The notes under the pieces are model-generated. The model was not told the origin of the DNA. It searched no databases and saw only the letters and a program-made list of their open reading frames with translations. From Pseudomonas sp. VD-NE ins (GTDB taxonomy: Bacteria > Pseudomonadota > Gammaproteobacteria > Pseudomonadales > Pseudomonadaceae): a DNA stretch of 64,000 bases. The DNA is taken from positions 3,987,001-4,051,000 of the forward strand of contig NZ_CP134772.1 in the NCBI RefSeq assembly GCF_031882575.1. The letters run 5' to 3'. Each line of letters opens with the position of its first letter. Within the stretch, counting starts at the first letter, position 1. Shown in pieces: positions 1-64,000 of this stretch. Position numbers and translations under genes: made by a program.

Positions 1-192
1 GAAGGTGAAGAAGTCGGCCAGAGACATCGGTATGCCTTCGAGCAGCTTTTTCAGTGAGCTGACGGAGGGGCTGACGCGATTCTGTTCGATCAGGGAGATG
101 GTGGCATTGGTCACGCCGCTACGCCGGGCCAGCTCGCGCTGGGAGAGTTTGTAGCTTTCGCGTACTAGTTTGAGTCGAGAACCCGTATCCAT
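1..192 (-). CDS. PuuR-like XRE-family regulator (partial, N-terminus)
   Basis: The first 64 residues of a minus-strand gene run off the left edge of the window. They form a helix-turn-helix of the XRE/Cro type (residues about 6-60), with the segments LSQRELARRSG, TNATISLIEQ and SPSVSSLKKLL, ending SLADFFTF. This is the N-terminal pattern of PuuR, the putrescine-responsive repressor, whose C-terminal cupin domain would lie outside the window. Its position beside puuB, puuC and puuA supports control of putrescine degradation. The ATG at 192 is the only sensible start. A terminator and 600 bp of repeats separate it from puuB, so it is probably transcribed on its own. Confidence 0.8.
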   Translation of the reverse strand, partial: MDTGSRLKLVRESYKLSQRELARRSGVTNATISLIEQNRVSPSVSSLKKLLEGIPMSLADFFTF

Positions 193-523
193 GACTGCCT
201 TATGTGAGTAGTACTTAGGCTCTGCGCGAAAACTGCCTGCGCGACGATCATGCTGCGTTAAAAACAGACTCGGAATGCTCATGTAGGGCCCTACACTCCG
301 CTTCCTCGCCTGTTTTTGCCTTGCCTGATCGCCGCTCGGCGGTTCTCGCGCAGACCCACGGGTAATGGGGGTGGGTGGCGGGTGCCGCGCGAGGGGCGCG
401 GATCACGTTGCTCCCGTGTCCCGGAACCGTGAAAGGCGGCTATTAAATCACGTTTGCCGATGTTGCTCAGCAGGTTCGATGGACGGTGCGGCAAAAGTCC
501 TTCTTGCCTTGGTAATGCAGGCA

Positions 524-615
524 CTGTGGGAGCGAGCTTGCTCGCGAAAGCGGTGTGTCAGACGACATGGATGTTGGCTGTTATGGCCCCTTCGCGAGCA
601 AGCTCGCTCCCACAG
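524..615. repeat. REPIN, family B pair
   Basis: Two facing copies of the GTGGGAGCGAGCTTGCTCG hairpin, starting at 526 and ending at 613, are separated by about 40 bases. This is the usual REPIN doublet of Pseudomonas, a non-autonomous element mobilised by a RAYT transposase encoded elsewhere. Confidence 0.85.
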
Positions 616-660
616 TTGGATCTCTTTTGTGTCAGTTGGCTTTGTGGCGGTTGTCAGGGC

Positions 661-758
661 GTCATCGCTGGCAAGCCAGACTCCCGCAGGGTTCCAGGTG
701 TTTCTGTGGGAGGGAGGGTGGCTGGGCTGGCCTCATCGCGAGCAGGCGAAGGCCTACA
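661..758. repeat. Degenerate REP copies (families A and E)
   Basis: A mutated family A unit (TCGCTGGCAAGCCAGACTCCC, read in the minus orientation) is followed by a GCGAGCAGGCGAAGGCCTACA unit at 738-758. Both arms carry mismatches, so these look like decayed elements. Confidence 0.6.
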
Positions 759-780
759 TTTGGAGTTCTGGTGCGTCAGG

Positions 781-816
781 TAAAAAAACCGGCGGGGTCT
801 TGGGGACCGCCGCCGG
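781..816 (-). terminator. Rho-independent terminator of puuB
   Basis: On the minus strand, 10 bases after the puuB stop, the arms CCGGCGG (810-816) and CCGCCGG (789-795) can pair and are followed by seven T residues (782-788). This would end the puuC-puuB transcript. Confidence 0.8.
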
Positions 817-825
817 GGAGGTAAC

Positions 826-2109
826 CTAGAGGCCGAAGCGGTCGCGCAGCGAATAGTAGACGGCGCCGAGGGCGGTGAGTGGCGCGGAGAACGTGCGGCC
901 GCCGAGCATTGGCATGTGCGGCAACGACGCAAAGGCGTCGAAACGCTCGGCGTCGCCACGGATCATTTCCGAGATCAGCTTGCCGGCAAGGTGCGAGCAG
1001 GTGACGCCGTGGCCGCTGTAGCCTTGCATGTAGTAGGCGTTCTTTTCGATGCGGCCGAATTGCGGCATGCGGGACATGGTCAGCAGGAAGTTGCCGGTCC
1101 AGCGGTAGTCGATCTTGACGTCTTTGAGCTGCGGGAAGGTCTTGAGGATCTTCGGGCGGATCAGTTGTTCGATGTCGTCCGGTTCACGCGCGCCGTAGAC
1201 CACGCCGCCGCCGTAGAGCAGACGGTTGTCGGCGGTCAGACGGTAGTAATCCAACAGGTAGTTGCAGTCTTCGACGCAGTAGTTGTTGGTGATCAGGCTG
1301 CGTGCCTGCTTCTCGGTCAGCGGTTCGGTGACGACGATCTGCGAGCCGCAGGGCATGCTTTTCGCGGTCACGCGGTTGTCGAGACCTTGCGGCAGATAAG
1401 CGTTGCCAGCGATCAGCAGGTACTTGGCGCGGACCTGGCCTTTGGCTGTACGCACGACGTTAGGCTCGCCGTATTTGATTTCCACGGCCGCCGATTGCTC
1501 GTAGATCTTGCCGCCCAAACGCGTGATCGCCGCAGCTTCACCGAGGGCCAGGTTCAGCGGGTGAACGTGGCCGCCCTGCATGTCCAGCAGGCCGCCGACG
1601 TATGCATCGGAGCCGACTTCACGACGAATCTCAGCCGCGTCGAGCATCTTCAGGTTGTTGTTGCCGTAACGTTCCCAGCCGCGCTTCTGCTCGGCCAGAC
1701 CGTTGAGTTGTTTCTTGTTCATCGCTGCGAAGATACCGCCCGGGCGGTAGTCGCATTGGATGTCGTATTCCTTGATGCGCGAACGGATGATGTCGGCGCC
1801 TTCGAAGATCATGCTGCCGAGAATTTCTGCAGTCTTGTCGCCGTAACGCTCTTCGATCACGTCGACGTCGCGACTGTACGAGTTGACCAGTTGGCCGCCG
1901 TTGCGACCGCTGGCGCCGTAGCCGACTTTCGCCGCTTCCAGCACCGTCACTTTGTAGCCCGCTTCGGTGAGGAACAGCGCCGAGGACAGGCCGGTGTAAC
2001 CGGCGCCGATGATGCAGACATCGCACTCGACCGACTCTTCCAGAACCGGGAAGTCGATGACTTCGTTGCGAGTGGCGGCGTAGTAGCTGTTTACGTGTTG
2101 CTGTTTCAT
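826..2109 (-). CDS. puuB: Gamma-glutamylputrescine oxidoreductase (FAD)
   Basis: Predicted 427-residue FAD-dependent amine oxidase of the DAO family. PuuB oxidises gamma-glutamylputrescine to gamma-glutamyl-gamma-aminobutyraldehyde plus H2O2 and ammonia, the second step of the glutamylated putrescine route. The N-terminal dinucleotide fold is visible as VCIIGAGYTGLSSA (about residues 32-45), followed by GYGASGRNGGQL. The start at 2109 is preferred over the upstream ATG at 2145 because GGAGAA lies just before it. The gene follows puuC with a 49-bp gap, so the two are probably cotranscribed. Other DAO-family amine oxidases look similar, but the neighbours make PuuB the best call. Confidence 0.88.
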   Translation of the reverse strand: MKQQHVNSYYAATRNEVIDFPVLEESVECDVCIIGAGYTGLSSALFLTEAGYKVTVLEAAKVGYGASGRNGGQLVNSYSRDVDVIEERYGDKTAEILGSMIFEGADIIRSRIKEYDIQCDYRPGGIFAAMNKKQLNGLAEQKRGWERYGNNNLKMLDAAEIRREVGSDAYVGGLLDMQGGHVHPLNLALGEAAAITRLGGKIYEQSAAVEIKYGEPNVVRTAKGQVRAKYLLIAGNAYLPQGLDNRVTAKSMPCGSQIVVTEPLTEKQARSLITNNYCVEDCNYLLDYYRLTADNRLLYGGGVVYGAREPDDIEQLIRPKILKTFPQLKDVKIDYRWTGNFLLTMSRMPQFGRIEKNAYYMQGYSGHGVTCSHLAGKLISEMIRGDAERFDAFASLPHMPMLGGRTFSAPLTALGAVYYSLRDRFGL

Positions 2110-2158
2110 ACGTTTCTCCGAGGGCCGCCAATAGAAGGCGACCACCGCTGTAATAGAG

Positions 2159-3649
2159 TCAGAGCTTGATCCAGGTCGCTTTCAGCTCGGTGTACTTGTC
2201 GAACGCGTGCAGCGATTTATCGCGGCCGTTGCCCGACTGTTTGAAACCACCGAACGGTGCGGTCATGTCGCCGCCGTCGTACTGGTTGACCCAGACGCTG
2301 CCGGCACGCAGGCCACGGGCGAAGGTGTGCGCCTTGCTGAGGTTGCTGGTCCACACGCCGGCAGCGAGGCCGAAGATGCTGTCGTTGGCGATCTGCAGTG
2401 CTTCTTCCGCGGTGTCGAAGGTGATCAGCGACAGCACCGGGCCAAAAATTTCTTCCTGAGCGATGGTCATCGCGTTGGTCACGCCGTCGAACAGCGCCGG
2501 TTGCACATAGAGGCCGCCGGTTTCTTCAAGGGTGCGTTGGCCGCCGGCAATCAGCTCGGCGCCCTGCTCGCGACCGATGCTGATGTAGCGCAGCACGTTG
2601 TCGAGTTGACGCTGATCGACCACGGCACCGACGGTGGTTGCCGGATCCAGTGCGTGACCCGGTTGCCACGCTTGCAGCGCTTCCACCAACAGCGGAATGA
2701 ACTGCTCGCGGATCGAACGCTCGACCAGCAAGCGCGATCCCGCAGTGCACACTTCGCCCTGGTTAAAAGCAATGGCGCCGGCCGCTGCTTGTGCTGCCGC
2801 GCGCAAGTCCGGTGCGTCGGCAAACACCACGTTCGGGCTCTTGCCCCCTGCTTCGAGCCAGACGCGTTTCATGTTGCTTTGGCCGGCATAAATCATCAGC
2901 TGTTTGGCAATCGCCGTGGAGCCGGTGAAGGCCAGCACGTCGACATCCATGTGCAACGCCAGCGCCTTGCCGACGGTGTGGCCGAAGCCTGGCAGGACGT
3001 TGAACACGCCTTTCGGAATGCCGGCATCCAGCGCGAGCTGGGCGATGCGGATCGCGGTCAGTGGCGACTTTTCCGAAGGCTTGAGAATGAACGAGTTGCC
3101 CGCCGCCAGTGCTGGAGCGAATTTCCAGCTGGCCATGATCAGCGGGAAGTTCCACGGCACGATAGCCGCGACCACACCGGAAGGCTCGCGGGTGACGAGA
3201 CCAAGTTGATCGTGCGGGGTGGCGGCGACTTCGTCGTAGATCTTGTCGATGGCTTCGGCGCTCCAGCGGATCGCGTTGGCGGTCGCCGGGATGTCGATGC
3301 TCATCGAATCGCTGATCGGTTTACCCATGTCGAGGGTTTCCAGCAGCGCCAGTTCTTCCTGGTGTTGCAGGATCAGATCGGCGAAGCGGATCAGGATGCG
3401 CTTGCGCTCGGCCGGGGCTTTTTTCGCCCAGATGCCGGATTCGAAAGACTGGCGCGCAACTTCAACGGCGAGGTTGGCGTCGGCTTCATCGGTGCTGGCC
3501 ACGGAGGCGAGGAAACGCCCGTCGACGGGGCTCAGGCATTCGAAAGTGTCGCCACTGATGGCCGGGCGGTATTCACCGTTGATGAATGCGCGGGCTTCGA
3601 TGGTCAGGGACTGGAAGCGTTGTTCCCAGTCGTTGCGGGTCGTTGTCAT
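2159..3649 (-). CDS. puuC: Aldehyde dehydrogenase, gamma-glutamyl-gamma-aminobutyraldehyde type
   Basis: 496-residue NAD(P)-dependent aldehyde dehydrogenase, normal length for the family. The substrate-channel motif PWNFPL, the catalytic Glu in LEAGGKSPN and the catalytic Cys in NQGEVCTAGSR (about residues 290-300) are all present. In the Puu pathway it oxidises the aldehyde made by PuuB to gamma-glutamyl-GABA, which PuuD then splits. The ATG at 3649 (MTTTRNDWEQ) gives the family length; the open frame runs 28 codons further upstream without homology-like sequence. It lies between puuA and puuB, separated from puuA by a 178-bp family F repeat. Confidence 0.88.
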   Translation of the reverse strand: MTTTRNDWEQRFQSLTIEARAFINGEYRPAISGDTFECLSPVDGRFLASVASTDEADANLAVEVARQSFESGIWAKKAPAERKRILIRFADLILQHQEELALLETLDMGKPISDSMSIDIPATANAIRWSAEAIDKIYDEVAATPHDQLGLVTREPSGVVAAIVPWNFPLIMASWKFAPALAAGNSFILKPSEKSPLTAIRIAQLALDAGIPKGVFNVLPGFGHTVGKALALHMDVDVLAFTGSTAIAKQLMIYAGQSNMKRVWLEAGGKSPNVVFADAPDLRAAAQAAAGAIAFNQGEVCTAGSRLLVERSIREQFIPLLVEALQAWQPGHALDPATTVGAVVDQRQLDNVLRYISIGREQGAELIAGGQRTLEETGGLYVQPALFDGVTNAMTIAQEEIFGPVLSLITFDTAEEALQIANDSIFGLAAGVWTSNLSKAHTFARGLRAGSVWVNQYDGGDMTAPFGGFKQSGNGRDKSLHAFDKYTELKATWIKL

Positions 3650-3726
3650 TGTTGTGGCTCGACGAGGGGGGAATTTGGGGGTGTCGGGTGTTGTGTCGGG
3701 TTGCTGTGTCTGGCTTGAGATGGCTG

Positions 3727-3904
3727 CCCTCACCCTAGCCCTCTCCCAGGGGTAGAGGGGACCGACCGGGGGATGCTCAGAATCTCCGCCGACCTGAACG
3801 ACCGAGTCGAATATGGATTCGGCAAAAATCGTTCAGGTCGGCGGATTCCCCGAGCATCCCCGAATCAGTCCCCTCTCCCTCTGGGAGAGGGTTAGGGTGA
3901 GGGG
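3727..3904. repeat. Family F palindromic element, copy 1
   Basis: The ends CCCTCACCCTAGCCCTC and GAGGGTTAGGGTGAGGG are inverted repeats, and an inner pair (CCGACCTGAACGA / TCGTTCAGGTCGG) forms a second dyad. It looks like a MITE-like non-coding element. Similar copies lie at 20671, 34480 and 57014, and a single end at 9753. Confidence 0.8.
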
Positions 3905-3931
3905 CTTTTGGCTTTTGGGGCCCTCAAACAC

Positions 3932-5308
3932 TCACACCGTATGCAGATACCAGTTGTACTCAAGGTCAGAGATCGAGTTCTCGAACTCGGCCAGCTCGCT
4001 CTCCTTACAAGCGACAAACACGTCGATGTACATCGGGTCGATGTAGCGGGCCATGACCTCACTGTCGTCCAGCTCACGCAGTGCATCGCGCAGGTTGTTC
4101 GGCAGACTTTGCTCGTTCTGCTCGTAGCTGTTGCCTTCCACCGGGGCGCCCGGTTCGATCTGGTTGGTCAGACCGTGGTGAATACCGGCCAGCACCGAAG
4201 CCATCAACAGGTACGGGTTGGCGTCAGCGCCAGCAACGCGATGCTCGATACGCACGGCGTCGGCCGAACCGGTTGGCACACGGACCGCAACGGTGCGGTT
4301 GTCGATGCCCCAGCTCGGCGAGTTCGGTACGTAGAACTGCGCGCCGAAACGGCGGTAGGAGTTGACGTTCGGGCAGAGGAACGCCATTTGCGCAGGCAGG
4401 GTCTCGAGCACACCGCCGATCGCGTGACGCAGTGCGGCGTTCTGCTCGGGATCCTCGCTGGCGAAGATGTTGTTGCCTTCTTTGTCCAGGATCGAAATGT
4501 GCACGTGCAGACCGTTGCCTGCCTGGCCCGGATACGGCTTGGCCATGAAGGTGGTGTCCATCTCGTGGTCGTAGGCGATGTTCTTCACCAGACGCTTGAG
4601 CAGGACGGCGTAGTCGCACGCCTTGATCGGGTCGGAGACGTGATGCAGGTTGACTTCGAACTGCGCCGGGGCGCTTTCCTTGACGATCGCGTCAGCCGGG
4701 ATGCCCTGCTCTTTCGCGCCTTCGAGGATGTCTTGCAGGCAATCGACGTATTCGTCGAGGTCGTCGATCAGGTACACCTGAGTCGACACCGGACGCTTGC
4801 CGGACACCGGCGAACGTGGCGACTGCGGGCGGCCGTTCACGTTGTCCTGATCGATCAGATAGAACTCGAGTTCGAACGCCGCGCAGATGGTCAGACCGAG
4901 GTCGTCGAATTTGCGCACGACGTTGGCCAGCACTTCACGTGGGTCAGCGAAGAACGGCTGGCCTTCGATTTCGTGCATGGTCATTAGAAGTTGTGCGGTG
5001 GGACGCTTCTGCCACGGCTCGATGCTCAGAGTGCCGGGGATCGGGTAGCAGATGCGGTCAGCGTCGCCGATGTCCAGACCCAGGCCGGTGCTTTCCACCG
5101 TGGAGCCGTTGATGTCGAGCGCGAAAAGCGAGGCCGGCAGGTTGATGCCTTTCTCGTAAACCTTATGAAGACTGGTGCGTTCGATGCGCTTGCCGCGCAC
5201 CACACCGTTCATATCCGCAATCAGAAGGTCGACGTACAAAACCTCAGGATATTTCTTAAGGAATGCGTTTGCTTCGTTGAGTTGAACGGTACGCAGAGGG
5301 ACCGACAT
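3932..5308 (-). CDS. puuA: Gamma-glutamylputrescine synthetase (glutamine synthetase family)
   Basis: 458-residue glutamine-synthetase-fold enzyme that ligates glutamate to putrescine using ATP, the entry step of the Puu pathway. Visible active-site elements are the metal-binding ELEFY (146-150) and FEVNL (about 217), the ATP/glutamate motif GNGLHVH (264-270), the NVNSYRR loop (about 314) and RIEHR (353-357). There is no adenylylation-type C-terminal tyrosine loop as in GlnA, and the length fits PuuA/SpuI rather than GlnA. AGGTG seven bases before the ATG at 5308 supports the start. Divergent from puuD across a 282-bp shared regulatory region. Paralogous polyamine ligases exist in Pseudomonas, so the exact polyamine is inferred. 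Confidence 0.88.
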   Translation of the reverse strand: MSVPLRTVQLNEANAFLKKYPEVLYVDLLIADMNGVVRGKRIERTSLHKVYEKGINLPASLFALDINGSTVESTGLGLDIGDADRICYPIPGTLSIEPWQKRPTAQLLMTMHEIEGQPFFADPREVLANVVRKFDDLGLTICAAFELEFYLIDQDNVNGRPQSPRSPVSGKRPVSTQVYLIDDLDEYVDCLQDILEGAKEQGIPADAIVKESAPAQFEVNLHHVSDPIKACDYAVLLKRLVKNIAYDHEMDTTFMAKPYPGQAGNGLHVHISILDKEGNNIFASEDPEQNAALRHAIGGVLETLPAQMAFLCPNVNSYRRFGAQFYVPNSPSWGIDNRTVAVRVPTGSADAVRIEHRVAGADANPYLLMASVLAGIHHGLTNQIEPGAPVEGNSYEQNEQSLPNNLRDALRELDDSEVMARYIDPMYIDVFVACKESELAEFENSISDLEYNWYLHTV

Positions 5309-5481
5309 GATGCACCTATTTAGCTGTTAATTATTATGTTCACTGCTGTTTCGCAGAGCCAGTCAACCCGAACGACAAAGTGAAGTCAATAGCGAACAGA
5401 TGGCCGCTCAGGGTTTATTTTTCGGGCTTTTTTTAACACTTGCGTGCCAATACAGGCGCCAGAGCCCCGAGAATCATGACG

Positions 5482-5493
5482 ATATGATGAACG
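5482..5493 (+). promoter_or_regulatory. Candidate PuuR-like operator between puuA and puuD
   Basis: ATATGATGAACG matches 10 of 12 core positions of the E. coli PuuR consensus (AAAATATAATGAACA, recalled from the literature). It lies in the divergent puuA/puuD region. The sequence TGTTAATTA also occurs twice there (5325-5333 and 5520-5528), close to each gene. Short matches can arise by chance. Confidence 0.3.
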
Positions 5494-5590
5494 GCGTTTA
5501 GAATTTTTTACATGGCAGTTGTTAATTAAAATCAACGAGGCTAAGCTCCGGAAAAGCTCGTTCAAGTGTCAAACTTCGAGGTGAATAAAA

Positions 5591-6352
5591 ATGGCATTCA
5601 AGCCATTGATCGGCGTTACTGCGTGCGTCAAACAGATTGGCCTGCACCCCTATCACATCAGCGGCGACAAGTACGTACGTGCTGTCAGCGTTGGCGCTAA
5701 CGGGCTGCCAGTGGTCATTCCTTCCCTTGGCACCCTGACTGAAATCGAAGACCTGCTCGGTCAACTCGACGGTCTGCTGCTGACCGGCTCTCCCTCGAAC
5801 GTGGAACCTTTCCACTATCAAGGCCCGGCCAGCGCCCCCGGCACGGATCACGATCCGGCGCGGGACGCCACCACCCTTCCTTTATTGCGTGCAGCCATCG
5901 CGGCGGGCGTTCCGGTGCTCGGCATTTGCCGAGGCTTCCAGGAAATGAACGTGGCGTTCGGCGGCAGCCTGCATCAGAAGGTGCACGACCTGCCGGGCAT
6001 GCTCGATCACCGTGAAGCCGACAGCCCGGACGTGGCCGTGCAATACGCACCGGCCCATGCCGTGACGGTATTGAGCGGCGGCGTGTTCGAAGCGCTGGAA
6101 CTGCCGGGCGAGTTCCAGGTGAACTCGATTCACAGCCAGGGCATCGACCGTCTCGCCCCAGGCCTGCGTGCCGAAGCCGTAGCGCCGGACGGTTTGATCG
6201 AGGCGATCTCGGTCGAACACAGCCCGACCTTCGCGCTCGGCGTGCAATGGCACCCGGAATGGCAAGTGCTCGACAACCCGAACTACCTGAAGATTTTCCA
6301 GGCATTCGGCGCGGCTTGCCGGCAACGGGCGGCGCGGCGCAACCAGCGCTGA
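5591..6352 (+). CDS. puuD: Gamma-glutamyl-GABA hydrolase (class I glutamine amidotransferase)
   Basis: 253-residue cytoplasmic hydrolase that releases GABA and glutamate from gamma-glutamyl-GABA, the last step of the Puu route. The triad is clear: nucleophile Cys113 in LGICRGFQ, and His221 and Glu223 in QWHPEW. The fold matches peptidase C26 (PuuD/SpuA) rather than a synthetase-linked amidotransferase. GAGGTG lies eight bases before the ATG. It is the first gene on the plus strand and precedes the polyamine ABC importer, though a 371-bp gap with a REPIN separates them. Confidence 0.88.
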   Translation: MAFKPLIGVTACVKQIGLHPYHISGDKYVRAVSVGANGLPVVIPSLGTLTEIEDLLGQLDGLLLTGSPSNVEPFHYQGPASAPGTDHDPARDATTLPLLRAAIAAGVPVLGICRGFQEMNVAFGGSLHQKVHDLPGMLDHREADSPDVAVQYAPAHAVTVLSGGVFEALELPGEFQVNSIHSQGIDRLAPGLRAEAVAPDGLIEAISVEHSPTFALGVQWHPEWQVLDNPNYLKIFQAFGAACRQRAARRNQR

Positions 6353-6530
6353 TCCAACCCAAGAATACGTAACGATTTACTGCCCCCTCGGAGGTCGGGT
6401 GTGCCTGCGCACATCCGTCATCCGTGAACAGCAACACCCGTAATAACAACAAGTACGACCCAGGCAGCCAGGACGGCGGCGCCGAACAAGCCGGATCGGT
6501 AGGTGCAATACCTGTTGGAACAATGCAAAA

Positions 6531-6626
6531 CCCTGTGGGAGCTGGCTTGCCAGCGATGAGGCCGTCACCTTCAACATTAAGGGTGACTGACCCACCGCCA
6601 TCGCTGGCAAGCCAGCTCCCACAGGG
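6531..6626. repeat. REPIN, family A pair
   Basis: Facing GTGGGAGCTGGCTTGCC hairpins with about 40 bases between them, in the canonical REPIN orientation. It occupies the middle of the 371-bp gene-free gap between puuD and the ABC transporter; no other feature is seen in that gap besides the leader of the next gene. Confidence 0.88.
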
Positions 6627-6723
6627 TATTGCGGCGATTCGACCGGGACTGCGCTTACAGGCTTGCAATCCACTTAAGCCCGGCCACATTGGCCAGGCGA
6701 ACGAAACCTGTTGGGAGTTTCAC

Positions 6724-7866
6724 ATGGCAAACGCCTCCAGCACTTACAGGAAGGCACTTGAAGGTCATCAGCAACCGAAAAAGGTTCTGGTGAAAGTCGA
6801 CCGTGTCACCAAGAAGTTCGACGAAACCGTGGCCGTGGACGATGTGTCCCTGGAGATCCATCAGGGCGAAATCTTTGCCCTGCTCGGCGGCTCCGGTTCG
6901 GGCAAATCGACCCTGCTGCGGATGCTCGCCGGTTTCGAGCGCCCGACTGAAGGGCGGATTCTGCTCGACGGCGTGGACATCACCGACATGCCGCCGTACG
7001 AGCGGCCGATCAACATGATGTTCCAGTCCTACGCGCTGTTCCCACACATGACCGTCGCGCAGAACATCGCCTTCGGCCTCAAGCAAGACCGTTTGCCGGC
7101 CAGTGAAATCGACGCCCGTGTCGATGAAATGCTGCGCCTTGTACACATGACTCAATACGCCAAACGCCGTCCGCACCAGTTGTCCGGTGGTCAGCGTCAG
7201 CGCGTCGCCCTCGCCCGCTCGCTGGCCAAGCGTCCGAAGTTGTTGCTGCTCGACGAGCCAATGGGCGCGCTGGATAAAAAGCTGCGTTCGCAGATGCAAT
7301 TGGAACTCGTGCAAATCATCGAACGCGTCGGCGTGACGTGCGTGATGGTCACCCACGACCAGGAAGAGGCCATGACCATGGCCGAGCGCATCGCGATCAT
7401 GCACCTGGGCTGGATCGCGCAGATCGGCAGCCCGGTCGACATCTATGAAGCCCCGGTCAGCCGCATGGTTTGCGAATTCATCGGCAACGTGAACGCCTTC
7501 GACGGCACCGTGGTGGAAGACCTTGAAGGTCACGCGATCATCCACAGCCCGGACTTGCAGCAGAAGATCTACGTCGGTCACGGCGTCAGCACTTCGGTGC
7601 AGGACAAGTCGGTCACCTACGCGATCCGTCCGGAAAAAATGCTCGTCAGCACCACCAAGCCGGAGTTCCGCTACAACTGGTCCGAAGGCAAGGTGCATGA
7701 CATCGCCTACCTCGGCGGCCACTCAGTGTTCTACGTCGAATTGCCCGGCGGCAAAATCGTCCAGTCGTTCATGGCCAACGCCGAACGCCGTGGCGCGCGC
7801 CCGACCTGGGACGACAAAGTCTACGTCTGGTGGGAAGACGATAGCGGCGTGGTACTGCGCTCATGA
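6724..7866 (+). CDS. potG: Polyamine ABC transporter ATP-binding protein (PotG type)
   Basis: 380-residue ABC ATPase. Walker A GGSGSGKST (55-63), Q-loop in MMFQSYALFPH, signature LSGGQRQR (153-160) and Walker B LLLLDEP (to about 179) are intact, followed by a C-terminal TOBE-like regulatory domain. The start at 6724 follows GGGAG and gives a family-sized protein; the open frame extends 100 codons upstream through the REPIN, which is not credible coding sequence. Its stop overlaps the next ATG (ATGA), so the two permeases are translationally coupled to it. It energises uptake of putrescine or a related polyamine; specificity is inferred from the neighbouring puu genes. Confidence 0.9.
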   Translation: MANASSTYRKALEGHQQPKKVLVKVDRVTKKFDETVAVDDVSLEIHQGEIFALLGGSGSGKSTLLRMLAGFERPTEGRILLDGVDITDMPPYERPINMMFQSYALFPHMTVAQNIAFGLKQDRLPASEIDARVDEMLRLVHMTQYAKRRPHQLSGGQRQRVALARSLAKRPKLLLLDEPMGALDKKLRSQMQLELVQIIERVGVTCVMVTHDQEEAMTMAERIAIMHLGWIAQIGSPVDIYEAPVSRMVCEFIGNVNAFDGTVVEDLEGHAIIHSPDLQQKIYVGHGVSTSVQDKSVTYAIRPEKMLVSTTKPEFRYNWSEGKVHDIAYLGGHSVFYVELPGGKIVQSFMANAERRGARPTWDDKVYVWWEDDSGVVLRS

Positions 7867-8777
7867 GAACCTTCAATCAGCAATTCCTGCGCCTGGTGCC
7901 CAGCGGGCGAAAACTGGTGATCGGCATTCCGTTCATCTGGCTGTTCCTGTTCTTCATGCTGCCGTTCTTTCTGGTGATGAAGATCAGCTTCTCGGAAGCC
8001 GCGCTGTCGATCCCGCCCTACTCGGAGATCTACACCTACGCCGAACAGAAATTCCAGCTGCTGCTCAACATCGGCAACTACACCATGCTCGGCGAAGACG
8101 AGCTGTACCTGTCGGCCTACCTCGGTTCGCTGAAAGTCGCGGCGCTGAGCACGATGATGTGCCTGTTGATCGGTTTTCCGATGGCCTACGCGATCACCAA
8201 GACCGGCAAGGAAACGCAAAACGTCCTGCTGCTGTTGATCATGATGCCGACCTGGACCGCGATCCTGATCCGCGTTTACGCGTGGATGGGCATCCTCAGC
8301 AACAACGGTCTGCTCAACGCGTTTTTGATGTGGACGGGGCTGACCGATCACCCGATCGAGATCCTCAACACCAACACGGCCGTGTATATCGGCGTGGTTT
8401 ACGCCTACCTGCCGTTCATGGTGTTGCCGCTGTACGCCAACCTCGTCAAGCACGATGGCAGCCTGCTGGAAGCCGCGCAGGACCTGGGTTCGAGCAACTT
8501 CAACAACTTCTGGAAAATCACCGTGCCGCTGGCCAAGAACGGCATCATCGCAGGCTGCATGCTGGTGTTCATTCCGGTGGTCGGTGAGTTCGTGATTCCG
8601 GAACTGCTCGGTGGCCCGGAGACGCTGATGATCGGTCGCGTGCTGTGGCAAGAGTTCTTCAATAACCGCGACTGGCCGGTGGCGTCTGCACTGGCGGTGG
8701 TGATGCTGTTGATCCTGATTGTGCCGATTCTGCTGTTCAACCGCAGCCAGGCCAAAGAGATGGAGGCACGGGGATGA
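7863..8777 (+). CDS. potH: Polyamine ABC transporter permease (PotH type)
   Basis: 304-residue inner-membrane permease with about six hydrophobic segments. The first (about residues 18-40, FIWLFLFFMLPFFLV) is followed by a large periplasmic loop. The EAA loop that contacts the ATPase is visible as EAAQDLGSSNFNNFWKITVPL (split here at about residues 200-221). The ATG overlaps the stop of the ATPase gene, and the stop overlaps the next ATG. This tight coupling and the order ATPase-permease-permease-binding protein define a complete importer. Confidence 0.9.
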   Translation: MRTFNQQFLRLVPSGRKLVIGIPFIWLFLFFMLPFFLVMKISFSEAALSIPPYSEIYTYAEQKFQLLLNIGNYTMLGEDELYLSAYLGSLKVAALSTMMCLLIGFPMAYAITKTGKETQNVLLLLIMMPTWTAILIRVYAWMGILSNNGLLNAFLMWTGLTDHPIEILNTNTAVYIGVVYAYLPFMVLPLYANLVKHDGSLLEAAQDLGSSNFNNFWKITVPLAKNGIIAGCMLVFIPVVGEFVIPELLGGPETLMIGRVLWQEFFNNRDWPVASALAVVMLLILIVPILLFNRSQAKEMEARG

Positions 8778-9649
8778 AACGCTTCGGTTTTTCCAAGTTC
8801 ATGCTGATCTTCGGCCTGATGTTCATTTATCTGCCGATGCTGATTCTGGTGATCTACTCGTTCAACGCCTCGAAACTGGTGACGGTGTGGGGTGGCTGGT
8901 CGGTGAAGTGGTACGTCGGTTTGCTCGACAACACGCAACTGATGGGCTCGGTGGTGCGCTCGCTGGAAATCGCCTGCTACACCGCGATTGCCGCCGTGGC
9001 GCTGGGCACCCTCGCCGCCTTCGTGCTGACTCGCGTCACGCGCTTCAAGGGCCGCACGCTGTTTGGTGGTCTGGTCACTGCGCCGCTGGTGATGCCTGAG
9101 GTGATCACCGGTCTGTCGCTGTTGCTGCTATTCGTGGCCATGGCGCAACTGATCGGCTGGCCGCAGGAGCGTGGCATCGTCACGATCTGGATCGCTCACA
9201 CCACGTTTTGTGCCGCTTATGTCGCGGTGGTAGTCTCCGCCCGCCTTCGCGAGCTGGATCTGTCGATCGAAGAAGCAGCGATGGATCTCGGTGCGAAGCC
9301 GTTCAAGGTGTTTTTCCTGATCACCATTCCAATGATTGCGCCGTCGCTGGCGGCGGGCGGGATGATGTCGTTCGCCTTGTCGCTGGATGACCTGGTGTTG
9401 GCCAGCTTCGTCTCCGGGCCGGGTTCGACGACCCTGCCGATGGAAGTGTTCTCGGCGGTGCGTCTGGGCGTGAAGCCTGAGATCAACGCCGTCGCCAGCC
9501 TGATTCTGCTGGCGGTGTCGCTGGTGACCTTCCTGGTCTGGTACTTCGGCCGCAAGGCAGAAGCCAACCGTAAGCGAGCGATTCAGGAAGCGATGGATCA
9601 GACCGCGAACGAGTCGTGGCAGCAACCGCAACAAGCCGCCACCGCTTGA
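8774..9649 (+). CDS. potI: Polyamine ABC transporter permease (PotI type)
   Basis: 291-residue second permease, with about six transmembrane segments and an EAA loop (EEAAMDLGAKPFKVFFLITI, about residues 156-175). ATGA overlap with potH. The last 20 residues are polar and rich in Gln and Ala and are probably a cytoplasmic tail. A family C repeat begins one base after the stop, and about 190 bp separate this gene from the binding-protein gene, so the latter may also be expressed from a promoter of its own. Confidence 0.9.
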   Translation: MKRFGFSKFMLIFGLMFIYLPMLILVIYSFNASKLVTVWGGWSVKWYVGLLDNTQLMGSVVRSLEIACYTAIAAVALGTLAAFVLTRVTRFKGRTLFGGLVTAPLVMPEVITGLSLLLLFVAMAQLIGWPQERGIVTIWIAHTTFCAAYVAVVVSARLRELDLSIEEAAMDLGAKPFKVFFLITIPMIAPSLAAGGMMSFALSLDDLVLASFVSGPGSTTLPMEVFSAVRLGVKPEINAVASLILLAVSLVTFLVWYFGRKAEANRKRAIQEAMDQTANESWQQPQQAATA

Positions 9650-9650
9650 C

Positions 9651-9738
9651 CTGTAGGAGCTGCGGCACGCTGCGATCTTTTGATCTTGATGTGAAAGATC
9701 AAAAGATCGCAGCCTCGTTTCACTCGACAGCTCCTACA
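9651..9738. repeat. Family C REP doublet
   Basis: CTGTAGGAGCTG at the left and CAGCTCCTACA at the right enclose an inner dyad GATCTTTTGATC / GATCAAAAGATC. It starts directly after the potI stop codon. Confidence 0.8.
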
Positions 9739-9752
9739 CAAATGTAGTCAGC

Positions 9753-9800
9753 CCCTCGGTCAGTCCCCTCTCCCCCTGGGAGAGGGTTAGGGTGAGGGGG
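9753..9800. repeat. Single end of a family F element
   Basis: CAGTCCCCTCTCC...GGGAGAGGGTTAGGGTGAGGG matches only the right-hand terminal hairpin of the family F elements. The rest of the element is missing. It lies just upstream of the binding-protein gene and may sit in its leader. Confidence 0.7.
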
Positions 9801-9838
9801 CTTTGCGTAACGTGAATAAAAAGAATGGAGTTGTACCG

Positions 9839-10936
9839 ATGAAAATGTTTGGCAGGACTCTGCTGACACTGTCCTTAATGGGCGCAATGGTTATGGGCGC
9901 CCAGGCCAACGACAAGGTGCTGCGTGTTTACAACTGGTCCGATTACATCGCGCCAGACACCGTCAAGAAGTTCGAAGAAGAGACCGGCATCCGCGTGACC
10001 TACGACGTCTTCGACAGCAACGAAACCCTTGAGGCGCGTTTGCTGGCGGGCAAATCCGGCTACGACCTGGTCGTGCCGTCGAACAGTTTCCTGGCCAAGC
10101 AGATCAAGGCCGGCGTCTATCAGACCCTGGACAAATCGAAGCTGCCGAACTGGAAGAATCTCAACCCGGTGCTGCTGAAAAATGCCGCCGCCAGTGATCC
10201 GGACAACGCCCACGCGTTCCCGTACATGTGGGGCTCGATCGGCATCGGTTTCAACCCGGCCAAGGTCAAGGAAGTGCTCGGCGCCAACGCCCCGACCAAT
10301 TCCTGGGACTTGCTGTTCAAACCGGAAAACGCTGAAAAACTGAAAGCCTGCGGCATCAGTTTCCTCGACTCGCCGACCGAAATGATCCCGGCCGCCCTGC
10401 ACTATCTGGGCTACCCGGTGAACGACAAGGACACCGCGCACATCAAGGAGGCCGAGGCGCTGTTCATGAAAATCCGCCCGAACGTGGCCTACTTCCACTC
10501 CTCGAAATACATCTCGGATCTGGCCAACGGCAACATCTGCGTCGCGGTCGGTTACTCCGGCGACGTGCTGCAAGCCAAGGCCCGCGCGGTGGAATCGGGC
10601 AACAACGTGGTGATCGATTACAGCATTCCCAAGGAAGGCGCCGGCAGCTTCTACGACATGGTCGCCATCCCGCGTGATGCGGCGAACGTCGAGAACGCTT
10701 ACCTGTTCATGGACTTCCTGATGCGCCCGGACATCATCGCCGAGATCACCAACAGCAACGGCTACAGCAACGCCAACGCAGCGGCCACGCCATTGGTGGA
10801 TGAAGCGATCCGCAACGACCCGGGTTCGTACCCGTCGCAAGCGGTGATGGCGACGCTGTATGCGGTGCCGGATCAGCCGATTGCCACGCAGCGAATCATG
10901 ACCCGTGGCTGGACCCGGGTGAAACTCGGTAAGTGA
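9839..10936 (+). CDS. potF: Polyamine-binding periplasmic protein (PotF/SpuD type)
   Basis: 365-residue solute-binding protein. A signal peptide ([23 protein letters not shown], cleaved near residue 23, after AQA) leads into [22 protein letters not shown], the typical start of mature PotF/SpuD proteins. Later motifs such as VGYSGDV and YSIPKEGA, as well as the ending WTRVKLGK, also fit this family. The ATG at 9839 is chosen because GGAG lies eight bases upstream and it begins the signal peptide; an earlier ATG-like start would add 12 polar residues before it. It delivers polyamine to PotGHI. A strong terminator follows. Confidence 0.9.
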
Positions 10937-10942
10937 GCCGAT

Positions 10943-11050
10943 GATCGTTCCCACGCTCCGCGTGGGAATGCAGTCCGGGACGCTCTGCGTCCCAAAGCGT
11001 GACGCGGAGCGTCACAAGAGGCATTCCCACGCAGAGCGTGGGAACGATCA
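10943..11050. repeat. Family D repeat
   Basis: GATCGTTCCCACGCTCCGCG at the left and the inverse at the right, enclosing GGGACGCTCTGCGTCCC hairpins. A second copy lies at 28002-28106. It lies between the binding-protein stop and the terminator. Confidence 0.8.
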
Positions 11051-11141
11051 GTGTAAACATTTCCCGTTCACGCAGCGCCTTACCACCGCTGCACCCTGCA
11101 ATGAACGGCCTCACCTGGCTCCCTCGGTCAAGGTGAATTTC

Positions 11142-11166
11142 AGGCGCCCTCGGGCGCCTTTTTTTG
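11142..11166 (+). terminator. Rho-independent terminator after potF
   Basis: AGGCGCCC and GGGCGCCT pair across a two-base loop and are followed by a run of T. It ends just before the convergent thpR stop. Confidence 0.9.
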
Positions 11167-11171
11167 TGCCT

Positions 11172-11693
11172 TCAGATCAGCGGCCAATCTTGCAGGATCC
11201 GATAGCGGCCCTTGTGTGATTCGAACAGGGCGAAGCGTTCGGCACGCAGGAAAAACTCCGGCGGCGTAGCGGATTCCGGTTCCGGCGCGCGGTAGTCTCG
11301 GGCCAGCGTCAGGTGCGGGCGAAACTCGCGGGGCGTCTCTTCAAAGCCAAACGGCAACATCGCCTGCTCCAGCGCATAGACCAAGCGCAACAACGTTTGC
11401 GGAGCCTGCTCAGGCGCCAGCGACAACACCCCGGCGCGATGCCAGACCTGCAAGCGATCCAGCGCAATCTTCAATGGCTCACCCGGCGTGCGTACGTGCC
11501 CGGCCGCCTCGCAGACTTCATTGATCTGCGCCAATGGCACGGCGCCGAGAAACAGCAACGTCAGATGAAAGTTGTCCGCCGGCACCGGCTTACCGGTGCG
11601 CAACCCCAACTCCACTCGCCATTGTGCAATCGCCTTGCGTTGCACCGCCGGGCAATCGAGGGCGAAAAACAGTCGCTTCGCTTCATCGGTCAT
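11172..11693 (-). CDS. thpR: RNA 2',3'-cyclic phosphodiesterase
   Basis: 173-residue member of the LigT/2H phosphoesterase family. Both catalytic HxTx motifs are present, HLTL at residues 43-46 and HLTL at 128-131, with the spacing expected for the two-lobed 2H fold. ThpR hydrolyses 2',3'-cyclic phosphates at RNA ends and can ligate tRNA halves in vitro; the cellular role is uncertain. It is a single gene, convergent with the polyamine transporter. Confidence 0.88.
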   Translation of the reverse strand: MTDEAKRLFFALDCPAVQRKAIAQWRVELGLRTGKPVPADNFHLTLLFLGAVPLAQINEVCEAAGHVRTPGEPLKIALDRLQVWHRAGVLSLAPEQAPQTLLRLVYALEQAMLPFGFEETPREFRPHLTLARDYRAPEPESATPPEFFLRAERFALFESHKGRYRILQDWPLI

Positions 11694-11800
11694 GGCCCTG
11701 CTCCCCTGTTCATCGTGATCCGCCGGATTCTACACAGCCTGACCAGACGACTCGTGACAGGAAGCTATAGTTCAAGGATTGCCATCAACCGGAGGCCGCC

Positions 11801-11995
11801 ATGCGCGAGGTCCTCAGCAAAGAACCGTGGTGGGCCCGCCCGCCCAATCCCGGGCAGGATGAAAGTGAACTGGAATGGGGCTGGCTGGTGCATTACAGCG
11901 AGGGTGAGCCGCGCTTCGAGTTCGTCCGTGAACGGCCGACGGACGAGCAGATCCGCGACCGCAAAAGCTGCCGCATCACCCCCTCACCCGAGTGA
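11801..11995 (+). CDS. Small hypothetical protein (64 aa)
   Basis: A 64-residue acidic, tryptophan-rich soluble protein (PWWARPP near the start, LEWGWLVHY in the middle). There is no signal peptide or membrane segment. GGAGG sits six bases before the ATG, which is a strong site for such a small gene, and codon use is like the neighbours. It is divergent from thpR. I do not recognise a family. REP elements begin about 10 bases after the stop. Confidence 0.65.
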   Translation: MREVLSKEPWWARPPNPGQDESELEWGWLVHYSEGEPRFEFVRERPTDEQIRDRKSCRITPSPE

Positions 11996-12004
11996 ACACA
12001 GTAC

Positions 12005-12229
12005 CTGTAGGCCTTCGCCTGCTCGCGATAGCGGCAGGTCTCCCAATGAGGTGTTGAATGTGCAGACGCCATCGCTGGCAAGCCAGCTCCCACAGGGTCG
12101 TGCGGTGCGCCCACCATTGCTGGCTTCACACAAAACCTGTGGGAGCTGGCTTGCCAGCGATAGCGGTAGGTCAGGCAATGATGATTTTGAATGTACGGGC
12201 GCCATCGCGAGTACACGAAAGCCTACAAG
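12005..12229. repeat. Two tandem hybrid REPINs (E-A and A-E)
   Basis: Four REP units in the order E(+), A(-), A(+), E(-). The left doublet pairs a TGTAGGCCTTCGCCTGC unit with a family A unit, and the right doublet is its mirror image with a decayed E arm. The last 16 bases or so separate it from the DUF1428 stop. Confidence 0.75.
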
Positions 12230-12245
12230 AGATTTTGCGTTGGCC

Positions 12246-12599
12246 TCAGGGTTCGAGGATGTTTTTGAAGCCGCCAAAAATCATGCGTTGGCCATCAAAC
12301 CCCATCGGGTTGACGTCGGGTTGCATGCGCGGGTCTTCCATCATTTTTGCCATGCCGGCATCACGGGTGGTTTTGTCCGGCCAGATCAGCCAGCCGGACG
12401 ACACCGTTTCGCCCTCCTTGAGTTTGACCGCCATCGGAAATGACGTGACCTTGCCCTCCGGCACGTCATCGCCCCAGCACTGCATCACATCCTGTGCACC
12501 ATATTCCTTGAACAGTTTCGCCGCGATTTCACAGTGCTTTTTGTACTGCTCAAGGTTGGCAGTCGGCACCGGCGCCACAAAAATATCGATGTAAGCCAT
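12246..12599 (-). CDS. DUF1428 family protein
   Basis: 117-residue protein of the DUF1428 family, a dimeric alpha/beta-barrel-like fold of unknown function. It begins MAYIDIFVAPVPTANLEQYK and ends MIFGGFKNILEP, both typical of the family. The ATG at 12599 is preferred over one at 12605 because the AGGAGA site would touch the earlier codon. The start lies three bases after the stop of the upstream lipoprotein gene, so the two are probably cotranscribed. Confidence 0.8.
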   Translation of the reverse strand: MAYIDIFVAPVPTANLEQYKKHCEIAAKLFKEYGAQDVMQCWGDDVPEGKVTSFPMAVKLKEGETVSSGWLIWPDKTTRDAGMAKMMEDPRMQPDVNPMGFDGQRMIFGGFKNILEP

Positions 12600-12601
12600 G
12601 A

Positions 12602-13684
12602 TCATTCTCCTTGCACGTTGGGTTCGATCTGCTGGTTAGTCGATTGCGGTGGCTGCCATTCGACAGCATTCACACCCAAGCCGACCGACGGTTCATCGCC
12701 CCCACCCAGATTGCGTTCGACCTGCCCGGCCATGTGCAGCGTGCCGGCCATGACGCCGGTGGTCGGGTTCTGCACCAGTTTCAGCCAGGCCTTGTCGAAG
12801 GTGCTGCCCAGGCTGCTGCGGATCAACGCTTCGCTGTCCGGCCGGTCATTGGCCTGAATGATCGCGCGAATGCCCGCCACACCGACCGAAATCAGCCCTC
12901 CGGCCAGTTTTCCTGCCGCAGCAGCCACCGCACTGGCGGCGCCGCGCGGGGCCATTTCCGCCTCCATACGCTGGCTCGCGCGCTTGGCCACCGGGGCCAT
13001 GCCAGCGTCAGTCGAGGCGATACCCTTGGCGCCGCCGTCAGTGTGAATCTTGTCGATCAGAGCGGCGTAGGCCGGCAAGGTGTTCAACGGTTCCGTGCTG
13101 ATCACTTGAAACAACGAGGCGTCTCGCGCCGGCGGCGGGCCCAGCGCGATGGCGGGGACTTTCTGCAAGCGTCCGTTGAGCTGACCAACGGGCACACCAT
13201 GACGTTGGGCGATGAGCGGCATCTGCTGCGCCATCAACTGCGCATAGAACGCCGTGGCCTGCCCGAGAATCGCATCCGGATCGATCTCCACCGCCACCGG
13301 CGCCAGCACCCTTTCCTGATATTGCTCAAGCAGATACGCCGCCAGCCGCTTGGCCGACGCGTCCTGTTCGCCACCGGCATTGATCGTGTACCAACTGACC
13401 TTCATCGACAGCCATTCCTGGGTCCAGTAGCTGCTGAACCACGGGATGAAATTTTCTTCAGTTTGCTGATAGACCCGAGTGCGCCAATGTTCCATTGAGC
13501 CACGGGCAAAGACTTTGACTTGCTCGGTGGACTGCTGCGAAGCGCTGACGATTTCCCGGTCGATCTGCTGCCAGGTAGCTGGCGAGACAAACACAGCCTG
13601 CGGCGCCGACACCGGCGCCCGCGCCGAAGTGGCGCAGCCGGCCAGCAACAACAATGCGGCGACGAGCAGCGCACGCGGGTTCAC
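12602..13684 (-). CDS. Putative outer-membrane lipoprotein of unknown function
   Basis: About 360 residues. A lipoprotein signal with lipobox LLLLAGC lies at the start; the GTG at 13684 (VNPRALLVAALLLLAGC) puts the Cys at residue 17, as expected, whereas the open frame begins 18 codons earlier. The mature protein is mostly helical and Ala/Gln-rich, with a Gly/Ala segment (about 260-290, AASAVAAAAGKLAGGLISVG) that might enter or touch a membrane. I do not recognise a domain. It is followed immediately by the DUF1428 gene. Confidence 0.7.
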   Translation of the reverse strand: MNPRALLVAALLLLAGCATSARAPVSAPQAVFVSPATWQQIDREIVSASQQSTEQVKVFARGSMEHWRTRVYQQTEENFIPWFSSYWTQEWLSMKVSWYTINAGGEQDASAKRLAAYLLEQYQERVLAPVAVEIDPDAILGQATAFYAQLMAQQMPLIAQRHGVPVGQLNGRLQKVPAIALGPPPARDASLFQVISTEPLNTLPAYAALIDKIHTDGGAKGIASTDAGMAPVAKRASQRMEAEMAPRGAASAVAAAAGKLAGGLISVGVAGIRAIIQANDRPDSEALIRSSLGSTFDKAWLKLVQNPTTGVMAGTLHMAGQVERNLGGGDEPSVGLGVNAVEWQPPQSTNQQIEPNVQGE

Positions 13685-13761
13685 GGTGGCGGTGTCCTTG
13701 AAAATCCGGGGAGACAGATTTGAGTATAGGTGGGTCAATTGAGCCTGATGTTGGATGTACC

Positions 13762-13862
13762 GGCCTCATCGCTGGCAAGCCAGCTCCCACAAGGATTTCC
13801 AGCGGCCGCAGATTTTGTAAACACCTCAGAACCTGTGGGAGCTGGCTTGCCAGCGATGCGGC
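13762..13862. repeat. Family A REP units, back to back
   Basis: TCGCTGGCAAGCCAGCTCCC (minus unit) and CCTGTGGGAGCTGGC (plus unit) point away from each other, the reverse of the REPIN arrangement. It fills much of the gap before the next plus-strand gene. Confidence 0.8.
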
Positions 13863-13989
13863 CATCTGCAACACACCGAAACCCCAACCATCACTGCCAT
13901 CGATATTCACCATCGCCACGATTGCCTTCCGCTCGCCGACCATGAAAGGCACGATTAAGCCATCCGAAACACAACGAGGAGTTCACAGC

Positions 13990-14268
13990 ATGATTCACAC
14001 CCACGTCACACTCTCCGTGAGTTTCCCGGTGTTCGGCAGCAACTATTACGACCAGCACGCCGTGTCGCACAAGGCCCAGGCACTGGTGTTCAACGAAGAT
14101 TTCGAAGATCTGCTGATGCCCGCCGCCACCAATCATTTCAGCAATGAAGTGGTCGGCATCAACGATCAGTTCCGTTTTCTGAGCGACATTCTCGCCACCC
14201 ATTTGCTGGACATCGAGGCTTCCATGCCTGCGCGATCCAGCGTCCGGGCGAGCGCTCACTTTTCTTGA
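13990..14268 (+). CDS. Small hypothetical protein (92 aa)
   Basis: A 92-residue protein beginning MIHTHVTLSVSFPVFGSNYY, with no signal peptide or membrane segment and a polar, acidic middle (NEDFEDLLMPA). The ATG at 13990 follows GAGGAG with good spacing. The frame stays open upstream to 13720, but that part crosses a REP pair and is not credible. A terminator follows. I do not recognise a family. Confidence 0.65.
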   Translation: MIHTHVTLSVSFPVFGSNYYDQHAVSHKAQALVFNEDFEDLLMPAATNHFSNEVVGINDQFRFLSDILATHLLDIEASMPARSSVRASAHFS

Positions 14269-14286
14269 GTATCGAGGGTTAAACAA

Positions 14287-14315
14287 AGAGGGCGTCCCAT
14301 CGCGGGACGCCCTCT
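14287..14315. terminator. Bidirectional terminator
   Basis: AGAGGGCGTCCC and GGGACGCCCTCT pair across a short loop. The T run is better on the minus strand (CTTTGTTT), so it probably ends the lipoprotein gene at 14325 as well as the plus-strand small gene. Confidence 0.8.
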
Positions 14316-14324
14316 TGCGTTCAA

Positions 14325-14528
14325 TCAGTCATCATCCCGATCACGGTAGTAACGACGCCCGTCGCGGCGATCATCGCGATCATCCCAGCGCCGGTCATGG
14401 TCGTAATTGCGACCGTGATCGCGGTCGTAATGCCGGCCATGGCGGTGGTCATCATCAAAATCCGCGACACAGCCGCCGAGCAATACGGCAGCGGTCACGG
14501 TCAGCAGCATCGTTGTTGCGCGCTTCAT
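14325..14528 (-). CDS. Small lipoprotein with Asp/Arg/His-rich tail
   Basis: 67 residues. A lipoprotein signal (MKRATTMLLTVTAAVLLGGC, Cys20) is followed by a tail almost wholly of Asp, Arg, His and Tyr, with repeated DRDH, HDRRWDDRDDRRDGRR-like runs. The tail is highly charged, probably disordered, and could bind metal or polyanions; that is speculation. Gly/Arg/Asp/His-rich small lipoproteins of unknown role occur in Pseudomonas. The shared terminator at 14287 lies downstream. Confidence 0.7.
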   Translation of the reverse strand: MKRATTMLLTVTAAVLLGGCVADFDDDHRHGRHYDRDHGRNYDHDRRWDDRDDRRDGRRYYRDRDDD

Positions 14529-14771
14529 TCAACACTTCCCTAAAACCAAGGTCTTGACGACGGAATCGGCCACGCTGCCCACGCCTTCAGGACGCGGTGC
14601 GCGCAGCCGCAGATACGACCGGGCAAAACGCCGTTGATTCAGTGGCCACTATCGACCGTTTGTCGCCCCGCCCGCACTGCCCGAGCGGCGGCGAAATGCC
14701 ACCTATACTCCTTGCAACCAAGCCCCACGCAATGGATCTGCGCCCTCAATAACAACAAGCAGAGGTGGACC

Positions 14772-16526
14772 ATGGTCTGGCAGCAAATTTACGACCCGTT
14801 CGGCAACCCGGTGATCTCCACGCTCATGGCCGCCGTACCGGTGGTGGTGATGCTCGCGGCGCTGGCGTTCTTTCATGTCAAAGCGCATCTCGCGGCGCTG
14901 CTGGCGCTGGCGTCCGCCCTGCTGATTTCGATTTTCGCCTTCGGCATGCCTGCGAGCATGGCTGGCTCTGCGGCGTTGTTTGGCGCGGCGAATGGCTTGC
15001 TGCCAATCGGCTGGATCGTCCTCAACATCATCTTTCTGCATCGCCTGACCACCGAGAACGGCTCGTTCAAAGTGCTGCAGGATTCTCTCGCACGCATCAC
15101 CGATGATCGCCGTTTGCAGTTGCTGCTGATCGCGTTCTGCTTCGGTGCGTTTTTCGAAGGTGCGGCGGGGTTTGGCACGCCGGTGGCGGTGACCGGGGCG
15201 ATTCTGATTGGTCTGGGTTTTTCGCCGTTGGCTGCGTCGGGTCTGGCGCTGATCGCCAACACCGCGCCAGTGGCCTTCGGCGCGCTAGGCACACCGATCA
15301 TTACCTTGGCCAAAGTCACCGGGCTGGATGAAATGGAGCTGTCGATGATGGTCGGTCGGCAGTTGCCGTTTTTCTCGGTGCTGGTGCCGTTCTGGCTGAT
15401 CTGGGCGTTTGCCGGGTGGCGCAAGATGCTGGAGATCTGGCCGGCGATTCTGGTGGCCGGGGTCAGCTTCGCCGTGCCGCAGTTTCTGGTGTCGAACTAC
15501 CACGGGCCGATGCTGGTGGACGTGATCGCCGCGCTGATTTCCATGGCCTGTCTGACCTTGTTTTTGAAGGTGTGGAAACCGGCGACCATTCACACCTCGG
15601 CAGCGCTGTCAGGGCGGGTCGACAATTCCAGAGTCGAGGAAGAAAAAGTCACCGCCAGCGCCGCGTTCAGCGATCAGGCGCGCCCGGCAGTCATGCGTGC
15701 GTGGATGCCGTGGATCATCCTCACCGTGTTCGTGTTTGCCTGGGGCACGCAGGGCTTCAAGAATATGTTCGACGTGCGCCCGGCGATTGATCCGGTCACG
15801 CACTCGGCCAAACTCGACCCCTCGGGCAAACCGGTGAACGAGGCTAATCCGATCTTCGCACCGGCGGTGACCTTCACCACCTTGCACCTTCAGATCGAAA
15901 AAGTGCCGCCGGTGGTGGCCGCACCGAAGGCTGAAGAAGCGGTGTACAAATTCACCTGGTTCACCGCCACCGGCAGCGGGATTCTGCTGGCAGCGATTGT
16001 CGGCGGCTTGCTGATGGGCTATTCGATTCCGCAATTGATCAAGCAATACCTGCGCACGTTGTGGGTGGTGCGGTTTTCGTTGATCACGATTGCGGCGATG
16101 TTGGCGCTGGGGTTCCTCACGCGCTATTCAGGGCTCGACGCGACCATGGGTCTGGCGTTTGCGGCGACGGGGATTTTCTATCCGATGTTCGGCACATTGC
16201 TCGGTTGGCTGGGTGTGGCGTTGACCGGTTCGGATACCGCGTCGAACGTATTGTTTGGTGGTTTGCAGCGAGTAACTTCGGAACAGCTCGGCATCAGTCC
16301 GATCCTCATGGCAGCGGCGAACAGTTCCGGCGGGGTGATGGGCAAAATGGTCGATGCGCAATCGATCGTGGTCGCCTCCACCGCGACGCGTTGGTATGGG
16401 CATGAGGGCGAGATTTTGCGCTACGTGTTCTTTCACTCGATTGTGCTGGCGATCCTGGTCGGCGGGCTGGTGACGTTGCAGGCGTATGTGGCGCCGTTTA
16501 CTTCGATGGTGGTGGGCGGGCATTGA
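14772..16526 (+). CDS. L-lactate permease family transporter (LctP)
   Basis: 584-residue inner-membrane protein with about 12-14 hydrophobic segments. Family signatures include the GAFFEGAAGFGTPVAVTGAI region (about residues 120-140), NTAPVAFGALGTP (about 165) and the C-terminal GSDTASNVLFGGLQ and ANSSGGVMGKM segments. The family transports L-lactate, D-lactate or glycolate with protons. A polar insertion near residues 340-400 makes it somewhat longer than the usual 550-560. The ATG at 14772 follows AGAGGTGG. No lactate dehydrogenase gene is adjacent, so the substrate is open. Three REP units follow. Confidence 0.85.
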   Translation: MVWQQIYDPFGNPVISTLMAAVPVVVMLAALAFFHVKAHLAALLALASALLISIFAFGMPASMAGSAALFGAANGLLPIGWIVLNIIFLHRLTTENGSFKVLQDSLARITDDRRLQLLLIAFCFGAFFEGAAGFGTPVAVTGAILIGLGFSPLAASGLALIANTAPVAFGALGTPIITLAKVTGLDEMELSMMVGRQLPFFSVLVPFWLIWAFAGWRKMLEIWPAILVAGVSFAVPQFLVSNYHGPMLVDVIAALISMACLTLFLKVWKPATIHTSAALSGRVDNSRVEEEKVTASAAFSDQARPAVMRAWMPWIILTVFVFAWGTQGFKNMFDVRPAIDPVTHSAKLDPSGKPVNEANPIFAPAVTFTTLHLQIEKVPPVVAAPKAEEAVYKFTWFTATGSGILLAAIVGGLLMGYSIPQLIKQYLRTLWVVRFSLITIAAMLALGFLTRYSGLDATMGLAFAATGIFYPMFGTLLGWLGVALTGSDTASNVLFGGLQRVTSEQLGISPILMAAANSSGGVMGKMVDAQSIVVASTATRWYGHEGEILRYVFFHSIVLAILVGGLVTLQAYVAPFTSMVVGGH

Positions 16527-16540
16527 GGCTGGATGTTCTG

Positions 16541-16705
16541 GCCTCATCGCTGGCAAGCCAGCTCCCACAGGGACTCATGCTGTAAACACAATTTCATTCA
16601 CAACATCGAAACCTGTGGGAGCTGGCTTGCCAGCGATGAGGCACTGACATTCAACACTCATGTTGACTGACAAGACGCTATCGCGAGCAGGCTCGCTCCT
16701 ACAGT
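16541..16705. repeat. REP cluster: A(-), A(+), B(-)
   Basis: A minus-oriented family A unit, a plus-oriented family A unit and a minus-oriented unit with the family B core GCGAGCAGGCTCGCTCC. The last two form a mixed A/B doublet. The 357-bp gap before the next gene otherwise holds only its leader. Confidence 0.8.
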
Positions 16706-16883
16706 GGATCTGTGTTAGTTGGACGATTAATGAGCCACCTGCATAACTCTATAGCGAAAATCCGACAAAACCTTTTCCTCTTTCCGGCAGTCACTCCTTA
16801 ACGAGACCGGCGATGACGCTGGCTGCCCGTTTGGGCCATCCACGACCCTGCTGCCCTGATGAAGAAAGAAAAGGAATCGAATC

Positions 16884-17507
16884 ATGACGATTTCCCGACG
16901 CGGATTTCTGATCCTCGGCGCCGTGACCGCCACCGCGTTCGCGATGCCGCCGTTTATCAGCCTCAAGGCCTACGCGGCCAATCTGGAGCAACCGGCCATG
17001 AGCAAAGTGACGATCAACGTCAACGGCAAGCCGCGTGCGCTTGACGTCGACACCCGCACCACCCTGCTCGATGCCTTGCGCGAGCACCTGCACCTGACCG
17101 GCAGTAAAAAAGGCTGCGACCACGGCCAGTGTGGCGCCTGCACGGTGATCGCCGATGGTCGACGGATCAATTCTTGCCTGACCCTGGCGGTGATGCACGA
17201 AGGCAGTGAGATCACCACCATCGAAGGCCTCGGCATGCCCGACAATCTGCACCCGATGCAAGCAGCGTTCATCAAGCATGACGGCTATCAGTGCGGCTAT
17301 TGCACACCGGGGCAGATCTGCTCGGCAGTGGCGGTGATCAAGGAAATCCGCGATGGCATCCCCAGCCACGTCAGTGAAAGCCTCACCGAGCAACCGCAAC
17401 TGATCGCCAGTGAGTTTCAGGAGCGCATGAGCGGCAATATCTGCCGCTGCGGCGCTTACTCGAACATCATCGAAGCCATCACCGAAGTCGCGGAGGTGCC
17501 GGCATGA
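16884..17507 (+). CDS. paoA: Aldehyde oxidoreductase, [2Fe-2S] subunit (PaoA/YagT type)
   Basis: 207 residues. A Tat signal (SRRGFLILG, residues 4-12) shows export as a folded complex. The mature part has the ferredoxin fold with Cys78, 83, 86 and 98, and the second cluster domain with Cys137, 140, 187 and 189, as in xanthine-oxidase-family small subunits. Long identical stretches with E. coli PaoA (YagT) are recognisable, such as [24 protein letters not shown] and [19 protein letters not shown] precedes the ATG. First gene of a three-gene operon, with ATGA overlaps. It passes electrons from the molybdenum site. Confidence 0.9.
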
Positions 17508-18460
17508 GACCGTTCAATTACAGCCGCGCCGACTCCCCCGCCGCTGCCGCTGCGCAAGCCGCACAGGTCGAAGGCGCACGCTTCATCGCTGGCGGCACCA
17601 ACCTGCTGGACTTGATGAAACTCGACATCGAAACCCCGCTGCACCTGATCGACGTCAACCACCTCGGCCTGGATCAGATCGAAGCCACGCCCGAAGGCGG
17701 CTTGCGCATCGGCGCGCTAGTACGCAATACCGATCTGGCGGCTGATCAGCGCATCAGAAAAGACTACGCCCTGCTCTCCCGCGCCTTGCTCGCTGGGGCT
17801 TCCGGGCAGTTGCGCAACATGGCCACCACCGCCGGCAACCTGCTGCAACGTACACGCTGCCCGTACTTCTACGACACGAATCAGGCCTGCAACAAACGCC
17901 AACCCGGCAGCGGTTGTGCAGCGATCGGCGGGGTCAGTCGGCAGTTGGGGATTATCGGCGTCAGCGACGCGTGCATCGCCACACACCCGAGCGACATGGC
18001 GATTGCCATGCGCGCGCTCGATACGCAGATTGAAACGGTGAAACCTGATGGTACGACGCGCAGCATCGCCATGGCCGATTTCCATCAGTTGCCCGGCACC
18101 ACGCCGAACATCGAAACCAGCCTGACGCCCGGCGAATTCATCACCTCGGTGACATTGCCCGCGCCGGTCGGCGGCACCCACGTTTATCACAAGGTGCGTG
18201 ACCGCTCGTCCTATGCGTTCGCCCTGGTGTCGGTCGGTCTGATCCTGCAACAGGACGGCAGCGGTCGCGTTGCCGTCGGCGGTATCGCGCCGAAACCATG
18301 GCGGGTTGAAGCCGCCGAAGCGTTGCTGCCCCAAGGCGCGAAAGCCGTCAGTGCACGCCTGCTCGACGGCGCCACGCCGACCCACGACAACCAATTCAAA
18401 CTGACCCTGGTCGAGCGCACGCTCGGTTCGGTGTTGGCGCAAGCGAGGGATGAAGCATGA
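17504..18460 (+). CDS. paoB: Aldehyde oxidoreductase, FAD-binding subunit (PaoB/YagS type)
   Basis: 318-residue FAD subunit of the molybdenum hydroxylase family. The FAD-binding loop appears as [13 protein letters not shown] (27-39) and [20 protein letters not shown] (about 100-119). Cys119, Cys129 and Cys138 lie in the insertion that carries an extra [4Fe-4S] cluster in E. coli PaoB. ATG overlaps the paoA stop, and the stop overlaps the paoC ATG. It has no signal of its own and would be exported with PaoA. Confidence 0.9.
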
Positions 18461-20655
18461 AATTCGACACGCCCGCCACCACCAACCCGATCGACCAGTT
18501 GAAGGTGATCGGCCAACCCACCGACCGTATCGAAGGGCCGCTGAAAACCAGCGGGCAGGCGCCTTACGCCTATGAACAGCATGAGGCGGTGGCCAATCAG
18601 GCTTATGGTTTCATGGTCGGTTCCGCCATCGCCAAAGGGCGGATCAACAATATCGATCTTGAGGCAGCCAAAGCCGCGCCCGGTGTGCTCGCCATCGTTA
18701 CCGCTGCCAACGCCGGCAAACTCGGCAAAGGCAAATATAACGCCGCGCATTTGTTGGCCGGGCCGGAGATTCAGCACTACCACCAGGCCGTCGCGCTGGT
18801 GGTCGCTGAAACATTCGAGCAGGCCCGTGCGGCTGCGCAGATGGTCAAAGTTGATTACGTCGCCGCCAAGGGCGAATTCGATCTGGCCAGCGTGCGCGAT
18901 AAAGGCGTCGAACCGAAAGAGGAACTGCCCGACGTCAGCCACGGTGATTTCGCCAAGGCGTTCGCCACCGCGCCGGTGCAGTTCGATCAGACCTACACCA
19001 CGCCGGATCAGTCCCACGCGATGATGGAGCCGCACGCCACGCTGGCGGCGTGGAAAGGCGATCAACTGACCCTGTGGACGTCCAATCAAATGATCGCCTG
19101 GAGCGTCGGCGACATCGCCACAACGCTTGGTTTGCCCAAAGAAAAAGTCCGGCTGATTTCGCCGTACATTGGCGGTGGTTTCGGCGGCAAACTGTTCGTG
19201 CGCGCCGATGCAATCCTCGCCGCCCTCGGTGCGCGCATGGCTGGCAGGCCGGTGAAGGTCGCCCTCGCCCGCCCGCAGATCGCCAACAACACCACCCACC
19301 GCCCGGCGACGATTCAGCGCATTCGCATGGGCGCGACGGCGGACGGCAAACTCACCGCGATCGCCCACGAAGGCTGGTCGGGCAACTTGGCTGAAGGCAA
19401 AGTCGAGGTCGCGGCGCAGCCAAGTCAGTTGTTGTACGCCGCTGAAAATCGGTTGGTCAGCATGCGTCTGGCTCCCTTGGACCTACCGGAAGGCAACGCC
19501 ATGCGCGCACCCGGCGAAACGCCGGGGCTGATGGTCCTGGAAATCGCCATGGACGAGATGGCCGAGCAGCTCAAACTTGATCCGGTCCAGTTCCGCATTC
19601 TCAACGACACACAGGTCGACCCGGTGAAAACCGAGCGGCCGTTTTCGCAGCGGCGCCTGATCGAGTGCCTGCAAACCGGCGCGGAGAAATTCGGCTGGGA
19701 CAAACGCAATGCGCAACCCGGCTCCCGGCGAGAGGGCCGCTGGCTGATCGGCATGGGCGTGGCCGCCGCGATTCGCAACAACCTGCTGGTCAAGTCGGGC
19801 GCGCGGGTGCGGCTGGAGCGCGACGGCAAGGTCACGGTGGAAACCGACATGACCGATATCGGCACCGGCAGTTACACGATCATCGCGCAGACGGCGGCCG
19901 AAATGATGGGTGTCGGCTTGAAGGATGTCAGCGTGCATCTGGGTGATTCGAGCTTTCCGGTGTCGGCAGGCTCCGGCGGGCAATTCGGCGCCAACTGCTC
20001 GACCGCCGGGGTGTACGCCGCGTGCATGAAACTGCGTGAGGCGGTGGCTGGCAAGCTGGGCATGGCGGCGGATCAGGCGCAGTTTGTCGACGGGCAGGTG
20101 CGGGTCGGCAGCAAGAGCGTGCCATTGCGCAACGCTGCGCAGGACGGCGTTGTGGTGGCCGAGGACAGCATCGAATTTGCCGACCTGGCCGAGCAGTATC
20201 AGCAGTCGACGTTTGGTGCGCATTTCGTTGAGGTGGCGGTGGATGCCGCGACCGGTGAAGTGCGTGTGCGCCGTATGTTGGCGGTGTGCGCGGCCGGGCG
20301 GATTCTCAACCCGAAAGCGGCGCGCAGTCAGGTGATCGGGGCGATGACCATGGGTGTCGGTGCGGCGTTGATGGAAGAGTTGGCGGTGGACAAGAAACTG
20401 GGCTTTTTCGTCAATCATGATCTGGCCGGGTATGAAGTGCCGGTGCACGCCGACATTCCGCATCAGGAGGTGATTTTTCTTGATGAGACTGATCCGGTGT
20501 CTTCGCCGATGAAGGCCAAGGGTGTTGGTGAGTTGGGGATTTGCGGGGTTAGTGCGGCGGTCGCGAATGCGATCTACAACGCCACGGGTGCACGGGTGCG
20601 GGAGTATCCGATCACCCTTGATAAAATCCTCTCTTCACTGCCGGAGATGATCTGA
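18457..20655 (+). CDS. paoC: Aldehyde oxidoreductase, molybdenum-binding subunit (PaoC/YagR type)
   Basis: 732-residue catalytic subunit carrying the molybdopterin cytosine dinucleotide cofactor. The motif GGGFGGK (about 230-236), GTGSYT and the catalytic glutamate in KGVGELG are present; the glutamate falls at residue 692, the same number as the E. coli PaoC active-site Glu. PaoABC oxidises a broad range of aldehydes, especially aromatic ones, in the periplasm. No XdhC-like insertion chaperone (PaoD) follows in this window, so maturation must depend on a gene elsewhere. Confidence 0.9.
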
Positions 20656-20670
20656 ATGACCTGAAAAGAG

Positions 20671-20848
20671 CCCCTCACCCTAGCCCTCTCCCAGAGGGAG
20701 AGGGGACCGATTGGGGGATATTCGGGAGCTGCACCGACTTGAACGTCTTGCTGTGAATCCATAATCGACACAGCCATTTCAGGTCGATGTATGACGCCAG
20801 ACACCTCAGTCGGCCCCCTCTCCCTCGGGGAGAGGGCTGGGGTGAGGG
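20671..20848. repeat. Family F palindromic element, copy 2
   Basis: Ends CCCCTCACCCTAGCCCTC and GAGAGGGCTGGGGTGAGGG, with the inner segments GAATCCATAATCGACAC and TTTCAGGTCGATG also found in copy 3. It lies between paoC and the convergent cupin gene. Confidence 0.8.
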
Positions 20849-20855
20849 AAAAGCT

Positions 20856-21332
20856 TCACTCGGTTTGCGGATACTGCTCATCACTCACCTGCTCCATCCA
20901 CTCCACCACCTTGCCATCCAGCACTTCAGCAATCGCGATATGCGTCATCGCCGTGGTCGGCGCCGCGCCGTGCCAATGCTTGGCCCCCGGTGCAATCCAT
21001 ACCGTATCGCCTGGACGAATTTCGCGAACCGGCTGCCCCCACTCCTGCACAAACCCGGAACCGGCCGTGACGATCAATGTCTGCCCCAACGGATGCGTAT
21101 GCCAAGCGGTACGCGCGCCCGGCTCAAACGTCACCGTCGCACCACTGACCCGCGCCTCGTCTGTGCCTTTGAACGGAGCATCGACGCGGACAGTGCCAGT
21201 GAACCAATCCGCCGGGCCTCTGGCCGAAGCTTGTGAGCCATTGGGCGTGACCGTCACACGCGGGGATTCATTGGCCTGCACCTCACCCGCCAACAGGGAA
21301 AGGGTCAACGCAGAAGCGGCAATCGGGTTCAT
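20856..21332 (-). CDS. Exported cupin-domain protein
   Basis: 158 residues: a signal peptide ([20 protein letters not shown]) and a single cupin_2 barrel. The first metal motif is visible as [19 protein letters not shown] (H at about 78 and 80), and the second as [13 protein letters not shown]. Similar proteins are annotated as (R)-mandelonitrile lyase-like or carboxymuconolactone-decarboxylase-associated cupins, but the reaction is unknown. GGAGG precedes the ATG. Divergent from a LysR regulator 97 bp away that probably controls it. Confidence 0.78.
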
Positions 21333-21429
21333 GGCAATTCCTCCAGATAATCAATGTCACTACTTTACCCAGCCGCACTCTTCCGATAATCGACTAGAAT
21401 TCAAAAAAACTTATGCAGGAAACTCATCA

Positions 21430-22323
21430 ATGCTTCGTGAAAACGCCACCGACCTGCTCGCCTTCCTCGCCGTGGCCCGTGAGCGCAGCTTCACCAAAGC
21501 CGCAGCCAAACTCGGCGTTTCGCAATCGGCACTGAGTCACACGATTCGCGCACTCGAAGCCCGCCTCGGCCTGCGCCTGCTGACCCGCACTACTCGCAGC
21601 GTCTCACCCACCGAAGCCGGTCAACATCTGCTGCAAACCATCGGCCCACGCTTCGAAGAAATCGAACTGGAACTCGCGGCGCTGAGCAACTTGCGCGACA
21701 CCCCCGCCGGCAAGCTCCGCATCAGTGCCACCGATCATTCGCTGGACTGGCTGCTGCGCCCGGTGCTCAAGGACTTTCTGCCGAAGTACCCGGACATCAG
21801 CGTAGAGGTGAGCTGCGACTATGGTTTCGTCGACATCGCCGGTCAGGGTTTCGACGCCGGCGTGCGCCTGGGCGAAGACGTCGCACAAGGCATGATTGCC
21901 ACCCGCATCGGTCCCGACATGCGCATGGCGGTAGTGGGTTCACCCGCCTATTTCGCCAAACGCCCCCCGCCGCAAACGCCAAGGGATCTGACCGACCACG
22001 CCTGCAACAACCTGCGCCTGCCCACCAATGGCGGGTTGTACAGCTGGGAATTCGAGAAGGATGGCGAAAGCCTGAAAGTACGGGTGTCCGGGCAGATCAC
22101 CCTGAACGGCGTCTACCCGCTGCTCGACGCTGCGCTGGACGGTTTCGGCCTGAGTTACATCCCGGAAAACATCGTCGCACCCTATCTGGCCGACGGCCGT
22201 TTACTGCAGGTGCTGGAGGATTGGTGCCCGACGTTTGCCGGGTATCACCTGTATTACCCGAGTCGACGTCAGGCAGCACCGGCGTTTGCGTTGTTGCTGG
22301 AGGCGTTGCGCTATCGCGCTTGA
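21430..22323 (+). CDS. LysR-family transcriptional regulator
   Basis: 297 residues. The N-terminal winged helix-turn-helix (about 1-65) is typical, with SFTKAAAKLGVSQSALSHTIRALEARLG. The rest is the periplasmic-binding-like effector domain. The ATG at 21430 gives a normal LysR length; the frame is open far upstream through the cupin gene, which is a shadow. The divergent cupin gene and the nearby aldo/keto reductase are the likely targets, as in many YafC-like LysR loci. The effector is unknown. Confidence 0.85.
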   Translation: MLRENATDLLAFLAVARERSFTKAAAKLGVSQSALSHTIRALEARLGLRLLTRTTRSVSPTEAGQHLLQTIGPRFEEIELELAALSNLRDTPAGKLRISATDHSLDWLLRPVLKDFLPKYPDISVEVSCDYGFVDIAGQGFDAGVRLGEDVAQGMIATRIGPDMRMAVVGSPAYFAKRPPPQTPRDLTDHACNNLRLPTNGGLYSWEFEKDGESLKVRVSGQITLNGVYPLLDAALDGFGLSYIPENIVAPYLADGRLLQVLEDWCPTFAGYHLYYPSRRQAAPAFALLLEALRYRA

Positions 22324-22331
22324 GCGACTTG

Positions 22332-22535
22332 TCACGTTTTAAAGCAACCCGCAGCGCCCCAAGACGCCTTGGCTATCTGCACGGCCGCGTACACAGAGTT
22401 CGCCGTCACTGTTGCAATCTGCCCGCGCTGCATGCCCAGACAAACATACTGTTCGTTATGGGCGTACGCAGCGAACAAAATCAGCAAGAGACAAACCCCG
22501 GTGCAATAGGTGAACCTGCGGCCTTGCACGTCCAT
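22332..22535 (-). CDS. Candidate small membrane protein (67 aa)
   Basis: A 67-residue open frame with one strongly hydrophobic segment (residues 11-24, CTGVCLLLILFAAY) and four Cys. GC at third codon positions looks like that of real genes here, but the ribosome site (AAGAAG) is weak. It lies downstream of the aldo/keto reductase on the same strand, with a palindrome (22596-22613) before it. I do not recognise it; it fills most of the 359-bp gap between two clear genes. It may not be a gene. Confidence 0.4.
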   Translation of the reverse strand: MDVQGRRFTYCTGVCLLLILFAAYAHNEQYVCLGMQRGQIATVTANSVYAAVQIAKASWGAAGCFKT

Positions 22536-22595
22536 GATCGTTCTTCTTTGGTGAGGCAGGAATCTCCATACTCACCGACAAACAACCCCCTTCCA

Positions 22596-22613
22596 ACTGT
22601 CAGATATGACAGT
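22596..22613. promoter_or_regulatory. Palindrome containing a LexA-type core
   Basis: ACTGTCA and TGACAGT form perfect 7-base arms around GATA, and the same bases read CTGT-N8-ACAG. It lies 61 bases before the 67-aa open frame on the minus strand. The eight fixed LexA bases alone are expected about once by chance in 64 kb, so the LexA reading is weak; an operator for some other dimeric repressor is equally possible. Confidence 0.35.
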
Positions 22614-22682
22614 CTTTCAGACCATTTCGAAATTAATACAACCCTGAACCAACGCGAAGTCGCGATCGTTTGGCGAGCTCGA

Positions 22683-23627
22683 TCAACCCATCAACGCAAT
22701 CAACTGATGCCGTTGCGCATCCGTGAGCATCGGCCCGAACCCGGCCTTGGCGTTATCGGCCATGAAACGCGGATTACCCGTGCCGGGTATCACGCAAGTC
22801 ACCGCCGAATGTGCGAGCAGAAACTTCAACGCCAGTTGCGGCCAGCTGTTGACCTGCACGTCCGACACCCAGCCCGGCAGCGGTTTGCCTTTGAGCCGGG
22901 CCAGCAGTCCCCCGCCACCGAACGGCCGATTACAGATCACTGCCACGCCACGCTCGCGACACAGCGGCAGAATGCGTTTTTCCACGCCACGGTCATCGAG
23001 GGCGTAATTGATTTGCAGAAAATCCAGTTGTTCGGCCTTCAGCACCGCTTCGACTTCTTCATAGGCCGAGTCCGTGTAATGGGTGATGCCGATGTAACGG
23101 ATGCGGCCCTGCGCTTTCCATTCACGCAAAGTCGGCAGGTGGGTTTGCCAGTCGAGCAGGTTGTGGATCTGCATCAGGTCGATGCGTTCGGTGCGCAGCA
23201 GACTGAACGACTGCTCCATCTGCGCGATGCCCTCCTCACGCCCGCGCGTCCACACCTTGGTCGCCAGAAATGCCGGCGAACGCGGTTCATGGATCGACAG
23301 CAATTCACCGGTGGTCTGTTCGGCGCGGCCATACATCGGTGAACTGTCGACCAGCGTACCGCCCTTGCTGAACAGCTCATCCAGCACCGCCGGCAATTGC
23401 CGGTAGGCCGGATCGCCGGGGGCTACGTCGAAACCGCGATAGGTGCCCAGGCCGACGATGGGCAGCGATTCGGCGCTGGACGGGATGGCGCGGGTCTGCA
23501 TGGCGTGGCCTCCGGTGGTCGCGGGCGTGGTGGTTGTGGCCAACGCCCGATCAAAGGTGAAGACCGCCGAAACCCCGGCAGCCAGCGTGAGTAATCGGCG
23601 ACGGGAGTAACCCTCAGTGTGGCTCAT
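22683..23627 (-). CDS. Tat-exported aldo/keto reductase
   Basis: 314 residues. A Tat signal (SRRRLLTLAAG, residues 8-18) is followed by a TIM-barrel oxidoreductase of the aldo/keto reductase superfamily. The catalytic tetrad can be placed: Asp and Tyr in DSSPMYGRAE, Lys in LATKVWTRG and His in MQIHNLLD. Exported members of this family are uncommon but known in pseudomonads. The NADP-binding end is recognisable as IPGTGNPRF. Substrate unknown. The LysR and cupin genes are close by and might share control. Confidence 0.82.
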   Translation of the reverse strand: MSHTEGYSRRRLLTLAAGVSAVFTFDRALATTTTPATTGGHAMQTRAIPSSAESLPIVGLGTYRGFDVAPGDPAYRQLPAVLDELFSKGGTLVDSSPMYGRAEQTTGELLSIHEPRSPAFLATKVWTRGREEGIAQMEQSFSLLRTERIDLMQIHNLLDWQTHLPTLREWKAQGRIRYIGITHYTDSAYEEVEAVLKAEQLDFLQINYALDDRGVEKRILPLCRERGVAVICNRPFGGGGLLARLKGKPLPGWVSDVQVNSWPQLALKFLLAHSAVTCVIPGTGNPRFMADNAKAGFGPMLTDAQRHQLIALMG

Positions 23628-23738
23628 GCTGGTTCCCCTGCTGCGTGGATCTGTTGCCGGTTATGTGCATGAGCGGCCGATTGCAGGGCTGGACTACACT
23701 GCGACAGCGATCCTTCACACACCGTTAAAAGTAGCCGA

Positions 23739-24509
23739 ATGTCCCGAACCCTGATGTCACTCGTCGCATTGATCGTTGCCGTGTACCTGGTGCTGTGCGC
23801 GGCGCTGTTCTTTTTTCAGCGTTCGCTGATCTATTTTCCGCAGCCCAATGCTGTCAGCTCCGCTGATTCACGGATAACCCTGTCGATGCCGGACGCGCAG
23901 GTTTCGGTGGTCACCCGTGAGCGCGTCGGGCCACGGGCGCTGATCTATTTCGGTGGCAATGCCGAGGACGTGTCGCGCAATCTGCCGGAGTTTGCTCAGG
24001 CGTTTCCCGATTACGCGGTGTACCTGCTCAACTACCGCGGCTTCGGTGGCAGTGGCGGCTCACCGTCGGAAGCGGCGATTGCCGAGGATGCGCTGGCGCT
24101 GTTCGATCAGGTGTATGCCAGTCATCCGCAGGTTGCCGTGGTCGGCCGCAGTCTCGGATCCGGCGTGGCGGTGCGTCTGGCCAGTCAGCGACCGGTGCAA
24201 CATTTGATTCTGGTGACGCCTTACAACAGCCTCGAAGAAATTGCGGCGCGGCAGTATCCGTGGGTGCCGGTGAAGTGGTTGCTCAAGGACCGTTTCGAAT
24301 CCGGCAAATACGCAGCGCATATCCGTGTGCCGACGTTGTTGCTCGCGGCCAGTGACGACGAGGTGATTCCACGCGCCAGCACCCAGCGCTTGCTGGAAAA
24401 TTTCCCGCAAGGCGTGGCGCTGCTCAGAGTGGTACCGGAGTCAGGGCATAACTCGATTTCCGACCGTGCGCAGTATTTGCAGTGGATGGGGGATCTGTTG
24501 AATCGCTAA
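23739..24509 (+). CDS. Membrane-anchored alpha/beta hydrolase
   Basis: 256 residues. One N-terminal hydrophobic helix (residues 6-28) anchors or exports the enzyme. The hydrolase fold shows the oxyanion segment ALIYFGGNAEDVS, the NYRGFGGSGG motif and the nucleophile elbow GRSLGSG (Ser near residue 140), with Asp in AASDDEVIP and His in ESGHNSIS completing the triad. It resembles BEM46/YfhR-type hydrolases. Substrate unknown. Divergent from the aldo/keto reductase. Confidence 0.82.
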   Translation: MSRTLMSLVALIVAVYLVLCAALFFFQRSLIYFPQPNAVSSADSRITLSMPDAQVSVVTRERVGPRALIYFGGNAEDVSRNLPEFAQAFPDYAVYLLNYRGFGGSGGSPSEAAIAEDALALFDQVYASHPQVAVVGRSLGSGVAVRLASQRPVQHLILVTPYNSLEEIAARQYPWVPVKWLLKDRFESGKYAAHIRVPTLLLAASDDEVIPRASTQRLLENFPQGVALLRVVPESGHNSISDRAQYLQWMGDLLNR

Positions 24510-24550
24510 TGAGGATTCACCCGTGCTTTTTGTGTTGGCTGGGCGGGCGC

Positions 24551-24647
24551 TATCGCTGGCAAGCCAGCTCCCACAGTTTTTGCGGTGAACACAATTTTTG
24601 TGTACGGCTCCGTCCCCTGTGGGAGCTGGCTTGCCAGCGATGAGGCC
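24551..24647. repeat. Family A REP units, back to back
   Basis: TCGCTGGCAAGCCAGCTCCC (minus) then CCTGTGGGAGCTGGCTTGCC (plus), facing outward. The 302-bp gap between the hydrolase and CAP genes contains nothing else clear besides the CAP leader. Confidence 0.8.
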
Positions 24648-24811
24648 AGTCCAACCACGCTTAATCGTCCTGAAACATGCAGCAAGTCGTCGCCCCACAA
24701 TAAAACCCCTCCCCGCCCCTTGAACCAAGTCCAAAAAGCCCAGTCCTACCCGCGCCGCTTTCTGCGGTTCACTCAACTTTTGCGCTGTCCTCCTTCAGAG
24801 CTGCCCGTCTC

Positions 24812-25678
24812 ATGCGCCACGCCGTTCGTTCGTCTCGCTTCGTTTCGCTGTGCCTGCTGATCCTTTCACCCTTGTTCGCGGAAACCGCCCACGCCGGTGC
24901 GGAGCGACAACTGGTGGCCGCGATCAACGACTATCGCGCCCACCCGCAACGCTGCGATCGACGCCCGGCGCAGCGTCTGGCACCGCTATCGCTGAAGTCG
25001 AACCTGGCCTTGCCGATCGGTTATCGCTACTCCGGGGGCATGCGTGAAGCGTTGAAGTCGTCCGGCTATTCCGCCGTGGCGGTACGCAGTATTCGCGTGG
25101 TCGGGGCCGAGGACGCCGAAGAAGCTTTCGACCTGCTGCAAGACGAGCACTGCGCCGCGCTGCTGGATGCAAACTACGCCGACATCGGCATCAGTCGCTC
25201 ACGCAATGAATGGCAAGTGGTGTTGGCGCAGCCGGTGCTCGACAGCCGCGTCGGCGATAACCGCAGCGTCGGCAAGGCCCTGCTGGCCGAGGTCAACGCC
25301 GCGCGCGCCCGGCCACGGATGTGTGGACGCCAGCGCTTCGCCGCCGCCCGGCCACTGAGCTGGAACGCCGCACTGGGCGCCGCCGCGCAGGGGCACAGCA
25401 AAGCCATGGCTTACGGCAACTATTTCGCCCACCGTGATCCAGACGGCGACCTGCCCGCCGATCGCGCCCGTGCGGCGGGCTATCGCGGTCGGCAAATCGG
25501 CGAAAACATTGCCGCCGGGCAGAGTTCACCGGGCAAGGCCATGGCCGGATGGCTCGCCAGTCCCGGACATTGCGCCAATCTGATGAACCCGATGTTTACC
25601 CAGGTCGGCGCGGGGTTTGCCAGTGAGGCGCGCAGTGATGAAGGGGTTTACTGGACGATGCTGTTTGGTGCGCAGTGA
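24812..25678 (+). CDS. Secreted CAP-domain (SCP/PR1) protein with internal duplication
   Basis: 288 residues with a signal peptide (to about HAG at residue 28). The second half (about 150-288) is a canonical CAP domain: LSWNAALGAAAQGHSKAMA, FAHRDPDGDLPADRARAAGY, IGENIAAGQ and the GWLASPGHCANLMNP motif. The first half resembles the opening of the same domain (LVAAINDYRAHPQRC against LLAEVNAARARPRMC, then LAPLSLKSNLAL against RPLSWNAALG) but then diverges and lacks the His and Glu motifs. Function unknown; family members are extracellular. The stop overlaps the convergent DHH gene by 31 bases. Confidence 0.82.
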   Translation: MRHAVRSSRFVSLCLLILSPLFAETAHAGAERQLVAAINDYRAHPQRCDRRPAQRLAPLSLKSNLALPIGYRYSGGMREALKSSGYSAVAVRSIRVVGAEDAEEAFDLLQDEHCAALLDANYADIGISRSRNEWQVVLAQPVLDSRVGDNRSVGKALLAEVNAARARPRMCGRQRFAAARPLSWNAALGAAAQGHSKAMAYGNYFAHRDPDGDLPADRARAAGYRGRQIGENIAAGQSSPGKAMAGWLASPGHCANLMNPMFTQVGAGFASEARSDEGVYWTMLFGAQ

Positions 25679-26589
25679 CGGCCAGCGTCCAGTGCCAACT
25701 TCAACAGTTCCTTGCGCAGCATTGACGGCGCCCGCACGGCCAATCCTGCCTGCCAGTCGAGTGGCAACAAGCGATTGAGCTTTTGTTGGCTGACCTCGGT
25801 TGGCGCCAGAAAGCAGCTTTTGCGGTCGCGGATACTGATCACATTCAGCAGCCCGTCATCGCCCTGCTCTGCCATCCAGCGCTTGATCAGCGACAGGTGT
25901 TTTTGCAGCAAGTTGTCGGCATCCCACACCGTCATTTGCGCGAAAAAGCCTGGCAGGTTGCTTTCGGGTTTCATTCGTTTCGAGTCGGCTGCCAATGCAG
26001 CGGCCAGGTTCGATTCGATGGTGGTCTGGCATTCGAGAAAATACTGCCGGGGCCAGTCTGCCGGCAGTTTCGCGCGTGACGCGAGGTCGGCGTAGGCCTC
26101 GATGTCCGCTGGCGTGGTCATCTGCCCGGTAAAATTCAGCGTGTTGTCGAGAATCGCCGTCGCCAGCAAAGCGGCACTTGGCACGCTGATCTGCGGCAGC
26201 ACACCGGCCGTCTGCCAGCGCTGAAAAACCTGAGTTGCCGCCGCACCGATCGGGCGAATATCGGCAGCAGATCCAATCTTCTGCTGCCAATAGTTTTCGT
26301 ACCCCGGATGATGATCGATGACCTCCACCACGCGGTCTAGCACCACCAACGGGTCGAAATGCTGATAGTCGGAGACATCGACCAAGACGAACTCATCGTC
26401 CGATGTCGGCTGGTAGTCGTGAAACGCCGCGCCCCAGCCGAACACGCTTGGCGAAACGCTGGCGTTGGCTGACGCGCTACTGACGGCGCGGGCGGGAATG
26501 CCTTGCAGGTTGAGCAATTCGGCAAAGGCGATGCAACAGGCGTAGGCGTCGATGTCCAGATAGGACGCGCCGGAGGTGATGATTTTCAT
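25648..26589 (-). CDS. DHH-family phosphoesterase
   Basis: 313 residues. Asp-rich metal motifs are visible: SGASYLDIDAYACC near the N-terminus, VDVSDYQHFDP, and the defining DHH in EVIDHHPGYE (about residue 90). Family members are manganese-dependent pyrophosphatases, oligoribonucleases or cyclic-nucleotide phosphodiesterases; this one is not clearly any of them. The ATG at 26589 (MKIITSGASYLD) begins the fold directly; the frame is open 22 codons further with basic, Cys-containing sequence that is unlikely to be translated. Its 3' end overlaps the CAP gene. Confidence 0.8.
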   Translation of the reverse strand: MKIITSGASYLDIDAYACCIAFAELLNLQGIPARAVSSASANASVSPSVFGWGAAFHDYQPTSDDEFVLVDVSDYQHFDPLVVLDRVVEVIDHHPGYENYWQQKIGSAADIRPIGAAATQVFQRWQTAGVLPQISVPSAALLATAILDNTLNFTGQMTTPADIEAYADLASRAKLPADWPRQYFLECQTTIESNLAAALAADSKRMKPESNLPGFFAQMTVWDADNLLQKHLSLIKRWMAEQGDDGLLNVISIRDRKSCFLAPTEVSQQKLNRLLPLDWQAGLAVRAPSMLRKELLKLALDAGRHCAPNSIVQ

Positions 26590-26633
26590 GGGCCGGCAAC
26601 ATCGCACAGGTTTGTGACGTTTGGATGACAGGA

Positions 26634-26692
26634 AAAGATCGCAGCCTCGTTTCACTCGACAGCTCCTACAAGGCTACGACCTTTTGATCTTC
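26634..26692. repeat. Family C repeat (decayed doublet)
   Basis: GATCGCAGCCTCGTTTCACT, CAGCTCCTACA and CTTTTGATCTTCA are present. The right edge merges with the stop codon of the next minus-strand gene (TGA followed by AGATCAAAAGG). Confidence 0.7.
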
Positions 26693-27974
26693 AAGCCGCC
26701 CGCTGCCCTCCCGCGACCATCGCCGAAGCCGCCAGCATCGCCCGCAACAACACCGCACACCCCGCCGCCAGATCATCCGGCGCGGCGTTCTCGATTTCGT
26801 TGTGGCTGATGCCGCCTTCGCACGGCACAAAGATCATCCCGGCCGGGCCGAGTTCGGCGAGGAAAATCGCGTCATGCCCGGCGCCGCTGACGATGTCCAT
26901 ATTCGACAATCCAAGCCCTTTCGCCGCACCGCGCACCGCTTCCACGCAGCCTTTTTCGAAGTACAGCGGCGGGAAGTCCGCTGTCGGCGTCAGTTCGTAA
27001 GTCAGACCGTGTTCTTCACAGGTGGCTTCGATGATTTGTTTAACCTCGGCAATCATCGAGTCGAGACGCGCCGATTCCAGATGACGGAAGTCGAGGGTCA
27101 TGCGCACTTCGCCGGGGATGACGTTGCGCGAGCCGGGATAGGCTTGCAGGCAACCGACCGTGCCGCAGGCGTGGGGTTGGTGGCCGAGGGCGGCGCGATT
27201 GACGGCGCCGACGATCACCGAGGCGCCGACCAGCGCGTCTTTACGCAGGTGCATCGGCGTTGGGCCGGCATGCGCCTCGACGCCGCGCAGCTTGAGGTCG
27301 AACCACTTCTGCCCCAGCGCGCCGAGGACCACGCCGATGGTTTTCTGCTCATCTTCGAGGATCGGGCCTTGTTCGATGTGCGCCTCGAAATAGGCGCCGA
27401 CCTTATGCCCGCTGACCTTACGCTGGCCGGCGTAACCGATGGCGTTGAGCGCTTCACCCACGGTGACGCCGTCGGCATCGACTTTGGCGAGGGTTTCTTC
27501 GAGGGTGAATTTCTCCGCGAACACCCCAGAGCCCATCATGCACGGGGCGAAGCGCGAGCCTTCTTCGTTGGTCCAGACCACCACTTCCAGCGGCGCTTCG
27601 GTTTCCACGCCGAGGTCGTTGAGGGTGCGCAGGACTTCGACGCCGGCGAGCACGCCGAAGCAGCCGTCGAACTTGCCGCCGGTGGGTTGGGTGTCGATGT
27701 GGCTGCCGGTCATCACCGGTGGCAGATTCGGATTGCGCCCGGGGCGACGGGCGAAGATGTTGCCGACGGCATCGACCGTGACACTGCATCCGGCGTCCTT
27801 GCACCATTGCACGAACAGGTCGCGGGCCTGGCGGTCGAGATCGGTCAGGGCCAGGCGACAGACCCCGCCCTTGACCGTGGCGCCGAGCTTGGCCAGTTCC
27901 ATGAGCGACGCCCATAGGCGGTCGCGGTTGATGTGCTGATGGGTTGATTGCAGAACGTCTACGGCTGCGTTCAT
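26691..27974 (-). CDS. pydC: Beta-ureidopropionase / N-carbamoyl amino acid amidohydrolase (M20 family)
   Basis: 427-residue zinc-dependent amidohydrolase of the HyuC/AmaB group. Metal ligands appear in GSHIDTQPTGGKFDG, WTNEEGSRFAP, EAHIEQGPILE and the late HDAIFLAE. In the reductive pyrimidine pathway it hydrolyses N-carbamoyl-beta-alanine to beta-alanine, CO2 and ammonia, the third step. GGAG precedes the ATG at 27974; an ATG 12 codons upstream is less likely. Same strand as the NCS1 permease, with a family D repeat between. Closely related enzymes act on allantoate or carbamoyl amino acids, but the dihydropyrimidinase nearby decides the call. Confidence 0.85.
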   Translation of the reverse strand: MNAAVDVLQSTHQHINRDRLWASLMELAKLGATVKGGVCRLALTDLDRQARDLFVQWCKDAGCSVTVDAVGNIFARRPGRNPNLPPVMTGSHIDTQPTGGKFDGCFGVLAGVEVLRTLNDLGVETEAPLEVVVWTNEEGSRFAPCMMGSGVFAEKFTLEETLAKVDADGVTVGEALNAIGYAGQRKVSGHKVGAYFEAHIEQGPILEDEQKTIGVVLGALGQKWFDLKLRGVEAHAGPTPMHLRKDALVGASVIVGAVNRAALGHQPHACGTVGCLQAYPGSRNVIPGEVRMTLDFRHLESARLDSMIAEVKQIIEATCEEHGLTYELTPTADFPPLYFEKGCVEAVRGAAKGLGLSNMDIVSGAGHDAIFLAELGPAGMIFVPCEGGISHNEIENAAPDDLAAGCAVLLRAMLAASAMVAGGQRAA

Positions 27975-28001
27975 GGGGATCTCCTCAGTGCTGATACCGA
28001 T

Positions 28002-28106
28002 AGTTCCCACGCTCTGCGTGGGAACTCATCCATGGACGCTCTGCGTCCGCTGTTGGGACGCAGAGCGTCCCGGGCTGCATTCCCACGCAGAGCGTGGGAA
28101 CGATCA
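28002..28106. repeat. Family D repeat, second copy
   Basis: Outer arms GTTCCCACGCTCTGCGTGG and the inverse, inner arms GGACGCTCTGCGTCC and GGGACGCAGAGCGTCCC. It separates the permease stop from the hydrolase start in the same transcript direction and could form a strong RNA hairpin there. Confidence 0.8.
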
Positions 28107-28110
28107 TGAG

Positions 28111-29595
28111 TTACACCGCTGATTTAACGACCGAGGGTTGCGCACGCATCACGCACAACCCGTAATAAATAATTCCGCCCAGCGCCGAGCCGGTGAACCA
28201 GCCATAGCTGTAGAACCAGCTGAACGCATCGCTACCCAGCGACAGCAACGTCAGCACCACCGGCACCCCGAACGCGAGAAACCCGGCCCAGTTCCACGCC
28301 GGGTAGACGTCGTCGCGGTACAACCCGGCCAGGTCCAGTTGCTGTTTCTTGATCAGGAAATAGTCCACCACCATGATCCCGGCGATCGGCCCGAGCAGGC
28401 TCGAATAGCCCAACAGCCAGTTGGAATACACGGTTTCCAGGCTGACATCGGAAACGATCAGACCGAGTTTTTTCAGCAGTTCATGGCCCATCAACAACAG
28501 TCCGACAAACCCGGTCAGCAACACCGCTTTGGTGCGGTTGATCACCTTGGGCGCGATGTTCTGGAAGTCATTGGTCGGCGAAACAATGTTGGCGGCGGTG
28601 TTGGTCGACAGCGTGGCGATGATGATCAACGCCATCGCCACCGCGACCCACACCGGGCTCTGGATATGACCGATCAGAGTGACCGGATCGGAGACGGTCA
28701 CACCGACGAGTTTCACCGACGCGGCGGTCATGATCACGCCGAGGGAGGCGAACAGAAACATCGTCAGTGGCAGGCCGAAAATCTGTCCGAGGATCTGGTC
28801 TTTCTGGCTTTTGGCGTAGCGACTGAAGTCGGGAATGTTCAACGACAACGTCGCCCAAAATCCGACCATCGCCGTCAGCCCGGCGGCGAAGTAACTCACC
28901 ACACTGGCGCCCTCCGGACGTTTCGCTGGAATCGCCAGCAGTTCGGTCATCGACACATTGGGCATCGCCCACACCAGCAAGCCGATGCCGACCGCCACCA
29001 ACAGCGGCGCCGACAACGTCTCCAGCCACTTGATCGACTCGGCGCCACGAATCACCACCCACAGGTTCAGCGCCCAGAAGATCATGAAACCGATCACCTC
29101 CCCGGTGCCGCCAAGGGATTTCCAGCCATCGAAAATCGAGCCGAGAAACAGGTGAATCGCCAATCCGCCAAACATCGTTTGAATGCCGAACCAGCCACAC
29201 GCCACCAGTGCGCGAATCAGACACGGCACGTTGGAACCGAGGATGCCGAACGATGAGCGCAGCAACACGGGAAAGGGAATGCCGTACTTGGTGCCGGGAA
29301 ACGCATTCAGCGTCAGCGGAATCAGGACGATGACGTTGGCGAACAGAATCGCCAGCAACGCCTCGCCGACGGTCAGGCCGAAGTAAGCCGTGAGGACACC
29401 GCCGAGGGTGTAGGTCGGCACACAGATCGACATGCCAACCCACAGCGCGGTGATGTGCCATTTGTTCCAGGTTCGTTCGCGCACCTTGGTCGGTGCCATA
29501 TCGTGGTTGTAACGGGGACTGTCGAGGACGTCGCTGCCGGCTTCGAGCTCGAACAAGCCGTCGCGCTCGGTCACTTGCGATCTGATCTGTTGCAT
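28111..29595 (-). CDS. NCS1-family pyrimidine/allantoin-type permease
   Basis: 494-residue nucleobase:cation symporter-1 protein with about 12 transmembrane segments. The family pattern is clear in the N-terminal WNKWHITALWVGM, the substrate-site region PVLLRSSFGILGSN and CGWFGIQTMFGG, and NTAANIVSPTNDF. It probably imports uracil, thymine or dihydropyrimidines to feed the neighbouring pathway; members of this family also take allantoin or hydantoins. GTGGAG precedes the ATG at 29595. Divergent from hydA across a 624-bp region. Confidence 0.87.
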   Translation of the reverse strand: MQQIRSQVTERDGLFELEAGSDVLDSPRYNHDMAPTKVRERTWNKWHITALWVGMSICVPTYTLGGVLTAYFGLTVGEALLAILFANVIVLIPLTLNAFPGTKYGIPFPVLLRSSFGILGSNVPCLIRALVACGWFGIQTMFGGLAIHLFLGSIFDGWKSLGGTGEVIGFMIFWALNLWVVIRGAESIKWLETLSAPLLVAVGIGLLVWAMPNVSMTELLAIPAKRPEGASVVSYFAAGLTAMVGFWATLSLNIPDFSRYAKSQKDQILGQIFGLPLTMFLFASLGVIMTAASVKLVGVTVSDPVTLIGHIQSPVWVAVAMALIIIATLSTNTAANIVSPTNDFQNIAPKVINRTKAVLLTGFVGLLLMGHELLKKLGLIVSDVSLETVYSNWLLGYSSLLGPIAGIMVVDYFLIKKQQLDLAGLYRDDVYPAWNWAGFLAFGVPVVLTLLSLGSDAFSWFYSYGWFTGSALGGIIYYGLCVMRAQPSVVKSAV

Positions 29596-29995
29596 GGCCG
29601 CTCCACTGTTCTTCTGATTATTTTTTGCTCATCAGGCGGCTGCACCCGAGGGTACGAACCGGACGATGGCCGGAGGAACTGACAACTTTCGTGCACCGGC
29701 CATGGTGTCAGCGGCGGCATCAATAAACGTGCCGGGTGCCCCGCTTACGCATCGGGCCGAGGGTTAAACGCTTTGCAACTTTCTGATATTCATCAGTTTT
29801 AATTATTCACCGGAGGAGTTCGCGGAAACTTGTCTGGGTGCTCAGGCTAAACACTTGGCAAGTTGTCCGAACAGACAGGACTCAAACTGGTGCACTGCAT
29901 TTATTTTCATCGTGAGCGAGCAACCGCAGCTCAACTTCAAGCGGCTGATTTCACATAGGAAATCTTGCTCATATTTCCATCCTGTCAAGTGCGTC

Positions 29996-30021
29996 AAAAT
30001 GGTGAACAGCCTCACCATTTT
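29996..30021. promoter_or_regulatory. Perfect inverted repeat (hairpin or operator)
   Basis: AAAATGGTGA and TCACCATTTT are perfect 10-base arms around ACAGCC, with further T-rich sequence after them on the plus strand (CATTTTTTATC at 30031-30041). It could be an operator or the end of a small RNA. Confidence 0.4.
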
Positions 30022-30089
30022 GGTGATTTTCATTTTTTATCTTTATTTTTCAGACACTTGAAACAGTCATAAGCTTATAAAAAATAATC

Positions 30090-30145
30090 TTGATCTATTG
30101 CAAATCTGCGACTAGTTTCTATTCCTGACAGCGCTGACAGGAATA
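30090..30145 (+). promoter_or_regulatory. Candidate hydA promoter with 26-bp operator dyad
   Basis: A possible -35 TTGATC (30090-30095) and weak -10 TAGTTT (30113-30118), 17 bases apart, precede a dyad at 30120-30145 whose left half is TATTCCTGACAGC and whose right half is its reverse complement except for one position per half. The dyad would cover the transcription start, 75 bases before the hydA ATG, as expected for a repressor site. The RutR-like gene at 34731 is the obvious candidate regulator. Confidence 0.5.
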
Positions 30146-30180
30146 CACCCTGCGACGCTGTACATCAATAAAACATCTAG

Positions 30181-31659
<1,479 letters not shown>

Positions 31660-31676
31660 AATCCAGGCCTTCGGCC

Positions 31677-31745
31677 TTCGCGAGCAGGCTCGCTCCCACA
31701 TTTGAAATGCTTTCCCCTGTGGGAGCGAGCCTGCTCGCGAAGAGG
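31677..31745. repeat. Family B REP units, back to back
   Basis: CGCGAGCAGGCTCGCTCCC (minus) and GTGGGAGCGAGCCTGCTCG (plus), facing outward and 15 bases apart. Between hydA and pydX. Confidence 0.85.
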
Positions 31746-31815
31746 CCAGTCCAGGCAACACAAAAACCAATGCCCATCAGAGGCAGCACCTCAAATAACC
31801 GTGAGGCCATAAACC

Positions 31816-33183
31816 GTGATCGAGACCCTGAACCATCTCCCCCACCCGCACGAAAGCGCGGCCGCCCTCGCCGGGCATTTCACCGATCTGGCGCCGCCGC
31901 TCAACGACCGGCAGGCGCATCTGGAAGCCTCGCGCTGCCTGTATTGCTACGACGCGCCGTGCGTGAATGCGTGCCCGAGTGAGATCGACATCCCGTCGTT
32001 CATCCGTAATATCCATCAGGACAACGTTCCGGGTGCGGCGCAGAAAATCCTTTCGGCGAACATCCTCGGTGGCAGTTGCGCCCGCGTCTGTCCGACAGAA
32101 ATCCTTTGCCAGCAAGCCTGCGTGCGCAACAACGCTCAGGAATGCGCACCGGTGCTGATCGGCCTGCTGCAACGCTACGCCGTCGACAACGCACACTTCA
32201 GCGAACACCCGTTCCAGCGCGCCGCCGCCACCGGCAAACGCATTGCCGTGGTCGGCGCCGGCCCTGCCGGTTTGTCCTGCGCGCATCGCAGCGCCATGCA
32301 CGGTCACGACGTGGTGATTTTCGAAGCACGGGAGAAGGCTGGCGGCCTCAATGAATACGGGATCGCCAAGTACAAACTGGTCGACGACTACGCGCAAAAG
32401 GAACTGGATTTCCTTCTGCAAATCGGTGGCATTGAAATCCGTCATGGACAGAAGCTCGGCGACAACCTGACGCTCAGCGAATTGCATCAACAGTTCGACG
32501 CGGTATTCCTCGGTCTCGGCCTCAATGCCAGCAAGCAACTCGGTTTACCTCACGAAGATGCACCCGGTCTGCTCGCTGCCACCGATTACATCCGCGAATT
32601 ACGTCAGGCCGAAGACCTGACCGAACTACCGTTGGCCGAGCGCTGCATCGTCCTTGGCGCCGGCAACACCGCGATCGACATGGCCGTGCAAATGGCCCGC
32701 CTCGGTGCCCGCGATGTGAATCTGGTGTATCGCCGTGGCGCCGCCGACATGGGCGCCACCGGTCACGAACAAGACATCGCCAAAGCCAATCAAGTACGCC
32801 TGCTGACCTGGGCGCAACCGGAAGAGGTGCTGCTCGACGCTCAGGGCCAGGTGCGCGGCATGCGTTTCGCCCGCACCGATCTGGTTGACGGTCGCCTGCA
32901 AACCACCGGCGAGACCTTCGAACTGGCCGCCGATGCGATCTTCAAAGCCATCGGCCAGGCCTTCGATGGCAGCGCCCTCGCCGACCCGCTGGCCCGTGAA
33001 CTGAAGCGTCAGGGCGAACGCATTCAGGTCGATGAAAACCTGCGCACCAGCATCCCCGGCGTGTATGCCGGCGGCGACTGCACCAGCCTCGATCAGGACC
33101 TCACCGTGCAAGCCGTGCAGCACGGCAAACGCGCCGCCGAGGCGATCAATGCTCAACTGATGCTTAACGTGGAGGCTGCGTAA
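31816..33183 (+). CDS. pydX: Dihydropyrimidine dehydrogenase, NAD(P)/FAD subunit (PydX/PreT)
   Basis: 455 residues, resembling the glutamate synthase small chain. An N-terminal Fe-S region has CLYCYDAPCVNACP (about 40-53) and CARVCPTEILCQQAC (about 92-106). It is followed by two dinucleotide folds: VVGAGPAGLSCAHR (about 144) and VLGAGNTAIDMAVQM (about 279). It takes electrons from NAD(P)H to its partner PreA, which begins two bases after its stop. The start is a GTG; no better ATG is available, and GTGAGG lies upstream. E. coli PreT and mammalian DPD N-terminal half have the same layout. Confidence 0.9.
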   Translation: MIETLNHLPHPHESAAALAGHFTDLAPPLNDRQAHLEASRCLYCYDAPCVNACPSEIDIPSFIRNIHQDNVPGAAQKILSANILGGSCARVCPTEILCQQACVRNNAQECAPVLIGLLQRYAVDNAHFSEHPFQRAAATGKRIAVVGAGPAGLSCAHRSAMHGHDVVIFEAREKAGGLNEYGIAKYKLVDDYAQKELDFLLQIGGIEIRHGQKLGDNLTLSELHQQFDAVFLGLGLNASKQLGLPHEDAPGLLAATDYIRELRQAEDLTELPLAERCIVLGAGNTAIDMAVQMARLGARDVNLVYRRGAADMGATGHEQDIAKANQVRLLTWAQPEEVLLDAQGQVRGMRFARTDLVDGRLQTTGETFELAADAIFKAIGQAFDGSALADPLARELKRQGERIQVDENLRTSIPGVYAGGDCTSLDQDLTVQAVQHGKRAAEAINAQLMLNVEAA

Positions 33184-34458
33184 ATGGCCGATCTGTCGAT
33201 TGTCTTCGCTGGCATCAAAGCGCCAAATCCGTTCTGGCTGGCCTCCGCGCCACCGACTGACAAGGCTTACAACGTGGTCCGTGCCTTTGAAGCCGGCTGG
33301 GGTGGCGTGGTCTGGAAAACCCTCGGTGAGGATCCGGCGGCGGTCAACGTTTCGTCGCGTTATTCGGCGCACTACGGCAATAACCGTGAAGTGCTGGGCA
33401 TTAACAATATCGAGTTGATCACCGACCGTTCGCTGGAGATCAACCTGCGCGAAATCACTCAGGTGAAGAAGGATTGGCCGGACCGCGCGCTGATCGTTTC
33501 GCTGATGGTGCCGTGCGTCGAGGAGTCGTGGAAACACATCCTGCCGCTGGTCGAAGCCACCGGCGCCGACGGTATCGAGCTCAACTTCGGCTGCCCCCAC
33601 GGCATGCCCGAGCGTGGCATGGGCGCGGCGGTCGGTCAGGTGCCGGAGTACGTCGAGCAAGTCACGCGCTGGTGCAAGACCTATTGCTCGCTGCCGGTGA
33701 TCGTCAAACTGACACCGAACATCACTGACATCCGTGTCGCTGCTCGCGCAGCGCATCGCGGCGGTGCCGATGCGGTGTCGCTGATCAATACGATCAACTC
33801 GATCACCAGCGTCGATCTGGAACACATGGTCGCCCTGCCCACCGTCGGCAGCAAAAGCACCCACGGCGGTTATTGCGGCTCGGCGGTGAAGCCGATTGCG
33901 CTGAACATGGTTGCCGAAATTGCCCGCGACCCGCTGACCCAGGGCTTACCGATTTGTGGCATTGGCGGCATTGGCAGTTGGCGTGATGCCGCGGAATTCA
34001 TGGCGCTGGGCAGCGGCGCGGTGCAGGTATGCACGGCGGCGATGTTGCATGGCTTCCGCATTGTCGAAGAGATGAAGGATGGGTTGTCGCGGTGGATGGA
34101 CAGTCAGGGCTACGCCAGCATCAGCGAGTTTTCCGGGCGTGCGGTGGGCAATACCACGGACTGGAAGTACCTCGATATCAACTATCAGGTGATCGCGAAG
34201 ATTGATCAGGACGCGTGCATTGGTTGCGGGCGTTGCCACATTGCTTGTGAGGACACTTCACACCAGGCGATCGGCAGTCTGAAGCAGGCGGACGGCACGC
34301 ATAAATATGAAGTGATTGATGAGGAGTGTGTGGGTTGTAACTTGTGCCAGATCACTTGTCCGGTGGCGGATTGCATCGAGATGGTGCCGATGGAGACGGG
34401 GAAACCGTTTCTGGACTGGAATCATGATCCGAGGAATCCGTATCACGTTGCGGTCTAG
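33184..34458 (+). CDS. preA: Dihydropyrimidine dehydrogenase, catalytic subunit (PydA/PreA)
   Basis: 424 residues. The FMN-binding TIM barrel of the dihydroorotate dehydrogenase type covers about 1-330, with the active-site NFGCPHGMPERGMG (catalytic Cys in the flexible loop). A C-terminal ferredoxin domain carries two [4Fe-4S] motifs, CIGCGRCHIAC and CVGCNLCQITC. It reduces uracil and thymine to the dihydro forms, the first step of the pathway, and works with PydX. Its ATG follows the pydX stop directly, so the two are coupled. A family F repeat follows. Confidence 0.92.
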   Translation: MADLSIVFAGIKAPNPFWLASAPPTDKAYNVVRAFEAGWGGVVWKTLGEDPAAVNVSSRYSAHYGNNREVLGINNIELITDRSLEINLREITQVKKDWPDRALIVSLMVPCVEESWKHILPLVEATGADGIELNFGCPHGMPERGMGAAVGQVPEYVEQVTRWCKTYCSLPVIVKLTPNITDIRVAARAAHRGGADAVSLINTINSITSVDLEHMVALPTVGSKSTHGGYCGSAVKPIALNMVAEIARDPLTQGLPICGIGGIGSWRDAAEFMALGSGAVQVCTAAMLHGFRIVEEMKDGLSRWMDSQGYASISEFSGRAVGNTTDWKYLDINYQVIAKIDQDACIGCGRCHIACEDTSHQAIGSLKQADGTHKYEVIDEECVGCNLCQITCPVADCIEMVPMETGKPFLDWNHDPRNPYHVAV

Positions 34459-34479
34459 ATCGCCGACTGATCCAACAGC

Positions 34480-34694
34480 CCCCTCACCCTAACCCTCTCC
34501 CAAAGGGAGAGGGGACTGATTGGGGGATGCCTCAGAAATCCACCGAAGTGAACGATTTGCTTTGAATCCATAATCGATACAGGGCACAAACTCGGAAGGT
34601 TTTAAATCCATAATCGACTGGATCTTTCAGGTCGATGTAACCCGAGAGACACCTCGGTCGGCCCCCTCTCCCCCCGGGAGAGGGCTGGGCGGGC
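34480..34694. repeat. Family F palindromic element, copy 3 (with internal duplication)
   Basis: Ends CCCCTCACCCTAACCCTC and GAGAGGGCTGGGCGGG. The inner AATCCATAATCGA sequence is present twice (34566 and 34606 areas), making this copy about 35 bases longer than the others. Confidence 0.8.
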
Positions 34695-34730
34695 GGCGTT
34701 CCGATGAGGGTCAGCCTTTGATCTTGCTCT

Positions 34731-35351
34731 TCAAGGCTCCAACCCGATCCCCCGCAATATCACACTCGTCACCGTCTGCACCGCCCGCTCAAACTGCATA
34801 TCCGACAACGGCTGATGTTCATTCAGAATATTCACCTGATGATCAAAGTCAGCATAGTGCTGCGTCGACGCCCAGATCATGTACAGCAGACTCGACGGTT
34901 CCACCGGCAAAATCCGCTTGTCCTCGACCCACTGCCGAATCTTCGCTTCCTTCATCTTCGCCCAGTCATACAGGCTGACATCCAGCGCCTCGCCCAAGGT
35001 TGGCGCGCCGTGGATGATTTCGTTGGCCCAGACTTTCGAGCCGTACGGCCGGCTGCGCGAGTGGTTCATCTTGGCGCGGATGTAGCTGCTCAACACCACG
35101 CGCGGGTCGTCGAACATCTCGAAGCACAGCGCGTCCTGCTTCCATACTTCCAGCAGGTCGAACAGCACCGCGCTGTACAGCTCGCTCTTGGTTGAAAAGT
35201 AGTAATGCAGGTTGGAGCGCGGCAGTTGCACCTCGGCCGCGATGTCGGCCATGGCGGTACCGCCGAAGCCTTTTTCGGCGAAGACTTTTTCCGCCGCGAG
35301 GAGAATTTTCTCGACGTTGTTGCGGCGAATCTCGATCTTGTGATTGCCCAT
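34731..35351 (-). CDS. TetR-family regulator, RutR-like
   Basis: 206 residues. N-terminal TetR helix-turn-helix (about 10-60: AAEKVFAEKGFGGTAMADIA, LPRSNLHYYFSTKSELY). The C-terminal domain contains LLYMIWASTQHYADFDHQV, which nearly equals a segment of E. coli RutR, the uracil/thymine-sensing regulator. This and the adjacent pyd genes point to a pyrimidine-responsive repressor. The ATG at 35351 gives the family length; the frame is open 155 codons upstream as a shadow of copC. Convergent with preA across a family F element. Confidence 0.87.
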   Translation of the reverse strand: MGNHKIEIRRNNVEKILLAAEKVFAEKGFGGTAMADIAAEVQLPRSNLHYYFSTKSELYSAVLFDLLEVWKQDALCFEMFDDPRVVLSSYIRAKMNHSRSRPYGSKVWANEIIHGAPTLGEALDVSLYDWAKMKEAKIRQWVEDKRILPVEPSSLLYMIWASTQHYADFDHQVNILNEHQPLSDMQFERAVQTVTSVILRGIGLEP

Positions 35352-35490
35352 GAGGGCTCCCTGACAACAGCGTTGCCCAAGACTAGCATCCGCTCTGGTC
35401 CGCGGGCGACCGCTGCAAACAAAACTTCGTACTGGCGCGAGCGGATGGCTAAACTGACGGTTCTTTGATCCTGCCTCAGAGGTATTTGCG

Positions 35491-35853
35491 ATGCTGTTCA
35501 AGAACGTCCTGACCACCACTGCCCTGCTCGCTTCGCTGTTCGCCGCATCTTCTGTATTCGCCCACGCCCACCTGAAAAGCCAGACCCCGGCGGCCGACAG
35601 CACCGTCGCCGCGCCGGCCGATTTGCGCCTGACCTTTTCCGAAGGTGTCGAGGCCAGTTTCACCAAAGTTACCGTGACCAAGGATGGCGCAGCGGTCGCG
35701 GTGAAGCCGCTGACCACCGAAGGGGACAAGAAAACCCTGATCGTCACCCCGGCTGCTCCGCTGACGGCCGGCGAGTACAAAGTCGAATGGCACGCAGTGT
35801 CGGTCGACACGCACAAAAGCGAAGGCGCCTATCAGTTCAAGGTTGGCCAGTAA
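35491..35853 (+). CDS. copC: Copper-binding periplasmic protein CopC
   Basis: 120 residues with a signal peptide (cut after VFA, before HAHLKSQTP). The mature N-terminal His, a ligand for Cu(II) in CopC proteins, is in place, and the second His cluster appears in EWHAVSVDTHKSEG. It carries copper in the periplasm. It is one gene upstream of copD, three bases apart, so they are cotranscribed. No copA/copB or CopRS genes are nearby, so this may serve copper uptake or homeostasis rather than strong resistance. Confidence 0.88.
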   Translation: MLFKNVLTTTALLASLFAASSVFAHAHLKSQTPAADSTVAAPADLRLTFSEGVEASFTKVTVTKDGAAVAVKPLTTEGDKKTLIVTPAAPLTAGEYKVEWHAVSVDTHKSEGAYQFKVGQ

Positions 35854-35856
35854 CCC

Positions 35857-36714
35857 ATGAGTGAAGCGCTGGTGCTGTGCCGTTTTGTGCATTTCATCGT
35901 GGTGTTGATGCTGTTCGGGGCCTGGCTGTTCAGGCCGTTGCTGCTCAAGGATGAAGCGCCACAAGTGGATCGACACCTGGCGCGACTGGCGCATTGGCTG
36001 ACTGCAGTGGCGCTGGTCAGCGGGATTGCCTGGGCACTTTTGATTACTGCGAGCATGGCCGACTCGGCTACGGCGGCGTTTGATCCGGACACGGTTGCGC
36101 TGGTGCTGGGCAATACGTTTTTTGGTCAGGTATGGCGCTGGCATCTGCTGATCAATGCTGTGCTGTTGGCGCTGTTGTTCACACCTTGGCGTTCAAGCAT
36201 GCCGTTGCGACTGAGCTTGAGTGCCTTGCTGCTGGCGACTCTCGCTCCGGTCGGGCACGGCGCCATGCTCGATGGTTTGAGTGGGCAACTACTGATCCTC
36301 AACCAGATCGTGCATCTGACCTGCGTGGCCGCGTGGCTTGGCGGGTTGTTGTTGCTGGTGCTGATTCTGCGTCAGCCGAGTGAGTCGATGCGCGAGGTTT
36401 TGCGGCGCTTCAGCGGCGTCGGTTATGCGCTGGTCGCGGGGTTGCTGCTGACGGGATTGATCAACGTGCGCGTGCTGACCGGCCAGTGGTGGCCGACACC
36501 GTTGTTCAGCGGGTTTGCGTTGATTCTGTTGATCAAGGCGCTGATCGTGCTGGGGATGCTTGGGCTGGCGCTGTTCAATCGTTTGCGGGTTGATGATTGC
36601 GAACAGCGGATGGGCGCAATCAGGCGCAGTGTGATGCTCGAATGGCTGCTCGGCATTGGTGCCGTAGCCGCCGTATCTCTGCTCGGCACCCTACCGCCGA
36701 TGATCACAACCTGA
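35857..36714 (+). CDS. copD: Copper-resistance membrane protein CopD
   Basis: 285-residue inner-membrane protein with about eight hydrophobic segments (first at residues 6-30). The CopD domain is recognisable by the His residues in FVHFIVV and QIVHLTCVAAWLGGLL. It is thought to move copper supplied by CopC across the inner membrane. It follows copC with a three-base gap. Confidence 0.85.
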   Translation: MSEALVLCRFVHFIVVLMLFGAWLFRPLLLKDEAPQVDRHLARLAHWLTAVALVSGIAWALLITASMADSATAAFDPDTVALVLGNTFFGQVWRWHLLINAVLLALLFTPWRSSMPLRLSLSALLLATLAPVGHGAMLDGLSGQLLILNQIVHLTCVAAWLGGLLLLVLILRQPSESMREVLRRFSGVGYALVAGLLLTGLINVRVLTGQWWPTPLFSGFALILLIKALIVLGMLGLALFNRLRVDDCEQRMGAIRRSVMLEWLLGIGAVAAVSLLGTLPPMITT

Positions 36715-36724
36715 AACACGGTCC

Positions 36725-36819
36725 CCCTGTGGGAGCTGGCTTGCCAGCGATGGCGGTGTGTCAGGAACAGATATTTCGGATATGCCGACGTCATCGCTGG
36801 CAAGCCAGCTCCCACAGGG
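36725..36819. repeat. REPIN, family A pair
   Basis: CCTGTGGGAGCTGGCTTGCC and its inverse in the canonical facing arrangement. It lies between the convergent copD and efflux-pump genes and may help end both transcripts. Confidence 0.88.
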
Positions 36820-36830
36820 TTATGTGTTGA

Positions 36831-37973
36831 TCAATGAGGTTGTGTATCGCCGGCGGCGGTGTCGATGCTGACCACCACCGACATCCCCGGCCGCAACCGT
36901 TCCTCTTCTTGCTGATCCGCATCAATGGTGATCCGCACCGGCACCCGCTGAGCAATTTTGACAAAGTTGCCGGTGGCGTTATCCGCCTGCAACAAGGCAA
37001 ATTCCGAACCTGTGCCCGGGGAAATATGCTGCACATGCCCGGTGAATTTGCGGTGGTTCAATGCATCGACAGTGAAGCGCACCGGTTGCCCGACACGCAC
37101 GTTATCCATCTGGGTTTCCTTCATGTTGGCGATCACCCATTTCTGGTTCGGCACCAACGCCATCAACTGCGCACCGGAATTGACGTAGGCGCCGAGGCGC
37201 ACGCCAATCTGCCCGAGTTGGCCGTCACGCGGCGCAACGATGCGGGTGTTCGACAGGTCGATCCGCGCCAGTTGCACTGCCGCTTCGGCGCTGGCCACGG
37301 CTGCCTCCAGCGAGCCACGATTGACGATCACTGTTTGCAGATCCTGACGGGCGATTTCCAGATTGGCCTTGGCCTGCGCCACCCCCGCAACACTTTGCGC
37401 ATTCGCCGCCAGTGCGACGTCCATCTCGCGCTTGGACACCGAACCGTCGCGCACCAATTCCTGATTACGGCGCAGATCCGCTTCACTCTTGCGCAACTGC
37501 GCTTCGCTGTCGGCCTGCACCGCCTGACGCAATTTGATCGTCGCCTCGGCGCTGTTGCGTTGCTGCACCACATTGGCCAATGCAGCTTTCTGCACCGCCA
37601 GTTGCGCCAACGATTGATCGAGGCGTTGCTGATAGATGCGGTCATCCAGGCGCACCAGCAAATCGCCGGCCTTCACGTACTGGAAATCCTGCACCGGCAC
37701 TTCATAAACATAACCGGCGAGTTGCGGGCCGATGATCGTCACTTGCCCACGAATCAGCGCATTTTCGGTGGTCTCGACCGCACTGCTGAACGGCGGTAAT
37801 TGCCAGGCATACAGCACGATCAACACACCGATGATGGCGATCGCGGCAAAGCCCAGCGAGGAAATAAGCCGCACCCGCAGCGAGCGTGGCTCGGTGTTCG
37901 GCGATGACGGCGGCGCCTCACCCTCGGGCGTGGCGGCAATGGCATTGGTGGTTGTGGTGGTCGGTTCGGTCAT
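36831..37973 (-). CDS. HlyD/EmrA-family membrane fusion protein
   Basis: 380-residue periplasmic adaptor. A cytoplasmic polar tail and one transmembrane helix (about 38-58, FAAIAIIGVLIVLYAWQL) precede a biotin/lipoyl-like domain (VQDFQYVKAGDLLVRLDD) and a long alpha-helical hairpin (about 115-230, rich in Gln, Ala and Leu), then a beta-barrel domain. It links an inner-membrane pump to an outer-membrane channel. The start overlaps the stop of the transporter gene (ATGA). No TolC-like gene is present here. Confidence 0.87.
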   Translation of the reverse strand: MTEPTTTTTNAIAATPEGEAPPSSPNTEPRSLRVRLISSLGFAAIAIIGVLIVLYAWQLPPFSSAVETTENALIRGQVTIIGPQLAGYVYEVPVQDFQYVKAGDLLVRLDDRIYQQRLDQSLAQLAVQKAALANVVQQRNSAEATIKLRQAVQADSEAQLRKSEADLRRNQELVRDGSVSKREMDVALAANAQSVAGVAQAKANLEIARQDLQTVIVNRGSLEAAVASAEAAVQLARIDLSNTRIVAPRDGQLGQIGVRLGAYVNSGAQLMALVPNQKWVIANMKETQMDNVRVGQPVRFTVDALNHRKFTGHVQHISPGTGSEFALLQADNATGNFVKIAQRVPVRITIDADQQEEERLRPGMSVVVSIDTAAGDTQPH

Positions 37974-39625
37974 GAAGAAGGGGCACCGCTCGAAGGTGTG
38001 GATGGCGCTGGGGCGACGGCTTTGGTGGTGCTCATCAGCCACAGCGCACGAATGGACAGCCAGATCATGGTCAGCACCGCAATCACGGCGATCAGCATGA
38101 ACACATCGTTGTAGGCCAGCACGTTGGCCTCACGGGTGGCGGCGTTGGCCAGGCTGCGAATCCCCGCCAGGTTGCGCAGACTCGGGTCGGCCAGCAACGA
38201 GCCATACGCCGAGCCGCCGCTCTGCACGCGTGCAGCCACCAACGGGTCAGACAGCGTCAGGTGCTCAACGATGTGACTGGAATGAAATTTTTCCCGAACG
38301 ATCTGGAAGGTGCCCAGAAGCGCCGCACCGAGTAAGCCGCCGAGGTTATTGCAGATCCCGAACAACACGGAAAAGCTCACCAGATTGCGTGGATTGGTCA
38401 ACACGTTGCGAGTACCGAAAACCATGGTCGGGCCAAGGAAAAACGTGCTGCCGAACGCCAGCAGAAACTGACTGAAGTAGAGGTTTTCGGGGCGGGTCAG
38501 GTTGTTGGAAAAACTGTCCATCACCGACCCGGTGGCCATCAGACCCAGCGAGATGATCAATGGCATCAGCAGGTGTTTGGGGTCGATCGTCAGCGCGCTG
38601 GTCACCAAGCCCGCGACGCTGCCGATCAGCATGACCACGTAGAGGCTATGCAACTGCTCATAGCCCATGTTCAGGTTCTGCATGAAACCCACCGCACCGG
38701 TGGACTGCTCCGAGGTGACCATGCGGATCAGGGTCACCGCCAGCGCCAGGCGGATCATCGTCCCGCTGCCCAGCCAGCGGGTCATCAGCAGCGGGTTGCT
38801 GCGGTTATGTTCGATGGCCAGGCCGGCGAGGATCAAGGCAATCGAGGCGGCCAGCGCATAGCCGATCCAGTCGGCCTCCAGCCACCAGTCAATCCGCCCC
38901 AGCGACAACACCGCACACAGCAGCGCCACGCCAGTGGCGAGAATGGCGAAGGTGAGGAAGTCGAGTTTTTCGAAGGTTTTGAAGCGGTCGCCTGGCGGCA
39001 ATTTGAGCAGCAATACGCAGCCTAGCGAGAGCAGTGCCATGCCCAGTTCGAACAGGTACAAGCCGCGCCATTCGGCGATCTGCAGCAAGTCTTCGGAAAA
39101 TAATCGCGCCAGCGGCAGCGCGAGTTGCGAGGTGCCGAGGCCGAGCACCAACGCCCTCAGACGCCACTTCGCCGGGAACGCCTGGACCATGTAATACAGG
39201 CCCAGCGAGCTCAGTGCCGCGCCGACCATGCCGTGGGCCGCGCGCACCGCCACCGCCGAATTGAGGTCATTGACGAACAGATGGCCGAAGGTCACCAGCG
39301 CATACAGCACCAGAAACACCTCGGTGAATGCACGCAAACCGAACTGCTGGCGAAACTTCACCAGCAGCAGGTTCATCGACACGTTGGTCATCACATACGC
39401 TGCCGGCAGCCAGGCCATTTCCGCCGTGGTCGCACCGAGTGCGCCTTGCAGATAAGGCAGGTTGGCCACCACCAGCGAGTTGCCCAGACCACCGGTCACC
39501 GCCACCAGCACGCCGACCAGCGCATAGGCCAGGCGCTTGGGGGTGGAGTGCAACGGCGTCGAGGGGGAACCGGGCAGACTGGGCTTTTCGTGCGGCTGCC
39601 AGTTGCGCGGGGCGTATTGATCCAT
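37970..39625 (-). CDS. MFS multidrug efflux transporter (DHA2, EmrB type)
   Basis: 551 residues with about 14 transmembrane segments, typical of the DHA2 drug:proton antiporters. The motif near helix 4-5 (VRAAHGMVGAALSSLGLYYM) and the WLPAAYVMTNVSMN segment fit the family. With the HlyD-type partner it would form an EmrAB-like pump; substrates are unknown. The ATG at 39625 starts a 30-residue polar leader; earlier codons are unlikely. No regulator gene is adjacent. Confidence 0.87.
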   Translation of the reverse strand: MDQYAPRNWQPHEKPSLPGSPSTPLHSTPKRLAYALVGVLVAVTGGLGNSLVVANLPYLQGALGATTAEMAWLPAAYVMTNVSMNLLLVKFRQQFGLRAFTEVFLVLYALVTFGHLFVNDLNSAVAVRAAHGMVGAALSSLGLYYMVQAFPAKWRLRALVLGLGTSQLALPLARLFSEDLLQIAEWRGLYLFELGMALLSLGCVLLLKLPPGDRFKTFEKLDFLTFAILATGVALLCAVLSLGRIDWWLEADWIGYALAASIALILAGLAIEHNRSNPLLMTRWLGSGTMIRLALAVTLIRMVTSEQSTGAVGFMQNLNMGYEQLHSLYVVMLIGSVAGLVTSALTIDPKHLLMPLIISLGLMATGSVMDSFSNNLTRPENLYFSQFLLAFGSTFFLGPTMVFGTRNVLTNPRNLVSFSVLFGICNNLGGLLGAALLGTFQIVREKFHSSHIVEHLTLSDPLVAARVQSGGSAYGSLLADPSLRNLAGIRSLANAATREANVLAYNDVFMLIAVIAVLTMIWLSIRALWLMSTTKAVAPAPSTPSSGAPSS

Positions 39626-39705
39626 TGCAGGGCCTTGTACGGAAGGTGAGTAAAGTTTGCCGCAAATTCGCTGGCAACACACTCATCCCCTGTCATCCAC
39701 CAAAC

Positions 39706-39800
39706 CTTGTGGGAGCTGGCTTGCCAGCGATGACGCCGGCATATCCAACATCCTTGCTGAATGACACTCCGCGATCGCTGGCAAGCCAGCTCCCACAGGG
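39706..39800. repeat. REPIN, family A pair
   Basis: CTTGTGGGAGCTGGCTTGCC and its inverse. It occupies part of the 325-bp gap between the efflux gene and the divergent oprD gene; the rest holds the oprD promoter. Confidence 0.88.
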
Positions 39801-39853
39801 TTTGGTGACGAATTGAACATTCAGGTTCCAGCAAGTCATCGCACAACTTGCTG

Positions 39854-39915
39854 TTGACATTCCCGTAAAACCTAGGAAATATCCGCACCCATGTTGTACG
39901 ACGACGTATAACAAA
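39854..39915 (+). promoter_or_regulatory. oprD promoter with operator shared with udh
   Basis: A -35 TTGACA (39854-39859) and an AT-rich -10 region near 39877 are followed at 39894-39915 by a 22-base motif starting TTGTACGACGACG and ending ACAAA. It matches 17 of 22 positions at 41602-41623 before udh, at nearly the same distance from TTGACA (40 and 39 bases). Confidence 0.6.
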
Positions 39916-39950
39916 TAATAAAAACAACAAACGAAACAGGGAGCGTCACA

Positions 39951-41246
39951 GTGAGCACACTCGTCCGCAGTTCCGTCCGCCCTTCCCGTCTTTCCGTCAC
40001 CCGCCCGCGTACCGCTTTAAGTCTGATCGGCTGCAGCAGCCTCGCCCTTGCCATGCCGATGAGCGCCGATGCCGAAGGCTTTCTCGAAGACAGCAAAGCC
40101 ACGCTGAACCTGCGCAACGCCTACTTCAACCGCAACTTCGTCAACCCCGCCTACCCGCAGGGCAAGGCTGAAGAGTGGACGCAAAACTTCATCCTCGATG
40201 CCAAGTCTGGCTTCACCCAAGGCACCGTCGGTTTCGGCCTTGATGTGCTGGGGATGTATTCGCAGAAACTCGATGGCGGCAAAGGCACGGGCGGTACGCA
40301 ACTGTTGCCGGTCCACGATGACGGGCGCCCGGCCGACAACTTCGGCCGCCTCGGTGTGGCGCTGAAGGCCAAGGTGTCGAAGACCGAATTGAAGGTCGGC
40401 GAATGGATGCCGGTGCTGCCGATCCTGCGCTCCGACGATGGCCGCTCGCTGCCGCAGACCTTTCGCGGCGGTCAGATCACCTCTACCGAGATCAACGGCC
40501 TGACCGTCTACGGCGGCCAGTTCCGCGGCAACAGCCCGCGCAACGACGCGAGCATGGAAGACATGTCAATGAACGGCCGTGGCGCGTTCACTTCCGATCG
40601 CTTCAACTTTGGCGGCGGTGAATACACCTTCAACGACAAGCGCACCCTGGTCGGCGTGTGGTACGCCGAACTCAGCGACATCTACCAGCAGCAGTATTTC
40701 AACCTCAGCCACAGCCAGCCGTTGGGCGACTGGACGCTGGGCGCCAACCTCGGTTTCTTCACCGGCAAGGAAGACGGCAGCGCCCAGGCTGGTGACCTCG
40801 ACAACAAAACTGCGTTCGCCCTGCTTTCGGCCAAATACGGCGGCAACACGTTCTATGTCGGCCTGCAAAAACTCAGCGGCGACGACGCCTGGATGCGGGT
40901 CAACGGCACCAGCGGCGGCACCCTCGCCAACGACAGCTACAACGCCAGTTATGACAACGCCAAGGAGCGCTCCTGGCAGCTGCGCCACGACTACAACTTC
41001 GTCGCCCTCGGCATCCCCGGCCTGACCCTGATGAACCGCTACATCAGCGGCGACAACGTGCACACCGGGACGACCACTGACGGCAAGGAATGGGGCCGCG
41101 AGTCGGAACTGGCCTACACGGTGCAAAGCGGCCCGTTGAAAAACCTCAACGTGAAATGGCGCAATGCGACGATACGCCGAGACTTCAGCACCAACGAGTT
41201 TGACGAGAACCGGATCTTTATCAGTTATCCGATTTCGTTGTTGTAA
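39951..41246 (+). CDS. OprD-family outer membrane porin
   Basis: 431 residues. A rather long signal peptide (to about DAEG, residue 43) precedes a mature beta-barrel of the OprD type: FLEDSKATLNLRNAYFNRNF and the final WRNATIRRDFSTNEFDENRIFISYPISLL are typical. The start is GTG, with GGGAG upstream. Family members are substrate-specific channels for acidic or aromatic nutrients. Its promoter shares an operator with udh, so it is probably the uronate channel of the following operon. Confidence 0.87.
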   Translation: MSTLVRSSVRPSRLSVTRPRTALSLIGCSSLALAMPMSADAEGFLEDSKATLNLRNAYFNRNFVNPAYPQGKAEEWTQNFILDAKSGFTQGTVGFGLDVLGMYSQKLDGGKGTGGTQLLPVHDDGRPADNFGRLGVALKAKVSKTELKVGEWMPVLPILRSDDGRSLPQTFRGGQITSTEINGLTVYGGQFRGNSPRNDASMEDMSMNGRGAFTSDRFNFGGGEYTFNDKRTLVGVWYAELSDIYQQQYFNLSHSQPLGDWTLGANLGFFTGKEDGSAQAGDLDNKTAFALLSAKYGGNTFYVGLQKLSGDDAWMRVNGTSGGTLANDSYNASYDNAKERSWQLRHDYNFVALGIPGLTLMNRYISGDNVHTGTTTDGKEWGRESELAYTVQSGPLKNLNVKWRNATIRRDFSTNEFDENRIFISYPISLL

Positions 41247-41257
41247 TGCTCACTTTC

Positions 41258-41482
41258 CCTGTGGGAGCGAGCTTGCTCGCGAAGGCGGCGTGTCAGTCGA
41301 TGCAAGAGTTGCCTGGACCGGCCTCATCGCTGGCAAGCCAGCTCCCACAGGATTTTGTGGTGAATGCGGGAATTGAAAACAACGCTGATACCTGTGGGAG
41401 CTGGCTTGCCAGCGATGGCGGCGGCAGATTCAGCATTGATGTTGATTGATACACCGCTTTCGCGAGCAGGCTCGCTCCCACA
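41258..41482. repeat. Two tandem hybrid REPINs (B-A and A-B)
   Basis: Four units in the order B(+), A(-), A(+), B(-), each doublet about 90 bases long. The 404-bp gap between oprD and udh contains these and the udh promoter; no gene is seen. Confidence 0.85.
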
Positions 41483-41562
41483 AGCAGATTGCATTGCAAC
41501 GAAGGAGTTCATGGTGATTGAAAAGTGAATGAGCCCTTCCGTCATCTACACCAAAAGTCGCG

Positions 41563-41623
41563 TTGACAAGTTCCGGAAACCCTACCGATACTTCAGCGCA
41601 GTCATACGACAACCTACAACAAA
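41563..41623 (+). promoter_or_regulatory. udh promoter with shared operator
   Basis: TTGACA (41563-41568) and GATACT (41587-41592) are 18 bases apart. The 22-base motif at 41602-41623, containing ATACGACAACCTACAAC, follows where a repressor would block initiation. No regulator gene lies in the window for this operon. Confidence 0.6.
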
Positions 41624-41650
41624 CCTAATAACAACGTGTAAGGGATTGCC

Positions 41651-42475
41651 ATGACATCTACCTCCACTCCCCGCGCCCCGTTCAACCGTCTGCTGCTGAC
41701 CGGCGCCGCCGGTGGCCTGGGCAAAGTCCTGCGCGAACGGATGCGCCCTTATGCCAATGTCCTGCGCCTGTCAGACATCGCTGCCCTCGCCCCGGCTGTC
41801 GATGATCGCGAAGAAGTCGTCCCTTGCGATCTGGCCGACAAACAAGCTGTGCATCAACTGGTCGAAGGCGTCGACGCGATCCTGCATTTTGGCGGTGTCT
41901 CCGTCGAGCGGCCCTTCGAAGAAATCCTCGGCGCCAACATCAGCGGTGTTTTTCACATCTACGAAGCGGCGCGCCGGCATGGTGTGAAACGGGTGATCTT
42001 CGCCAGTTCCAACCACGTCATCGGCTTCTATAAACAGGACGAACAACTCGACGCCAGCTCCGCGCGCCGCCCCGATGGCTACTACGGATTGTCCAAGTCC
42101 TACGGCGAAGACATGGCCAGTTTCTACTTCGATCGCTACGGCATCGAGACCGTCAGTATCCGCATCGGCTCCTCGTTCCCCGAACCGCAAAACCGTCGAA
42201 TGATGCACACCTGGCTGAGCTTCGACGACCTCACCCAATTGCTCGAACGCGCGCTGTACACACCGAACGTCGGCCACACCGTGGTCTACGGCATGTCCGC
42301 CAACAAGGACGTCTGGTGGGACAACCGCTTCGCCAGCCACCTCGGGTTCGCGGCGAAGGACAGCTCCGAAGTGTTCCGCGAAAAAGTCGAGGCGCAGCCA
42401 ATGCCGGCGGCCGATGACCCGGCGCGGATCTATCAGGGCGGCGCGTTTGTCGCCGCAGGTCCGTTCGGCGACTGA
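41651..42475 (+). CDS. udh: Uronate dehydrogenase
   Basis: 274-residue short-chain-type NAD-dependent enzyme that oxidises D-galacturonate or D-glucuronate to the aldarolactone. The cofactor motif TGAAGGLGK (residues 16-24), SSNHVIGFY (Ser about 112) and the catalytic YYGLSKSYGED (Tyr about 137, Lys about 141) are present. Long identical stretches with the Pseudomonas syringae enzyme are recognisable, for example VDAILHFGGVSVERPFEEIL and the end YQGGAFVAAGPFGD. It begins the operon with the lactonase and TRAP genes. Confidence 0.95.
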   Translation: MTSTSTPRAPFNRLLLTGAAGGLGKVLRERMRPYANVLRLSDIAALAPAVDDREEVVPCDLADKQAVHQLVEGVDAILHFGGVSVERPFEEILGANISGVFHIYEAARRHGVKRVIFASSNHVIGFYKQDEQLDASSARRPDGYYGLSKSYGEDMASFYFDRYGIETVSIRIGSSFPEPQNRRMMHTWLSFDDLTQLLERALYTPNVGHTVVYGMSANKDVWWDNRFASHLGFAAKDSSEVFREKVEAQPMPAADDPARIYQGGAFVAAGPFGD

Positions 42476-42505
42476 TCACTCTGACAACGACGCAAAGGAA
42501 TGAGT

Positions 42506-43399
42506 ATGCAAGCCGAATTGATCGTCGACGCCCGCAACGCCGTGGGCGAAAGCCCGGTCTGGGTAGCAGAGGAAAACGCGCTGTACTGGGTCGACATTCC
42601 CAACGGCGGCCTGCAACGCTGGAGCGCCGAGACCGGCCATGTGCACGCCTGGAAAACCCCGGAGATGCTCGCCTGCATCGCCCGCCACAGCCGTGGCGGC
42701 TGGGTCGCCGGCATGGAGAGCGGTTTCTTTCATCTGCACCCGCACAGCGACGGCAGCCTCGACAGCGAGCGACTTGCCAGCGTCGAGCACGGCCGCGAAG
42801 ACATGCGCCTGAACGATGGTCGTTGTGATCGCCAGGGCCGCTTCTGGGCCGGCAGCATGGTGTTGAACATGGGCCTGAATGCGCCCGAAGGCCGGCTCTA
42901 CCGCTACGGCGCCGGGCAGTCTGGCGTGATCGAAGCGCAACTCGACGGTTTCATCGTGCCCAACGGTCTCGGCTTCAGCCCCGACGGCAAAACCATGTAC
43001 CTGTCCGATTCGCACCCCGACGTGCAATTGATCTGGGCGTTCGATTACGACACCGATACCGGCACACCATCGAACCGCCGCGTCTTCGTCGACATGAACC
43101 ACTTCCCCGGCCGGCCCGATGGCGCTGCCGTGGACGCCGAAGGTTTCTACTGGATCTGCGCCAACGACGCCGGCCTCATTCACCGTTTCGCGCCGGACGG
43201 CCGACTCGACTTCTCGCTGGCCGTACCAGTGAAAAAACCGACCATGTGCGCCTTCGGTGGAACCCGGATGGACACCTTGTTCGTCACCTCGATTCGTCCC
43301 GGCGACGACCACGATCCGCAGTCCCTGGCCGGCGGCGTGTTCGCCCTGACCCCCAACGTCAAAGGCCTGCCGGAGCCGCTGTTCGACGCTTTGCCGTAA
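42506..43399 (+). CDS. SMP-30/gluconolactonase-family lactonase
   Basis: 297-residue six-bladed propeller of the SMP-30/regucalcin type. Metal-site residues are seen in ARNAVGESPVWV (Glu about 17), MRLNDGRCDRQGRFWAG, VPNGLGFSPDGKTMYLSDS and GRPDGAAVDAEG. Next to udh, its likely job is hydrolysing the aldarolactone to galactarate or glucarate. The ATG at 42506 is chosen because AAAGGA sits six bases before it; the ATG at 42500 touches that site. Confidence 0.88.
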   Translation: MQAELIVDARNAVGESPVWVAEENALYWVDIPNGGLQRWSAETGHVHAWKTPEMLACIARHSRGGWVAGMESGFFHLHPHSDGSLDSERLASVEHGREDMRLNDGRCDRQGRFWAGSMVLNMGLNAPEGRLYRYGAGQSGVIEAQLDGFIVPNGLGFSPDGKTMYLSDSHPDVQLIWAFDYDTDTGTPSNRRVFVDMNHFPGRPDGAAVDAEGFYWICANDAGLIHRFAPDGRLDFSLAVPVKKPTMCAFGGTRMDTLFVTSIRPGDDHDPQSLAGGVFALTPNVKGLPEPLFDALP

Positions 43400-43463
43400 C
43401 AACCGCTTCTGCTGCACCGCTGCGCCTTGAACACAACAATAACAAGACTGGAGACTCACCCCC

Positions 43464-44435
43464 ATGTACTTCAAACGCACCTTGCTGGCCGCTGCACTCC
43501 CGCTGATGTTTACCTTCACTGGCGCCGCTCAGGCCCTGCAACTCAAATTCGCGGACATTCACCCCGCCGGTTACCCAACCGTGGTGGCCGAAGAAAACAT
43601 GGGCAAGACCCTGACCAAGGAAACCAACGGCGAGCTGACCTTCCAATACTTCCCTGGCGGTGTGCTCGGCTCCGAAAAGGAAGTCATCGAGCAGATGCAA
43701 GTCGGCGCCGTACAGCTGTCTCGTGTCAGCCTGGGTATCGTCGGCCCCGTGGTCCCGGACGTGAACGTGTTCAACATGCCGTTCATCTTCCGCGACCAGC
43801 AACACATGCGTAACGTCATCGACGGCCCGGTAGGCGACGAAATCCTCGGCAAAATCACCAACTCCGAATTCGGCCTGGTGGCCCTGGCCTGGATGGACGG
43901 CGGCACGCGCAACATCTACACCAAGAAACCGGTGCGCAAGCTCGAAGACCTCAAGGGCATGAAAATCCGCGTGCAAGGCAACCCGATGTTCATCGACATG
44001 ATGAACGCCATGGGCGGTAACGGCATCGCCATGGACACCGGCGAGATCTTCAGCGCCTTGCAGACCGGCGTGATCGACGGCGCGGAAAACAACCCGCCAA
44101 CCCTGCTTGAACACAACCACTTCCAGAATGCGAAGTACTACAGCCTCACGGGTCACCTGATCCTGCCAGAGCCGATCGTGATGTCGAAAATCACCTGGGA
44201 AAAACTGACGCCGGATCAACAGGCGCTGGTCAAGACAGCCGCCAAGGCTGCCCAGGCCGAAGAGCGCGTGCTGTGGGACAAGAAGTCCGCTGCCAGTGAA
44301 GAAAAACTCAAGGCCGCCGGCGTCGAGTTCATCGAGGTCGACAAAAAACCCTTCTACGACGCCACCGCCTCGGTTCGTGAGAAATACGGCGCGCCGTATG
44401 CCGATCTGATCAAAAAGATCGAAGCCGTTCAGTAA
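43464..44435 (+). CDS. TRAP transporter solute-binding protein (DctP family)
   Basis: 323 residues with a signal peptide (to about AQA, residue 24). The DctP fold is clear in FQYFPGGVLGSEKEVIEQMQ, DLKGMKIRVQGNPMF and TGVIDGAENNPPT. The Arg in KIRVQGNP is the usual carboxylate-binding residue. Operon context with uronate dehydrogenase suggests D-glucuronate or D-galacturonate as ligand. It is the high-affinity periplasmic receptor for the two membrane proteins that follow. Confidence 0.9.
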   Translation: MYFKRTLLAAALPLMFTFTGAAQALQLKFADIHPAGYPTVVAEENMGKTLTKETNGELTFQYFPGGVLGSEKEVIEQMQVGAVQLSRVSLGIVGPVVPDVNVFNMPFIFRDQQHMRNVIDGPVGDEILGKITNSEFGLVALAWMDGGTRNIYTKKPVRKLEDLKGMKIRVQGNPMFIDMMNAMGGNGIAMDTGEIFSALQTGVIDGAENNPPTLLEHNHFQNAKYYSLTGHLILPEPIVMSKITWEKLTPDQQALVKTAAKAAQAEERVLWDKKSAASEEKLKAAGVEFIEVDKKPFYDATASVREKYGAPYADLIKKIEAVQ

Positions 44436-44511
44436 CGCCTCCCGCTCCGTCCCCATGAACAAGGCCCGGTGCGCCCGATGACTGCGGCGCACCCGGTTAC
44501 GGTGGAACCCG

Positions 44512-45039
44512 ATGAAGAATCTACTGCTGCGTATCAACGACAAGATCTACATGACGTGCATCTGGGTCGCCGGCCTTTCCGTCCTGGCGATTTCCCTGAT
44601 GATTCCCTGGGGCGTGTTCGCCCGCTACGTGCTGGGCACCGGTTCGAGCTGGCCCGAGCCCACGGCGATCCTGCTGATGATGGTGTTTACCTTCATCGGC
44701 GCTGCCGCCAGTTACCGCGCCGGTGCGCACATGGCCGTGGCCATGCTCACCGACCGCATGCCGCCGCAACTGAGAACCGCGGCGGCGATTTTTTCCCAGC
44801 TGCTGATGGCGGCGATCTGCATCTTCATGACGATCTGGGGCGCCAAACTGTGCATGTCCACCTGGAACCAGTTCATGGCGGCCCTGCCCGATCTGCGCGT
44901 GGGCGTGACCTATCTGCCGATTCCGCTGGGCGGCTTTCTGACGCTGATTTTTGTTCTGGAAAAACTCTTGCTCGGTGACCAGAGCAAACGTCGAGTCGTG
45001 CAGTTCGACCTGGTTGAAGAAAGTGAAGGTGCCGCTTAA
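44512..45039 (+). CDS. TRAP transporter small membrane subunit (DctQ family)
   Basis: 175 residues with four hydrophobic segments, as expected for DctQ. The segment SSWPEPTAILLMMVFTFIGA is characteristic of the family. Its stop overlaps the first base of the next ATG (TAATG), so it is translated together with the large subunit. Together with DctM it forms the sodium-coupled uptake unit. Confidence 0.9.
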   Translation: MKNLLLRINDKIYMTCIWVAGLSVLAISLMIPWGVFARYVLGTGSSWPEPTAILLMMVFTFIGAAASYRAGAHMAVAMLTDRMPPQLRTAAAIFSQLLMAAICIFMTIWGAKLCMSTWNQFMAALPDLRVGVTYLPIPLGGFLTLIFVLEKLLLGDQSKRRVVQFDLVEESEGAA

Positions 45040-46319
45040 TGGACGCTCTGATACTGCTGGGCAGTTTTATCGTATTGATCCTGATCGGCATGCCCGTCGC
45101 CTACGCGCTCGGCGCCGCCGCGCTGATCGGTGCATGGTGGATCGACATCCCGTTCCAGGCCGTGATGATTCAGGTCGCCTCGGGGGTGAACAAATTCTCG
45201 CTGCTGGCCATTCCGTTCTTCGTACTGGCCGGTGCGATCATGGCCGAGGGCGGCATGTCCCGTCGATTGGTGGCGTGTGCCGGGGTGCTGGTGGGTTTTG
45301 TCCGCGGAGGCCTGTCACTGGTCAACATTGTCGCCTCGACCTTTTTCGGCGCGATCTCCGGGTCGTCGGTGGCGGACACCGCGTCGGTGGGTTCGGTGCT
45401 GATCCCGGAAATGGAACGCAAGGGCTATCCACGGGATTTCTCCACCGCCGTGACCGTCAGCGGTTCGGTGCAAGCCCTGCTGACCCCGCCAAGCCATAAC
45501 TCGGTGCTCTACTCCCTGGCCGCCGGTGGTACGGTTTCGATTGCCTCGCTGTTCATGGCCGGCATCGTCCCCGGACTGATGATGAGCGCCTGCCTGATGG
45601 TGCTGTGCCTGATCTTCGCGAAAAAACGCAACTACCCCAAGGGTGAAGTGATCCCGATGCGCCAGGCGTTGAAAATCGTCGGCGAAGCCCTCTGGGGCAT
45701 GATGGCGATGGTGATCATCCTCGGCGGCATCCTGTCCGGTATCTTCACCGCGACCGAATCGGCGGCCATCGCCGTGCTGTGGTCGTTCTTCGTCACCATG
45801 TTCATCTACCGCGACTACAAGTGGAGCGAACTGCCGAAACTGATGCACCGCACGGTGCGGACAATTTCGATCGTGATGATCCTGATCGGTTTCGCGGCGA
45901 GCTTCGGCTACATCATGACCCTGATGCAGATTCCGGCGAAGATCACCACGATGTTCCTGACCCTCTCGGACAACCGCTACGTGATCCTGATGTGCATCAA
46001 CGTCATGCTGCTGTTGCTCGGCACGGTGATGGACATGGCGCCGCTGATCCTGATCCTGACGCCGATCCTGATGCCGGTGATTCTCGGCATCGGCGTCGAT
46101 CCGGTGCAGTTCGGCATGATCATGCTGGTCAACCTCGGGATCGGATTGATAACGCCGCCGGTGGGTGCGGTGCTGTTTGTCGGGTCAGCGGTGGGCAAAG
46201 TGAGTATTGAAAGCACTGTTAAAGCGTTGCTGCCGTTCTATGCCGTGCTGTTCCTGGTGTTGATGCTGGTGACTTACGTGCCCGCACTTTCGCTGTGGTT
46301 GCCGCACTTGGTGTTGTAA
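45039..46319 (+). CDS. TRAP transporter large membrane subunit (DctM family)
   Basis: 426 residues with about 12 transmembrane segments. Family motifs are LLAIPFFVLAGAIMAEGGMSRRL, TFFGAISGSSVADTASVG and LTPPSHNSVLY near the N-terminal half, and GIGLITPPVGAVLFVGSAVG near the end. It completes the uronate uptake system. A family C repeat follows the stop. No aldarate dehydratase genes are present in the window, so the pathway would continue elsewhere. Confidence 0.9.
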   Translation: MDALILLGSFIVLILIGMPVAYALGAAALIGAWWIDIPFQAVMIQVASGVNKFSLLAIPFFVLAGAIMAEGGMSRRLVACAGVLVGFVRGGLSLVNIVASTFFGAISGSSVADTASVGSVLIPEMERKGYPRDFSTAVTVSGSVQALLTPPSHNSVLYSLAAGGTVSIASLFMAGIVPGLMMSACLMVLCLIFAKKRNYPKGEVIPMRQALKIVGEALWGMMAMVIILGGILSGIFTATESAAIAVLWSFFVTMFIYRDYKWSELPKLMHRTVRTISIVMILIGFAASFGYIMTLMQIPAKITTMFLTLSDNRYVILMCINVMLLLLGTVMDMAPLILILTPILMPVILGIGVDPVQFGMIMLVNLGIGLITPPVGAVLFVGSAVGKVSIESTVKALLPFYAVLFLVLMLVTYVPALSLWLPHLVL

Positions 46320-46326
46320 CAACCTG

Positions 46327-46415
46327 AAAGATCGCAGCCTTCGGCAGCTCCTACAGAAGTCGCATTCCCATGTAGGAGCTGTCGAGTAAAACGAGGCTGC
46401 GATCTTTTGATCTTA
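46327..46415. repeat. Family C REP doublet
   Basis: GATCGCAGCCTTCGGCAGCTCCTACAG-type left part and TGTAGGAGCTG...GCTGCGATCTTTTGATC right part. It lies between the convergent dctM and tauE genes. Confidence 0.8.
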
Positions 46416-46422
46416 CCCACGC

Positions 46423-47223
46423 TCAGGCGCGAAATAGCATGTAGGCCGCCACCACCAGACAGACACTGGCAAACCCCACCTGCAACGCCCGCGCCGGCAC
46501 CTGTGCACAGAGCTTGCGGCCGATGATCATGCCGACAATGCTGGCGACGATAAACGCCGCGCCCTGCCCGTCAATCCGCACACCGGCGTGAAAGGAGCCG
46601 ATCACCCCGATCACCGAAATCAGGCTGATCACCATCAACGACGTAGCGACAATCCCGCGCATCTGCACATCGGTCAGTTGCTTGAACGCCGGCACAATCA
46701 AAAAGCCGCCACCGACACCGAGCAATCCGGACACCACGCCGGTAATTGCGCCCAACGCCGCCAATGTAGCGGTGCATTTGGCGGTCCAGTCAAAGCGTCC
46801 GGTTTGTTCATTGAGCATGCAGTTCTTCTGGCCCCAACTGGCGTGACCGTGATCGCTCGGCCCCTCCTGCTGACGCTCACGGCGCAGCATGCGCCAGGCC
46901 ACCATGACCATCAGCAGACTGAACAGGATCATCAGGATTTTCTCCGGCAACTGGTGCGCGAAGTAAATGCCCAACGGCGAAAACACCGCACCCAACGCGG
47001 CAATCAACAACGCCGCGCGATAACGCACCAAGCCATGACGCAAACCGTCGATAGCACCAACCGCCGCCGCACTGCCGACTGCAAACAATGCGACCGGCGC
47101 TGCCTGAGTCATCGTCCAGCCCAACCCGAGCACCAGCGCCGGCACCGCAAGAATGCCGCCGCCGGCCCCGGTCAAGCCGAGGACCAACCCCATCACCATG
47201 CCAAACAGACTTGCCAGCAACAT
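46423..47223 (-). CDS. TauE/SafE-family sulfite exporter-like membrane protein
   Basis: 266 residues with about eight hydrophobic segments. The family's repeated motif appears as GLTGAGGGILAVPALV (about 17-32) and GLLGVGGGFLIVPAF in the second half. Members export sulfite, sulfoacetate or related anions. Following the sulfide:quinone oxidoreductase by ten bases, it probably exports sulfite made from sulfide or persulfide. A charged loop between the two halves carries a His- and Trp-containing segment. Confidence 0.88.
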   Translation of the reverse strand: MLLASLFGMVMGLVLGLTGAGGGILAVPALVLGLGWTMTQAAPVALFAVGSAAAVGAIDGLRHGLVRYRAALLIAALGAVFSPLGIYFAHQLPEKILMILFSLLMVMVAWRMLRRERQQEGPSDHGHASWGQKNCMLNEQTGRFDWTAKCTATLAALGAITGVVSGLLGVGGGFLIVPAFKQLTDVQMRGIVATSLMVISLISVIGVIGSFHAGVRIDGQGAAFIVASIVGMIIGRKLCAQVPARALQVGFASVCLVVAAYMLFRA

Positions 47224-47232
47224 AGGGTTTTC

Positions 47233-48477
47233 TCAGTCGACCTTTGACAGACCAGTCAGCCACTCGCGGCCCTTGAGCATGCCGTTCCAGTAGAACCACG
47301 GCAGCAAGGTTGCCTTGAGAAACCACGCCGAACGCCGCGCCACGGTCGGGTCCAGTGGAAAAGTCGGCAGCACCTTGCCGGCATATCCAAACTCGGCAAG
47401 GATCACCTTGCCCTTCTCCACCGTCAGCGGGCAGGAACCATAGCCGTCGTACTTCAGCGGCAGCGGTTGTTGCTTGCGCAGGGCCAGCAAATTTTCCGCG
47501 ACCACCACGACTTGCTTGCGCACCGCTGCGGCGGTTTTTGCGTTGCTGGTGCCGCAGATATCACCGAGGGCGAACACCTCGGGATAACGCGGATGCTGCA
47601 GGCTGTGCGGGTTGACTTCGCACCAGCCAGCAGCGTCGGCCAGAGGGCTTTGGGCGATGAAATCCGGCGAGATCTGCGGCGGCACGACGTGGAGCAGATC
47701 GAAGCTTTTCGCCTCACGGGTGACGTTGCCGTCAGCGTCCTTGATCTCGAACCACGCGGTTTTCGCCGGGCCGTCGACCTTGACCAGATTCGAGTTAAAG
47801 GCCAATTGCGCGTTGTACTTTTCGATGTACTTCATCAACGGCGGCACAAATGTCGCCACGCCGAACAGCGCGGCGCCGGCCAGGTTGAATTCAACATGGA
47901 TGTTGTTCAGCGCACCGTTTTTACGCCAGTGATCGCAGGACAGGTACAGCGCCTTTTGCGGCGCGCCGGCACATTTGATCGGCATCGCCGGTTGAATGAA
48001 CAGGGCTTTGCCGCCGCGCAATTTCTGCACCTGATCCCAGGTGTATTGCGCGTGCTGGTAGCTGTAGTTGGAGGTGACGCCGTGCTGACCGAGGCTTTCC
48101 GCCAAGCCTTCGATCTTCTCCCAAGCCATTCGCAGGCCGGGGCAGACGATCAGGTTCTGATAGCTGACCGTGCGCTCGTCGTTGAGGGTGAGTTGTTTTT
48201 TGTCGGGATCGATGCCGGTGACGGCGGCTTGAACCCAAGTGGCTTGGCGCGGAAGCACTTTGGCCATCGGCCTGACGGTGTCTTTCACGTCGTAAGCGCC
48301 ACCGCCGACCAGCGTCCACGCCGGCTGGTAGTAATGGTGAGTGCTCGGCTCGATGACCGTGATGTTCAGGTGCGGATCACGCTTGAGCAGACTGGCGACA
48401 AAACCGATACCGGCCGTACCACCGCCGATGACCACGATGTCCGCACTGATGGATGGGCCCCAGTGTTGATCGTTCAT
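47233..48477 (-). CDS. sqr: Sulfide:quinone oxidoreductase-like flavoprotein
   Basis: 414 residues. The FAD-binding fold is at ADIVVIGGGTAGIG (12-25). Cysteines possibly taking part in sulfide oxidation are Cys112 (LIVCPGL), Cys169 (IKCAGAPQ) and one in GSCPLTVEKG. The motif GDICGTSNAKTAAAVRKQ is typical of SQR. It oxidises sulfide to persulfide, passing electrons to quinone at the membrane. AAGGA precedes the ATG at 48477; the upstream open frame crosses a REPIN. Between BigR and TauE genes on the same strand. Confidence 0.88.
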   Translation of the reverse strand: MNDQHWGPSISADIVVIGGGTAGIGFVASLLKRDPHLNITVIEPSTHHYYQPAWTLVGGGAYDVKDTVRPMAKVLPRQATWVQAAVTGIDPDKKQLTLNDERTVSYQNLIVCPGLRMAWEKIEGLAESLGQHGVTSNYSYQHAQYTWDQVQKLRGGKALFIQPAMPIKCAGAPQKALYLSCDHWRKNGALNNIHVEFNLAGAALFGVATFVPPLMKYIEKYNAQLAFNSNLVKVDGPAKTAWFEIKDADGNVTREAKSFDLLHVVPPQISPDFIAQSPLADAAGWCEVNPHSLQHPRYPEVFALGDICGTSNAKTAAAVRKQVVVVAENLLALRKQQPLPLKYDGYGSCPLTVEKGKVILAEFGYAGKVLPTFPLDPTVARRSAWFLKATLLPWFYWNGMLKGREWLTGLSKVD

Positions 48478-48524
48478 TGCTTGTTCCTTCTGCTGCACGC
48501 AAGGAGTATCAGTCATACACAAAA

Positions 48525-48618
48525 CCTGTGGGAGCTGGCTTGCCAGCGATGGCGGAGTGTCAGTCGCCATCAATGTCGGCTGACAAGGCCTAATCGCTGG
48601 CAAGCCAGCTCCCACAGG
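48525..48618. repeat. REPIN, family A pair
   Basis: CCTGTGGGAGCTGGCTTGCC and its inverse. It lies inside the presumed bigR-sqr transcript, where the RNA hairpins could affect expression of sqr relative to bigR. Confidence 0.88.
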
Positions 48619-48638
48619 TTTAGAGGGTTGGCTGGCAT

Positions 48639-48986
48639 TTATTGATGGCCCAGACTTTTCAGCACGGCTCCGCAATACAATCCAGACAGGGTTTTCATCA
48701 CCTGAATGACTTCCGGACTGGCGAGGCCGTAAAAAATGTATTTGCCTTCACGACGGGTCGCGACCAGCCCTTCATCACGCAGAATGCCCAGTTGCTGCGA
48801 CAGCGTCGGCTGGCGCACGCCGGTCATCTTTTCCAGTTCGCCAACGTTGCGTTCGCCCTGGGTCAGTTGGCAGAGGATCAACAGGCGATCCTCATTGGCC
48901 ATGGCCTTGAGCAACGCGCAGGCCTTGGAGGCCGAGGCGCGCAGTTGGGCGACTTCACATTCGGTCAGACTGGATTGCATTTGCAC
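48639..48986 (-). CDS. bigR: BigR-type ArsR-family persulfide-sensing regulator
   Basis: 115 residues with the winged helix-turn-helix of the ArsR family (TGVRQPTLSQQLGILRDEGLV, about 55-75). Cys39 and Cys105 are 66 residues apart, the same spacing as the redox pair Cys42/Cys108 of Xylella BigR, which forms a disulfide or polysulfide bridge when sulfide rises. It would repress the divergent persulfide dioxygenase gene and its own transcript. Other Cys are at 10 and 23. No metal-binding ArsR cysteine box is seen. Confidence 0.9.
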   Translation of the reverse strand: MQMQSSLTECEVAQLRASASKACALLKAMANEDRLLILCQLTQGERNVGELEKMTGVRQPTLSQQLGILRDEGLVATRREGKYIFYGLASPEVIQVMKTLSGLYCGAVLKSLGHQ

Positions 48987-49013
48987 GATGCCTTGAAGGT
49001 CACTTAAGCTGCG

Positions 49014-49039
49014 AACATTATGTTTTTAGATAAAGTGTT
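49014..49039. promoter_or_regulatory. Candidate BigR operator
   Basis: In the 85-bp space between bigR and the dioxygenase gene, AACATTATGT and GATAAAGTGTT form an imperfect AT-rich dyad. This is where a shared BigR site is expected; the match to published BigR sites was not checked. Confidence 0.4.
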
Positions 49040-49071
49040 GCAACCCATTTTCCTTGTTCAGGTTGGTGTCC

Positions 49072-49935
49072 ATGCCCGCGCAGATTGAATCTTTCCTCGA
49101 CCCCGCCTCCTCGACTTACAGCTATGTGGTCTATGAAGCCGACGGCGGGCAATGTGCAATCGTCGATCCGGTGCTCGATTACGACGGCGCCGCCGGGCGT
49201 ACCTGCACCGCCCAGGCCGACAAAATCATCGCCTTCGTTCGCACGCATAACCTGCAAGTGCAGTGGCTGCTGGAAACCCACGCCCATGCCGATCACCTGT
49301 CTGCCGCGCCCTATCTGCGCCGGGAGCTGGGTGGAAAAATCGCCATCGGCGAATCCATCAGCAAAGTGCAGAACGTGTTCAAGGCACTGTTCAATCTGGA
49401 GCCGGAGTTCTGCGTCGATGGCTCGCAGTTCGATCATCTGTTTGCGCCGAACGAGTCATTCAGGATCGGCAATCTCAAAGCCACTGCCCTGCATGTGCCC
49501 GGGCATACGCCGGCGGACATGGCCTATCTGATCGACGGCGAGCAGATTCTGGTGGGTGACACGCTGTTCATGCCGGATGTCGGCACCGCGCGTTGCGACT
49601 TTCCCGGCGGCAATGCCCATCAGTTGTTTGCCTCGATCCACAAACTGCTGGCCTTCCCCGCCAGCGTGAAACTCTACGTTTGCCACGATTATCCGCCCGA
49701 GGGGCGCGTCGCGCAGTGCCAGACCACGGTCGGTGAGCAGCGCAAAAGCAATATTCATGTGCATGACGGGGTTGATGAGGCGGCGTTTGTCGAGATGCGC
49801 ACCCAGCGTGATGCCGGGCTGGGCATGCCGACGCTGTTGCTGCCGGCGATTCAGGTGAATGTGCGGGCGGGGAATCTGCCAGCGGCTGAGGACAATGGCG
49901 TCGTGTATCTGAAGATCCCGATCAACAAGCTTTAA
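49072..49935 (+). CDS. blh: Persulfide dioxygenase (ETHE1/Blh-type metallo-beta-lactamase fold)
   Basis: 287 residues. The metal-binding motif THAHADH (about 75-81) follows the family pattern, with Asp in VGDTLFMPDVGTARCDFPGG and later His residues in PGHTPADM and VCHDYPPEG. These are hallmarks of mononuclear-iron persulfide dioxygenases, which turn glutathione persulfide into sulfite. ATG at 49072 is preferred over an upstream TTG. Divergent from bigR and part of the same sulfide response: SQR makes persulfide, this enzyme makes sulfite, and TauE exports it. Confidence 0.88.
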   Translation: MPAQIESFLDPASSTYSYVVYEADGGQCAIVDPVLDYDGAAGRTCTAQADKIIAFVRTHNLQVQWLLETHAHADHLSAAPYLRRELGGKIAIGESISKVQNVFKALFNLEPEFCVDGSQFDHLFAPNESFRIGNLKATALHVPGHTPADMAYLIDGEQILVGDTLFMPDVGTARCDFPGGNAHQLFASIHKLLAFPASVKLYVCHDYPPEGRVAQCQTTVGEQRKSNIHVHDGVDEAAFVEMRTQRDAGLGMPTLLLPAIQVNVRAGNLPAAEDNGVVYLKIPINKL

Positions 49936-49940
49936 CAGCA

Positions 49941-50023
49941 AAAGATCGCAGCCTTCGGCAGCTCCTACAGTTGGAACGCGTTTTCCCTGTAGGAGTTGCC
50001 GCAGGCTGCGATCTTTTGATCTT
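49941..50023. repeat. Family C REP doublet
   Basis: AGATCGCAGCCTTCGGCAGC at the left and TGTAGGAGTTGCCGCAGGCTGCGATCTTTTGATC at the right (written in part). The right edge touches the bkdR stop codon. Confidence 0.8.
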
Positions 50024-50511
50024 CACGTCCCCAACGTCAAACCGTTCGCCGGCAGCGGCAATGCAGTTTTGTATCTCACTTGCTTCAGCGCAAAGCTCGA
50101 CCGGATATTCGCCACCCCCGGCACTTTGGTCAGGAAGTCCATCATGAAGCGTTCCAGCGACTGAATCGTCGGCACCAGTACCCGGATCAGGTAATCCGGG
50201 TCTCCGGCCATGAGGTAGCACTCCATCACCTCAGGGCGATCGGAGATCGCCTCTTCGAAATGCTGCAACGCCTCCTCCACCTGTTTCTCCAGGCTGACAT
50301 GGATGAACACGTTCACATGCAGCCCCAGCAGGTCGGCATCCAGCAGCGTGACCTGCTCGCGAATCAGCCCTAGTTCTTCCATCGCCTTGACCCGGTTGAA
50401 GCACGGCGTCGGCGACAGATTCACCGAGCGCGCGAGGTCGGCGTTGGTGATGCGCGCATTATCCTGAAGGCTGTTGAGAATGCCGATGTCGGTACGGTCC
50501 AGTTTGCGCAT
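50023..50511 (-). CDS. bkdR: Lrp/AsnC-family regulator BkdR
   Basis: 162 residues: helix-turn-helix at the N-terminus ([26 protein letters not shown], about 19-44) and the RAM ligand-sensing domain after residue 65. Strong resemblance to BkdR of P. putida, which activates the divergent bkd operon when branched-chain amino acids are present. The 185-bp divergent region is free of REP elements and probably contains its sites. The stop codon abuts a family C repeat. Confidence 0.93.
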
Positions 50512-50651
50512 GAGACAAAACCACCTGTTTTTTATGTTTATGCAGAATTTCTATCTGCAAATCATCTCCAACGCAACGAAACAGAGATAAATATTCTTCT
50601 TGCCCGGGCCTATGATTGTTGTAGGACAAGATTTCTTCTACCGAAGAATGA

Positions 50652-51932
<1,281 letters not shown>

Positions 51933-51933
51933 C

Positions 51934-52992
51934 ATGAACGATCACAACAACAATATTCAGTTGGAAACCGCCATGACCACGACCACCATGACCATGATCC
52001 AGGCCCTGCGCTCGGCCATGGATGTGATGCTTGAGCGTGATGACAATGTCGTCGTGTTCGGTCAGGACGTCGGTTACTTCGGCGGCGTGTTCCGTTGCAC
52101 CGAAGGCTTGCAGACCAAGTACGGCACTTCGCGCGTATTCGACGCACCGATCTCGGAAAGCGGCATCGTCGGCGTGGCCGTCGGCATGGGCGCTTACGGT
52201 TTGCGTCCGGTCGCCGAAATTCAGTTCGCCGACTACGTCTACCCGGCCTCTGACCAGATCATTTCCGAAGCGGCGCGCCTGCGCTATCGCTCGGCCGGCG
52301 AGTTCACCGCACCGATGACCCTGCGCATGCCTTGCGGCGGCGGCATCTACGGCGGCCAGACTCACAGCCAGAGCATCGAGGCGATGTTCACTCAGGTGTG
52401 CGGCTTGCGCACCGTGATGCCGTCCAACCCGTATGACGCCAAAGGCCTGCTGATCGCCTCCATCGAAAACGATGACCCGGTGATCTTCCTTGAGCCGAAA
52501 CGCCTGTACAACGGCCCGTTCGACGGCCACCACGACCGCCCGGTAACGCCGTGGTCGAAACACCCGCAAGCCCAGGTCCCGGACGGTTACTACACCGTGC
52601 CGCTGGACGTTGCTGCGATTACCCGTCCGGGCAAGGACGTGACCGTGCTGACTTACGGCACCACCGTGTACGTGTCGCAAGTTGCTGCCGAAGAATCCGG
52701 CGTTGATGCTGAAGTCATCGACCTGCGCAGCCTGTGGCCGCTGGACCTGGAAACCATCGTCAAATCGGTGAAGAAAACCGGCCGTTGCGTGGTGGTACAC
52801 GAAGCCACCCGCACCTGCGGTTTCGGCGCCGAACTGGTGTCGCTGGTGCAAGAGCATTGCTTCCATCACCTGGAAGCGCCGATCGAACGCGTCACCGGTT
52901 GGGACACTCCCTACCCGCACGCGCAGGAGTGGGCGTATTTCCCAGGGCCGTCCCGAGTGGGCGCGGCGTTGAAACGGGTCATGGAGGTCTGA
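51934..52992 (+). CDS. bkdA2: Branched-chain 2-oxoacid dehydrogenase E1 beta
   Basis: 352-residue beta subunit of E1. Conserved regions include ERDDNVVVFGQDVGYFGGVF, EIQFADYVYPASDQI and the end EWAYFPGPSRVGAALKRVMEV. The protein starts MNDHNN, as in P. putida. It contributes half of each active site with BkdA1. The next gene starts directly after the stop, so translation is coupled. Confidence 0.95.
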   Translation: MNDHNNNIQLETAMTTTTMTMIQALRSAMDVMLERDDNVVVFGQDVGYFGGVFRCTEGLQTKYGTSRVFDAPISESGIVGVAVGMGAYGLRPVAEIQFADYVYPASDQIISEAARLRYRSAGEFTAPMTLRMPCGGGIYGGQTHSQSIEAMFTQVCGLRTVMPSNPYDAKGLLIASIENDDPVIFLEPKRLYNGPFDGHHDRPVTPWSKHPQAQVPDGYYTVPLDVAAITRPGKDVTVLTYGTTVYVSQVAAEESGVDAEVIDLRSLWPLDLETIVKSVKKTGRCVVVHEATRTCGFGAELVSLVQEHCFHHLEAPIERVTGWDTPYPHAQEWAYFPGPSRVGAALKRVMEV

Positions 52993-54264
52993 ATGGGCAC
53001 GCACGTTATCAAGATGCCGGACATCGGCGAAGGCATCGCAGAAGTAGAACTGTCGCAGTGGCACGTCAAGGTCGGCGATCTGGTCGTTGAAGATCAGGTG
53101 CTGGCGGATGTGATGACCGACAAGGCGATGGTTGATATTCCATCGCCGGTACACGGCAAGGTGATTGCACTTGGTGGTCAGCCGGGTGAAGTGATGGCGG
53201 TTGGCAGTGTGCTGATCAGCATCGAGGTTGAGGGTGCCGGTAACTTGAAAGAGTCCGCCGCACCCGCGCCCGTTAAAGAGGCGCCGGTAGCACCGAAAGC
53301 TGAAGCGGTTCTTGAGAGCAAACCTGCTCCAGCCGCCCCGCGTTCGGCTGCCGTTTGCCAAGGCCCGATGGTTGCTCGCGAAGCAGACGAACGTCCTCTC
53401 GCCTCGCCGGCCGTGCGCAAACATGCGCTGGATCTGGGGATTCAATTGCGTCTGGTGCGCGGTTCCGGCCCGGCCGGTCGTGTGTTGCACGAAGACCTTG
53501 AATCCTACCTGGCGCAAGGTCAGTCGAACGCTTCAGCGCCGGTTGCTGCCGCGTACGCCCAGCGCAACGACGAAGAACATATTCAAGTCATCGGCATGCG
53601 CCGCAAGATCGCTCAGCGCATGCAGGACGCTACCCAGCGTGCCGCACACTTCAGTTATGTCGAGGAAGTCGACGTCACCGCGATTGAAGAACTGCGCGCG
53701 CATCTGAATGAAAAACATGGTGCCAGCCGTGGCAAGTTGACCTTGCTGCCGTTCCTCGTTCGCGCCTTGGTCGTCGCTCTGCGCGAATTCCCGCAGATGA
53801 ACGCCCGTTACGATGACGAAGCCCAGGTCATCACCCGCCTCGGCGCGGTGCATGTCGGGGTCGCCACGCAGAGCGATGTCGGCCTGATGGTACCGGTGGT
53901 GCGTCACGCCGAGGCGCGCAGCCTGTGGGACAGCGCCACGGAAATCTCCCGTTTGGCTAACGCAGCACGCAATGGCAAGGCCAGCCGCGATGAACTGTCC
54001 GGCTCGACCATCACCCTGACCAGCCTCGGTGCACTGGGCGGCATCGTCAGTACGCCGGTGCTGAATCTGCCGGAAGTAGCGATCGTCGGCGTGAACAAAA
54101 TTGTTGAACGGCCGATGGTCGTCAAAGGCCAGGTGGTGATCCGCAAGATGATGAACCTCTCCAGCTCGTTCGATCACCGCGTGGTCGACGGCATGGACGC
54201 GGCACTCTTTATCCAGGCCATTCGCGGCTTGATCGAACAACCTGCCACTTTGTTTGTGGAGTAA
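52993..54264 (+). CDS. bkdB: Branched-chain 2-oxoacid dehydrogenase E2 (lipoamide acyltransferase)
   Basis: 423 residues. A single lipoyl domain at the N-terminus carries Lys44 in [10 protein letters not shown] as the attachment site. A Pro/Ala/Glu-rich linker (about 80-115) leads to the E1/E3-binding domain (about 137-175, [12 protein letters not shown]) and the catalytic acyltransferase domain ending in [14 protein letters not shown], with the active-site His. It transfers the acyl group to CoA and forms the core of the complex. Confidence 0.95.
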
Positions 54265-54271
54265 GGCGCGC

Positions 54272-55645
54272 ATGCAATCTCTGAACACTACGCTGCTGAT
54301 CATCGGCGGCGGCCCCGGTGGTTATGTAACGGCGATCCGCGCCGGGCAACTGGGCATCCCGACGATTCTGGTCGAAGGCCAATCGCTGGGCGGCACCTGC
54401 CTGAACATCGGCTGTATTCCGTCGAAAGCGCTGATTCACGTGGCTGAACAGTTTCACCAGACCCGGCACCACAGCCAGCATTCGGCGCTGGGCATCAGCG
54501 TTGCCACACCAACCCTCGACATCAACAAAAGCGTCGAGTGGAAGGACGGCATCGTTGATCGCCTGACCACCGGCGTCGCGGCGCTGCTGAAGAAGAACAA
54601 GGTTCAGGTCATCAATGGCTGGGCCAAGGTCATCGACGGCAAAACCGTCGACGTCGGCGACACGCGCATCCAGTGCGAGCACTTGGTGCTGGCCACCGGT
54701 TCGACCAGCGTCAATCTGCCGATCCTGCCGATTGGCGGGCCGATCATCTCCTCCACCGAAGCACTGGCACCGACATCCGTGCCGAAACGTCTGGTGGTGG
54801 TGGGCGGTGGCTATATCGGCCTGGAACTGGGCATTGCTTATCGCAAGCTTGGCGCCGACGTCAGTGTGGTCGAGGCGCAGGATCGCATCCTGCCGGCCTA
54901 CGACGCCGAACTGACGCAACCGGTGCACGACGCACTGAAGCAATTGGGCGTGAAGCTGTACCTCAAGCACAGCGTGCTGGGTTTCGACGGCACGTTGCAG
55001 GTACGCGATCCCGAGGGCGAAACCCTCAACCTGGAAACCGATCAGGTGCTGGTCGCCGTCGGTCGCAAACCGAACACCCAGGGCTGGAACCTCGAAGCGC
55101 TGAATCTGGACATGAACGGTTCGGCGATCAAAATCGACAGCCGCTGCCAGACCAGCATGCGTAACGTCTACGCGATTGGCGATTTGAGCGGCGAACCGAT
55201 GCTGGCCCACCGCGCCATGGCTCAAGGCGAAATGGTTGCCGAGCTGATCAGCGGCAAAACCCGCGAATTCAGTCCGACAGCGATTGCTGCGGTGTGCTTC
55301 ACCGACCCGGAACTGGTGGTGGTCGGCAAGACCCCGGACGAGGCCAAGGCTGCGGGTCTGGACTGCATTGTTTCGAGTTTCCCGTTTGCCGCCAATGGTC
55401 GGGCGATGACGCTGGAGTCGAAAAGCGGCTTCGTGCGCGTGGTCGCTCGTCGGGATAACCATGTGATTGTCGGCTGGCAAGCGGTGGGCGTTGGCGTGTC
55501 GGAATTGTCGACAGCGTTTGCGCAAAGCCTGGAAATGGGCGCGCGGCTGGAGGACATCGGCGGCACCATTCATGCGCATCCGACCCTGGGTGAAGCGGTG
55601 CAGGAAGCAGCGTTGCGTGCCCTCGGCCATGCGCTGCACCTGTAA
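54272..55645 (+). CDS. lpdV: Dihydrolipoyl dehydrogenase of the branched-chain complex (E3, LPD-Val)
   Basis: 457 residues. FAD motif [12 protein letters not shown] (8-19), redox disulfide GGTCLNIGC (Cys43, Cys48), NAD motif [13 protein letters not shown] (about 175), [14 protein letters not shown] and the C-terminal His-Glu pair in HAHPTLGEA. It re-oxidises E2 lipoamide with NAD. The ATG at 54272 is seven bases after the bkdB stop; the frame also opens at TTG within bkdB. It belongs specifically to the bkd complex, as in P. putida lpdV. Confidence 0.95.
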
Positions 55646-55668
55646 GTGGTAGTGGCAACACCGGCCCC

Positions 55669-55751
55669 TTCGCGAGCAGGCTCGCTCCCACATTTGAAAT
55701 GCGTTCCACCTGTGGGAGCGACGGTGCGACGATTCGACCTGCTCGCGAATT
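55669..55751. repeat. Family B REP units, one with an enlarged hairpin loop
   Basis: A minus unit CGCGAGCAGGCTCGCTCCC is followed by a plus unit where about 17 bases (CGGTGCGACGATTCGA) are inserted between the two hairpin halves GTGGGAGCGA and CCTGCTCGCGAA. Confidence 0.7.
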
Positions 55752-55893
55752 CTTGAGGGCAACACGATTTATCTGTGTGTCATCCGATAGTCCGGGCTGC
55801 GAAACCGCTCAAGAATGAAGTATTGTTGTGCCCATCCAAAAAACGTCAGAAGCCTTGAACCGTTTCGACGGTTGTTCAGTGATAGAGGGTGTC

Positions 55894-56913
55894 ATGGGTA
55901 ACGAAAGCATCAATTGGGACAAGCTGGGTTTTGATTACATCAAGACCGACAAACGCTATCTGTCGTACTTTCGCGATGGCGAGTGGGACAAAGGCACCCT
56001 GACCGAAGATAACGTGCTGCACATCAGCGAAGGCTCGACTGCCCTTCACTATGGCCAGCAGTGCTTCGAAGGCATGAAGGCCTATCGTTGCAAGGACGGC
56101 TCGATCAACCTGTTCCGCCCGGACCAGAACGCCCTGCGCATGCAACGCAGCTGCGCGCGTCTGCTGATGCCGACGGTCGACACCGAGCAGTTCATCGAAG
56201 CGTGCAAAGCCGTGGTTCGCGCCAACGAGCGCTTCATTCCGCCATACGGCACCGGCGGCGCGCTGTACCTGCGTCCGTTCGTGATCGGCGTCGGTGACAA
56301 CATCGGCGTGCGCACTGCACCCGAGTTCATCTTCTCGATCTTCTGCATCCCGGTCGGCGCCTACTTCAAGGGCGGCCTGACCCCACACAACTTCCAGATC
56401 TCCAGCTACGACCGCGCCGCCCCACAAGGCACCGGCGCAGCCAAGGTCGGCGGCAACTACGCGGCCAGCCTGATGCCGGGCTCGAAAGCGAAGAAAGCCA
56501 ACTTCGCTGACGCGATCTACCTGGACCCGATGACCCACACCAAGATCGAGGAAGTCGGTTCGGCCAACTTCTTCGGGATCACCCACGACAACAAGTTCAT
56601 CACCCCGAACTCGCCGTCGGTTCTGCCAGGCATCACCCGCCTGTCGTTGATTGAACTGGCGAAATCGCGTCTGGGCCTGGAAGTGGTTGAAGGCGATGTA
56701 CTGATCGACAAGCTGTCGGACTTCAAGGAAGCCGGCGCTTGCGGTACTGCTGCGGTGATCACCCCGATCGGTGGTATCAGCTACAACGACCATCTGCATG
56801 TGTTCCACAGCGAAACCGAAGTGGGTCCTGTGACCCAGAAGCTCTACAAAGAGCTGACTGGCGTGCAGACCGGCGACATCGAAGCGCCAGCGGGCTGGAT
56901 CGTCAAGGTTTGA
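55894..56913 (+). CDS. ilvE: Branched-chain amino acid aminotransferase
   Basis: 339 residues of a fold-type IV PLP enzyme, the type of BCAT of about 340 residues. The PLP lysine is the Lys in GAAKVGGNYAASLM (about 190); HYGQQCFEGMKAY and EEVGSANFFG are family signatures. It interconverts Leu, Ile and Val with their 2-oxoacids, the step just before the Bkd complex. The ATG at 55894 follows AGAGGGTG; the upstream in-frame start adds 22 residues without homology. It may be transcribed separately from bkd, since a repeat lies between. A strong terminator follows. Confidence 0.92.
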   Translation: MGNESINWDKLGFDYIKTDKRYLSYFRDGEWDKGTLTEDNVLHISEGSTALHYGQQCFEGMKAYRCKDGSINLFRPDQNALRMQRSCARLLMPTVDTEQFIEACKAVVRANERFIPPYGTGGALYLRPFVIGVGDNIGVRTAPEFIFSIFCIPVGAYFKGGLTPHNFQISSYDRAAPQGTGAAKVGGNYAASLMPGSKAKKANFADAIYLDPMTHTKIEEVGSANFFGITHDNKFITPNSPSVLPGITRLSLIELAKSRLGLEVVEGDVLIDKLSDFKEAGACGTAAVITPIGGISYNDHLHVFHSETEVGPVTQKLYKELTGVQTGDIEAPAGWIVKV

Positions 56914-56933
56914 TCTGACGGGTGTTGATGTAG

Positions 56934-56972
56934 AAAAGCCCTCCACCGAGTGATTGGTGGGGGGCTTTTTTA
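56934..56972 (+). terminator. Rho-independent terminator after ilvE
   Basis: AAAAGCCCTCCACC and GGTGGGGGGCTTTT pair around an eight-base loop, followed by a T run. Confidence 0.9.
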
Positions 56973-57013
56973 TGGGGTTTGGCGCAGCATTTGTGGCGTG
57001 CTTGAGATTCTTT

Positions 57014-57190
57014 CCCCCTCACCCCAACCCTCTCCCCCAGGGGGGCGAGGGGGAAAGGGGGCCGATCTTTGTGGTATTCAAAATGTGAGTTCGACTTGAT
57101 TGTTCAGGTCGATGGATCAAGTCCAAACACCTCGGTCAGTCCCCTCTCCCTATGGGCGGTCCGACGTTTCGGGAGGGTTAGGGTGAGGGG
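57014..57190. repeat. Family F palindromic element, copy 4 (arm interrupted)
   Basis: Ends CCCCCTCACCCCAACCCTC and GGGTTAGGGTGAGGGG. The right arm hairpin is enlarged by about 20 bases (GGCGGTCCGACGTTTCGG). Its right end provides the last codons and stop of the DUF4130 gene at 57178. Confidence 0.8.
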
Positions 57191-58011
57191 CTTTTCAGTG
57201 CGATGCGTTTACCTGCACGATCAGCAATCCCACTCGCCTGCCCATTCTGCTGCTTACCCATCCGCGCCTGCGTAATCAACCCGGGAATCAACTCCCCCTC
57301 CGGCAGATTCTTCCAGAACCGCGCCGGCAAATGCCCCTGCATAACCTTCTCGTTCAACCGCGCAGGATTAAAGATGTGGCTGTAATAGGTCAGCCAAAGA
57401 TCACCATGAGGATCGTCGACGTTCTGCGCCAACTGCTGCCATTCCACCGGGCATTGCCGCTGATGAATCAATTGCTCGCCATCGTAATAGACCCCGTCAC
57501 GCGGCGTGGCGATCAACCAGCGGTGGCGGCCCATCCGCCCAATAAAATGCTCACTGGCACTGTGCAAAATGTCATGGGCCGGTTCGTGCCAAGCCACATA
57601 CTCCGGACCGGCGCTGGATGAAGGCCGTTCGATGAAACGCACAAACGCATGCAGATGATGGGCCTCCCGATGCACTTGTTTGATCCGTCGCTGTAACTCG
57701 CTGCCGAGTTTGTCCCCGGCCATCATCGCGGTACGGTCGCCGTGGCTGACGCGCCACAGCACTTCATACAGCAAACTCCAGCGTTGATCACCGCGATAAC
57801 GCGAGGCCTGTTCCAGGGTGTCGAGCAACGCTCGCGGAATGCGCGCCTGGAACGGCCCCTGCCCTTCAGGCACCGGCTCATCACTGGCAAACAGATCAGC
57901 CACGCCTTGCGTAGCCCAACTCACCAGACTCGGATCGACTTCATGGCTCAGCAGCCAACGCGCCTGCTGGCGCCACGTGTCGAACAAATCGTCGCAATCA
58001 AGATTGATCAT
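57178..58011 (-). CDS. DUF4130 (TIGR03915-type) putative DNA-metabolism protein
   Basis: 277-residue protein of the DUF4130 group, known as a companion of the radical SAM protein next to it. Recognisable parts are LLYEVLWRVSHGDR (about 82-95), the middle AHHLHAFVRFIE and the later RHRWLIATPRDGVYYDG. Proteins of this group are sometimes fused to uracil-DNA-glycosylase-like domains; this one is not. The ATG at 58011 overlaps the radical SAM stop (58008-58010), so they are coupled. The last few residues (KSPSP) and stop come from a family F element. The reaction is unknown. Confidence 0.85.
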   Translation of the reverse strand: MINLDCDDLFDTWRQQARWLLSHEVDPSLVSWATQGVADLFASDEPVPEGQGPFQARIPRALLDTLEQASRYRGDQRWSLLYEVLWRVSHGDRTAMMAGDKLGSELQRRIKQVHREAHHLHAFVRFIERPSSSAGPEYVAWHEPAHDILHSASEHFIGRMGRHRWLIATPRDGVYYDGEQLIHQRQCPVEWQQLAQNVDDPHGDLWLTYYSHIFNPARLNEKVMQGHLPARFWKNLPEGELIPGLITQARMGKQQNGQASGIADRAGKRIALKSPSP

Positions 58012-59228
58012 CCCCACAGCCCCATCTGCTGCGGCATCGGCCGGTCACGCAATTGCTGATAGAGCAAATGGCTGGTGACCTCGGCCTGCTGCGGATGATA
58101 GTCGCTGGTGATGATGAACGGCTTGGCCTTGGCCAGCACACAGCGCATGCGCGCGACGTCTTCGTAACGAATGCGCCGCTGTCGGCGCAGCTCGACCAGA
58201 CGTTCGGTGGTGCGCAAGCCGATGCCGGGAATACGCGCAATCAAGGAGGCTTCGGCGCGGTTCAGATCGAGCGGGAACACCTCGCGATTCTGCAGCGCCC
58301 AGGCCAGTTTCGGGTCGATGTCCAGCGCCAGATTACCCGGGCCCTTGAGCAATTCATCGGCGCTGTAACCGTAGCTGCGCAGGAGAAAATCGGCCTGATA
58401 CAAGCGGTGTTCGCGCATCAGCGGCGGCGCGGCCAGCGGCACGCTTTTCGGGCTGTCGGGGATCGGGCTGAAGGCCGAATAGTAGACCCGGCGCAGACGG
58501 AAATTGCCGTACAAGGCCTGGGCGCTGTGGAGGATGGTGCTGTCGTCGGTGTCGTCGGCGCCGACAATCAATTGCGTGCTCTGCCCGGCGGGGGCGAACT
58601 TCGCCGAGCGTGGTTCGTTCAACACGGTCTGCACGCCGGTGTAGATGGTGTTCATTGCCTGTTTGATCGAAGTGATGTCCTTCTCCGGCGCCAGCACTTG
58701 CAGGCTGGCATCGGTGGGCAGTTCGATGTTGACGCTCAGGCGATCAGCGTAGCGCCCCGCCTCTTCGATCAATGCCGGATCGGCTTCGGGAATGGTCTTG
58801 AGATGGATGTACCCGCGAAACTCATGCTCTTCGCGCAGCAGCTTCGCCACCCGCACCAGTTGCTCCATGGTGTAGTCCGCCGAGCGAATGATGCCAGAGC
58901 TGAGGAACAATCCGCTGACGCAGTTACGCCGGTAGAAATCCATGGTCAGCGCCACGACTTCCTCGGGGGTGAAACGAGCGCGCGGAACATCGCTGGAGCG
59001 GCGGTTGACGCAATACTGGCAATCGTAAAGGCAGAAATTGGTCAGCAGAATCTTCAACAACGACACGCAACGCCCGTCCGGCGTGTAGCTGTGGCAGATG
59101 CCCATGCCATCGGTCGAGCCCAGCCCGCTCTTGCCTTCGGAGCTGCGCTTGGGCGCGCCGCTGCTCGCGCAGGAGGCGTCGTACTTGGCGGCGTCGGCGA
59201 GGATGCTCAGCTTGTCGATGATTTGCAT
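58008..59228 (-). CDS. Radical SAM protein, putative DNA modification/repair (TIGR03916 type)
   Basis: 406 residues. The radical SAM cluster motif is CLYDCQYC (Cys66, Cys70, Cys73), in an alpha/beta barrel of about 300 residues. Near residue 330-355 lies a helix-hairpin-helix (IARIPGIGLRTTERLVELRR), the common non-specific DNA-binding element. The pairing of these two features with the DUF4130 neighbour defines a family that is predicted to act on DNA; no reaction is established. Start at 59228 lies nine bases from a LexA-type palindrome, with no obvious ribosome site. SOS control is inferred. Confidence 0.88.
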   Translation of the reverse strand: MQIIDKLSILADAAKYDASCASSGAPKRSSEGKSGLGSTDGMGICHSYTPDGRCVSLLKILLTNFCLYDCQYCVNRRSSDVPRARFTPEEVVALTMDFYRRNCVSGLFLSSGIIRSADYTMEQLVRVAKLLREEHEFRGYIHLKTIPEADPALIEEAGRYADRLSVNIELPTDASLQVLAPEKDITSIKQAMNTIYTGVQTVLNEPRSAKFAPAGQSTQLIVGADDTDDSTILHSAQALYGNFRLRRVYYSAFSPIPDSPKSVPLAAPPLMREHRLYQADFLLRSYGYSADELLKGPGNLALDIDPKLAWALQNREVFPLDLNRAEASLIARIPGIGLRTTERLVELRRQRRIRYEDVARMRCVLAKAKPFIITSDYHPQQAEVTSHLLYQQLRDRPMPQQMGLWG

Positions 59229-59236
59229 GGCGCGGG

Positions 59237-59266
59237 CTCTATACTGTTTGCATATACAGTATAGAG
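59237..59266 (-). promoter_or_regulatory. LexA-type (SOS) operator before the radical SAM operon
   Basis: CTCTATACTGT (59237-59247) and ACAGTATAGAG (59256-59266) are perfect 11-base arms around TTGCATAT. The inner bases are CTGT-N8-ACAG, the LexA consensus of gammaproteobacteria. It begins eight bases before the ATG at 59228, so the transcript would have a very short leader. Confidence 0.75.
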
Positions 59267-59323
59267 TCGGCAGCGGTGATACAAGGTGGCAGATGCGCCC
59301 CTCGTCGGTCAGAAGCTGAAAAT

Positions 59324-59421
59324 CAAATGATCGCAGCCTTCGGCAGCTCCTACAGGGATTCGGTACGGTCGGAATTTATCGGGTGTACACGTTTTTCCGC
59401 AGGCTGCGATCTGTTGATCTG
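59324..59421. repeat. Family C repeat overlapping an ArsR-type gene
   Basis: GATCGCAGCCTTCGGCAGC at the left and GCAGGCTGCGATCTGTTGATC at the right. The left part supplies the stop codon (TAG within TGTAGGAGCTG on the minus strand) and the right part codes for the last residues of the gene at 59350. Confidence 0.75.
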
Positions 59422-60123
59422 CCCGTCTACCGGCCACTCAACGCCAAACCGCGCACCGATCTCCTTGCGCCCCGCCGCCGTTAACGCCAGCGCGCGACTG
59501 TCCAGATCTTGCGTCACCCACTTGCGCTTCAACGCCGTTTGCAACAACGCCGCGCCCAGCGAGCCCCCGAGATGCGGCCGGCGCATGCTCCAGTCCAGGC
59601 ACGGGCAGGCAAACTTGCGGCGCAGGGTCGTCAAGTCCTGCACTTCAATGCCCAGTCCAAGAAACAACGCCTCGCCCGTCTCACTCAAGCGATACGCCTG
59701 CTCGTCGGTTGCCACCAGCCAACCAGCCTCAAGCAAACGGTCATGCAGCAACACCGCCAGCGTCCCGGCCATGTGGTCGTAGCAAGTGCGCGCAAATTGC
59801 AGGCGATCCGGGGTGTGCGCCTTGAACGTCGGCGCGGCGTTCTGGCCAATCACCATCAACGCTTCCAGCGCCTGCGCCACGCGCTGATCGGCGAGGCTGT
59901 AATAGCGATGGCGGCCCTGCACATGCAGGCGCACCAGAGCCAGGTCCTTGAGTTTCGCCAAGTGCACACTGGCGGTCGAGGCGCTGACTTCGGCGATCGT
60001 CGCCAGCTCCGTGCTGGTGCGGGCGTGGCCGTCCATCAGCGAGCAGAGGATTTTCGTTCGCGCCGGCTCGGCGATGGCGGCGGCCACTTGGGAAACGCCG
60101 ATGTCTTGATGCTCTGCGTGCAT
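59350..60123 (-). CDS. ArsR-type winged-helix regulator
   Basis: 257 residues. The N-terminal HTH of the ArsR type (about 10-85) includes ARTKILCSLMDGHARTSTELA and ASTASVHLAKLKDLALVRLHVQGRHRYY. The C-terminal 150 residues are longer than usual and contain CPCLDW. The final 24 residues are encoded within a family C repeat, so this gene was probably extended by the repeat. Divergent from a cytochrome P450 gene 79 bp away, which it probably regulates. Confidence 0.82.
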   Translation of the reverse strand: MHAEHQDIGVSQVAAAIAEPARTKILCSLMDGHARTSTELATIAEVSASTASVHLAKLKDLALVRLHVQGRHRYYSLADQRVAQALEALMVIGQNAAPTFKAHTPDRLQFARTCYDHMAGTLAVLLHDRLLEAGWLVATDEQAYRLSETGEALFLGLGIEVQDLTTLRRKFACPCLDWSMRRPHLGGSLGAALLQTALKRKWVTQDLDSRALALTAAGRKEIGARFGVEWPVDGQINRSQPAEKRVHPINSDRTESL

Positions 60124-60202
60124 AGTTCGCTCCCGGACGAATCATCGTCGTTGCGTAGTGGAGATAGTAGCAACACTTTCCCCGCCGACAAGGATGCAAA
60201 CC

Positions 60203-61306
60203 ATGAACCCGATCAGCGCCGCAACGCATGTCGATCCTTATCCCTACTACGCCGAACTGCGCGCAGCAGGTGGACTGACGTTTCATCCAGAGCTGAAACT
60301 GTGGGTCGCCAGCAGCGCCCGTGCGGCGTGTGCGGTGTTGGCCCACGCCGATTGCCGGGCTCGTCCGGCGCAGGAACCGGTGCCCAAAGCGATTGCCGGA
60401 AGCAAGGCCGGCAAAGTCTTCGGCCAACTGATGCGCATGAATGACGGCGAACGCCAGCGCTGTCCGCGTTCGGCGATCGAGCCTGAGCTGGCCGCGCTCG
60501 ACCTTGAGGCCGTCGACGGACTGGTCGCCGCACGGCTGATCACAGCGGACGCCGACGGTGTGTGCAAAGCCATGTTCCGTGGCCCTGTGTGCGTGGTCGC
60601 GGCACTGCTGGGATTCACGCCGGCGCAGGCGCGGGTGGTCAGTGAACTGACGGCGGACTTCGTCGCTTGCCTGTCGTCATTGAGCAATGACCTGCAACTG
60701 GCCACAGCAGATGCGGCGGCCGAGCAACTGCGCGGTTACTTTATCGAGCTGCTCGCCGAACCCGCCAGCGACTTCCTCAGCGCCATCCAGCAGCGCTTTA
60801 GCGGCGATGAAGACAGCCTGATCGCCAACCTGATCGGCCTCTGCTCGCAGACGTTCGAAGCCTGCGCCGGGCTGATCGGCAACACGCTGTTGGCGTTACG
60901 TCGTCACCCGGCGTTGCGCGGCGAATCCATCGAAGCACTGCTCAACGAAGTCCAGCGCTTCGACCCGCCCGTGCAGAACACCCGGCGCTTTGTCGCCGCG
61001 CCCTGTGAGATTGCTGGCGTACGTGTCGAAACGGGCGATGTGATTCTGGTGCTGCTGGCTTCGGCCAATCGTGATCCAGCGCTCAACGAGCGGCCGGAGG
61101 AGTTTCTGCCGCAGCGCGAGAACCGCCGCAGTTTCAGTTTTGGCAGTGGTCGGCATCAGTGTCCGGGGCGAGCGTTGGCGATGAGTATTGCCGGGGCGAC
61201 GGTGAGGGAAGTACTCAAAAACGGCACCGATCTGAATCGCCTGAACTGGCACTACAAGCCCTCGCTCAATGGGCGCATTCCAATATTCAGCGATGTCGGC
61301 GCCTGA
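60203..61306 (+). CDS. Cytochrome P450-family protein lacking the canonical I-helix pair
   Basis: 367 residues, a little shorter than the usual 400. The heme Cys is at residue 320 in FSFGSGRHQCPG, and the K-helix ExxR is EVQR in LNEVQRFDPPVQ. The I-helix region reads SQTFEACAGLIGNTLLAL, where most P450s have an AGxET-type acid/alcohol pair, so normal O2 activation is doubtful. AAGGA eight bases before the ATG at 60203 supports the start. It is single and divergent from the ArsR-type gene; no redox partner is seen. Confidence 0.85.
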   Translation: MNPISAATHVDPYPYYAELRAAGGLTFHPELKLWVASSARAACAVLAHADCRARPAQEPVPKAIAGSKAGKVFGQLMRMNDGERQRCPRSAIEPELAALDLEAVDGLVAARLITADADGVCKAMFRGPVCVVAALLGFTPAQARVVSELTADFVACLSSLSNDLQLATADAAAEQLRGYFIELLAEPASDFLSAIQQRFSGDEDSLIANLIGLCSQTFEACAGLIGNTLLALRRHPALRGESIEALLNEVQRFDPPVQNTRRFVAAPCEIAGVRVETGDVILVLLASANRDPALNERPEEFLPQRENRRSFSFGSGRHQCPGRALAMSIAGATVREVLKNGTDLNRLNWHYKPSLNGRIPIFSDVGA

Positions 61307-61314
61307 TACTCCGT

Positions 61315-61410
61315 CTTCGCGAGCAGGCTCGCTCCCACAGGGTTATCGGGTGTGCACACTATTGTGGTCACCCGATAACTAATGTGGGAGCGAGCCTGCT
61401 CGCGAAGAGG
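61315..61410. repeat. Family B REP units, back to back
   Basis: CGCGAGCAGGCTCGCTCCC (minus) and GTGGGAGCGAGCCTGCTCG (plus), facing outward. Between the convergent P450 and mntH genes. Confidence 0.85.
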
Positions 61411-61436
61411 CCAGCCCAGTCACTACAAGTGCTGGC

Positions 61437-62756
61437 TCAAACCGCCCACTGCAAAATCAGCCAGCTGTTAGCGCCACTGATCACCACAAACAAACCCCAG
61501 GCCAACACCCGGGTTGGCCAGCGGTTCACAAACGGCCCCATCAGCTTTTTATCATTGGTCATGCGGATCAATGGGTACAAGGCAAACGGCAATTGCAGAC
61601 TCAACACCACCTGACTCAGCACCAGCAACTTGCCGATCGCGTTATCGCCCATCAGCCACACGCCGATAAACGCTGGAATCAACGCCAGCCCGCGGGTAAT
61701 CAAGCGCCTCTGCCAGCACGGGATCCGCAGGTTCAGATAACCCTCCATGATCACCTGGCCGGCGATGGTGCCGGTGAAGGTCGAACTCTGCCCCGACGCC
61801 AGCAGCGCCACGCCGAACAACACGCTGGCCAATGCACCACCGACCAGCGGATCGAGCAAGTGGTAGGCGTCCTGAATGTCCACCACATCGGTGTGCCCGG
61901 ACTGGTGAAACGCTGCCGCCGCGAGAATCAGGATCGCCGCGTTGACCAGCAACGCCAGCGCCAGCGAACCGATGGTGTCGATGCGCGCCAGTTTCACCGC
62001 GTCCTGCTTGCTCGCCAGGTCCTTGCCGATCATCCGCGTCTGCACGATCGAGGTGTGCAGATAGAGGTTATGCGGCATCACCGTCGCGCCGAGAATACCG
62101 ATGGCCAGGTATAACGGCGCCGCTTCGCTGATCGCCGCCAAGGACGGTTTGAAACCTTGGGCGACATCCGGCCAGTAGGGTTTGATCAGCAGCAGTTCAA
62201 CGAAGAAACACACGCCGATGGTTGCGACCAATACCAGCATGATCGCTTCCAGCCGACGGAAACCACGGTTTTGCAGGGCCAGCACCAACAACGTGTCAAA
62301 CGCCGTCAAGGCAATGCCGAAGGTCAGCGAACAACCGAGCAACAAGTGAAACGCCAGCGCGCAACCGAGTACTTCGGCCAGATCGGTGGCGATGATCGAG
62401 ATCTCCGCCAGCACCCACTGCAGCCTTGCGGTCGGTGTGCTGTAGCGCTCGCGGGACAGTTGCGCCAGATCGCGCCCGGTGGCAATGCCCAATCGCGAAC
62501 ACAGGCATTGCACGACCATGCCCGCCAGACTCGCCAGCAGCACCACAAACAACAGGCTGTAACCGAAACGTGAACCGGCCTCGATGGCGGTGGCCCAGTT
62601 GCCCGGATCCATGTAGCCGATCGACACCAGCAAACCGGGGCCGGCGAAACGCAGCACGCGTTTGAAGAACGCGGCATTGGGATCAACCGCAACACTGCCA
62701 GCCACTTCCGGCGGACAAAACGGCGCGGTGGCGATTTTGGGCAAACTGAATTTCAC
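61437..62756 (-). CDS. mntH: NRAMP-family manganese/iron transporter
   Basis: 439 residues with about 11 transmembrane segments. The first unwound helix has the metal motif DPGNWAT, and helix 6 the second motif MPHNLYLHT; the consensus transport segment GQSSTFTGTIAGQ is present. It imports Mn(II) or Fe(II) with protons. The GTG at 62756 (KFSLPKIATAPFCPP follows) is preferred to an earlier TTG at 62822 because it gives the usual Pseudomonas length. No MntR gene is adjacent. Confidence 0.87.
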   Translation of the reverse strand: MKFSLPKIATAPFCPPEVAGSVAVDPNAAFFKRVLRFAGPGLLVSIGYMDPGNWATAIEAGSRFGYSLLFVVLLASLAGMVVQCLCSRLGIATGRDLAQLSRERYSTPTARLQWVLAEISIIATDLAEVLGCALAFHLLLGCSLTFGIALTAFDTLLVLALQNRGFRRLEAIMLVLVATIGVCFFVELLLIKPYWPDVAQGFKPSLAAISEAAPLYLAIGILGATVMPHNLYLHTSIVQTRMIGKDLASKQDAVKLARIDTIGSLALALLVNAAILILAAAAFHQSGHTDVVDIQDAYHLLDPLVGGALASVLFGVALLASGQSSTFTGTIAGQVIMEGYLNLRIPCWQRRLITRGLALIPAFIGVWLMGDNAIGKLLVLSQVVLSLQLPFALYPLIRMTNDKKLMGPFVNRWPTRVLAWGLFVVISGANSWLILQWAV

Positions 62757-62828
62757 GCACACATCCAGAAACAAGTCGGAAAGACGCAGCTTAGAGGTTT
62801 CAGCCGGAGCCTTGAAGTGCAAAAGAAT

Positions 62829-63365
62829 CTATCGACTCACCCCTAACAACTGTTCGCGCAACTCCGGACTACGCGTGCGCGGATCCAGCCAGATATCAAA
62901 AAACGCCCGGGCAAACAGCGGGTCATCGATTTCATGCTGCAACTGCTGACCGACAAAAAACCGCGCGCCCTGCCCCGGCAGATACACGCCGGTAATCCGC
63001 GTGCCGGCTTGCACGTCGACAAACGATTGCTGCATCTGGATCTGCCAACCGGCTAATTGCGCCGGGCTGACGCGGCCGTCGGCCAGGCGTTTGATTTCGT
63101 CGACGCTGGCCTTCACCAGGTCGTCGCGGGAAATGTTGCGGCGGTAAATCAACTCCAGCGCAAACGGCTGACCGTCGACCAAGGGCCGCGCGGCACTCCA
63201 CAATCGCGCGTTGTAAACATCGAAACCGAACACGCTGTAATCGCCGGTGCCGATGATCTGCGCGCCGGGCACGGCGTCCTGCCAATTGGCCCAGGTCGGC
63301 GTCAGCAATAGCGCCCACAAGCCAATGCCGCAGCATCCCCGCAACACCTTGGGTGTTCTGTTCAT
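62829..63365 (-). CDS. Exported chalcone-isomerase-like protein
   Basis: 178 residues with a signal peptide (to TWA, about residue 26). The body matches the bacterial chalcone isomerase-like group: YSVFGFDVYNARLWS, ELIYRRNISRDDLVKASVDEI and the ending FFDIWLDPRTRSPELREQLL. Members are exported and of unknown function; the plant isomerase active site is not evident. Single gene. Confidence 0.82.
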   Translation of the reverse strand: MNRTPKVLRGCCGIGLWALLLTPTWANWQDAVPGAQIIGTGDYSVFGFDVYNARLWSAARPLVDGQPFALELIYRRNISRDDLVKASVDEIKRLADGRVSPAQLAGWQIQMQQSFVDVQAGTRITGVYLPGQGARFFVGQQLQHEIDDPLFARAFFDIWLDPRTRSPELREQLLGVSR

Positions 63366-63512
63366 CGCGGTATCGACTCCGGCAAGCCCTGACAGTCAAA
63401 GCATAGCCGGGTATCGCCGCCGGCACCTTGTATACAAAAACCGCGCAGATAGGCAGCAATCGCCGATCGACAATGCTAACGTGGCGAACCTTCAACGGAT
63501 GGAGACTCCTGC

Positions 63513-64000
63513 GTGCTGATCCTCAAACTGCTGCTGATTCCCGGTTTTCTGCTGCTGATTTCCCTGGCGGGCAAACGCTGGGGGCCGAGCGTGGCCGGGT
63601 GGCTGTCGGGATTGCCGGTGGTGGTCGGGCCGATTCTGTTTTTCCTCGCCATCGAACAGGGTCCGGCGTTTGCCGCGCAGTCGGCGGTGGCGGCGTTATC
63701 GGCGATGTTCGCGATGATTGCGTTCTGCATCACCTACGCACAGGTCGCGCAACGGGCGAACTGGCCGCTGGCGTTGGCGGCGTCGCTGTCGGTGTGGGCC
63801 GTGATCGCTGGGGTGTTGTCACTGATTCCGGAGTCACTGCCGTTTTCGGTGGCGGCGGCGGCGATTGCGTTGCTGGCATCGCCTTATCTGTTTCCCACGG
63901 TGCAACCGGTGCTCAACGGCCCGGCGCCGAAGTCGGACAAACTGATCTGGCGAATGATCGCCGGTGCCGCGTTGACGCTGGTGGTGACGATGTTTGCCAG
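63513..64000 (+). CDS. Membrane protein of unknown function (partial)
   Basis: The first 162 residues or so of a plus-strand gene that runs off the right edge. It has about five hydrophobic segments (VLILKLLLIPGFLLLISLAG at the start). The start is a GTG at 63513 with GGAG nine bases upstream. I do not recognise a family; it is a small integral membrane protein in appearance. Confidence 0.7.
   Translation, partial: MLILKLLLIPGFLLLISLAGKRWGPSVAGWLSGLPVVVGPILFFLAIEQGPAFAAQSAVAALSAMFAMIAFCITYAQVAQRANWPLALAASLSVWAVIAGVLSLIPESLPFSVAAAAIALLASPYLFPTVQPVLNGPAPKSDKLIWRMIAGAALTLVVTMFA

Follow-up and report, generated by a model that had tools for sequence, protein, structure and literature searches.

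The window analyzed here is a stretch of 64,000 nucleotides from the genome of Pseudomonas sp. VD-NE ins, and all positions below refer to it. It contains a pair of overlapping genes, encoding a radical SAM protein and a DUF4130 protein, together with a palindrome immediately upstream of the first gene. The features of the locus are as follows.

57178..58017, minus strand: TIGR03915/DUF4130 partner, 279 aa when read from GTG 58017 (202.5 bits, curated cut-off 112.25)
58008..59228, minus strand: radical SAM protein of family TIGR03916 (rSAM_link_UDG), 406 aa (538.4 bits, curated cut-off 343.5)
58179..58271, minus strand: possible helix-hairpin-helix, residues 320-350 of the radical SAM protein (PF12836, E 8e-4, below cut-off)
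59010..59033, minus strand: CX3CX2C motif (residues 66-73), the [4Fe-4S]/SAM site, with C66, C70 and C73 present in 41 of 41 aligned proteins
59237..59266, no strand: full palindrome of 30 bp with 11-bp arms, CTCTATACTGT-N8-ACAGTATAGAG, 8 nt before the ATG
59242..59261, no strand: LexA1-type operator TACTGT-N8-ACAGTA (20 bp), its core CTG-N10-CAG being found within 40 nt of the start in 148 of 149 Pseudomonas loci
59256..59261, minus strand: predicted -10 element TACTGT, within the operator
59279..59284, minus strand: predicted -35 element TTGTAT, its TTG standing at the same 17-bp distance from TACTGT in 114/145 distinct promoters
59350..60123, minus strand: ArsR-type regulator gene, upstream of the radical SAM gene

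Both genes scored well above the curated cut-offs of TIGR03916 and TIGR03915/DUF4130, respectively. Membership in the radical SAM superfamily is further indicated by PF04055 (35.1 bits versus 29.5) in combination with the CX3CX2C motif, and the DUF4130 partner also matched PF13566 (124.5 bits versus 27). TIGR03916 was the sole NCBIfam match of the radical SAM protein, and no NCBIfam model of spore photoproduct lyase (SplB) matched it at E <= 1e-3; its fold, when compared, spoke neither for nor against SplB. The preliminary description of this locus had named a radical SAM protein with a helix-hairpin-helix and its DUF4130 companion; the two family assignments stand, whereas the helix-hairpin-helix reached only 19.9 bits against the Pfam cut-off of 27, accompanied by weak matches to RuvA/ComEA profiles. 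Three further cysteines of the radical SAM protein (C20, C45 and C54) are invariant, and the region in which they lie (residues 20-55) is a low-confidence part of the structure model. A role of the pair in DNA repair or modification is suggested by its family names and by its regulation.

Conservation of the pair was examined in three sets of loci. Among 199 Pseudomonas genomes, TIGR03916 was detected in 149, with one match each and all above cut-off, and was absent from the other 50; the 149 Pseudomonas loci comprise 30 and 118 loci plus the window. The second set holds 36 further loci from order and phylum searches, exclusive of L172-L175 (the own locus and matches below the cut-off) and of four genomes with matches above it (G528, G492, G469 and G546). 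The third contains 80 named loci, the best 80 of at least 587 confirmed relatives, whose lineage labels were taken from their records. A DUF4130 match was present in the same locus in 149/149, 34/36 and 79/80 cases, respectively, and none was found in L190 and L193 of the second set or in L257 of the third, whose locus is short. In the window the start of the DUF4130 gene overlaps the 3' end of the radical SAM gene, and an alternative start at ATG 58011 would give a protein of 277 aa whose start codon shares ATGA with the stop codon of the radical SAM gene. Such an overlap, with the start chosen by script, was seen in 147 of the 148 Pseudomonas loci whose partner was readable; partners were read by a motif, which missed that of L162 among the 149.

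The palindrome described previously, with perfect 11-base arms around CTGT-N8-ACAG and 8 nt from the ATG, was located at 59237-59266; the core motif occupies 59244-59259 and the radical SAM gene starts at 59228 on the minus strand. The accompanying statement that its pairing is far beyond chance overstates the case for the palindrome considered alone. Perfect 11-bp arms separated by 8 nt are found at a single place in the window, and 20 Markov shuffles yielded no such arrangement. However, with gaps of 3-20 nt there are 23 hits, many of them overlapping, versus a shuffle mean of 0.6. The window is thus not poor in perfect inverted repeats, which makes the palindrome by itself weaker evidence than it first appeared. 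CTGT-N8-ACAG is not rare either, being found twice in the window (0.62 expected), a count reached in 14 of 100 shuffles. Throughout the 6.7-Mb genome, 85 sites of CTGT-N8-ACAG were counted versus 24 for the reversed control, and TACTGT-N9-CAGTA showed no enrichment as such (4 versus 3 sites), two of its four sites being full TACTGT-N8-ACAGTA palindromes, including that at 59242-59261. Palindromes of the form CTGTCA-N4-TGACAG, present at 22597-22612 of the window and at several places in the genome, also match CTGT-N8-ACAG and are unlike LexA boxes. Taken by itself, the palindrome upstream of the pair is suggestive, and the weight of the argument rests on its conservation.

Within the genus, CTG-N10-CAG was found no more than 40 nt from the start codon in 148 of the 149 Pseudomonas loci, as compared with 23 of 781 control windows (103 nt, from the named Pseudomonas/Stutzerimonas loci). 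In 82 of the 149 loci the box is an exact CTGT-N8-ACAG whose end lies 12-20 nt upstream of the ATG, and in 66 the first A of ACAG is replaced by C or T, which likely makes for a weaker half-site. L159 carries two changes in the box, and the right half-site is damaged in both L159 and L215, another Pseudomonas locus. Lack of conservation of the palindrome had been set beforehand as a refuting observation; the core CTG-N10-CAG proved to be kept, whereas relatives differ in the outer 5 bp of each arm. An additional exact CTGT-N8-ACAG match lies 108 nt away in L137.

Among the best 80 of at least 587 relatives, CTG-N10-CAG lies within 100 nt of the start in 19/20 Pseudomonas/Stutzerimonas, 16/17 betaproteobacterial and 1/1 Salinicola loci, and the alphaproteobacterial LexA motif GAAC-N7-GAAC (either strand) lies within the same distance in 30/33 alphaproteobacterial loci, these lineage motifs occurring in 0-3% of control windows. 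The exchange is clean within these 80 loci: GAAC-N7-GAAC was found in 0/17 betaproteobacteria and 0/20 Pseudomonas/Stutzerimonas, and CTGT-N8-[ACT]CAG in 0/33 alphaproteobacteria. Both LexA motifs are absent from all seven Xanthomonadaceae/Rhodanobacteraceae loci and both Verrucomicrobia loci of this set. One of the two motifs was also present within 200 nt in 33 of the 36 further loci, and neither was found within that distance in L164, L165 and L191. The box thus changes as the LexA motif of the lineage changes, a pattern that is difficult to account for without LexA. Upstream of L164 and L165, which are divergent radical SAM relatives, there is a GCGACA-N5-TGTCG palindrome.

Two LexA proteins are encoded in the host genome. 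The lexA1 promoter contains two boxes of the same kind as that of the pair, CTGTATATAATCCCAG and CTGTATAAAAAGACAG, one of which has the CCAG variant, while the LexA2 start, GGAGTACAAATGTACTCC, carries the unlike box AGTAC-AAAT-GTACT, so the operator of the pair is of the LexA1 type and its promoter contains an operator of the kind used by a LexA of the host. The earlier proposal of a LexA-type operator is therefore borne out by genus-wide conservation and by the shift of the box with the LexA motif of each lineage, and LexA-type control of the pair, as predicted from these comparisons, is well supported. The same proposal had included a nearly leaderless transcript, which does not agree with the promoter: the conserved TTG 17 bp before TACTGT places the probable -10 element inside the operator. 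The predicted transcription start then also falls in the operator, approximately 7 nt past TACTGT, and would give a leader of about 20-25 nt.

It is very likely that the locus represents an SOS operon with a LexA1 operator, in which a radical SAM protein predicted to act on DNA bases is combined with a DUF4130 partner and, in many relatives, a probably optional UdgX-type glycosylase. In the undamaged cell, LexA1 would occupy the operator at 59242-59261, cover the sigma-70 -10 element and block transcription. DNA damage would activate RecA and trigger self-cleavage of LexA, after which both overlapping genes would be expressed. The radical SAM protein may then use a 5'-deoxyadenosyl radical on a damaged or wrongly incorporated DNA base, perhaps aided by a second metal site formed by the three further invariant cysteines, and DUF4130, its near-constant partner, could bind or process the target DNA. 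In this view, the UdgX-type glycosylase that many relatives carry fused to DUF4130 would be an optional add-on.

SOS control of such a pair is not new in principle, given earlier predictions for Clostridium and Bacteroidetes. COG4277, which appears in one of them, is presumably the same family as TIGR03916. In Clostridium acetobutylicum, SOS control of CAC3343-CAC3344 was predicted in 2013, according to passages of PMC3828012; these genes belong to another phylum and are compared here by their description. Passages of PMC8565304 place a COG1573-COG4277 operon within the SOS networks of Bacteroidetes, likewise as two genes, and cite, for Verrucomicrobia and Alphaproteobacteria, an SOS-controlled system based on a UDG. 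The COG1573-COG4277 operon contains a UDG (COG1573), whereas the Pseudomonas pair lacks one and has a CTGT-N8-ACAG box. DUF4130 has been linked to radical SAM proteins and UDGs (PMC3765255), the passages on DUF4130 in that paper being free of operator or Pseudomonas analysis, and a gene of the same name is described in part of PMC13130816 as up on desiccation in an Acinetobacter. Our literature search found no earlier report of SOS control of the pair in Pseudomonas.

The place of the UDG bears directly on what the operon does. As the preliminary description had stated, no UDG is fused here: neither the radical SAM protein nor the DUF4130 protein has a UDG domain match in NCBIfam or Pfam, and the UdgX domain of relatives is absent from this DUF4130 protein. 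It is conceivable, though unlikely, that the operon is a uracil-excision system at heart, in which a separate UDG acts in trans where none is fused. Consistent with such a system, partners longer than 400 aa are common elsewhere (15/17 beta- and 29/32 alphaproteobacterial proteins among the matches listed), a Pfam UDG match is present in all 16 of the long members of alignment A4, and the UDG part in relatives is of the UdgX type by sequence, its best solved match being UdgX (6ail, 226.7 bits, versus 141.7 for TM0511, 1vk2). Passages of PMC8565304 also describe COG1573-COG4277 as putatively a base excision repair system that uses a UDG. However, TIGR03914, the only UDG family scanned across the 6.7-Mb genome, has no match there, and only 6 of the 148 readable Pseudomonas partners exceed 400 aa. 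Three of these six (L023, L029 and L037) lack an exact GEQPG, the motif given for UdgX in the abstract of PMC10359453, and their UDG part looks eroded. Among three long alphaproteobacterial or class-level proteins scanned, one (L183) gave a partial TIGR03914 match only (34 of 190 bits).

The distribution of long partners on a tree of 103 radical SAM proteins also speaks against a UDG at the center of the system. The long state changes 11 times on this tree, which was built by a quick method and rooted at the midpoint, with fusion labeled by length (partner >400 aa), and at least seven of these changes are required by well-supported branches. From 245 rows, 23 with an absent or cut partner were dropped, and removal of redundancy at 93% identity reduced the remaining 222 to 103; among the named Pseudomonas/Stutzerimonas loci, L204-L222 and L238 are outside the tree. 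In one instance, the short L021 is sister to the long L023, which lacks GEQPG. Such repeated gain or loss, at least seven times, makes it probable that the UDG lies outside the core. Exact CTGT-N8-ACAG boxes accompany all six of the long Pseudomonas forms, and SOS control, as predicted from the boxes, stays while the UDG comes and goes. These data place a pair of unassigned chemistry in the Pseudomonas SOS response with strong comparative support and allow the UDG to be treated as optional, which narrows the search for the substrate to lesions that arise at the time of the SOS response and are handled without a UDG of the pair's own.

A regular DNA modification or a function in phage defence, instead of damage repair, is an even less probable purpose of the pair. 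The NCBI name reads modification/repair, and relatives occur in 10 phage-collection records (two 240-kb records titled Acinetobacter phage MD-2021a and eight titled Bacteriophage sp.), but neither protein has a PADLOC match, and LexA-type control across several lineages fits a damage response. Finally, it is highly improbable that another dimeric regulator, such as the ArsR-type protein encoded upstream on the same strand, binds the palindrome and that its likeness to a LexA box is coincidental: the dyad does continue outside the LexA core, with outer positions 4, 5, 6 and 9 pairing more than in any of 2000 shuffles (134 distinct sequences from 148 rows, L159 omitted), a count that is confounded by sequence kinship and for which slid controls reach 0.48, but an ArsR gene was found in at least 18 of the 149 loci including the window (a lower bound, since many loci extend only about 600 nt upstream) versus the box in 148, and alphaproteobacteria carry their own LexA motif in place of the box.

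Beyond the predicted SOS operon itself, what is new here is the absence and repeated gain or loss of the UDG, the three invariant extra cysteines and a distinct palindrome in Xanthomonadaceae. The latter, GTCTCA-N5-TGAGAC or a one-base variant, was found at the pair in five of the seven Xanthomonadaceae/Rhodanobacteraceae loci among the best 80 of at least 587 relatives (L240, L241, L260, L269 and L280) and in L191; the Luteibacter and Rhodanobacter pair loci lack it, one-base variants included. Sites of this type were also detected at other loci (L302, L306, L311 and L312), and genome scans allowing up to one mismatch yielded 4-13 sites per genome versus 0-2 for the reversed control. They precede the gene for an HRQ1-type DEAD/DEAH helicase in Xanthomonas and Stenotrophomonas, uvrA in Stenotrophomonas sepilia (one genome), and mraZ in both genomes whose neighbour was scanned, the site beside mraZ in Xanthomonas also facing a TANGO2-like gene on the opposite strand. 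The occurrence of one palindrome at the pair, uvrA and the helicase gene points to a possible non-LexA damage regulator. A site with one mismatch is located 127 nt ahead of a lexA2-imuA pair in Rhodanobacter, and hence a link to a LexA may exist; the boxes directly before lexA genes in these bacteria differ, being of TTAG-N-TACTAA types in L316-L319 and GTGTACAAATGTACAC in L322 and L323.

A further-reaching reading, which we put forward only tentatively, would make the pair an enzyme for DNA lesions that is self-sufficient, needs no glycosylase and contains a second metal cluster (C20, C45 and C54). Its new repair chemistry would have come separately under the control of the damage regulator present in each lineage: LexA1 in gamma- and betaproteobacteria, the direct-repeat LexA in alphaproteobacteria, and the unnamed GTCTCA-N5-TGAGAC regulator in Xanthomonadaceae.

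The other full TACTGT-N8-ACAGTA palindrome of the host genome (L328, 1501-1520) is located upstream of a 105-aa ORF that has no match in Pfam and is a candidate for a further SOS gene.
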